32,829 bases of DNA, taken from NCBI GenBank assembly GCA_012518315.1, contig JAAYSL010000057.1, forward strand, positions 1-32,829. The letters are read 5' to 3'. Shown piece by piece: positions 1 to 32,829 of this stretch. The translations under genes were made by a program, and so were the position numbers. The notes below the pieces were generated by a model. The model saw only the letters and a program-made list of their open reading frames with translations. It ran no database searches and was not told where the DNA came from. The stretch's first letter is position 1. Each line of letters begins with the position of its first letter. The stretch comes from Bacillota bacterium (GTDB lineage: Bacteria > Bacillota > Limnochordia > DTU087).

Positions 1-1290
1 ACCCAGTCCCTGGCCGAGCTCTTTCGGCAACGGGGTTATCAAGTGGTAGACGCCAGTGAGGTTGCGGATGTATATGTGATCAATACCTGCACAGTCACTG
101 GCAGTGGTGAACGCAAGTCCCGGCAAGCCATCAATCGGGCCATTCGCTTCAATCGTGATGCCGTGGTGGTGGTCACAGGTTGTTATGCCCAGACTTCTCC
201 TGGAGAGGTACTGGGGATTGATGGAGTAGACTTGGTGATTGGCAACCAAGATCGTAGCCAGATTGTCGATCTTGTGGAGGAGATTGCTGCCACAAGGCGG
301 CCTCAAGCCCTGGTTAAAAACATCTTCGAGGCTAAAGAGTTTGAGGAGCTACCCATCCGAGAGTTTAGCGGCCGTACCCGAGCCACCCTGAAGATTCAGG
401 ATGGCTGTAATCAGTTTTGTGCCTACTGCAAGATCCCCTATGCCAGAGGGCCTAGTCGCAGTCGGGAAATGGAGGCCATCATGGCGGAGGCTAGACGCCT
501 AGCTGATCAAGGTTTTCGAGAGATCGTCCTAACTGGAATTCATCTGGGGGCATATGGTCATGACCTTCACCCCCGGACGAACCTTGCCGCGGTGATCCGT
601 GGGCTTCATGGGATCAAGTACCTTGCCCGCATCCGCCTAGGCTCAGTGGATGCTCCGGAAATTGATGACGAATTGATTGATACACTCACTTCTCACCCCA
701 AAGCTTGCCCTCATCTCCACATTCCCCTACAGGCCGGAGATGATGAGGTCTTGCAGCGCATGCGAAGGCCCTATTCATTGCAGGAATACCGCAGTGTGGT
801 CTGCAGAGTTAGGGAAAAACTGCCGGGAGTAGCTATTACTACGGACATTATTGTCGGTTTTCCGGGAGAAACCGAAGCTCAGTTTGAGGGGGCACTGGAG
901 TTTGTCCGGGAGATGGGCTTTAGCCGTCTGCATGTTTTCCGGTATTCCCCCCGGCGGGGCACTCCTGCGGCACGTTTTCCTCAACAGATCCCAGCTCAAA
1001 TCAAGAGCCGGCGGAGTCAAAAGATGATTCAACTTGGCAAAAAACTCAGTCTAGCTTTTCATGAGAAACATGTGGGGAAAAGAGTTGAGGTCCTATGGGA
1101 GGAGTCATCGGTGGATTCCACTGGTGCACTGTGGCAGGGGCATACCCCTACCTATGTGCAAGTTAGGGCTTGCCGAAGAGAAGGTAAGCCTGGTGATCTC
1201 CAAATGGTGACCATTGAGGGTGCCGATGAAGAAGGGATTTGGGGGAAAGTGGTGGAAGAACAACCAAGATGCACACCCTACTTGGTATAG
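1..1290 (+). CDS. mtaB: tRNA (N6-threonylcarbamoyladenosine(37)-C2)-methylthiotransferase MtaB, 5' end cut by window
   Basis: Radical SAM methylthiotransferase that converts t6A37 to ms2t6A37 in ANN-decoding tRNAs. The frame is open from base 1, so the gene is truncated by the window; the missing N-terminus would carry the first cysteine of the MTTase domain. The other two MTTase cysteines are visible (NTC near residue 30 and GCYAQ near residue 61, counting from base 1). The radical SAM motif CxxxCxxC is in DGCNQFCAYC, about residues 136-143. The motifs TGIHLGAYG and ADIIVGFPGE-like (TTDIIVGFPGE) are those of the MtaB/MiaB family, and the last roughly 65 residues are in the position of the TRAM RNA-binding domain. 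In Bacillota this gene commonly precedes a HIT gene and rpsU, as here. The internal GTG at 43 is not the true start, because homologous sequence lies upstream of it. Confidence 0.95.
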   Translation, partial: TQSLAELFRQRGYQVVDASEVADVYVINTCTVTGSGERKSRQAINRAIRFNRDAVVVVTGCYAQTSPGEVLGIDGVDLVIGNQDRSQIVDLVEEIAATRRPQALVKNIFEAKEFEELPIREFSGRTRATLKIQDGCNQFCAYCKIPYARGPSRSREMEAIMAEARRLADQGFREIVLTGIHLGAYGHDLHPRTNLAAVIRGLHGIKYLARIRLGSVDAPEIDDELIDTLTSHPKACPHLHIPLQAGDDEVLQRMRRPYSLQEYRSVVCRVREKLPGVAITTDIIVGFPGETEAQFEGALEFVREMGFSRLHVFRYSPRRGTPAARFPQQIPAQIKSRRSQKMIQLGKKLSLAFHEKHVGKRVEVLWEESSVDSTGALWQGHTPTYVQVRACRREGKPGDLQMVTIEGADEEGIWGKVVEEQPRCTPYLV

Positions 1291-1392
1291 TCGTGCCTCA
1301 CCTTTGATTTCAATTTTGGGATTTGCTGGTAGTTGTTAGGCACAAGGAATGTGTCCCAGTTAGGATTAGCACAAAGAGGAGGTGTGAATAGC

Positions 1393-1740
1393 ATGAGCAT
1401 AGATTGCTTGTTTTGCCGGATCATTTCCCAGGAAATTCCAAGTGACATAATTTATGAAGATGATTTGGTTTTAGCCTTCAGGGATATTAGTCCCCAAGCG
1501 CCGGTGCACATTCTCGTTATACCCAAGAAACATATCCCCACAGTCGCGGATCTAGAAGATGGTGACAAAGAACTCATGGGTCACATTCATCTAGTCATTC
1601 GCGATCTAGCCGAGAAAGAGGGGATTGCCGGTAAGGGGTACCGAGTTGTAGTTAACTGCCGAGAAAGTGCGGCCCAAAGCGTTTTCCATATACATTTCCA
1701 CCTTCTGGGAGGCAGAAGCTTCGGTTGGCCCCCAGGCTAG
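1393..1740 (+). CDS. HIT family protein (HINT-like nucleotide hydrolase), 115 aa
   Basis: Histidine-triad protein of the Hint branch, which typically hydrolyses purine nucleoside phosphoramidates. The triad HIHFHLLGG (His99, His101, His103) and the ending GWPPG are typical of Hint proteins. Cys5 and Cys8 (CLFC) form the usual N-terminal zinc-binding pair. The frame is open further upstream (from 1333), but ATG 1393 is chosen because AGAGGAGG at 1375-1382 precedes it with about 10 nt spacing and the protein then starts right at the conserved CLFCRI segment. It sits about 100 bp after mtaB and may be cotranscribed with it. The exact cellular substrate is unknown. Confidence 0.92.
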   Translation: MSIDCLFCRIISQEIPSDIIYEDDLVLAFRDISPQAPVHILVIPKKHIPTVADLEDGDKELMGHIHLVIRDLAEKEGIAGKGYRVVVNCRESAAQSVFHIHFHLLGGRSFGWPPG

Positions 1741-1742
1741 AG

Positions 1743-1772
1743 TTGACATGCATATTGGCCAACAGGTATAAT
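1743..1772 (+). promoter_or_regulatory. Sigma-A promoter for rpsU
   Basis: TTGACA (1743-1748), an 18-bp spacer and TATAAT (1767-1772) form a consensus vegetative promoter just after the HIT gene. Transcription would begin near 1780 and leave a leader of roughly 115 nt before rpsU. With the terminator at 2094-2120 it defines a monocistronic rpsU transcript. Confidence 0.85.
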
Positions 1773-1895
1773 AGGACTGAATTCGTACCTTCGCATCTGT
1801 TGCAGGGAGACCTGGTAAAATGGTTATTCAAGGCCGTAAGGTGACCTCCAGGCGCAGGCGCGGGCTATTGTTAGCGGCGGAGGGAGGGAAAGTCG

Positions 1896-2078
1896 TTGGC
1901 GCAAGTCAGAGTTGGCAAAGATGAATCCCTCGATAGAGCGCTGCGCCGGTTTAAGAGGCAGTGTCGTACGTCGGGCATCATGGCCGAAGCGCGCAAGCAC
2001 GAGCATTACGAGAAACCGAGTGTCAGGCGTAAGAAGAAGTCTGAAGCAGCCCGAAAGAGGAAAAATCGTTATCGGTAA
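1896..2078 (+). CDS. rpsU: 30S ribosomal protein bS21
   Basis: Small, very basic ribosomal protein of 60 residues, the normal length for bS21. The signature [14 protein letters not shown], the [21 protein letters not shown] region and the lysine/arginine-rich tail are diagnostic. In the 30S subunit bS21 sits near the anti-Shine-Dalgarno end of 16S rRNA and assists initiation. Translation starts at TTG 1896, with GGAGGGAGGG at 1880-1889 as the ribosome-binding site. The gene has its own consensus promoter upstream and a terminator immediately downstream. A 34-codon Arg-rich open frame with its own SD overlaps the start (see findings). Confidence 0.96.
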
Positions 2079-2093
2079 GTAACAAGGCTTCAG

Positions 2094-2120
2094 CCCGTTG
2101 TCAAGTGGCAACGGGTTTTT
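2094..2120 (+). terminator. Rho-independent terminator after rpsU
   Basis: A perfect 7-bp stem, CCCGTTG (2094-2100) with CAACGGG (2109-2115), encloses an 8-nt loop and is followed by TTTTT and a pyrimidine-rich tail. It lies 16 bp after the rpsU stop codon. Confidence 0.9.
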
Positions 2121-2261
2121 CCTTTTCCTTGCAGGACTACTAAGTGACTTTTCTTTCTATGTTTGGTTTAAGCTAAATGGCCTTTAGGGGAGACTCTTAG
2201 CAGGAGGATCACCTGTGGAAGGACAATGCTTAGTATGGATGGAGAACGAGGGGGGATATGA

Positions 2262-3593
2262 ATGGCTGCAGGAAGTTACCCCAGGTTTTTTGGAGTAGTG
2301 AGGAGCACCATGGTTATTCTACTGCTTATGGGCCTATTAAGCCCGGGCCCACTCCTTGCCGCCGGTGGGGTTCGGGTGGTTCCCATAAATGGCACTATCG
2401 AATGGGGTTTGGCCGGTTTTGTGCGGCGGGCCGTGGATGAGGCAGTGGGGCAGAATGCCTCGGCGATTTTGCTTGAGATCAATACTTTCGGTGGTAGAGT
2501 TGATGCAGCGACTGAGATTCGGGATACACTGCTAGCTTGCAAAGTGCCTGTGATCGCATTTGTGACAGAGCGGGCTTGGTCAGCCGGTGCCCTAATTGCC
2601 ATGGCATCCCAGCATTTGGTGATGGCCCCCGGCGCTAGCATTGGTGCCGCGGAACCCCGACCGGCAGAGGAAAAGACGATTTCTGCTGTGCGGGCAGAGT
2701 TTGCCGCCACTGCCCAAGGACAGGGGCGGGATCCCCGGGTGGCAGCTGCTATGGTGGACAAAGATATCTCCATCGAAGGGTTAGTCAAAGAGGGGAAGAT
2801 CTTGACACTTAGTGCAACTCAAGCAGAAGAAATTGGTTTTATCGATTTTATTGCACGTAATCGCCAGGAGACACTGGAGCGGCTAGGGTATGGTAAGGAA
2901 GGCGTCGTGGAAACTCGGCCTACGTGGGCCGAAAGAGCGGCAGGCTTTCTTACTGAGCCAGTTGTCAGTTCATTGCTACTCATCCTGGGTTTTGCTGGGC
3001 TAATCATCGAAATCCTCACTCCCGGTTTTGGGGTGCCGGGTACAATAGGGCTAATTAGCTTAGCTCTGTTTTTCGGTGGTCGCATGGTAACCGGGCTTGC
3101 GGGATGGGAGGTTGCTACTCTATTTGTGGCGGGAATTGTTTTGCTCTTGGTAGAGGTTTTTGTAATCCCCGGTTTCGGTGTGGCGGGTATTTTGGGTTTA
3201 GCTGCAATCTTTGGGAGCATTGTGCTTAGCTATGCCACCGCAGAGGCGGGGCTAGTTAGTTTAGGTATTGCCCTTGGGGCGACAGTGGTAGTAATTGCCC
3301 TGGCATGGAGGTATATTAGACATACTACTGCTTGGCAGCGGCTGGTACTGAGTACCAGCCTAGATCGGGAAAGCGGGTATGTTGCACCTCCATCCCGAGC
3401 GGATCTTGTAGGTAAAATGGGTAAAGCATTAACACCTTTAAGACCTTCAGGTATAGTCGAGATCGAAGGTGAGCGAGTTGATGCAGTCACAGAGGGGGGA
3501 TTTGTCACCAAGGATACACCTGTGCAAGTGCTTAGTGTCGAAGGCACTCGGATTATTGTCAGACCAGTGGGGCCAGATGAACTAATGGCATAG
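2262..3593 (+). CDS. NfeD-family membrane protein with ClpP-like serine protease domain (long form, YqeZ-like)
   Basis: Full-length NfeD protein (443 aa) partnered with flotillin. An N-terminal signal/anchor (about 15-34) precedes a ClpP-class domain (about 36-200). The likely nucleophile is Ser107 in AWSAGALIAMA, and Lys138 (EEKTISAVRAE) aligns with the lysine of the Ser-Lys dyad known for the archaeal 1510-N protease. Four to five hydrophobic segments span about 230-350. The C-terminal NfeD domain (about 375-443) has the five-stranded OB-fold type. ATG 2262 has GAGGGGGG at 2248-2255, 6 nt upstream. The protease and OB regions presumably face opposite sides or domains of membrane microdomains. 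The flotillin gene floA follows, the standard NfeD-flotillin pairing. Protease activity here is inferred, not shown. Confidence 0.93.
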   Translation: MAAGSYPRFFGVVRSTMVILLLMGLLSPGPLLAAGGVRVVPINGTIEWGLAGFVRRAVDEAVGQNASAILLEINTFGGRVDAATEIRDTLLACKVPVIAFVTERAWSAGALIAMASQHLVMAPGASIGAAEPRPAEEKTISAVRAEFAATAQGQGRDPRVAAAMVDKDISIEGLVKEGKILTLSATQAEEIGFIDFIARNRQETLERLGYGKEGVVETRPTWAERAAGFLTEPVVSSLLLILGFAGLIIEILTPGFGVPGTIGLISLALFFGGRMVTGLAGWEVATLFVAGIVLLLVEVFVIPGFGVAGILGLAAIFGSIVLSYATAEAGLVSLGIALGATVVVIALAWRYIRHTTAWQRLVLSTSLDRESGYVAPPSRADLVGKMGKALTPLRPSGIVEIEGERVDAVTEGGFVTKDTPVQVLSVEGTRIIVRPVGPDELMA

Positions 3594-3687
3594 GTATGAT
3601 GATAGAAAGACGAATCATCTATGATGAGGAGGTGAAGGGGCAAAAAGCCATCTGGTTTTTTCAGTAGATGGATGAAGCCCCCTTAGG

Positions 3688-4701
3688 ATGTTTCTTTTCG
3701 CCTGGATACCGGTGATCTTGATTTTCATTGTAATCTTGATCATCCTCAATTTCGTTCCTATAGGCTTATGGATCTCGGCTTTGGCAGCGGGAGTTCAGGT
3801 AAGCATCGTGACATTGATCGGTATGCGGTTAAGGCGCGTGCCACCCAGTCGTATCATCATGCCTTTGATCAAGGCGTTGAAAGCTGGTATCGATGTCACC
3901 ATTGATAAACTTGAGGCCCACTATTTGGCCGGTGGTAATGTTGACCGGGTAGTAGATGCTTTGATTGCTGCCCACAGAGCGGAAATCGGTCTTACTTTCG
4001 AACGGGCAGCAGCCATTGACCTGGCCGGACGCAACGTCCTAGAAGCAGTACAGATGAGTGTAAATCCGAAGGTGATTGAGACTCCTGTTATTGCCGCGGT
4101 AGCCAAGGATGGAATTGAACTGAAAGCCAAGGCCAGGGTCACAGTTAGGGCCAATATTGAACGTTTGGTGGGAGGAGCAGGAGAACCCACGATTATCGCC
4201 CGGGTGGGTGAAGGCATAGTGACTACCGTGGGCTCTGCCGAGAGCCATGCTGAGGTTTTGGAAAACCCTGATCGGATCTCCAGCACTGTGTTGGACAAGG
4301 GTCTTGATGCCGGTACCGCCTTTGAGATCTTATCCATTGACATCGCGGATGTGGATGTGGGTCGCAATATTGGTGCCCGCTTACAAATGGATCAAGCCGA
4401 AGCCGACAAAGATATTGCTCAGGCGAAGGCCGCCGAACGGCGCTTCGCAGCTCAAGCTCTAGAGCAAGAAATGAGGGCCAGAGTTCAGGAAATGAGAGCA
4501 AGGGTAGTGGAAGCAGAGGCGGAGGTGCCCCTTGCACTGGCAGAAGCACTAAGGCAAGGGAAGATGGGTGTAATGGACTACTATACTATGCGCAACCTCT
4601 TGGCTGATACAGATATGAGAGAATCCATCGCTCGGGAGACCAAAGAGGGTTCTAGTGATCGTCCTGGCGACACAGGGGATAAGCCGGAAAAAACGAGGTG
4701 A
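3688..4701 (+). CDS. floA: Flotillin-like protein FloA (YqfA)
   Basis: SPFH-family scaffold of functional membrane microdomains, 337 aa. A hydrophobic hairpin region occupies about residues 4-45 (ending [12 protein letters not shown]), followed by the SPFH domain with the family-typical [36 protein letters not shown] and [11 protein letters not shown] segments. A Glu/Ala/Arg-rich coiled coil (about 230-300, [13 protein letters not shown]) ends near MGVMDYY. The sequence is close to Bacillus FloA throughout. ATG 3688 is the only plausible start, since a stop lies in frame at 3673-3675, yet it lacks a good SD. A strong AGGAGG at 3627-3632 lies 55 nt upstream with a hairpin between (see findings). 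It is read with nfeD (94-bp gap) and overlaps the next gene. Confidence 0.95.
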
Positions 4702-5249
4702 TGGATGTGGAAGGTCTTTTTGGCATAGTCGTCATCATCTATCTCATTGGCTCTGTGGTAGGGGCGGTGGTGAAGCGCATGCAGCAAGGCCCCATCATAG
4801 AAGACCCAGTCTTTCCCACTAGGCCCCAGCCCCAAGGGCAGCCTCAAAGTCCAAGACCGATAGAGACAGTAAGCATGCCTTCTATTCCAGCGGAGACCCT
4901 ACAACCGGCGGTGGAAGAGGGACAAATGGTGGAGGTTCTCGAGGTGGCCGATGGGGATGAATCCTATTTCGGTACAGCGGCACGGGAGAGCCAGGCTGGG
5001 AACTTAGTGGAAGACTTAGAGCCAAAGGCCCTAAAGTCTTGGTCCTTTTTGGAAGGGGAATGGGATGAAGAGGTAGATGACCATGACCATGGGCACAGAG
5101 CCTGGCAGGGGTCAGGTCAGATGCCCGCAAGGGCCGAATCCCCTACCTGGCGGGCCACAGCACCCCAGTGGCGCCGGGCAATTGTTTTGGCTGAGATCCT
5201 GGACAAACCTCGAGCACTAAAACCATTTCGACCGGTAGGAATAGAGTAG
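4701..5249 (+). CDS. Uncharacterised membrane-anchored protein, Pro/Glu-rich, conserved-looking C-terminal motif
   Basis: The family is not firmly recognised. The 182-residue product has one N-terminal transmembrane helix (about residues 5-22, GIVVIIYLIGSVVGAVV) followed by basic KRMQ, so the rest is predicted cytoplasmic. A long low-complexity Pro/Glu/Asp-rich linker (about 30-150) leads to a compact tail, WRRAIVLAEILDKPRALKPF. Similar tails (A-[IV]-x-x-x-EIL-x-x-P-x-A) occur, from memory, at the ends of other small anchored proteins. It starts at ATG 4701, overlapping the floA stop; GTG 4698 is an alternative start in the same frame. Its place as third gene of the nfeD-floA transcript, with a terminator after it, suggests a role with the flotillin assembly, which is inference. 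Confidence 0.75.
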   Translation: MDVEGLFGIVVIIYLIGSVVGAVVKRMQQGPIIEDPVFPTRPQPQGQPQSPRPIETVSMPSIPAETLQPAVEEGQMVEVLEVADGDESYFGTAARESQAGNLVEDLEPKALKSWSFLEGEWDEEVDDHDHGHRAWQGSGQMPARAESPTWRATAPQWRRAIVLAEILDKPRALKPFRPVGIE

Positions 5250-5289
5250 TCAAAACTGGCCCATGTAACGAATAACGGATTAGGCATAT

Positions 5290-5325
5290 AACCACCATCT
5301 TCGCTCTGGATGGTGGTTCTTGTTT
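5290..5325 (+). terminator. Terminator of the nfeD-floA transcript
   Basis: A perfect 10-bp stem, AACCACCATC (5290-5299) with GATGGTGGTT (5309-5318), has a 9-nt loop and a T-rich tail (CTTGTTTGT). It separates the flotillin operon from yqfC. The remaining gap to 5392 has no clear sigma-A promoter; CATAAGCAT at 5352 loosely resembles a sigma-E -10 element but is not convincing alone. Confidence 0.85.
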
Positions 5326-5392
5326 GTCCGTACTTAAATAGAACCGCCACGCATAAGCATGAAGAGATGCTATAGGTGGGCGGGGGGTTGCC

Positions 5393-5683
5393 ATGGGCAA
5401 AACGACGAGGGACCGATTACTGCAAACTCTGGCTAGTGCTTTTGAATTACCGGAAGACGTGGTTTTGGATCTCACTCGCATAACCATCACAGGGAATACA
5501 CAGTTCCTCATGGAGAACCATAGGGGTATTCTCGCCTATGACCCTGAGAAGATTAGCCTAAGAACCGACCAGGGTGAGACAGTGATTACCGGCAGAAACC
5601 TCAAGATCGATTCATTGTTTGCCAGCGAAATTATGATTACCGGCAGTATCAATGGCATTCAATTCATCCGGTCAAGGGGGTGA
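5393..5683 (+). CDS. yqfC: Sporulation protein YqfC
   Basis: Small 96-residue protein matching the YqfC/YabP-like sporulation family: ITITGNTQFLMENHRGILAY and ITGSINGIQFIR are family-typical beta-rich segments. In Bacillus subtilis yqfC belongs to the mother-cell sigma-E regulon; its biochemical role is not well defined. ATG 5393 is preceded by the G-rich stretch GCGGGGGG (5379-5386). It overlaps yqfD by 4 nt (GTGA at 5680-5683), implying translational coupling. Its presence together with yqfD indicates an endospore-forming lineage. Confidence 0.92.
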   Translation: MGKTTRDRLLQTLASAFELPEDVVLDLTRITITGNTQFLMENHRGILAYDPEKISLRTDQGETVITGRNLKIDSLFASEIMITGSINGIQFIRSRG

Positions 5684-6927
5684 GTCGCTTGCTTATTCGG
5701 GGGCTGTGGTCTTATCACCAGGGGTATGTTATAATCAAAGTCAAAGGTAGCCACATAGAGGAGTTCCTTAACCGTGCATCAAAGGAAGGTATCTATCTAT
5801 GGCAGATAGAGCGCCTTAGCTCGGAGCTTCTCATCGCCCGGGTTAGTGTGTCAGGTTTTCGCAGGCTCCGGGAAATTGTACGTTCTGTGCCTGTTACTGT
5901 CCGGATTCGGCAAAGGATGGGGCTGCCCTTTTTGAAACAAAAGCTAGGCCAGCGTATTGCCTTGCTAGCTGGGGCTATTTTGAGTATATTGTGTATATAT
6001 ATGCTTTCATCCATTGTCTGGTTTGTGCAGATCCATGGGGCGGAGCAGCTAGATACAGCCCTGGTGAATGAAACCCTGCAGGAAGCGGGAATAAGGCCGG
6101 GTGTTTGGCGAAGCTCCATCGACTCTAGGGAAATAGAGAAACAACTGATGCTTAACCTTCCGCAGTTGGCCTGGGCAGGGGTGAGGCTAAGAGGAACCCT
6201 CTTGGAAGTTACCATCGTAGAAAAAGTAGAGATGTCCGTGGATGAACGGGTTCCTGGCGATATTGTAGCGGATAAAAATGCATTAGTGACACAGATCATC
6301 CCCTTTGTTGGTACAGTCTTGGTAGAAGAGGGTGAAACCGTTACCGAAGGCCAGGTACTCATCGATGGGGGCCTGGGCGGGCCTGATTCTATGGGACAAG
6401 GTGTAGGTGAGGGGTATCTTAGGGCTGCGGGGATGGTGAAGGGGCGGGTATGGTACAAGGGCTTTGGTGAGGCAGACCTGGTGTGTTATGTCTCCCACCG
6501 AACCGGTCGAGTCCAAACAACTCACCGCCTGTCAATCGGGGCTTGGCACTGGGATTGGGGAGAATTACCTCCCTTTGATTCATACGAAGAAGAAACTAAG
6601 AGGCAGCGACCGGCCGTGGCGCGGCTTAAGTGGGAGCTCCCCATCGAACTTGTTACTACGGATTATCATGAATTGGTGACAGAAAGAGTGGAGACTGATC
6701 CCGATGTGGCCAAAGAAACAGCGCTTCGCCGATCTTGGGAGGCCATTGAGGCAAGACTTACACCCAAAGCAGAGATCTTGTCTCAGGAAGTGGAGCTCAT
6801 TACGGAAGAACGCAATGGTGATACACTCATCCGAGTCAAACGGATAGTTGAAGTACATGAAGAGATCGGGACATTTCGAGCACGATGGAATAGAGAAGCA
6901 AAGGAGATACGGGAGGGAAGCCGCTAA
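5680..6927 (+). CDS. yqfD: Sporulation protein YqfD
   Basis: Membrane protein of 415 aa, the usual YqfD size, produced in the mother cell during sporulation in relatives. An N-terminal cytoplasmic region (1-88), including RGYVTIKVKG-like and ERLSSELLIARV stretches, is followed by a transmembrane segment at about 91-117 (IALLAGAILSILCIYMLSS). A large extracytoplasmic domain follows, containing VRLRGTLLEVTIVEK and the YqfD core with DIVADKNALVTQI. GTG 5680 overlaps the yqfC stop; AAGGGGG lies just before it, and TTG 5689 is a possible alternative start. phoH follows after one base. Precise function in spore formation is unknown. Confidence 0.93.
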   Translation: MSRLLIRGLWSYHQGYVIIKVKGSHIEEFLNRASKEGIYLWQIERLSSELLIARVSVSGFRRLREIVRSVPVTVRIRQRMGLPFLKQKLGQRIALLAGAILSILCIYMLSSIVWFVQIHGAEQLDTALVNETLQEAGIRPGVWRSSIDSREIEKQLMLNLPQLAWAGVRLRGTLLEVTIVEKVEMSVDERVPGDIVADKNALVTQIIPFVGTVLVEEGETVTEGQVLIDGGLGGPDSMGQGVGEGYLRAAGMVKGRVWYKGFGEADLVCYVSHRTGRVQTTHRLSIGAWHWDWGELPPFDSYEEETKRQRPAVARLKWELPIELVTTDYHELVTERVETDPDVAKETALRRSWEAIEARLTPKAEILSQEVELITEERNGDTLIRVKRIVEVHEEIGTFRARWNREAKEIREGSR

Positions 6928-6928
6928 T

Positions 6929-7921
6929 TTGAGTGCAATCCTGGTAGAGGAGAAGTTTGCCATTGAAGACAATGCGGTGGCACTAGCCCTTTTTGGGCAC
7001 CAAGATGAGAATCTGAAGGTCTTGGCTGAGGCATTAGGTGTTAGGTTCATTTCGCGGGGTAACGCCATTGGTATTACGGGGGAGAAGCGAGCTGTGCACC
7101 AAGCTCAACTCGTCTTAGCTGATCTTACCAAGGTGGCTAAAGTACGGCCTCTCACAGCCAGTGATGTTAGGTATGCCGCCCAACTTGTGGAGGACGGCAA
7201 AAATGGCCAGCTAGGGCGGTTACACAATGATGTAATACAGATAACATCCCGGGGAAAGAAGATTACACCTAAGACATTTGGACAGAAATGTTATGTTGAT
7301 GCTATGCGGGAGGATCTTATCGTCTTTGGGATTGGTCCGGCGGGAACTGGCAAGACCTATTTGGCTATGGCCATGGCTGTCGCCGCTCTGAAAAACCGGG
7401 AAGTCAGTCGGATTATTCTAACTCGTCCTGCGGTGGAGGCAGGCGAGCGTCTTGGCTTCCTACCGGGGGACCTGCAAGAAAAAGTCGATCCTTATTTGCG
7501 GCCGTTATATGATGCTCTATACGAGATTCTCGGGGTGGAGGTATTTCGTAAATACCTGGAAAGAGGGGCCATTGAAGTGGCACCTCTCGCTTATATGAGG
7601 GGCCGAACCCTAGATGATTCATTCATCATCTTAGATGAAGCCCAAAACACTACCCCTGAACAAATGAAGATGTTTTTAACCCGGATGGGGTTTGGATCTC
7701 GCATGGTGGTTACTGGTGATATCACCCAGATTGATCTACCCAAAGGTGTTTGCTCAGGGCTAGAAGAGGCCCGCCACATCTTGCGGAATACTGAAGGCAT
7801 CAGTATCGTAGAGCTAAGCGACTCTGATGTGGTGCGGCATCATCTTGTCCAGCGCATTATCCGGGCTTATGAAGAATTTGACCGGGCAAGAGAAGAGAAA
7901 AGCTTGGGTAGAAAACGGTAG
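6929..7921 (+). CDS. phoH: PhoH family ATPase
   Basis: Cytoplasmic PhoH-type P-loop ATPase of 330 aa. The Walker A motif GPAGTGKT is at about residues 136-143 and Walker B FIILDEAQ at about 232-239; RLGFLPGDLQEKVDPYLRP and MVVTGDITQIDLP are further family hallmarks. The family is linked to RNA metabolism and, by gene neighbourhood, to YbeY, encoded two genes downstream. TTG 6929 is chosen as start because GGGAGGG (6911-6917) precedes it and the sequence then begins close to the family N-terminus. An open frame extends up to 6848 inside yqfD, but that extension has no family similarity. It lies in the conserved yqfC-yqfD-phoH-pgpH-ybeY order. Confidence 0.94.
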   Translation: MSAILVEEKFAIEDNAVALALFGHQDENLKVLAEALGVRFISRGNAIGITGEKRAVHQAQLVLADLTKVAKVRPLTASDVRYAAQLVEDGKNGQLGRLHNDVIQITSRGKKITPKTFGQKCYVDAMREDLIVFGIGPAGTGKTYLAMAMAVAALKNREVSRIILTRPAVEAGERLGFLPGDLQEKVDPYLRPLYDALYEILGVEVFRKYLERGAIEVAPLAYMRGRTLDDSFIILDEAQNTTPEQMKMFLTRMGFGSRMVVTGDITQIDLPKGVCSGLEEARHILRNTEGISIVELSDSDVVRHHLVQRIIRAYEEFDRAREEKSLGRKR

Positions 7922-7955
7922 GCGATAACCCGGAAGCGAGAGTGGTGCTTAGCTC

Positions 7956-10127
7956 ATGGCTAAAGAAAACAGACTACAGGCAATGGTAGAATGGCTTATA
8001 CAATGGGGCCGGGGAATTTGGCAAAAGGCCGGTGTCAGGCAGTGTTTGCTGGGTGCTGCCATTTTCCTGACTTTGATTGGTATCCTTGTAGCCAACCTTG
8101 TACCATTGCAGTATGATCTTAAGGTTGGGCAAGTTAGTCCTCGGGATATCGAAGCATCCCGCACCATTGAGAATCGTTTTGAGACAGAACGCCTGCGCAA
8201 TGCGGCAGTGGGTGAAGCTTTAGAGAAAGCCAGGAGCAATCCAGATAGTTATATCATTGATGAGAAAGTGGTTGTTGGTGCGGAAGAAAAACTAGCCTTC
8301 CTGTTTGAAGAGGCCTTAAGCTTGCGCACGCCTGAGGAGATGGTTGCTCCAGGTATACCACAGGAGCTGGTTCCCAAAACACCGTCTACCAGCCTAAGTC
8401 AAAGGGTGGTGGGGCTGCAGACCTCCTTGCGCCAGGAAGTAGGCCTTGAGGTGGACAGGCAGTCAGCAGAGACTCTGCTTAGTGCTCCATTAGATAACTT
8501 TGTGGCGATGGAGCAGGCGACAAAGACTGTGGCCATTAAGATGCTGCGCAACAACCGGATTAGCCAAGAAAACCGGAATGAGATGGTGGACAAGATGTGG
8601 CAGCATTTGGCAGAGTATGATTTGCCTGATCCTGCCCGAGAGACAGTGGCTAACATTGTCAAGACTGTAATAGTTCCGAATCTGGTCATTGATACAGAGA
8701 GGCTAGAATCGGTTAAGCGGGATGCTTCCCAGGCAGTGACACCTGTGATGGTGCTGCAGGGCGAGATCGTCGTGCGGAAAGGTGATGTAATCACCCGAGA
8801 GAAGTTGCAGATCCTAAAGGATCTAGGCCTCTCAAAGCGCACCGCCAATTATGGCAGAATGCTTGGTGTAAGTTCCGTAGTGCTTATTTTGCTAGCCCTA
8901 ATAGGTGTCTTTCTCTGGCAATACGAACGTGAGATCATCGAAGATGAGGGGCTTCTAGCCCTTCTGGGCTTGATTGTGATCATCGTGGTGTTTATCATCA
9001 AGGTGCTTAGCCTAATCCCATGGCAAGGGACAGGGTATTTAATGCCCATCGCCTTTGGAGCAATGCTGATTACTTTGCTTTTGGACTCTCGTCTAGCTAT
9101 CTTGATCACCGTAGCTTTAGCTGTGATAGTTGGCCTAGTTACCGGTGGTGAACTAAAATACGTTGCTGTTGCCCTCATCGGGGGAGTAGCATCGATCTTG
9201 AGCCTTGGCAAAGTCACTCAACGTTCCGATGTGACCAGGGTGGGGTTTATCGTGGGTGCGGCGAACTTCGTCACCATGATGGCCTTTGCATTGATCAATG
9301 ATGATATGTTTTTGGTCAAGAATTCATATCTGGGCTTGATTAATGGGATCATCTCAGCTATCTTCACCATTGGCTTTCTGCCTTATTTGGAGAATCTCTT
9401 TGGGATTACGTCATCAATTAAGTTGCTGGAGCTTTCCAACCCAAACCAGCCATTACTCCGCAGGCTGCTTTTAGAGGCGCCGGGGACGTATCACCACAGC
9501 ATTATTGTGGGCAACCTAGCAGAGGCGGCAGCAGAGGCAGTGAATGCCGATGGCTTGCTTGCTAGGGTGGGAGCTGCGTATCATGATGTTGGTAAAGTAA
9601 GGCGTCCCTATTTCTTTGTTGAAAACCAGTTAGGTGGAGACAATCCCCATGATCGGATCTCACCTTCCTTAAGCACTCTGATTATCACCTCCCATGTAAA
9701 GGAAGGTGTGGAGCTGGCAAAGCAGTACAGACTGCCTGCCATGCTGACTGATTTTGTCAAGCAGCATCATGGTAGTGATTTAGTCAAATTCTTCTACCAT
9801 AAAGCCTTAGAAGCCGATAAAGACGGTTCTATAGACGAGACTGACTATCGTTACCCAGGCCCTAAGCCCCAAACTAAAGAGACAGCCATTGTTATGCTGG
9901 CTGATTCTGTGGAAGCTGCGGTTAGGGCTTTACCAAGGCCGACCCCAGGAAGGATTGAGGGTCTAGTTAGAAAAATCATCAAGTCGCGACTCAATGATGG
10001 GCAGCTTGACGAAAGTGACTTAACCTTAAGGGATCTAGATAAGGTGGCAGATGCCTTTGTGCAGGTATTATCGGGGATCTATCATAATCGGATTGAATAC
10101 CCGGATTTGCCCCAAGAGAATGGGTAA
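7956..10127 (+). CDS. pgpH: Cyclic-di-AMP phosphodiesterase PgpH (7TMR-HDED/HD domain, YqfF)
   Basis: Membrane phosphodiesterase (723 aa) that degrades c-di-AMP, a second messenger for turgor and potassium control. One N-terminal transmembrane helix (about 31-49) precedes an extracytoplasmic 7TMR-HDED domain (about 50-295), then seven hydrophobic helices (about 300-490) and a cytoplasmic HD domain (about 500-710). HD-domain metal-binding motifs are TYHHSIIVGNLAEAAAE (His513/His514) and HDVGKVRRP (His543/Asp544), followed by HVKEG and KQHHG. ATG 7956 lacks a strong SD (GAAGCGAGAG upstream). Its place between phoH and ybeY is the normal Bacillota order. Confidence 0.95.
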   Translation: MAKENRLQAMVEWLIQWGRGIWQKAGVRQCLLGAAIFLTLIGILVANLVPLQYDLKVGQVSPRDIEASRTIENRFETERLRNAAVGEALEKARSNPDSYIIDEKVVVGAEEKLAFLFEEALSLRTPEEMVAPGIPQELVPKTPSTSLSQRVVGLQTSLRQEVGLEVDRQSAETLLSAPLDNFVAMEQATKTVAIKMLRNNRISQENRNEMVDKMWQHLAEYDLPDPARETVANIVKTVIVPNLVIDTERLESVKRDASQAVTPVMVLQGEIVVRKGDVITREKLQILKDLGLSKRTANYGRMLGVSSVVLILLALIGVFLWQYEREIIEDEGLLALLGLIVIIVVFIIKVLSLIPWQGTGYLMPIAFGAMLITLLLDSRLAILITVALAVIVGLVTGGELKYVAVALIGGVASILSLGKVTQRSDVTRVGFIVGAANFVTMMAFALINDDMFLVKNSYLGLINGIISAIFTIGFLPYLENLFGITSSIKLLELSNPNQPLLRRLLLEAPGTYHHSIIVGNLAEAAAEAVNADGLLARVGAAYHDVGKVRRPYFFVENQLGGDNPHDRISPSLSTLIITSHVKEGVELAKQYRLPAMLTDFVKQHHGSDLVKFFYHKALEADKDGSIDETDYRYPGPKPQTKETAIVMLADSVEAAVRALPRPTPGRIEGLVRKIIKSRLNDGQLDESDLTLRDLDKVADAFVQVLSGIYHNRIEYPDLPQENG

Positions 10128-10143
10128 GACTGGAGGCAGGTAA

Positions 10144-10626
10144 ATGGAACTTGCCATCTTAAACCAGCAAGATAAGGTGTTAGTTCTAGCTGAGCTAGAA
10201 GAAATGATGGCTGAAATTGTGAAGGTCACTTGGGAGCTAATGGGCCGCGCGGGAACACCGGAAGTGAGTATTGTTCTGTCCGATAACGCCGGGATCAAGG
10301 AGCTTAATCGAGACTATAGAGGCATAGATGAGCCAACCGATGTGCTTTCCTTTCCCCAAGAGGAGCTAGGTGAAGGTGAGGATGTGATCTTGCAGAGAAC
10401 ACCGGATTTCGAAGCGCCAGTAATCTTGGGTGATGTTGTTATTTCCCTGCAGAAAGCAGTAGAGCAAGCCGAGTCCTATGGGCATAGCCTTGAACGGGAA
10501 GTTGGGTTCTTGCTTGCCCACGGCCTCTTGCATCTTCTGGGGATGGATCATGAGACTGAAGAAGAGCGAAGATACATGCGAGAGAAAGAAGAGCAGATCC
10601 TAGCTAAGCTGCAGCTCGCTCGGTAG
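10144..10626 (+). CDS. ybeY: Endoribonuclease YbeY (rRNA maturation factor)
   Basis: Single-strand-specific, zinc-dependent endoribonuclease involved in 16S rRNA 3'-end maturation and ribosome quality control. The zinc site HGxLHLxGxDH is intact: AHGLLHLLGMDH with His126, His130 and His136. The upstream segments NRDYRGIDEPTDVLSFPQ and LGDVVISL are family-diagnostic. At 160 residues it has normal length. ATG 10144 has TGGAGG (10131-10136) as its ribosome-binding site, and the gene follows pgpH by 16 bp. Confidence 0.96.
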   Translation: MELAILNQQDKVLVLAELEEMMAEIVKVTWELMGRAGTPEVSIVLSDNAGIKELNRDYRGIDEPTDVLSFPQEELGEGEDVILQRTPDFEAPVILGDVVISLQKAVEQAESYGHSLEREVGFLLAHGLLHLLGMDHETEEERRYMREKEEQILAKLQLAR

Positions 10627-10644
10627 AAGGGGGCACTTGGCTTT

Positions 10645-11340
10645 ATGCGGGCTCGTACTCTACTTGAGAGCTTCAACTATGCTCTAGCTGGGTTTTTTTA
10701 TGCCATAAAAACCCAGCGCAATATGCGTATCCATTGTCTTATGGCAGTACTGGTGTTTCTGTTTGGGTATGTGTTGCATCTTTCACCAGTAGAGCTGGCG
10801 GTGCTAGTTCTAACGGTCGGCCTTGTGATTATGGCGGAGATGATCAATACAGCCCTGGAGGTAGTTGTTGACCTAATTACCAGGGAATATCATCCGCTGG
10901 CTAAAACTGCGAAGAATGTCGCCGCCGGCAGTGTTTTGGTAACGGCTCTGGTGGCTGTAGTGATTGGTTTTTTGCTTTTTTTTGATAAAATCGCCTACCG
11001 GTTGGAGGGTGTATCCGCGGTACGCACCAATTCTTCTTCGTTAGTGGTACTTATTCCCATAGTAGTAATTATTGCCAGTGTTGTGATCCTGAAGATGTTA
11101 AGCGGGTACTACCATGTGCAGGGAGGAATGCCTAGTGGTCATGTAGCAGTAGCCTTTGGTTTAGCCACCTCTATACATCGGCTCGGGGCTGGTGGGCCCA
11201 TCACACTAATAGCTTTCATTTTGGCTAGTCTAGTAGCCCAAAGTCGCCTAGAGGCCCGCATTCACAGATGGCCCGAAGTCGTGGCCGGGGGGTTAATTGG
11301 GATTTCCATTACTGTGCTTATTTTCCAGTTACTGGCCTAA
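10645..11340 (+). CDS. dgkA: Undecaprenol/diacylglycerol kinase fused to a PAP2 phosphatase domain
   Basis: Two integral-membrane enzymes in one 231-residue chain. Residues 1-115 are a DgkA-type kinase with NYALAGFFYAIKTQRNMRIH and the catalytic AEMINTALE motif (Glu65, Asn68, Glu72), in Gram-positives mainly an undecaprenol kinase. Residues about 133-231 are PAP2-like: GMPSGH (Pro163-His166) and SRLEARIHRWPE (Ser200, Arg201, His207). The canonical Asp of the third PAP2 motif is Glu211, and the first motif (KxxxxxxRP) is degenerate, with Lys150 present but no Arg-Pro. The fusion would place kinase and dephosphorylation of a polyprenyl phosphate in one protein. ATG 10645 has GAAGGGGG (10626-10633) upstream. 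Phosphatase activity is not certain given the motif changes. Confidence 0.88.
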   Translation: MRARTLLESFNYALAGFFYAIKTQRNMRIHCLMAVLVFLFGYVLHLSPVELAVLVLTVGLVIMAEMINTALEVVVDLITREYHPLAKTAKNVAAGSVLVTALVAVVIGFLLFFDKIAYRLEGVSAVRTNSSSLVVLIPIVVIIASVVILKMLSGYYHVQGGMPSGHVAVAFGLATSIHRLGAGGPITLIAFILASLVAQSRLEARIHRWPEVVAGGLIGISITVLIFQLLA

Positions 11341-11387
11341 TACAGGCTTTACCAAAGAGGGAAAAGTGTATAAAGGCACGGCTTGGA

Positions 11388-11393
11388 TATAAT
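11388..11393 (+). promoter_or_regulatory. Possible -10 element for the M23 peptidase gene
   Basis: TATAAT at 11388-11393 lies about 100 bp upstream of the peptidase start. No good -35 hexamer is found 16-18 bp upstream, so this is only a weak promoter call. The rest of the 150-bp gap after dgkA shows no gene. Confidence 0.35.
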
Positions 11394-11491
11394 AGGGAAT
11401 AAAGTAGTCTCACTACTGGCAGAAACAGGCACCATAGTTTGGCAAGGATTAGACAGCAAGGTGCCGAATTTCATTGCTGTAGGAGGTAATC

Positions 11492-12520
11492 ATGGCAAGT
11501 TCTGCACTCACGATAAAAACCGTCGCTTTATGTCTAATATTGGCGATGCTGGGAGGCATACTACCGGAAATGGCGGTAGCTGCCGGACTCTTGAAGCAAG
11601 GAATGACTGGTACTGAGGTAAAAATGCTGCAGCGAAAGCTCATGGAGTGGGGATATCCCCTGGAGGCCGATGGCAAGTTTGGCCCCCTGACTGTAGCTGC
11701 TGTGAAGGCATTCCAGGCCTCCCATGGCCTGAAGGTAGATGGGATCGTAGGTACCCAGACATGGGAGGAGATTGAGAAAAACCCTACCATAACCCATACA
11801 GTCAAGCGGGGCGACTCTCTGTACATATTGGCACGCCGGTATGAGGTATCCATTGAAGCCATTATGGATGCCAATGACCTTACTGATGAGATCATTATCA
11901 TTGGTCGAGAGCTGACTATTCCCGTAGGACAGCACATGGCAGCTGGTGGGCGGAATCCTTCCAGCGAAACGCTACCAGAGCAGGTCTACCAGGTAAGACC
12001 GGGTGATAGTGCCTCGGTCATCGCCAGGAAGTTTAATACATCGGTACCGGCTTTGGCAGAGGCCAATCGGTTAGTTGATCCTAATCGCCTGCGGGCTGGG
12101 CAAAAGCTAGTTATTCCCGGTTGGCAAGGTGATATGCCCCGATTTGTCTGGCCAGTTAGGGGCCGGATCTCCTCACCCTATGGCTGGAGGGTTCACCCAG
12201 TTTACAAGAATAGGCAGTTCCACGGTGGTATAGATATAGTCGCCCCTGTAGGCACCAGTGTCAGGGCCACGGCTGCCGGGAAGGTCATACGCAGCGGGTA
12301 TATGGGGGCTTTCGGTTATGGTGTTGTCATCGATCATGGCCGGGGCGTGACTACATGGTACGGACACAATTCTCGCCTATCTGTCAAGGTGGGTGAGAAG
12401 GTGAAGCAGGGGCAGGTGATCGCTCGATCCGGGAATTCAGGTATTACCACTGGTCCCCATGTGGACTTTCGGATTAAGGTTGATGGTGATACGGTGAATC
12501 CGATTAAGTGGTTGCCGTAG
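11492..12520 (+). CDS. Exported peptidoglycan-binding LysM/M23 endopeptidase
   Basis: Cell-wall hydrolase of 342 aa. The order is signal peptide (about 1-31), PG_binding_1 domain (about 36-93), two LysM domains (about 101-145, HTVKRGDSLYILARRYEVS; about 165-208, YQVRPGDSASVIARKF), then an M23/LytM metallopeptidase (about 218-340). M23 residues visible are His244 and Asp248 (HGGID), His292 (WYGHNS) and His323. The usual HxH near the end reads HVDF, so the second zinc-ligand His is Asp325 (see findings). It would cleave peptide cross-links outside the membrane. ATG 11492 has AGGAGG at 11481-11486. It is probably a single-gene unit, being the first gene of the block separating dgkA from cdd. A cortex- or germination-related role is possible but not shown. 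Confidence 0.92.
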   Translation: MASSALTIKTVALCLILAMLGGILPEMAVAAGLLKQGMTGTEVKMLQRKLMEWGYPLEADGKFGPLTVAAVKAFQASHGLKVDGIVGTQTWEEIEKNPTITHTVKRGDSLYILARRYEVSIEAIMDANDLTDEIIIIGRELTIPVGQHMAAGGRNPSSETLPEQVYQVRPGDSASVIARKFNTSVPALAEANRLVDPNRLRAGQKLVIPGWQGDMPRFVWPVRGRISSPYGWRVHPVYKNRQFHGGIDIVAPVGTSVRATAAGKVIRSGYMGAFGYGVVIDHGRGVTTWYGHNSRLSVKVGEKVKQGQVIARSGNSGITTGPHVDFRIKVDGDTVNPIKWLP

Positions 12521-12631
12521 TCGTTTGGCGGATGAGGGTGATGGAGAGCGATCTGTGTCTTACGATGCTTTGTGCTTTGAGGAATGTCCAATGATCGAGT
12601 GATGCCGAATGAATGGTCGCATGATAGCATG

Positions 12632-12652
12632 AAGGCGCCGAGATGGCGCCTT
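12632..12652. terminator. Hairpin between convergent genes, possible bidirectional terminator
   Basis: A perfect 8-bp stem, AAGGCGCC (12632-12639) with GGCGCCTT (12645-12652), has a 5-nt loop. It lies between the end of the M23 gene and the end of the minus-strand HAD gene (12660). There is no strong U-tract on either side, so termination efficiency is doubtful. The 12521-12631 stretch otherwise shows no gene. Confidence 0.5.
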
Positions 12653-12659
12653 TATGGAT

Positions 12660-13403
12660 CTAGATTAGCTTTGTAGCCCTTTCTACGTCTAGAAATGCCA
12701 AAGAATCGTCCTTGAGTGACATGCATTTGGGGTGAAGATCTAGGGTCTTCTCTTGTTTGAACTCTCCGGTAGAATACCATGAGATAATGTCCCTGAATGA
12801 AGAAAATTCGTCAAAGGGAATCCCCTCCTCTTTGCATATGTCAATTAGCGCGTCCTTGGCAAACACCTGGTGTGCAACGTGGATAGGGAATCTATCGCTT
12901 GTCCCATCTCCCACATAGACTGTGTAGAATCCCCGGCGTGAGTACTGAAGGGCAATGGCAGCTTTGCATACTGCGCAGAACCTGCAGCTAGGATTATTAT
13001 GGGGAAAGGCCAGTTCAAGCTTAGGGTTAAACTGCATTGAGTTCGAGTAGACAGGAACTGCATTGATATTGGCCCGCCTCAGCAATGGGCGGATATAGGC
13101 GTCAAACCCGTCACTGACAATGGCTACTTGATCGCCTTGTCGCCTAGCTAAGTCAAGTAACGTATTGAAATCTGTATCAATATCTGCCTGCATGATCAGT
13201 TCTGCAAAGTCTTGCTGGGAAGGCGGGGCGTTACTATACCACTGTGTGTATAGATCTTTAGAGCCAGCACCACTGGTCTCTAGCTCTTCCAGGAAAGCAG
13301 GTGCTAGTCGAGGAAAGACCAGGTTATCTAGCACCAGATCGCCCACATCCTGAATACCAATAGTTCCGTCGAAATCACATAAAAAGGCAATGGGTTGTCT
13401 CAT
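12660..13403 (-). CDS. HAD-family phosphatase, MtnX/phosphoserine-phosphatase-like
   Basis: HAD hydrolase of 247 aa. Motif I is DFDGT (Asp10 nucleophile, Asp12), motif II is the Ser in AIVSDGFD and motif IV is VGDGTSD. Similarity in layout is to the MtnX group (2-hydroxy-3-keto-5-methylthiopentenyl-1-phosphate phosphatase) of subfamily IB. The insert CRFCAVCKA, with three cysteines, matches the Cys-containing segment common in that group. No other methionine-salvage gene is nearby, so MtnX function is unlikely. It is divergent from the sugar operon: its promoter (13552-13580) and the operon promoter flank a palindrome, suggesting common control and a sugar-phosphate substrate (inference). ATG 13403 has AGGAGG on the minus strand just upstream. 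Confidence 0.85.
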   Translation of the reverse strand: MRQPIAFLCDFDGTIGIQDVGDLVLDNLVFPRLAPAFLEELETSGAGSKDLYTQWYSNAPPSQQDFAELIMQADIDTDFNTLLDLARRQGDQVAIVSDGFDAYIRPLLRRANINAVPVYSNSMQFNPKLELAFPHNNPSCRFCAVCKAAIALQYSRRGFYTVYVGDGTSDRFPIHVAHQVFAKDALIDICKEEGIPFDEFSSFRDIISWYSTGEFKQEKTLDLHPKCMSLKDDSLAFLDVERATKLI

Positions 13404-13551
13404 TGTTACCTCCTGTCACAATGTAGTTAGCCATCTGTATGTGACGGCAAGTTGCCTTGAGCAAACAGCTTGGGGCAGGAAGCACGATAGGGGAAAGACG
13501 GCTATGAGGCGAGGAAGATCCTCGGATAAGGATGGTAGATGCCACAAGCTA

Positions 13552-13580
13552 AGTGTAGTGGACTTGCCTCAATGGGTCAA
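13552..13580 (-). promoter_or_regulatory. Minus-strand promoter for the HAD phosphatase gene
   Basis: Read on the minus strand: TTGACC (13580-13575), a 17-bp spacer and TACACT (13557-13552). Transcription toward the HAD gene would start near 13545, leaving a leader of about 140 nt. It is divergent from the promoter at 13641-13669. Confidence 0.6.
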
Positions 13581-13605
13581 GAGAAAGAAAACGTGGTACA
13601 CTCTT

Positions 13606-13617
13606 TTGTCATGACAA
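13606..13617. promoter_or_regulatory. Perfect palindrome TTGTCATGACAA between divergent promoters, candidate operator
   Basis: The 12-bp perfect inverted repeat TTGTCATGACAA sits between the -35 boxes of the minus-strand promoter (ending 13580) and the plus-strand promoter (starting 13641). Its size and symmetry suit a GntR/HutC dimer, and such a regulator is encoded in the operon (16383-17108). A related palindrome is at 13746-13758. Assignment to that regulator is inference. Confidence 0.6.
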
Positions 13618-13640
13618 TAGGACATAAAGGATGCGTATGT

Positions 13641-13669
13641 TTGCCAAACGCTTAGGCTAGGTGTATAAT
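13641..13669 (+). promoter_or_regulatory. Sigma-A promoter of the sugar operon
   Basis: TTGCCA (13641-13646), a 17-bp spacer and TATAAT (13664-13669). Transcription would begin near 13676, giving a leader of about 240 nt before the GatZ-like gene. The leader holds the second palindrome but no gene that can be supported; a 47-codon open frame at 13798 lacks a proper SD. Confidence 0.75.
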
Positions 13670-13745
13670 GTTAGTAGCCTAGGATGTGTCTTTCTGCATC
13701 AGGATCGAAGTTGCCAATTCTCAAGGATCTTTTTAGAAAACATAT

Positions 13746-13758
13746 TGTCATAATGACA
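13746..13758. promoter_or_regulatory. Second palindrome TGTCATAATGACA, candidate operator in the leader
   Basis: The odd palindrome TGTCAT-A-ATGACA lies about 75 nt after the predicted start of the sugar operon transcript. It shares the half-site TGTCAT with TTGTCATGACAA at 13606-13617, with one extra base at the centre. Two related sites flanking the promoter would allow repression by roadblock or DNA looping. The regulator assignment is inferred. Confidence 0.5.
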
Positions 13759-13916
13759 TAACATAACCTATGTCGTGGAGCTAGGACGAAGTTCCGGATG
13801 GAGGTGATTCTGAGCCTGGCTGAGCGGAGCCACCAGATGAGATGTAAGCCACACGGACGATTCTCTTGGTTGATTGTTTACGCATCGGGAAACCAGAAAG
13901 AAACGGGGGGACATGA

Positions 13917-15236
13917 TTGTATACACCTAGTTTTTTCGTAGATATCGGTGAGCGCCAACACAAAGGAGAAGCTGCTGGGGTGTTCTCTGTTTGTAGTTCC
14001 AACGAGTATGTCCTCAAGGCAACCATCCAACACGCCAAGGAGTGTGGGCAAATTGCCCTAATCGAAGCCACTTCGAATCAGGTTAACCAGGATGGAGGAT
14101 ACACCGGGATGACTCCGGTAGATTTCCGCAGCTATGTTGGAGACTTGGAGAGTACCTATGGGTGTAGACCGGAGCAGGTAATCTTAGGCGGGGATCATCT
14201 CGGCCCAAACCCATGGCGGCATGAGCCCGCCGAGGCAGCGATGGAGAAGGCGAAGCAGATGGTGATGGATTATGCTCGGGCAGGGATTGTCAAACTTCAT
14301 CTAGATGCCAGTATGAACCTAGGGGGTGATGGTAAGGCTCCTATACCTCCCCAATTAGTTGCCGAGAGAACTGCGGAGCTTGCCAAAGCCGCGGAGGATG
14401 CCTTTCATACCATGAAACAAGTTTCACCTGATGTATCGGCACCTGTATATGTCATTGGAACGGAAGTACCAGTACCTGGCGGAACTCAGGGTGACGATGA
14501 CACAATGCAAATAACCAACCCCGTGGATTTTGAACAGACGGTGGTTCTTACTAAGGCGGCTTTCCAAGAACGTGGGCTCAAGTCCGCGTGGGAGCGGGTT
14601 ATTGCCGTAGTTGTACAGCCTGGGGTTGAATTTGGTAACCGTTCGATACATGAGTACGACCGGGCCAAGTTTGCATTGATGAGGGAGAGCTTAAGGAAAT
14701 TTTATCCTCTAGTTTTTGAGGGGCATTCCACTGACTATCAGCGCCCTGAGAAGCTTAGAGAGCTGGTACAGGATGGTGTTGCAGTACTGAAGGTGGGACC
14801 TGAGCTTACCTTTGCCTTTAGGGAAGGCATATTCGCCCTCGAAGCCATGGAAAGAGAACTGCTTTCTAGTAAGGGAAATGTCTTGTCAATGGTGTCAGAT
14901 ACACTAGAACAAGCTATGACTGCAAATCCTGCCCATTGGCAGTCATACTATCTAGGTGATGCAGCTAGCCAAGCCTTTGATAGGCGCTTTAGTTTCTCTG
15001 ACCGATGCCGCTACTATTGGGGAGAGCCCAGAGTCAAGAAGGCAGTCAAACAGCTTTTACGCAGCTTAGCCCAACATAGGCTGCCATTAGGTCTGGTGAG
15101 TCAGTACATGCCTGTTCAATATCGAAGGATTCGGGATGGCGTGTTGCGGCCCGAACCTGAGGCACTGTTACTAGATCATATTTCTAATGTACTTCGGAAG
15201 TATGCGTGGGCAGTAGATTCGAATATGGAAGGGTGA
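13917..15236 (+). CDS. GatZ/KbaZ-family protein (tagatose-bisphosphate aldolase non-catalytic-subunit family)
   Basis: TIM-barrel protein of the GatZ/KbaZ/AgaZ family (439 aa, normal length). Family segments are GVFSVCSSNEYVLKA, ILGGDHLGPNPW (Asp93, His94), KLHLDASMNLGGD (His128, Asp130), VIGTEVPVPGG (Glu183) and VFEGHSTDYQ (His270); the metal-site-like residues are therefore kept. In enterobacteria this subunit supports the catalytic aldolase subunit GatY/KbaY. No such partner exists in this window, so it may act alone (see findings). It starts at TTG 13917 after GGGGGG (13905-13910); ATG 13913 is excluded by an immediate in-frame stop. It is the first gene of an operon with an amidohydrolase, GntR regulator, PfkB kinase and AgaS-like protein. 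The substrate is presumably a tagatose/galactosamine-type phosphate (inference). Confidence 0.88.
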   Translation: MYTPSFFVDIGERQHKGEAAGVFSVCSSNEYVLKATIQHAKECGQIALIEATSNQVNQDGGYTGMTPVDFRSYVGDLESTYGCRPEQVILGGDHLGPNPWRHEPAEAAMEKAKQMVMDYARAGIVKLHLDASMNLGGDGKAPIPPQLVAERTAELAKAAEDAFHTMKQVSPDVSAPVYVIGTEVPVPGGTQGDDDTMQITNPVDFEQTVVLTKAAFQERGLKSAWERVIAVVVQPGVEFGNRSIHEYDRAKFALMRESLRKFYPLVFEGHSTDYQRPEKLRELVQDGVAVLKVGPELTFAFREGIFALEAMERELLSSKGNVLSMVSDTLEQAMTANPAHWQSYYLGDAASQAFDRRFSFSDRCRYYWGEPRVKKAVKQLLRSLAQHRLPLGLVSQYMPVQYRRIRDGVLRPEPEALLLDHISNVLRKYAWAVDSNMEG

Positions 15237-15241
15237 AAAGA

Positions 15242-16288
15242 GTGACCTCTAAGGAAAACACCATTTGCCTACATGAGTATATGCCCCGCAGTGAATTGGT
15301 TGTCCGGCGAGAGAGTGTAGAAAAGCCGAGATTTCCAGTAATCGATTTCCATACCCATCTTGGTTCACTAACAGATGGCGAGGAATCGGAGGTAAAGCAA
15401 AGAATCACCGGTCATATTGAGGAACTTCGAGCAGTTGGTGTAGTACATGTGGTCAACCAGGAACTGCAATGTGGGAAAAAGCTTTTTGATGTTCTTGAAA
15501 TAACGGCTCCATACTCTGATTTCCTTACTAGTTTTGGTGCCGTCGATATCTCACAACTTGATGAACCGTCTTTCCCTAGTATGGTGCGAGAAAGCTTAGA
15601 GCACGGAGTCAAACTAGGTATGCGGGGGATAAAGGTCTGGAAAAATGTTAGCCTAGGGATGAAAGATAAGAGTGGCCGCTATATACCGATTGATGATCCT
15701 AGGTTAAAGCCGATATGGGAGAACGCCGCAAGACTCGGTCTGCCGGTACTGGCACATATAGCAGACCCTGTGGCTTTCTTTAGGCCGGTAGACAGATTCA
15801 ATGAACGCTTTGAGGAGTTGCAAAGGCACCCCGATTGGTCATTTTGCTCACCGGAGCTTTTTGAATTTGAGGAGCTGATGGAACAGCAAGAAAGGCTATT
15901 GGAAGGTAACCCCGATACCACGTTTATCATTGCCCATATGGGCTCGTATGCTGAGAATTTGGGCTTTGTGGGCAAATGTCTAGACAAATACCCCAATATG
16001 TATGTGGACATAGGGGCTCGTTTGGCGGAGCTTGGTCGCCAACCTTATACTGCCCGCAAGTTTTTTGAGGTGTATCAAGATAGGATATTGTTTGCAACAG
16101 ATTGCTTCCCGGGCGGGTTAGACCACCTACACTACTATGAATTCTTGGAAACTCGGAATGAGTACTTCGATTACTCTCCTTCCGAGATTCCTGGGCAAGG
16201 TCGCTGGAAGATATATGGTATCGGGTTAGATGATGAAATATTGGAGAAAGTATATAATCTTAATGCCAAGCGGCTACTGGAGCGATAG
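15242..16288 (+). CDS. Amidohydrolase-superfamily protein (Amidohydro_2-like TIM barrel)
   Basis: Metal-dependent hydrolase or lyase of the amidohydrolase-2 type, 348 aa. The N-terminal metal motif DFHTHLG (His37, His39) is followed by GIKVWKN (candidate Lys), LPVLAHIADP, FIIAHMGS and the late catalytic-Asp motif ILFATDCF. Members act as lactonases, decarboxylases or amidohydrolases; it does not resemble NagA/AgaA sugar deacetylases closely enough to call one. GTG 15242 is chosen over an upstream ATG at 15206 that overlaps the previous gene, since GGAAGGG (15227-15233) lies 8 nt before it. The 5-bp gap to the GatZ-like gene shows tight cotranscription. In this context a ring-opening or deacylating step on the incoming sugar derivative is plausible but unproven. 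Confidence 0.85.
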   Translation: MTSKENTICLHEYMPRSELVVRRESVEKPRFPVIDFHTHLGSLTDGEESEVKQRITGHIEELRAVGVVHVVNQELQCGKKLFDVLEITAPYSDFLTSFGAVDISQLDEPSFPSMVRESLEHGVKLGMRGIKVWKNVSLGMKDKSGRYIPIDDPRLKPIWENAARLGLPVLAHIADPVAFFRPVDRFNERFEELQRHPDWSFCSPELFEFEELMEQQERLLEGNPDTTFIIAHMGSYAENLGFVGKCLDKYPNMYVDIGARLAELGRQPYTARKFFEVYQDRILFATDCFPGGLDHLHYYEFLETRNEYFDYSPSEIPGQGRWKIYGIGLDDEILEKVYNLNAKRLLER

Positions 16289-16382
16289 AGCATCGCTCAG
16301 TTAGGAGCTAGACTCCCTGCCTAGTAATGAGGAAGAACAGAATAGGTTTGCTAGAGATTAAGAATGAGGAATGGTACTATTT

Positions 16383-17108
16383 ATGTGCGTTTTGGATGAG
16401 AACTCCCCTCTGGCCCTTTACTATCAGCTCAAGAGAATTCTGGAGGACAAGATAGTCTCTGGAACATGGCACGTGGGAGAGCAGATACCTACAGAAAACG
16501 AGTTGTGCGAGCTTTATGGTGTGAGCCGCATTACAGTACGGGAAGCCCTGTCTGAACTGGAGAGAGAGGGCTATATAACACGCAAGCGGGGACGGGGAAC
16601 CTTTGTCTCTATACCGAGAATCGAGCAAAACCTCATGGGCATCTATAGCTTCACTGAGGAGTTTCGCAAGCGGGGTCTTACTCCTCGTAGTGAGGTGTTG
16701 GAGTTTGTCCGTCTACTCCCGGAAAGGAGCGTCCAGGAGGTATTAGGCATTGGTGAGGGGGAGGCAGTCTATTATCTCAAAAGGTTGCGCTTCGCGGATG
16801 ATACCTTGATGGCCATTGAATCAACGTACTTGCCGTGCAGCCTCTTTCCGGAGCTATCTCAGGAGCGACTGATGGAAGCGCCCTTATACGACGTATTGCG
16901 ACGAGACTATGATTTAGTGTTGACATCTGCACAGGAGACCTTTGGGGCCGTGCTAATCCAGCCTCCCGATTCCTCGATGTTTGGGGTAAAGCCAGGAGCC
17001 CCGGGTCTTGAACTTGAGAGGTATTCATACAGGGGCAGTGCCTGCGTGGAATACACCATCGGCATGATCAGGGGGGATAAATTCCGTTTTACCGTCAAAT
17101 TGCAGTAG
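16383..17108 (+). CDS. GntR/HutC-family transcriptional regulator
   Basis: DNA-binding regulator of 241 aa. Residues 5-70 are the GntR winged helix-turn-helix (PLALYYQLKRILEDKI, PTENELCELYGVSRITVREA, GRGTFVS). Residues about 80-240 form the UTRA/HutC effector domain (FTEEFRKRGL, RLRFADDTLMAIESTYLP), which typically binds sugar phosphates or amino-sugar phosphates, as in NagR/YvoA. ATG 16383 is preferred to ATG 16371 because TGAGGA (16365-16370) abuts the latter with no spacing. It is encoded inside the sugar operon and likely controls it through the palindromes at 13606 and 13746 (inference). Confidence 0.92.
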   Translation: MCVLDENSPLALYYQLKRILEDKIVSGTWHVGEQIPTENELCELYGVSRITVREALSELEREGYITRKRGRGTFVSIPRIEQNLMGIYSFTEEFRKRGLTPRSEVLEFVRLLPERSVQEVLGIGEGEAVYYLKRLRFADDTLMAIESTYLPCSLFPELSQERLMEAPLYDVLRRDYDLVLTSAQETFGAVLIQPPDSSMFGVKPGAPGLELERYSYRGSACVEYTIGMIRGDKFRFTVKLQ

Positions 17109-17177
17109 TGACGATGGCAAGCGGCTATTTCAATGAGAAAGAGCTTTTGAAAACCGACGAGGTATGGGTGGTGCTTA

Positions 17178-18131
17178 ATGAAACAATATGACATCCTTAC
17201 AGTAGGAGATCTATGCGCAGATCTGGTGCTTATGGGGGAAGATCTTGTTCCGGGATTTGGGCAAGAAGAGAAGTTAATCGACGGATATGCCCTGCGAATG
17301 GGAGGCTCATGTAGCATTTTTGCCTGCCAGGCTGCCAAACTAGGAATGCGTGTCGGAATTGTAGGTGTTGTGGGTGATGATGCCTTTGGACAGATTGTCC
17401 TAGATACCCTAGAAAAGTCAGGTGTTGACATATCTTTGGTCAAAATCGATCCAAATATCGAAACGGGGTTATCGGTGCACTTGCAGGAGCCGGGTGATCG
17501 CTCTATCCTAACTCACTTAGGCTCCATTGAGGCTGCCAAACCAGAAGACGTTTCCGAGGATATGCTTCATAGCACCCGGCATTTGCACATTGGCAGCTAT
17601 TTCCTGCTGGAACAGATGCAACTGGCGTTTTCATCCATGGCCAAGGAAGTAAAGCGAGCCGGTGGTACCGTTAGTCTCGATACCAACTGGGATCCCGAAG
17701 AACGCTGGGGTCATGGACTAGCTGACCTTTTGAAAAGCGTCGATGTTTTCCTGCCCAATGAGAATGAGTTACAGGCTATCACGAAAATGGATAATCTGAC
17801 AGATGGTCTAAGGAGACTGAAAGAAGTCATCCCAGTAGTTGCAGTCAAGCTCGGTGATGAGGGAGGTCTAGTGCAACAAGGAAATGAGGTCTGGAAGGCC
17901 ATAGTGCCAGAAGTTCGGATAGTAGATACCATTGGAGCAGGAGACAGCTTTGACGCAGGTTTTCTAGCTGGGTTTCTTGGGGGCCTCCCTGTAGACGGTA
18001 GTCTCGCTATGGGTTGTGCCTGTGGCACTGCATCGGTAACGGCGGCGGGTGGTACTGCGGGTCAGCCAAGGAAGGCAGAACTAAATAAGTGGTTAGAGCA
18101 GATTCAGGTATCTTGTGTGAAGCGATCTTAA
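17178..18131 (+). CDS. PfkB-family carbohydrate kinase
   Basis: Ribokinase/PfkB-fold sugar or sugar-phosphate kinase, 317 aa. The first signature is around GGSCSIFACQAAKLGMRVG (about 42-60) and the second is DTIGAGDSFDAGFLAG (about 252-267), containing the anion hole and the catalytic Asp of GAGDSFDAGF. Tagatose-6-phosphate kinase or 2-keto-3-deoxy-sugar kinase are candidate roles; sequence alone does not choose. With an AgaS-like neighbour, phosphorylation of tagatose-6-phosphate or of the free amino sugar fits the pathway. ATG 17178 has a modest purine-rich upstream region (GACGAGG at 17156-17162). It lies 69 bp after the regulator gene. Confidence 0.9.
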   Translation: MKQYDILTVGDLCADLVLMGEDLVPGFGQEEKLIDGYALRMGGSCSIFACQAAKLGMRVGIVGVVGDDAFGQIVLDTLEKSGVDISLVKIDPNIETGLSVHLQEPGDRSILTHLGSIEAAKPEDVSEDMLHSTRHLHIGSYFLLEQMQLAFSSMAKEVKRAGGTVSLDTNWDPEERWGHGLADLLKSVDVFLPNENELQAITKMDNLTDGLRRLKEVIPVVAVKLGDEGGLVQQGNEVWKAIVPEVRIVDTIGAGDSFDAGFLAGFLGGLPVDGSLAMGCACGTASVTAAGGTAGQPRKAELNKWLEQIQVSCVKRS

Positions 18132-18143
18132 GTATATATCAGG

Positions 18144-18177
18144 TGACTCGCAGAGTCTATTGACTCGTATAGTCTAG
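18144..18177. repeat. Two tandem 17-bp repeats with dyad symmetry upstream of the AgaS-like gene
   Basis: The units TGACTCGCAGAGTCTAT (18144-18160) and TGACTCGTATAGTCTAG (18161-18177) match at 14 of 17 positions and are directly adjacent. Each contains an inverted repeat (GACTC-N3-GAGTC and GACT-N5-AGTC). They end 24 bp before the GTG start, so they may be a regulator site, an mRNA element or a simple duplication. Confidence 0.7.
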
Positions 18178-18201
18178 CGAGGTAGTAGGGAGGCTATTTG
18201 A

Positions 18202-19377
18202 GTGTTTTATTCACTAAATCAGCTTGGCGAGTTGGATGACGCCACAAAGAAAGAACGGGGATTACTCTATACCCCCATGGAGATAGTAAGGCAGCCACAA
18301 GTCTGGCTTGAAACGAAGAACATGATGAAACAGCATATAGGGGAAATAGGAAGGCTTATCTCAGGGGATGAGACTATCATCCTAACGGGAGCAGGTAGCT
18401 CATATTTCGCTGGTCAGTGTGTGGAAGCGGCCCTGGCTGCTCGGCATAAAGGCATAGTCAAGAGCATCTCATCGACTGAGATTGTCATGGATCCAGAGGG
18501 CACATTGCCACACACTCCTTTTACTCTCGTATCCTTTGCCAGGTCCGGTAACAGCCCCGAGGGGAATGCTGCTTTCGAGCTAGCGGAGGCTCTCAGGCCC
18601 GGTCTAGTAACACAAGTGGTGTTTACCTGTAGTAACGAAGGGGAACTGGCGAGGTTAGCAAGGCAAAGTCAGGCTCCGGGGCTCTTGTGTGTACTGCCAC
18701 CTGATACCAATGATGCTGGGCTGGCCATGACTAGTTCCTTTACCAGTATGGTTGTGGCGGGGTATGGTCTGGCCTACGGAGGGGCCCTCTCTCAATATGA
18801 AGCGATGGTTGGCGATCTAGCAAGGGCGGCAAAGAAGCTTCTAGAAGACCACAGTGAGACCCTCAAAAGCATTGCGGAAATACCCTTTGACCGTATCTTC
18901 TTCGTTGGTGCGCATCCCTTTTATGGAGCTGCCCTAGAATCACACCTGAAAGTTCAGGAGATGACCGATGGGCAGGTGGTTGGTAAGGCCGAGGATACAT
19001 TGGGCTTACGCCATGGACCCATGGCGGCCATTGATGAGAAAACCCTGGTAGTTCTGTTCGCATCGCTGGACACCTATCGGCGTAAATATGAGACAGATCT
19101 ACTCAAAGAACTATCTGCCAAAGAGTTAGGTTGCCAACGGGTGGTTGTCTCGCCACAGCCGGAGTCGGGCTGGACAGACCTTTGCCACCACATACTGGAT
19201 TTTGGTGCGGATCTTGACTTGGCCAATGACATACTGTCACCGGTATTGGTCATTCCGGCCCAGCTCATCGGATTGTTCAAGAGCCTTGAACTGGGTTTGA
19301 TGCCCGATACCCCTAGCCGCAAACAGGTGATTACGAGGGTCGTAGAGGGAGTGACTATCTACCCTTACTCCGACTAG
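18202..19377 (+). CDS. AgaS-like SIS-domain protein (putative galactosamine-6-phosphate deaminase/isomerase)
   Basis: Double-SIS protein of 391 aa, the length of AgaS. The first SIS domain (about 40-200) has IILTGAGSSYFAGQCVE and the phosphosugar-binding SFARSGNSPEG segment. The second (about 215-385) has FFVGAHPFYGAALESHLKVQEMTDGQ and LRHGPMAAID. AgaS converts galactosamine-6-phosphate to tagatose-6-phosphate plus ammonia in GalNAc pathways. GTG 18202 has AGGGAGG (18186-18192) 9 nt upstream. As the last gene of the sugar cluster it supplies the strongest hint that the substrate is an amino sugar. The tandem repeats at 18144-18177 lie in its 5' flank. The specific substrate is not proven. Confidence 0.87.
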   Translation: MFYSLNQLGELDDATKKERGLLYTPMEIVRQPQVWLETKNMMKQHIGEIGRLISGDETIILTGAGSSYFAGQCVEAALAARHKGIVKSISSTEIVMDPEGTLPHTPFTLVSFARSGNSPEGNAAFELAEALRPGLVTQVVFTCSNEGELARLARQSQAPGLLCVLPPDTNDAGLAMTSSFTSMVVAGYGLAYGGALSQYEAMVGDLARAAKKLLEDHSETLKSIAEIPFDRIFFVGAHPFYGAALESHLKVQEMTDGQVVGKAEDTLGLRHGPMAAIDEKTLVVLFASLDTYRRKYETDLLKELSAKELGCQRVVVSPQPESGWTDLCHHILDFGADLDLANDILSPVLVIPAQLIGLFKSLELGLMPDTPSRKQVITRVVEGVTIYPYSD

Positions 19378-19426
19378 GTAAGCACGCCTCGCCCATGGAA
19401 ATGGTGGGGATGATTGTGCCAAGTGT

Positions 19427-19456
19427 TTGCAGTACCATGGTAATTCACGATATAAT
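19427..19456 (+). promoter_or_regulatory. Promoter in the AgaS-DUF881 gap
   Basis: TTGCAG (19427-19432), an 18-bp spacer and TATAAT (19451-19456). It would start a transcript near 19463 that reaches the strong hairpin at 19567-19604, or reads on into the DUF881 genes. Confidence 0.55.
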
Positions 19457-19462
19457 TAAGAT

Positions 19463-19610
19463 ATATCCGAATCCATGCTTGTGGCAATCCCTGTAGAGGT
19501 CAATACCTAGATAGGCTCAGTTGATTGTGTATACCCTTGTATTTGGCCGGGCTAACTAGAGTGGTGAACGGCTTCTGTGATATCTAGGTATCACGGAAGC
19601 CGTTTTGTAT
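19463..19610 (+). ncRNA. Candidate small RNA or terminated leader, about 145 nt
   Basis: A promoter at 19427-19456 and a 16-bp terminator hairpin at 19567-19604 delimit a transcript without a supportable reading frame. It could be an independent small RNA or an attenuated leader of the DUF881-cdd genes. It matches no RNA family I recognise; a T-box was considered and rejected. Its 3' hairpin may also terminate the sugar operon, which has no nearer terminator. Confidence 0.35.
19567..19610 (+). terminator. Strong intrinsic terminator-like hairpin
   Basis: The left arm (19567-19582) and right arm (19589-19604) pair over 16 bp, with one T-G wobble, around a 6-nt loop; TTGTAT follows. The stem begins AACGGCTTC and ends GAAGCCGTT, so the T run is partly in the stem. 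It separates the sugar cluster from the DUF881 genes. Confidence 0.8.
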
Positions 19611-19651
19611 TGGGATGTACTGAAAAAACGTTATGGCAACCAGTTCAGTAA

Positions 19652-19680
19652 ATAAGATCCCCCACGTTCGGGGATCTTAT
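19652..19680 (+). promoter_or_regulatory. Second hairpin in the leader of the DUF881 genes
   Basis: An 11-bp perfect stem, ATAAGATCCCC (19652-19662) with GGGGATCTTAT (19670-19680), has a 7-nt loop. No U-tract follows (CTATTGTC), so it is not a clear terminator. It lies 38 nt before ATG 19719 and may shape the mRNA 5' end or be a protein-binding site. Confidence 0.45.
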
Positions 19681-19718
19681 CTATTGTCAGCGCCGTACTG
19701 AGGAAAGGGTGATCTGTA

Positions 19719-20756
19719 ATGGCAAGGGAGAGTCGGCAAGGCCCATGGAGAAAGCTTGATCCATGGCTGACGGCCTTGATTATAGTCATAGTCGTGAATG
19801 TGATAGTCTTGGCTCGCTCCGCAGAGCTACTGGGCCGCCCGGGGAAAGCCACTGAAGTGGAGGCTGTTAGGCAGGGGGCTGTGGCCTTGGGGGATTTCTA
19901 TTCAACCCAGATCAAGGAGCAGGGGTTGGAGGCCAATGCGGCGGTGAGGGAGGCTATGGCCAAATACCGGTTTGAGGCGGAGCAAGCTATGACCAGGGAT
20001 GAGATAGCGCAGGCTGTAAGCATTCATGGCCGCAACTTGGCCGATGTGATCCAAAGGGAACGGGAGTTGAAGCGGGAGCAAGTGGTCTTGGATATTGTCA
20101 GGGGGGAACCGGGCATCAGCACAGCCAAGGAAGGGGCTACTATTACTGTGCAAGTGGAAAGTGGCAAGGTTTTGATTGAAGATCCTGAAGATCTACTCTC
20201 CCAGGCGACAGAGGAAAAGCTAAAGACAAATTCCCAAGTTCGAGAATTGATGGGCATAGCTCAGATCCAGGTACGCAATGGAAAAGCGAGACTGCTAACT
20301 ACTCGTAGCTTACCGGCTCAAGTACATACATTAAGACAAGAAATTAATGCCGCCCAGACTGCCCTCGAGCAAGCTATGCAAACAGGAGGGTTCGCGGAAT
20401 TAACTGGCCCAGGGCTAGTAATCAAGGCCCGTCAAAGTCGGGGCCAGGCTCTAATTGAGAATGTGCTAGGCTATGACCTGAGGGATATCGTCAATGAGCT
20501 TTTCGCGGCCGGAGCCAGAGGTATTCAGGTAGGTTCGGAACGCCTGATCGCCACCAGTTCTATTCGGGCTGTAGGTGAGGGTATTTTGGTTAACCACCAT
20601 GCGGTATCGACCCAACCAATAGAGGTACGAGTGGTGGGGGATCCTAAGGTATTAGCTAGTGCTCTAGATCTGATCACCCATTCACCATACTTCGGCCTAG
20701 TCTTGGATGTCGAGAAAAAAGAGACTGTTACATTGGTGGCCCATCCTTTTGATTAG
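19719..20756 (+). CDS. DUF881 (YlxW/YlxX-like) membrane-anchored protein, extended N-terminal region
   Basis: The 345-residue protein has a basic N-terminus, one transmembrane helix (about 16-33) and a large extracytoplasmic part. The C-terminal half (about 200-345) is DUF881: helical segment LRQEINAAQTALEQAM, then LTGPGLVIKA, LGYDLRDIVNELFAAGARGIQV and SSIRAVGEGILVN. Bacillus YlxW/YlxX are about 235 aa, so roughly 110 residues (about 40-150) are extra. That extra region resembles the matching region of the next gene. DUF881 genes in relatives sit in division clusters; function is unknown. ATG 19719 has AGGAAAGGG (19701-19709). Confidence 0.87.
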   Translation: MARESRQGPWRKLDPWLTALIIVIVVNVIVLARSAELLGRPGKATEVEAVRQGAVALGDFYSTQIKEQGLEANAAVREAMAKYRFEAEQAMTRDEIAQAVSIHGRNLADVIQRERELKREQVVLDIVRGEPGISTAKEGATITVQVESGKVLIEDPEDLLSQATEEKLKTNSQVRELMGIAQIQVRNGKARLLTTRSLPAQVHTLRQEINAAQTALEQAMQTGGFAELTGPGLVIKARQSRGQALIENVLGYDLRDIVNELFAAGARGIQVGSERLIATSSIRAVGEGILVNHHAVSTQPIEVRVVGDPKVLASALDLITHSPYFGLVLDVEKKETVTLVAHPFD

Positions 20757-20767
20757 AGGTGAGAGCC

Positions 20768-21784
20768 GTGCTGGGCAATGAGAGACTGCCCCGGTTGCCA
20801 AAATACTTGCTCTTAGTCGTAATCGCTATTCTTCTACTAGATACTCTGGCCGTGGCGGCTTGGGTAGGATGGATGCCGGTACCCAGAAAGCTCTCTGATG
20901 AGGGTGTGGCTAGGCTAGCCACCAAGGTGATGATCGACTATTATCGCCAGATGGCAAGATCTGCTGGGGTTCACAACACCGAGGCAGTGAAAAGGGCACT
21001 AGCGGACATGGAAAGGTCTCTTAAGGGGAAAGCCGTATCTGAGACTATGGCAACACTTGTCACTCAGTCACATAACGTGGAAGCAGCTATCGGATCAGAA
21101 AAGCGGCGGCACCAAAGAGAGACTATACTACGGATCATAGGACGCGACCCGAAAATACGGGGGATGGGGCAAGAGGTTGGCAAGATTCTACTGACTGGGC
21201 AAGAAGTACTGGAGGGAGCGGAGCTCTTAGGCTCCAACAGCCTTAAGCGTCTAAAGAAGGAACCGGTCTTGCACGGAATGGGTGAGCTTGTCACGGTGGA
21301 AGTGGGTGGAGGAAAGCCAAGAATCTTGTCCCCACCTCGGAATCTTGAGTATTACCATGGCATGGAGCTGGAGCTTGAGCAAATAGGGGGGCAATTGGAA
21401 AAAGTGCGCCGCGCCAGTGGTGAGGCTAGTCTCCAAGGGCCCGGGGTGATCATCAAAGCGGCGGATGCTCCAGGTGGATATTTATGGGATGAGATCGTCC
21501 ACGAGCAAGATATCAGGGAGATCGTTAATAACCTCTACTTTGCCGGGGCCAAAGGGGTGCAAATAGGAGGTCAAAGGATGGGGATAGGTGGTTGGGTCAG
21601 GTGTGTAGGGCCTGTTGTAGTGGTTAACGGCAAGACCGTGGCCGCTAATCCCATCGTGATGGAAGCGGTGGGAGATGAGGGGGCGCTAAGGGAGAGCCTT
21701 AGGGAGCTGCAGGAAGTCTTTGCCCTAACGGGGAAACGTCTAGATATACAGGGGAGTGACTATCTAGAATTGGTTCCACGATGA
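20768..21784 (+). CDS. Second DUF881 (YlxW/YlxX-like) membrane-anchored protein
   Basis: Tandem paralogue of the preceding gene, 338 aa. One transmembrane helix (about 13-33) precedes an extended N-terminal region with VARLATKVMIDYYRQMA, comparable to the neighbour's VALGDFYSTQIKEQG stretch. The C-terminal DUF881 part has LQGPGVIIKAADAPG, DIREIVNNLYFAGAKGVQIGG and VRCVGPVVVVNG. GTG 20768 is preferred because GAGGTG lies 6 nt upstream; GTG 20759 is in frame but too close to the SD. No small basic protein gene (sbp) lies with the pair, unlike the Bacillus ylxW-ylxX arrangement. Function is unknown; an envelope or division role is guessed only from family context. Confidence 0.85.
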   Translation: MLGNERLPRLPKYLLLVVIAILLLDTLAVAAWVGWMPVPRKLSDEGVARLATKVMIDYYRQMARSAGVHNTEAVKRALADMERSLKGKAVSETMATLVTQSHNVEAAIGSEKRRHQRETILRIIGRDPKIRGMGQEVGKILLTGQEVLEGAELLGSNSLKRLKKEPVLHGMGELVTVEVGGGKPRILSPPRNLEYYHGMELELEQIGGQLEKVRRASGEASLQGPGVIIKAADAPGGYLWDEIVHEQDIREIVNNLYFAGAKGVQIGGQRMGIGGWVRCVGPVVVVNGKTVAANPIVMEAVGDEGALRESLRELQEVFALTGKRLDIQGSDYLELVPR

Positions 21785-21798
21785 GGGAGGGGAGTGCT

Positions 21799-22209
21799 TT
21801 GGAAAAGCAAGATATGAGTTTTCCTGTAGAACATCTGATTAACCAAGCGACTATTGCCCGTAAGAATGCCTATACACCTTATTCGCATTTTCCTGTAGGA
21901 GCAGCGGTATTAACCACAACTGGTGAGGTCTATACTGGCTGCAATATCGAGAATTCCAGCTATGGTGCTACTTGTTGCGCTGAGCGAGTAGCTCTGTTCA
22001 AAGCCGTATCCCAGGGACACCGAGATATTTGGGGTATTGCGGTGGTGGCAGGAAGCCAAGAGCCGGTACCACCTTGTGGCATCTGTCGCCAGGTTATGAT
22101 AGAATTGGCACCACAGGCCGTGGTAGCCATGGCGAACCTGGAAGGGAAAAGGGAAGTTCGGACTGTGGCCGAGTTATTACCTAGTCCCTTTGGAGGCGGA
22201 TTCCTTTGA
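21799..22209 (+). CDS. cdd: Cytidine deaminase
   Basis: Homotetrameric-type cytidine deaminase (136 aa), converting cytidine and deoxycytidine to uridine forms in pyrimidine salvage. Substrate and fold motif AYTPYSHFPVGAAV and zinc-site motifs CAE (Cys60, Glu62 in ATCCAERVALF) and PPCGICRQ (Cys93, Cys96) are present. TTG 21799 is chosen because GGGAGGGG (21785-21792) lies 6 nt upstream and the length becomes typical; ATG 21781, overlapping the previous stop, is in frame but lies before that SD. In relatives cdd follows dgkA and precedes era; here a GNAT gene sits between cdd and era. Confidence 0.94.
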   Translation: MEKQDMSFPVEHLINQATIARKNAYTPYSHFPVGAAVLTTTGEVYTGCNIENSSYGATCCAERVALFKAVSQGHRDIWGIAVVAGSQEPVPPCGICRQVMIELAPQAVVAMANLEGKREVRTVAELLPSPFGGGFL

Positions 22210-22733
22210 GTACAAGGCCTACCCGTAGATTCAGAACAGAAGGTGCCGGTGAGCCGGAACGGGGCCTATCACCTATTCGGGTAGAGGAACTAGATGAGGT
22301 TGAACCCCACTTTTTGCAGGCTCTGATTGACATCGAACAAGAGGCCTTTGGCAAAGGCGGCATGAATGAATGGTTTCTTCCGGCTTTTATCCGGCGTGGG
22401 AAGGTATATTCGCTCTGGGTAGAGGGGCATGAGTGGCCGGTGGGTGTAGCGGAATGCATGGCGAGCTGGGGACGGCCTCGGTGTGCTTACCTATTTGGTA
22501 TAGCAATTCGCAAGGAGTGGCGGGGCAAGGGTTTGGGTACCGATTTTCTCAAAGAGATCTGTCTGCGATTACGAGAGATGGGCTTTACTACTCTTGACTT
22601 AACGGTATCACCGACTAATATCTCGGCCTTGCGAGTATACCAGAACAAACTGGGTTTTCGGACTATAGCCTTTCACCGGGCCGAATACGGGCAAGGCGAA
22701 GATCGACTTGTTATGCGGCTGGATCTGGCCTAG
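22206..22733 (+). CDS. GNAT-family N-acetyltransferase
   Basis: Acetyl-CoA-dependent acetyltransferase, 175 aa. Motif A is RKEWRGKGLGTDFLKEI (R-x-x-G-x-G), and motif B LRVYQNKLGF has the conserved Tyr and the ALRVY.KLGF pattern seen in RimI-like enzymes. The target (protein N-terminus, antibiotic or small amine) cannot be inferred. TTG 22206 overlaps the cdd stop by 4 nt and has GGAGGCGG (22191-22198). Residues 1-25 are a low-complexity, charged leader not typical of the family. Confidence 0.86.
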   Translation: MSTRPTRRFRTEGAGEPERGLSPIRVEELDEVEPHFLQALIDIEQEAFGKGGMNEWFLPAFIRRGKVYSLWVEGHEWPVGVAECMASWGRPRCAYLFGIAIRKEWRGKGLGTDFLKEICLRLREMGFTTLDLTVSPTNISALRVYQNKLGFRTIAFHRAEYGQGEDRLVMRLDLA

Positions 22734-22780
22734 ATTTGTGGGGATGATAGAGTGTTTGGGGAAAAGGAAGGAGGTGGCAA

Positions 22781-23695
22781 GTGACTGAATTTCGTTCTGG
22801 CTTTGTAGCAGTGGTGGGGCGGCCTAATGTGGGCAAATCGACATTGCTTAACCAATTAGTAGGGCATAAGGTTGCCATCGTTTCAGATAAACCTCAGACT
22901 ACTAGAAACCGCATCCATTGCATTTTGACTCGGCCTGATGCGCAAGTAGTGTTTTTGGATACACCGGGTATTCACAAACCTTTGCATAAGCTAGGGGAAT
23001 ACATGGTGCAAACAGCCCTGCGTACCCTCAATGAGGTTGATGCCATTTTTTTTGTGGTCGATGCTTCCAAGCCTCCTGGTAGAGGGGATGAATTCATTGC
23101 AGCTCACCTCCAAAAGGCAGATGCTCCGGTTATCCTTGTGGCAAATAAGATTGACTTGTGGGAGGATGCACCAGAGGGGAAAGGGCGCAAGCAAGTTACG
23201 CTAGATGACTATGCCAAGCTTGGAGAGTATATCACAGTCCTTCCAGTTTCGGCTTTGGAAGGAGATGGGCTAGATGAATTAGTAGACCTGGTGGTAGGGC
23301 TTCTGCCCGAAGGGCCCAAGTATTATCCTGATGATTGGGTCACTGACCATCCAGAGCAATTCATCATGGCTGAACTAATTAGGGAGAGAATCTTGCTCTT
23401 GACCAGGGAAGAGATTCCCCATGCGACAGCTGTAGTGATCGAGCAGGTGGAGGCTAGAGAAGATCGGGACTTAATCGATGTTTGGGCCACCATCTATGTC
23501 GAGCGACCTTCACAGAAAGGAATTGTAATAGGTCGGAATGGGGCTATGCTTAAACAGGTGGGGAAGCTAGCTCGGGAGGAGATTGAGGCGTTGTTGGGTT
23601 CCCAGGTAAACCTGCAGCTCTGGGTAAAGGTCAAGGATGATTGGCGAGAGAGGGCTGGGAGCCTAAGTGATCTGGGGTATACAATAGATTCGTGA
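22781..23695 (+). CDS. era: GTPase Era
   Basis: Essential GTPase that binds the 3' end of 16S rRNA during 30S assembly; 304 aa, normal length. G1 GRPNVGKS (13-20), the switch region KPQTTRNRI, G3 DTPG (60-63) and G4 NKID (122-125) are intact. The C-terminal KH domain (about 205-290) contains ERPSQKGIVIGRNGAMLK. GTG 22781 has GGAAGGAGGTGG (22766-22777). A TnpB fragment begins 13 bp after its stop, and the usual downstream recO is absent here. Confidence 0.97.
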   Translation: MTEFRSGFVAVVGRPNVGKSTLLNQLVGHKVAIVSDKPQTTRNRIHCILTRPDAQVVFLDTPGIHKPLHKLGEYMVQTALRTLNEVDAIFFVVDASKPPGRGDEFIAAHLQKADAPVILVANKIDLWEDAPEGKGRKQVTLDDYAKLGEYITVLPVSALEGDGLDELVDLVVGLLPEGPKYYPDDWVTDHPEQFIMAELIRERILLLTREEIPHATAVVIEQVEAREDRDLIDVWATIYVERPSQKGIVIGRNGAMLKQVGKLAREEIEALLGSQVNLQLWVKVKDDWRERAGSLSDLGYTIDS

Positions 23696-23707
23696 GATTT
23701 CTAGTAG

Positions 23708-23791
23708 AATGCTTATCGAGATGTCAACGCCGCTATCAATATTCTAAAACGTTCAGGCCTGGGCGGGGCCATCGGGGATGTCCGGCAGTAG
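23708..23791 (+). pseudogene. C-terminal remnant of IS200/IS605-family TnpB
   Basis: A 27-codon stretch beginning at 23708 reads N-A-Y-R-D-V-N-A-A-I-N-I-L and ends at TAG 23789-23791. RDVNAAINIL is the RuvC-III region of TnpB, with its catalytic Asp. Two in-frame stops (23702, 23705) lie immediately upstream, so the rest of the gene is gone. It starts 13 bp after era, and the breakpoint is abrupt. Confidence 0.85.
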
Positions 23792-23842
23792 CAGGCTAGA
23801 TGAACCGAGAAGCCTCGGACTTCAGTCCGGGGAGTCGTCACG
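23708..23842 (+). mobile_element. Decayed IS200/IS605 right end with omega-RNA-like hairpin
   Basis: The TnpB tail is followed by GAAGCCTCGGACTTCAGTCC-type sequence forming an 8-bp hairpin, CCTCGGAC (23813-23820) with GTCCGGGG (23825-23832), loop TTCA, then GAGTCGTCAC. This layout matches the right end of IS605-type elements, where the tnpB 3' end plus downstream hairpin encode the omega RNA. No TnpA, left end or full TnpB is present. The exact end of the element is uncertain; 23842 is an estimate. Confidence 0.7.
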
Positions 23843-23956
23843 CTATAGATGTTGGTGTTTCTCCAGGGGAAGGATCTTCTGGCCATTTGCGAGATACAAT
23901 AGAACCAAAGGGGGAAAGGCGCAATCTGCCCCAAGGCATTGCTGCGCCTACTTCGG

Positions 23957-24982
23957 ATGAAAGTAAGCGACTTTGATTACCACCTACCGGAAGAGTTGAT
24001 CGCCCAGGAGCCGGTGGAGCCGCGAGATGCCTCCCGGCTCTTGGTGGTTCACAGGGAGACCGGTGCACTTCGGCATCGGGTTTTCCGGGATATTATCGAA
24101 TATCTAGAGCCCAGTGATGTGCTGGTGATTAACGATACCAAGGTGATTCCGGCAAGACTCTTCGGTATCAAGAAGGAGACCGGCGCCAGGGTAGAAGTAC
24201 TCCTGCTTAGGCGCATATCCCAGGATGTATGGGAGGTTTTGGTAAGGCCGGGTCGCCGGGTGCCCCCAGGTACTTGGCTGGAATTTGGTGATGGCGTTCT
24301 AACCGCCAAAGTGGTGGATACAACTGCCGCGGGAGGACGGGTTCTGGAGTTTATCTATCAAGGTGTCTTTGAAGCAATTCTAGATGAACTGGGCCAGATG
24401 CCCTTACCACCATATATTCATAAAGAGCTTTCAGATAAAGAGCGTTACCAGACGGTGTATGCCCGAAAAGACGGTTCAGCCGCAGCCCCTACCGCCGGTT
24501 TGCATTTCACCCCTGGATTACTGGATAGAATTGCCAGACGTGGTGTTGCCCTCTGTTCCATTACTTTACATGTTGGCTTGGGGACTTTTCGTCCTGTAAA
24601 GGTGGATAATGTTGAGGAACACAGAATGCACGGAGAATACTACTCCATTAACCAAGAGACGGCTTTAGCGATCCAGAAGGCCAAGAAGGCAGGGGGAAGG
24701 GTGGTTGCGGTAGGCACCACCACTACCCGAACTTTGGAGGCTGTTATGCAGCAGCATGGGGAACTAGCAGCTTGTAGCGGCTGGACTGATATATTCATTT
24801 ACCCAGGCTTTAGATTCCAGATTGTGGATGCCCTCATCACCAATTTCCACTTGCCCCGCTCGACACTCTTGATGCTAGTTTCCGCTTTTGCTGGCAAAGA
24901 TCTTGTTTTACAGGCCTACGAGACTGCCATCAAAGAGGAGTATCGGTTCTTTAGTTTTGGAGATGCCATGCTGATTCTATAG
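23957..24982 (+). CDS. queA: S-adenosylmethionine:tRNA ribosyltransferase-isomerase QueA
   Basis: Transfers and isomerises the ribosyl moiety of SAM onto preQ1-modified tRNA to give epoxyqueuosine; 341 aa. Family segments are [40 protein letters not shown] and [14 protein letters not shown], ending [16 protein letters not shown] 23957 is set by homology of its N-terminus; TTG 23939 is in frame but gives no family match. No SD directly precedes ATG: AAAGGGGGAAAGG (23907-23919) lies upstream and a two-tier hairpin (23917-23949) intervenes. It forms a queuosine pair with tgt. A degenerate copy of its last 15 codons follows (25003-25047). Confidence 0.95.
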
Positions 24983-25002
24983 GATCACAGTTGACCATAG
25001 GG

Positions 25003-25047
25003 AGTTACCGGAACTGCAGTTTCGGACATACCATGCTGATCCTATGG
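25003..25047 (+). repeat. Degenerate duplicate of the queA 3' end
   Basis: Fifteen codons here give S-Y-R-N-C-S-F-G-H-T-M-L-I-L-W, aligned without gaps to the QueA end [13 protein letters not shown] and its stop (24938-24982). About 32 of 45 bases match; several differences are third-position synonymous changes, and the stop TAG has become TGG. The remaining part of the 24983-25166 gap shows no gene or clear promoter. Confidence 0.7.
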
Positions 25048-25133
25048 AACCGGGCTCAAGCGTATACATTCACGTTTGTCGGTGGCAAGCAAGGATTCAA
25101 AGATAAGCAAGGCTGTAACGATAGATCTGATAG

Positions 25134-26288
<1,155 letters not shown>

Positions 26289-26376
26289 CGGGTTTTGCAG
26301 GAATGAAGTCTAGAACGAGGAAGTTAGTGTTCATTGCCCAATTTTGACGGGCAGCGAGGGAAAGGAGGGGTAGAAG

Positions 26377-26667
26377 ATGGTGTTACTTACCGCCGCGGCA
26401 GAGCCACAAGGTAGCGTGTTTGCGCTATTTATGCCTTTCATTATCATGTTGGTAGTGTTTTATCTGTTTCTCATAAGGCCCCAGCAAAAACAGCAGAAAG
26501 AACGACAGAGCATGCTGAATGCGCTGAAGAAAGGCGACAAGGTGGTCACTGTCGGTGGCATCTATGGGGAGATTACCGCTATCAAGGATGATGAGATTAC
26601 CTTGCGGATCGCAGATAAGGTAGAGATCCGTGTGTCTCGCTCCGGTATCGGGCGGGCACTAGGTTAA
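26377..26667 (+). CDS. yajC: Preprotein translocase accessory subunit YajC
   Basis: Small single-span membrane protein (96 aa) accompanying SecDF. A transmembrane helix (about 14-35) is followed by FLIRPQQKQQKERQ and GDKVVTVGGIYGEIT, both diagnostic. ATG 26377 has AAAGGAGGGG (26360-26369). secD/secF do not follow here; instead a terminator and the opposing ssrA gene follow, so the tgt-yajC unit ends here. Confidence 0.96.
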   Translation: MVLLTAAAEPQGSVFALFMPFIIMLVVFYLFLIRPQQKQQKERQSMLNALKKGDKVVTVGGIYGEITAIKDDEITLRIADKVEIRVSRSGIGRALG

Positions 26668-26704
26668 TATAGCGTAGTCACAACTGGAGATGGTAGAAAT
26701 GAGT

Positions 26705-26743
26705 AAAGCAGAAGGCATTAGCCTCCTGCTTTGCTTGTTTTAT
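26705..26743. terminator. Shared bidirectional terminator of yajC and ssrA
   Basis: The stem 26705-26716 / 26721-26732 (12 pairs with one A-C mismatch, loop ATTA) is followed on the plus strand by GCTTGTTTTATT. On the minus strand the same hairpin lies 11 nt past the tmRNA CCA end, with a TTTACTCATTT tail. It serves yajC and the convergent tmRNA gene. Confidence 0.8.
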
Positions 26744-27095
26744 TGGTGGAGGTGAGCGGAGTTGCACCGCTGTCCACAAATGAAGCCACAATGACTTCTA
26801 CGAGCGTAGCCCTTGTTTGACATTCGCTTCTATCTAGCCCCAAGGGCAGGGCTAGACGGAAACTAGCTCATTAGGTTTCCCCTTCTAGTTATGAGCATCC
26901 CCGGAAGGGTATCCCGCAGTATGACACTCTATCCTATCCGGCAGGAACAGAAAGGTAGAGCGTAGCTGCTATTAAGCAGCAGCTAGAGCGTAATTATCGT
27001 TTGCGTTTAGTTTAAGTTCCCACTGTTTAGCGAGGCATGGGACCTCGGCTCGCTTCCATTGCCACTCTCATCTGTGTCGAACCTAATTCACCCCC
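26744..27095 (-). ncRNA. ssrA: Transfer-messenger RNA (tmRNA)
   Basis: One-piece tmRNA of about 352 nt that rescues stalled ribosomes with SmpB. The minus-strand 5' end GGGGGTG pairs with CACCTCC just before the encoded ACCA 3' end (7-bp acceptor stem). The 5' part holds GGTTCGACA, and the 3' part a T-arm GACAGCGGTGCAACTCCGCT. The tag frame runs from GCA (27004) to TAA (26972) and encodes ANDNYALAAA, a typical degradation tag ending in the hydrophobic Ala tail. It lies 37 nt after smpB on the same strand, so it may be cotranscribed and processed by RNase P, although a weak promoter upstream cannot be excluded. Confidence 0.96.
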
Positions 27096-27132
27096 AAGTT
27101 ATAAACCACATCCTTGGGACTAGTACCTAACC

Positions 27133-27594
27133 CTACTGGTTTTGCTCCTTTAAGATGCGGTCAATTCGCCGCTTCTCATCTCTTCTGGCGATGGCTTCTC
27201 GTTTATCATATAGCTTCTTGCCTTTGGCAAGTGCCAGTTCAATTTTGGCCTTGCCCCGCCGAAAATATACCTTAAGTGGTATGAGTGTATAGCCCCTCTC
27301 CTGGGTCTGCCCAAGTAGGCGCATGATCTCCCGCTTGTGCATTAGGAGCTTCCTAGTGCGCTTTGGCTCATGGTTAAACATATTGCCATGAGTATAGGGG
27401 CTGATATGCATATTATATAAGAAAAGTTCGCCATTTTCAACTACAGCATAGGAGTCTCTTAGGTTAGCCCGCCCCAGGCGTAAGGATTTGACTTCCGTAC
27501 CTGTTAGGGCAATCCCTGCTTCGAATGTCTCCTCGATGTGGTAGTCATGGCGGGCTTTTCGGTTTTCTGCAATGATCTTGATTCCCTCTGCCAC
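27133..27594 (-). CDS. smpB: SsrA-binding protein SmpB
   Basis: Binds tmRNA and places it in the ribosome for trans-translation; 153 aa. Hallmarks are [39 protein letters not shown] and LYNMHISPY; the C-terminal tail [19 protein letters not shown], which enters the mRNA channel, is intact. GTG 27594 is chosen since GGAGGG lies about 7 nt upstream and the longer open frame (to 27681) adds 29 residues without family similarity. ssrA follows on the same strand. Confidence 0.96.
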
Positions 27595-27624
27595 GGTCTT
27601 TCCCTCCGGCTTTCTAGTCCCAGG

Positions 27625-27654
27625 ATAATAATACCCTACCGGGTTGACAGGCAA
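27625..27654 (-). promoter_or_regulatory. Proximal smpB promoter candidate
   Basis: Minus strand: TTGCCT (27654-27649), an 18-bp spacer and TATTAT (27630-27625). Transcription would start near 27618, about 25 nt before the GTG start of smpB. Confidence 0.5.
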
Positions 27655-27711
27655 ACTCCAGAAGGGTTGGTAAGTGAACACAGGGATAGAAACTGCCTCG
27701 ATTGCACCTAT

Positions 27712-27741
27712 ATTATACGGTTAGATGGGGTGGTGTGTCAA
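27712..27741 (-). promoter_or_regulatory. Distal smpB promoter, consensus sigma-A
   Basis: Minus strand: TTGACA (27741-27736), an 18-bp spacer and TATAAT (27717-27712). Both hexamers are perfect. Transcription from near 27705 would cover smpB and ssrA. Confidence 0.8.
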
Positions 27742-27896
27742 ATTCCGATCCTCGTTTTTCCAGGAAAGTCACAAACCTAAGCAAGGATCCTAGAAGAACT
27801 TGTCGAATTAGACTCCACAGGGCCACAGGTTAATGATACGATTCAAAAGGGTGAAAATGCTTAACTATAAGTCTTACAGCGGGAGGGGGAAACCAG

Positions 27897-28844
27897 ATGA
27901 TCCAAACAGAAGGGCTAACGAAGAAATTCGATGGTCTCACCGCAGTAGACAACCTAAATGTCCACGTGGAAAAAGGTGAGATCTATGGTTTCTTGGGTCC
28001 CAATGGTGCAGGTAAAACTACCACCATTATGATGCTCCTGGGGATGGAGCGGCCCACACAAGGGACAATCAAGTTGTTTGGGAAGGATCTGGCACAGAGC
28101 TATTTTGAGATTAAGCGTCGTGTCGGTGTGCTATCCGAGTTTCAATTCCTGTATGAAGATATGACGGCTAAGGAGTATCTGCGATTCTTTGCCGACTTGT
28201 ATGAGGTGGAAAACCCGGACAGGAAGATCGATGAGGTACTAAGTCGTATTGATCTACTAGACAGGCAACATGAACTACTCAGTGGTTATTCCAAAGGGAT
28301 GAAACAGAAGTTGGGTATGGCGCGGGTTTTACTTCATGATCCGGATCTGTTAATCCTCGATGAACCACAGTCATCATTGGATCCCTATGGGATTAAGGAA
28401 ATTCGGGATATTATCATGGAGGAGAATAGTAAAGGAAAGACCTTATTCATATCCTCTCACATCCTATCGGAAATCGAACGGACATGCCATCGCGTAGGTA
28501 TCATCCATCATGGTAAGCTTCTGGCGGAAGATGACATGACACACTTGAAACAGCAGGTCACGAGCGAGATGGAGATTGCAGTTGAGCTAGAAGCATATAA
28601 CGATGCTATCGGAGGAGACCTCAAGGAGCAGGAATTTGTCAATTCCGTAACCCACGAGGGCAATAAGCTAACCATCAAGACTGATGTCGGTGAAGACCAC
28701 CGGGCCGAGATTTCTCGGATAATATCCAGTAACGGTGGGGTAGTACTCTCTATGGTGGCTAAGGAGATAAGCCTGGAAGAGGCTTTTGTGATCATTACAG
28801 AAAAGAACCTTTCCTTGCTGACAAAGGAGGGGCAGGCATCGTGA
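27897..28844 (+). CDS. ABC transporter ATP-binding protein
   Basis: Cytoplasmic ATPase of an ABC-2-type exporter, 315 aa. Walker A GPNGAGKTT (34-42), the signature SGYSKGMKQK (129-138), Walker B LLILDEP (151-157), D-loop SSLD (159-162) and H-loop His188 are all present. The Walker B follow-on reads DEPQSSLDP instead of the common DEPTSGLDP. Residues about 215-315 form an extra C-terminal region typical of DrrA/CcmA-like drug or lipid exporters. ATG 27897 has GGGAGGGGG (27881-27889). A weak promoter (TTCAAA 27842, TATAAG 27866) may precede it. It overlaps the permease gene by 4 nt (GTGA). Substrate unknown. Confidence 0.94.
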   Translation: MIQTEGLTKKFDGLTAVDNLNVHVEKGEIYGFLGPNGAGKTTTIMMLLGMERPTQGTIKLFGKDLAQSYFEIKRRVGVLSEFQFLYEDMTAKEYLRFFADLYEVENPDRKIDEVLSRIDLLDRQHELLSGYSKGMKQKLGMARVLLHDPDLLILDEPQSSLDPYGIKEIRDIIMEENSKGKTLFISSHILSEIERTCHRVGIIHHGKLLAEDDMTHLKQQVTSEMEIAVELEAYNDAIGGDLKEQEFVNSVTHEGNKLTIKTDVGEDHRAEISRIISSNGGVVLSMVAKEISLEEAFVIITEKNLSLLTKEGQAS

Positions 28845-29671
28845 GCAAAATGAAGTATAGGCGTAATGCCATTGGTGTAATTGCCCGGCGGGACATTAAG
28901 TCCACCGTTAATGGCATAGGTATTTATGTGGCGGCATCGTTGGCTTTCTTGGTGGCGATGCTATTTGTGCGGAGCAATCTCAAAGGTGTCACCGAGAACG
29001 GCCTGATGGTTATGGTGAATCCCCTTAACTATCCACTGTTTATCGCAGTGATTATCGGGGCTACCTATCTAGCTCTGACTTCTACCATCTCGGTGGCAAG
29101 GGAGCGAGATCAAGGGACCCTGGAAGTGCTTTTCTATGGTCCTGTGGATAGCACCACCTATATCACTGCTAAGTTCGTAGAACAGATAGTGACTTTCCTA
29201 GGGCTAATCGTAGTCTATATTGCAGTCTTTTTCATAATATCCAAGATGACCAATTTCGGGATGGATGGCAGTTTCTTGGCGATGGCAGGCCTATCGGTGC
29301 TCCTTGCGGCATCGATTGTGGCTTTTGGCTTGCTGTTATCCACGGTTTCCAGAAGTGCCCGGACTTCGGTTATAGTGCTTTTGGTGCTGCTTTTGGCATT
29401 TCTCGCCATTGATATCGTCGCGGGCATTCTAAATAGCATGTCAGCTAAAGACATGTCAGCTACCCTTATCTATGCTAGGGTAGCGGTGGATATGCTGAAT
29501 CGAGGTCTGAAGTGGATCTCACCCTTTGCTTATCTTAATCGGGGTATTGCGGCAGTAGGGTTGGGAGTTGCCAGTCAGATCCTCAGTAGTATCGGTGCCT
29601 CTTTGCTATACACTGTTGTCCTTTTGGCTTTGGCTGTCCAGTTCCTGGATCGTAGGGGGGTTCGTAAATGA
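28841..29671 (+). CDS. ABC-2 family transporter permease
   Basis: Integral-membrane partner of the upstream ATPase, 276 aa, with six predicted transmembrane helices (about 25-45, 62-85, 110-135, 144-167, 174-195, 247-268). The segment RERDQGTLEVLFYGPVDSTTYITAKF after helix 2 matches the coupling region of NosY/ABC-2 permeases. GTG 28841 has AAAGGAGGGG (28823-28832) 8 nt upstream. It overlaps the next gene by ATGA (29668-29671). Direction and substrate are not determined; ABC-2 systems usually export. Confidence 0.9.
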   Translation: MSKMKYRRNAIGVIARRDIKSTVNGIGIYVAASLAFLVAMLFVRSNLKGVTENGLMVMVNPLNYPLFIAVIIGATYLALTSTISVARERDQGTLEVLFYGPVDSTTYITAKFVEQIVTFLGLIVVYIAVFFIISKMTNFGMDGSFLAMAGLSVLLAASIVAFGLLLSTVSRSARTSVIVLLVLLLAFLAIDIVAGILNSMSAKDMSATLIYARVAVDMLNRGLKWISPFAYLNRGIAAVGLGVASQILSSIGASLLYTVVLLALAVQFLDRRGVRK

Positions 29672-31005
29672 GGAACAAAATCTTGTGCATTTCGATACTG
29701 GTTATCGCTTTACTCATGGCGGTCGGCAGTGTGCAAGCGGCACCCCCTCAGCGGGAAAAGCAAAATGTGTATGGGATTACTCCTTGGACCGGCAAAGAGT
29801 ATGGTGGTACCTTCGCACCAAAAGGTGTAGATAAGATCCACCTTTTGGCTGGTGAGAATAACGTACTCAATACACTAGAGACGGAAGTGTATTTCTGGCC
29901 TATCACCAATGAGTATATGGCCAACTGGTTCGAGAGCAAGGTTGTGATTGATGGTAGGCTTCAGATCCTGCAAGATGGTAAAGAAATCAAGGTGCTGGAG
30001 AGGCAGCCTTATGTGCATGTATATCCCCAAGGCTTTTACGGCGGTGTCTCCAAGCTGGTGGTGGGAGATGAAGCCGAAAAGAAGTACCAGGAGTATCAAC
30101 AGGCCATCGATGATTATTGGAAGGCCATTAGTGACTACCGTGAGGCTTATGCAGCCTATGAACAACAGATGGCTGAGATCCTAAAGGAAGTCACCGAAAC
30201 TGGTAAGACCTATGCGGAGGAGGAACTGCCCAAGGCCCCCGAGCAGCCCGAGCCACCGACTTTGTATGTTACCGGTGTGACAGAGGCCTTCATCGTTAAC
30301 CTACCGGTGGGTGAATATGCAATTCGCACAATTGATGCCGATGGCAATACCGTTGAAGGGACTGACAAAAAGCTCAGTGTCTTTGAGAAGCGGCGGAGTG
30401 GAGTTGGCTACCAGATTATCCCGGAGAGCAAATGGACCCGTCCGGTACAATCCGATGATGCTACCCAGATTCTATATCTTGAGGGTACCAGAACCATGTA
30501 TCTGAAGGCCTTTCATGAAGCAGAGTACAATCAGCATGATTTTCTGCGGATGACGAGCCTGGAAAAGCCCTTGGCTGGTAAAGGGGCAGAAAGTGCTTAT
30601 ATGTGGGTACATGAAGAAGAGGTGCCCGATACCAAGGTTCAGGTTCTCCAGGCTGGGGAAGTCGTCATGGAGGTTCCTACCAAACCCTACTATGTCAAGC
30701 AAACACCGGGCTATGCCCTGGGCTATGATATAGTTGAGTTTGATGCAGAGTCAGATGAATTCTTAGGAAGAAAACCTAGCTTTGAAGCCGTCAAACTGGA
30801 GCTCGGGCCGGGCAGCTATCAGATTCGGGTGGTGGATGCCACAGGGCAAGTCCTCAAGGGGAGTGTCAGAGATATCCGCTCTGTGAATGTAGTGCCCATG
30901 TGGCAGCTATACTTGCTTTCTTTGGTACCACTTATCTTTGGTTTAGTTGTAGTCCTACGTCGGCGCAACCTACGCCTGAAGGCGGCTAAACCGGTGACTG
31001 CCTAG
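29668..31005 (+). CDS. Exported, C-terminally anchored protein linked to the ABC transporter
   Basis: Unknown family. The 445-residue product has a signal peptide (cleavage near VQA-A, residue 24), a long extracytoplasmic region and a C-terminal transmembrane helix (about 412-429) followed by basic RRRNLRLK, so it is anchored with an outside ectodomain. A helix at about 135-175 has tyrosines at 143, 150, 157 and 164 (exact heptads). Beta-rich parts flank it, including PVGEYAIRTIDADGNTVEG and GPGSYQIRVVDATGQVLKG, two similar modules resembling each other. Its ATGA overlap with the permease gene indicates one system; an accessory or substrate-binding role is inferred. A terminator follows. Confidence 0.82.
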   Translation: MRNKILCISILVIALLMAVGSVQAAPPQREKQNVYGITPWTGKEYGGTFAPKGVDKIHLLAGENNVLNTLETEVYFWPITNEYMANWFESKVVIDGRLQILQDGKEIKVLERQPYVHVYPQGFYGGVSKLVVGDEAEKKYQEYQQAIDDYWKAISDYREAYAAYEQQMAEILKEVTETGKTYAEEELPKAPEQPEPPTLYVTGVTEAFIVNLPVGEYAIRTIDADGNTVEGTDKKLSVFEKRRSGVGYQIIPESKWTRPVQSDDATQILYLEGTRTMYLKAFHEAEYNQHDFLRMTSLEKPLAGKGAESAYMWVHEEEVPDTKVQVLQAGEVVMEVPTKPYYVKQTPGYALGYDIVEFDAESDEFLGRKPSFEAVKLELGPGSYQIRVVDATGQVLKGSVRDIRSVNVVPMWQLYLLSLVPLIFGLVVVLRRRNLRLKAAKPVTA

Positions 31006-31061
31006 GGCTTGTCTTCTAGGAGACCAGCTCTGATGGCTAGAGAGTGTGGAGTTGGATATGG

Positions 31062-31093
31062 CAGGGTGTCCTTGCGGCACCCTGTTTTCTTTT
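31062..31093 (+). terminator. Terminator of the ABC operon
   Basis: A 7-bp stem, CAGGGTG (31062-31068) with CACCCTG (31078-31084), has a 9-nt loop and a TTTTCTTTT tail. It lies 57 bp after the 445-residue protein. Confidence 0.88.
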
Positions 31094-31131
31094 GTGGTAG
31101 AGAAGGGGAGTCATAAGTAAATCACTCTTAG

Positions 31132-31137
31132 TATAAT
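31132..31137 (+). promoter_or_regulatory. Possible -10 element before the carboxypeptidase-regulatory-like gene
   Basis: TATAAT lies 39 bp upstream of ATG 31176 and past the terminator. No convincing -35 is 16-18 bp upstream. Its position suits the next gene only. Confidence 0.35.
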
Positions 31138-31175
31138 AGTTATCTGGAAGCTACCTTGGAGCCATAACTGGCCTC

Positions 31176-32039
31176 ATGGCAATACAAGGGAAATCGGGGG
31201 TTGTCAGCTTGTATGATCCCGGGTTTTGGCGCAAATTTAGGAGAATGGGACTAATCACCATTACCATGTGTTTGGGTATTGGTTATCTCGTCATTTCTGC
31301 CTATACAGTAGGACTCGGCCTAAGGCAGGTAATACCTACCCGGGTTGTTTCAGGATTCCTGCCACCATCAGATCGTGGCGTGATCGAGGCAGTAGTGCGT
31401 GATGTGCTTGGCAATGCTATCCCTCAAGCTAGAATCGAGGTTTTGGATGCCAAGGTTACATGTGACCAGCAGGGTAGGTTTCGGATAGAGAATGTACCGG
31501 TGGGAACGGTTGAGCTTTCGATTAAGGCGGCGGGGTTTCAAGATGCAACCATCCAAATCTTAGTTGAGCCTGGAGTTAATTATCCTCGGATTAGTCAAGA
31601 CACTGGGCTGTGGCCCCTGGATTTCTACATACGCTTTCATGCCTTTACCAATTCCTTAGAGGATACAGACACTAGACTGCTATTTGGATTGGTGGAAGTG
31701 GTGAACCCTGGCAAAGGAGCTCTTCTAGTTAGTCGAATAGAAGTACGAGATCCCCGGGGGCAGGTGGTTTATGATCTGTTGGAATCAGAGGAGGTTATGA
31801 ATCATATCAGCCAGACATACAATCTGCAGCTGGTGATGGAGCCTGTCCCGGCCTACGTTATTCCTCCGCAAGGTATTGTTGTCTTCGAGCTAGACGCTTT
31901 GCCAAGACCCCGTAGAGGAGAGTACCATCTGTGGCTAGCTTATGCTACCCCCAAAGACCACCAGCGGGGTCGGTTTTTGGCTGTTCATCTAGCCGATGAA
32001 ATGAATTTTGATCCAGACCTCGATCCCCACACCCCCTGA
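31176..32039 (+). CDS. Membrane-anchored protein with carboxypeptidase-regulatory-like domain
   Basis: The 287-residue product has an N-terminal basic segment (FWRKFRRMG), one transmembrane helix (about 25-48) and an extracytoplasmic part. Residues about 68-140 (GVIEAVVRDVLGNAIPQARIEV ... DQQGRFRIENVPVGTVELSIKAAGFQ) match the carboxypeptidase-D regulatory/transthyretin-like beta-sandwich, a common non-catalytic surface module. The rest (about 150-287) is not recognised and includes a beta-rich segment, RIEVRDPRGQVVYDL. ATG 31176 has only GGAG (31157-31160), 15 nt away; TTG 31209, with GGGGG 8 nt upstream, is a plausible alternative start. No catalytic carboxypeptidase domain is present. Function unknown. 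Confidence 0.72.
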   Translation: MAIQGKSGVVSLYDPGFWRKFRRMGLITITMCLGIGYLVISAYTVGLGLRQVIPTRVVSGFLPPSDRGVIEAVVRDVLGNAIPQARIEVLDAKVTCDQQGRFRIENVPVGTVELSIKAAGFQDATIQILVEPGVNYPRISQDTGLWPLDFYIRFHAFTNSLEDTDTRLLFGLVEVVNPGKGALLVSRIEVRDPRGQVVYDLLESEEVMNHISQTYNLQLVMEPVPAYVIPPQGIVVFELDALPRPRRGEYHLWLAYATPKDHQRGRFLAVHLADEMNFDPDLDPHTP

Positions 32040-32185
32040 AATACTTTCCTATAGACTATCGTATTTCCAGTACTCCACAAGGAGCCTTAAGTTTCATGTC
32101 GAAAATATTGAGGTACAAGCCCTTTTTCGGGTTATCCAGTCCGCCGTTGGCGTATTTCGGGGAATTTTGCGAGGGGTGAAGTATA

Positions 32186-32829
32186 GTGTCACCCAGGCAC
32201 AAAAATCGGAGAAAAATTTATGGGCTCCTACCGCTCACAATCGGGCTCTTGCTTTGCTTGGGTACAGCTAGTGCCCTAGCCTTTGATGTGTGTTTTAATG
32301 GTGTCCCGGTAGAACTAACTACCCGCCCATCATTGAAACAAGGTAAAGCCATGCTGCCCCTGGAGTGTCTGGCAAGTCCTCTGGGGCTAGATATAGAGTG
32401 TGAGGGTGTAGGGGACACCATCTCATTACTGATGCAAGACAGAGCTATCCTCCTCTCAGGAGACAGCACCGAGGCGATAGTCAACGGTATCCCTGTGGAT
32501 CTAGGGGTATCTCCGTACTGGAAGGAAAACCAGATTATGGTGCCTATAAACTTTGTTGTGGATGCTCTTGGCCTCTCTGTAGGTTGGGATGAGGGTGGAC
32601 AAGTCCTTCAGATCAAAGGCGACATTGAGTCTCCACAAGAAACCCCCATTACTGCACCTAGCCAGAAAAAATCTGGGGTGCCAGCGGGAGGCCGGCAGGG
32701 AGAACCACTACAGGAAGAAGCCATACACCAAGAAGAACCTGATTTGCCATCCACAGAGGATATCGTGACTAGAGAGATAGAAAAGGTCACGACTGAGCAG
32801 GGCACACACCCTCTACAGCTCACCCGGGT
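32186..32829 (+). CDS. Exported protein with copper-amine-oxidase-N-like domain, 3' end beyond window
   Basis: An open frame from GTG 32186 runs to the window edge with no stop (214 codons seen). GAGGGGTG (32171-32178) is its SD, and a stop lies in frame just upstream (32177-32179). A signal peptide (basic KNRRK, hydrophobic core LLPLTIGLLLCLG, cleavage near ALA, residue 32) precedes a copper-amine-oxidase-N/stalk-like domain, with two halves: NGVPVELTTRPSLKQGKAMLPLECLASPLGL and NGIPVDLGVSPYWKENQIMVPINFVVDALGL motifs, each ending in a short beta segment. A Pro/Glu/Gln-rich linker (about 150-214) follows. Such domains often precede amidase or other envelope domains, likely encoded beyond the window. 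The gap 32040-32185 holds no other gene. Confidence 0.82.
   Translation, partial: MSPRHKNRRKIYGLLPLTIGLLLCLGTASALAFDVCFNGVPVELTTRPSLKQGKAMLPLECLASPLGLDIECEGVGDTISLLMQDRAILLSGDSTEAIVNGIPVDLGVSPYWKENQIMVPINFVVDALGLSVGWDEGGQVLQIKGDIESPQETPITAPSQKKSGVPAGGRQGEPLQEEAIHQEEPDLPSTEDIVTREIEKVTTEQGTHPLQLTR

What the first reader, a model, noticed from the sequence alone, without database searches (positions are those of the whole stretch)
13917..15236. Stand-alone GatZ/KbaZ protein may have its own activity, such as a C4 epimerase
GatZ/KbaZ is described as a non-catalytic helper of the GatY/KbaY aldolase, yet no partner is encoded here and the metal-site-like residues (Asp93/His94, His128/Asp130, Glu183, His270) are intact. 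From memory, some proteins annotated in this family were later reported to epimerise ketoses or ketose phosphates at C4. If so, tagatose-6-phosphate from AgaS could be turned into fructose-6-phosphate directly, making the aldolase unnecessary.
Basis: partly seen in the sequence, partly recalled or inferred. Interest (0 to 1): 0.5.

Follow-up and report, generated by a model that had tools for sequence, protein, structure and literature searches.

The report
GatZ-family sugar-phosphate C4 epimerase
A protein usually labelled an inactive aldolase helper is most likely a working enzyme that turns tagatose-6-phosphate straight into fructose-6-phosphate in an amino-sugar degradation cluster, an activity already reported for its relatives, so the idea is right but not new.

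Summary
The ORF at 13917-15236 is a full-length GatZ/KbaZ protein. No class II aldolase is encoded in the window. Its genome has this single GatZ and five class II aldolases elsewhere; none passes the tagatose-bisphosphate-aldolase cut-offs. Context fits too. A sister genus carries only GntR-GatZ-AgaS in the same chromosomal slot, and some related loci without GatZ have a class II aldolase instead. So this is a new member of a known kind; the activity of this protein itself is untested. The less expected finding is the next gene: an Amidohydro_2 protein that recurs beside GatZ, AgaS-type SIS proteins, PfkB kinases and, in three loci, a GH4 alpha-galactosidase, in at least three phyla. Its role is unassigned; I suggest it hydrolyses a galactosamine derivative, giving an alpha-galactosaminide pathway that ends in F6P through GatZ.

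The parts
13917..15236 (+). GatZ/KbaZ-family protein, predicted D-tagatose-6-phosphate 4-epimerase; predicted metal and acid-base residues D93, H94, E183, H270, with C26, E50, K292
   Evidence: PF08013 562 bits; residue mapping to E. coli GatZ; AF2 model pLDDT 91.5, VIA Z 54 to 2fiq and 52 to 3txv
15242..16288 (+). Amidohydro_2 metal-dependent hydrolase (AmiH). Listed ORF start is GTG 15206, overlapping gatZ; GTG 15242, five bases after the gatZ stop, is the likelier start. Function unassigned
   Evidence: PF04909 78.8 bits against 26.4; putative metal ligands H49, H51, H184, H244, D299 (numbered from GTG 15206) kept in every row that covers them, 7 or 8 of 8; neighbour of GatZ/SIS/PfkB in several phyla
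16371..17108 (+). GntR/UTRA (HutC-type) transcriptional regulator
   Evidence: PF00392 and PF07702
17178..18131 (+). PfkB-family sugar kinase; amino-sugar, tagatose or tagatose-6-phosphate kinase not decided
   Evidence: PF00294 172.8 bits; best NCBIfam model TagKinase 147.7 bits, below its cut-off of 420
18202..19377 (+). AgaS-type SIS protein, predicted galactosamine-6-phosphate deaminase/isomerase giving tagatose-6-phosphate
   Evidence: TIGR02815 275.7 bits, below its cut-off of 529.2; best PDB matches 3odp, 3i0z, 3c3j
12660..13403 (-). divergent MtnX-like HAD-IB phosphatase; link to the cluster uncertain
   Evidence: PF12710; TIGR01488 57.8 bits over its cut-off of 45; a 67.6% identical copy lies near AgaS in L172
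13606..13617 (.). palindrome TTGTCATGACAA, candidate GntR operator upstream of gatZ
   Evidence: one match, 0.07 expected; exact copy upstream of the SIS-GH4-GatZ-AmiH operon in L095
13641..13669 (+). sigma-70-like promoter TTGCCA-17-TATAAT (11 of 12)
   Evidence: consensus match only; the region has no more such sites than shuffles

Best explanation
The protein is a metal-dependent (probably Zn) D-tagatose-6-phosphate 4-epimerase of the GatZ/KbaZ family working without a GatY partner. Proposed mechanism, taken from the published E. coli GatZ model: metal held by H94, E183 and H270; D93 deprotonates the C4 hydroxyl; the C3-C4 bond opens by retro-aldol cleavage and re-closes with inverted C4. 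In the cluster, AgaS deaminates and isomerises galactosamine-6-phosphate to tagatose-6-phosphate and GatZ turns it into fructose-6-phosphate, so no tagatose-1,6-bisphosphate aldolase is required. Shown here: family membership, conserved active site, predicted fold, gene context and the exchange of GatZ for an aldolase in some relatives. Inferred: activity of this protein, its substrate, the roles of PfkB and AmiH, and metal identity.
For: Family and fold: PF08013 562 bits; AF2 pLDDT 91.5; VIA Z 54.3 to 2fiq and 52.5 to 3txv (S. meliloti), then the Thermotogota tagatose 4-epimerase 9lhw (Z 25.1, 325 aligned) and UxaE epimerase 6il9 (Z 25.0, 323), tied in Z with class II aldolases (about 24.5, about 266 aligned). 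Residues: C26, E50, D93, H94, E183, H270, K292 equal E. coli GatZ C20, E44, D87, H88, E171, H257, K279. Literature: PMC11907403. Context: no class II aldolase in the window; no genomic aldolase over a GatY/TBP-aldolase cut-off; no LacD match. The same slot in a sister genus, flanks 69-89% identical, holds only GntR-GatZ-AgaS. Among 60 related genomes AgaS (10) and GatZ (17) coincide in 7, 2.8 expected. A class II aldolase stands near AgaS in 2 of 3 AgaS genomes without GatZ and in 0 of 7 with GatZ; G011, without GatZ, has AmiH-AmiH-FBA-PfkB-SIS. Only 12 of 80 GatZ loci have a class II aldolase within 5 kb on the same strand. Sinorhizobium and Rhizobium GatZ loci pair with a PfkB kinase and lack an aldolase in the stretch fetched.
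Against: No assay. Five class II aldolases exist elsewhere in the genome and one could be a partner. The PfkB neighbour could be a tagatose-6-phosphate kinase feeding an aldolase. The conserved residues occur equally in E. coli GatZ/KbaZ, reported to boost GatY/KbaY activity, so they do not discriminate. Some clusters hold both GatZ and an aldolase (for example L091, L105, L127). AgaS and PfkB score below the curated cut-offs for named functions. The AgaS/GatZ coincidence ignores kinship among genomes, the aldolase contrast is small (Fisher p 0.067), and several AgaS contigs are short.
Confidence: 0.78

Rival explanations
1. Classical helper: the protein stabilises or activates a class II tagatose-1,6-bisphosphate aldolase encoded elsewhere, with PfkB as the tagatose-6-phosphate kinase.
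For: E. [quoted passage not shown] coli GatY/KbaY are weak without GatZ/KbaZ; five class II aldolases in the genome; a PfkB kinase in the cluster; FBA-PfkB-GatZ clusters in Leptolinea (L091, L098, L120).
Against: None of the five aldolases passes a TBP-aldolase/GatY cut-off and none is on the window contig; PfkB scores 26.9 bits with LacC against a cut-off of 409.55; the sister-genus cluster GntR-GatZ-AgaS has neither kinase nor aldolase; E. coli GatZ and KbaZ themselves epimerise in vivo (PMC11907403).
Confidence: 0.12
2. A C4 epimerase acting on another ketose or ketose phosphate (free tagatose/fructose, tagatose-1-phosphate, or a related sugar) rather than tagatose-6-phosphate.
For: Fold tie with a tagatose 4-epimerase and UxaE (that they act on unphosphorylated sugars is recalled); GatZ also occurs in FGGY-kinase/dehydrogenase and PfkB contexts, so substrates may vary; at most 53% identity to members outside its own four-member clade in the alignments made.
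Against: SIS partners of the GlmD/AgaS kind act on phosphosugars (family knowledge); characterised relatives named in PMC11907403 use T6P/F6P.
Confidence: 0.08
3. A tagatose-6-phosphate kinase, as the PDB titles of 2fiq and 3txv and older notes say.
For: PDB molecule names; a note that AgaZ was proposed to be a Tag6P kinase (PMC12118421 passages).
Against: Fold is that of class II aldolases and 4-epimerases, not of a kinase; a separate PfkB kinase is in the cluster.
Confidence: 0.02

Closest known systems
E. coli GatZ and KbaZ (F6P/T6P C4 epimerase activity, PMC11907403)
   Same: Same family over the full length; all proposed catalytic residues conserved; KbaZ is likewise in a cluster with AgaS.
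   Different: E. coli clusters also encode GatY/KbaY; the window has no aldolase but an amidohydrolase and a PfkB kinase.
Sinorhizobium/Agrobacterium GatZ of galactitol/tagatose catabolism (cited in PMC11907403; not read)
   Same: 3txv (S. meliloti) is the best PDB sequence match, 374.8 bits; PfkB kinase next to GatZ and no aldolase in the S. medicae and R. daejeonense stretches.
   Different: There the tagatose-6-phosphate would come from tagatose and a kinase; here AgaS suggests galactosamine-6-phosphate as the source.
Caldilinea aerophila fructose-6-phosphate 4-epimerase (Dai 2020, cited in PMC11907403; not read)
   Same: Reported F6P 4-epimerase; that it belongs to this family is recalled.
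   Different: No sequence compared here.
Class II fructose-1,6-bisphosphate aldolase with side 4-epimerase activity (FbaA, PMC5434028, abstract read)
   Same: Same fold superfamily; class II aldolases are reported to do 4-epimerisation of F6P.
   Different: Metal site of three His instead of His/His/Glu, and a C3-OH Asp/Gln pair that GatZ lacks (PMC11907403, section 14).
UxaE / tagatose 4-epimerase
   Same: Nearest non-GatZ structures by VIA Z, tied with aldolases.
   Different: 8-10% identity; act on unphosphorylated sugars or uronates (recalled).

Membership tests
GatZ/KbaZ family (PF08013) | full-length match over the Pfam cut-off | tested here: met
   562 bits, residues 9-433, profile 3-419 of 420
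NCBIfam equivalog TIGR02810 (non-catalytic subunit) | score over the curated cut-off | tested here: not met
   516.4 bits against 568.8; also under the KbaZ and GatZ equivalogs NF012002 and NF011626. It is a member of the Pfam family, not of these named equivalogs.
T6P/F6P 4-epimerase as proposed for E. coli GatZ | catalytic and metal residues D87, H88, E171, H257 and C20, E44, K279 | tested here: met
   all seven conserved in the window protein
T6P/F6P 4-epimerase as proposed for E. coli GatZ | measured T6P/F6P interconversion | not testable with these tools
   needs an assay
Two-subunit class II TBP aldolase (GatYZ/KbaYZ) | GatY/KbaY partner in the same cluster | tested here: not met
   six-frame scan of the window with a GatY/FBA profile found none
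Two-subunit class II TBP aldolase (GatYZ/KbaYZ) | GatY/KbaY-type aldolase anywhere in the genome | tested here: inconclusive
   five class II aldolases; best TIGR01858 scores 345.3 and 333.4 against 443.55; assembly 97.65% complete
AgaS galactosamine-6-phosphate deaminase/isomerase (neighbour gene) | TIGR02815 AgaS over cut-off | tested here: not met
   275.7 bits against 529.2; the three best PDB matches are AgaS-type proteins
Tagatose kinase NF049991 (neighbour gene PfkB) | score over cut-off | tested here: not met
   147.7 bits against 420

The most novel reading that the evidence does not exclude
The cluster is an undescribed alpha-galactosaminide pathway: ABC uptake, GH4 glycosidase, a new Amidohydro_2 enzyme (AmiH) that removes an acyl or other N- or O-linked group from a galactosamine derivative, a PfkB or BadF-type kinase, an AgaS/GlmD-like deaminase and, as the last step, GatZ as obligate C4 epimerase delivering fructose-6-phosphate without any tagatose-bisphosphate step. 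AmiH would be a sugar-pathway amidase from the Amidohydro_2 decarboxylase/lactonase branch.
Probability: 0.3. Interest if true: 0.5.

Novelty: new member of a known kind. Interest (0 to 1): 0.3.

Why it matters
The standard label 'non-catalytic subunit' (TIGR02810) hides an enzyme. Where GatZ stands alone, pathway reconstructions that demand a tagatose-6-phosphate kinase and a TBP aldolase will wrongly call the route broken. Stand-alone members are also possible sources of epimerases for tagatose production. The conserved GatZ-AmiH partnership gives a testable lead to an unassigned amidohydrolase.

Tried and rejected
Searched for a partner aldolase: none in the window; five in the genome, none over a GatY/TBP-aldolase cut-off. 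LacD search negative in the own genome. LacC was judged only from the PfkB neighbour's weak score (26.9 bits). A genome-wide PfkB search gave 10 matches, which I did not classify.

AmiH as a replacement for GalNAc-6-phosphate deacetylase: not forced, because the genome has a NagA over its cut-off. Sequence search of AmiH against PDB gave nothing useful. The AF2 model (pLDDT 80, 8 sequences) matches uncharacterised amidohydrolases, dihydroxybenzoate and related decarboxylases, and LigJ/pyrone-dicarboxylate hydrolase types, all within a narrow Z range, so fold alone does not give the reaction. Class II aldolases and UxaE are tied for GatZ in Z, so the fold does not choose between epimerase and aldolase.

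Tree of 103 GatZ rows (quick method, support SH-aLRT): the window sits in a four-row clade (100) inside a 17-row clade with support of only 80; 0 of the 17 rows have an aldolase within 5 kb on the same strand. E. coli GatZ/KbaZ and rhizobial GatZ lie in the other half. Because both E. coli 'helpers' and rhizobial 'epimerases' share that half, phylogeny does not separate helper from epimerase. One divergent row (L050) was left out of the tree; the truncated hit of L022/L048 was not among the rows. Of the 80, only 37 have at least 4 kb on both sides; in those, 3 of 37 have a class II aldolase within 4 kb.

Papers: Wichelecki 2015 is not held; Kohlmeier 2019 and Dai 2020 were not looked up. No listing title or abstract start from these named an Amidohydro_2 protein in a tagatose or galactosamine pathway; PMC5583593 (one 'amidohydrolase' mention in its text) was not opened. 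For PMC4694137, PMC5018945 and PMC5583593 I saw only search listings; for PMC12324327 only passages.

Full report
What is there. The ORF at 13917-15236 (+) encodes 439 aa from a TTG start. It matches Pfam GatZ_KbaZ-like over its whole length (562 bits). NCBIfam's TIGR02810, 'non-catalytic subunit', scores 516.4 bits, under its curated cut-off of 568.8. It is the only member in its genome (2.72 Mb, 281 contigs, 97.65% complete).

The residues. On an alignment of 104 GatZ proteins, D93, H94, H128, D130 and H270 are invariant; E183 is E in 101 and D in 3. E. coli GatZ residues proposed for catalysis in PMC11907403 (D87, H88, E171, H257; also C20, E44, K279) correspond to D93, H94, E183, H270, C26, E50 and K292 here. 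Since E. coli GatZ and KbaZ, long called helpers, have the same set, the residues show a competent site but do not by themselves prove stand-alone use.

What is known. PMC11907403 (abstract, passages, section 14 and references seen) reports that deletion of gatZ abolished tagatose formation in an engineered E. coli, that gatZ or kbaZ with the phosphatase gene hxpA restored it, and that fbaA, gatY or kbaY did not. It cites related conversions for Agrobacterium, Sinorhizobium and Caldilinea proteins, which I did not read.

Fold. AF2 of the window protein with 27 relatives gave pLDDT 91.5, pTM 0.91. Foldseek and VIA find E. coli GatZ 2fiq (Z 54.3) and S. meliloti 3txv (Z 52.5). Next come the Thermotogota tagatose 4-epimerase 9lhw (Z 25.1, 325 aligned), UxaE 6il9 (Z 25.0, 323 aligned) and class II aldolases (Z about 24.5, about 266 aligned). 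Differences under 1 Z are ties, so the fold agrees with either chemistry.

Neighbourhood of the window. Order: HAD-IB phosphatase (-), gatZ, amidohydrolase (AmiH), GntR regulator, PfkB kinase, AgaS-type SIS protein. The cluster lies between a DgkA/LysM-peptidase-like stretch (named by eye) and the Era, QueA and Tgt genes. A likely AmiH start at 15242 lies five bases after the gatZ stop (read). No class II aldolase is in the window. Five are elsewhere; against the TBP-aldolase model TIGR01858 (cut-off 443.55) the best two score 345.3 and 333.4.

Swap evidence. In genome G001 of a sister genus the same slot, with flanking genes 69-89% identical, carries only GntR-GatZ-AgaS (AgaS 74% identical): the minimal set for GalN6P to T6P to F6P. 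Of 60 related genomes, 17 have GatZ and 10 have AgaS. Seven have both, 2.8 expected, hypergeometric p 0.0035 without kinship correction. Of the three AgaS genomes without GatZ, two (G028, G031) have a class II aldolase near AgaS (on the opposite strand in G028) and one (G022) does not; none of the seven with GatZ does, though several of their contigs are short (Fisher p 0.067). G011, which has no GatZ, carries AmiH-AmiH-FBA(-)-PfkB-SIS. So GatZ and aldolase look like alternative ends of one pathway. Against this, both occur together in some loci (L091, L098, L105, L120, L127, L132 and others), and 12 of 80 GatZ loci have an aldolase within 5 kb on the same strand.

The amidohydrolase partner. 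AmiH follows GatZ in the window, L019, L047, L049, L041 (two copies) and L095 (two copies), all Bacillota or close relatives of the window. It also occurs in Chloroflexota loci L069 and L091 and Acidobacteriota L088 and L124; a weak match occurs in Spirochaetota L075 (136 bits). G010 has AmiH-AmiH-PfkB-AgaS, 79-85% identical to the window genes apart from a 41% identical second AmiH, without GatZ on that contig. In a draw of 398 genomes of the phylum, 10 had a match at E up to 1e-20, but only G000, G011 and G069 exceeded 200 bits. A GH4 glycosidase over the alpha-galactosidase cut-off (486) stands in the GatZ-AmiH clusters of L041 (509.6), L049 (521.1) and L095 (521.0), with ABC sugar transporter genes. 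This points to a galacto-configured sugar. SIS partners of the GlmD/AgaS kind and BadF-type kinases beside AgaS in L166 and L172, and near it in L168 (that this family includes amino-sugar kinases is recalled), point to an amino sugar. Together: a galactosamine derivative. AmiH keeps the HxH, H, H, D pattern (the pattern as metal ligands is recalled), but its reaction is unknown.

Regulation. The palindrome TTGTCATGACAA lies at 13606-13617 upstream of gatZ (0.07 expected). An exact copy lies between gntR and the SIS-GH4-GatZ-AmiH-AmiH genes of L095 (0.03 expected). L047 has four matches with up to two mismatches, two of them flanking its gntR gene (0 of 200 shuffles). L049 has two, one upstream of its solute-binding-protein gene (12 of 200 shuffles). 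L041 has one at chance level and L043 none. It may be the GntR operator.

Mechanism, likelihood and limits. I hold the T6P 4-epimerase reading at 0.78. Shown: family, residues, predicted fold and context. Inferred: activity, substrate, metal, and the roles of PfkB and AmiH. The main rival is a helper role in trans (0.12).

Verdict. Ordinary in kind and right in substance: a stand-alone member of an epimerase family that is still mis-named. The amidohydrolase partnership is the part a specialist would not have expected.

Noticed in passing
window 15242-16288; L019, L041, L047, L049, L095, L069, L091, L088, L124, L165, L149: An Amidohydro_2 protein recurs with GatZ, SIS (AgaS/GlmD-like) and PfkB genes in Bacillota, Chloroflexota and Acidobacteriota, sometimes in tandem pairs; no function is assigned.
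   Followed up: partly
window 13606-13617 and 13746-13758; L095 5462-5473; L047 2839, 3624: Palindromes TTGTCATGACAA and TGTCATAATGACA upstream of gatZ; the first recurs at related clusters and may be the GntR operator.
   Followed up: partly
L050 7551-8831 (G001:C319): A divergent GatZ-like protein (24% identity, 48.6 bits to PF08013) that keeps the Asp-His pair but lacks the Cys, Glu and Lys of the proposed site; a class II aldolase gene lies about 6 kb away.
   Followed up: no
L005 17-1453 (G000:C224): The window's genome encodes an ADP-dependent phosphofructokinase/glucokinase family protein (PF04587, 195 bits) right before a class II aldolase, unusual for a bacterium as far as I recall.
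   Followed up: partly
L035, L036, L037, L039, L040, L042, L045: A different GatZ context in related genomes: FGGY kinase, zinc alcohol dehydrogenase, GatZ, which would suit galactitol-to-tagatose catabolism ending in the same epimerase.
   Followed up: partly
L172 6947-7982 (G007:C145): An AgaS gene that appears in two overlapping pieces in different frames, next to a BadF-type kinase and the HAD phosphatase; broken gene or assembly error.
   Followed up: no
window 26744-27095 (-) and 27133-27681 (-): tmRNA gene (Rfam RF00023, 185.6 bits) beside an ORF that looks like SmpB (by eye).
   Followed up: no
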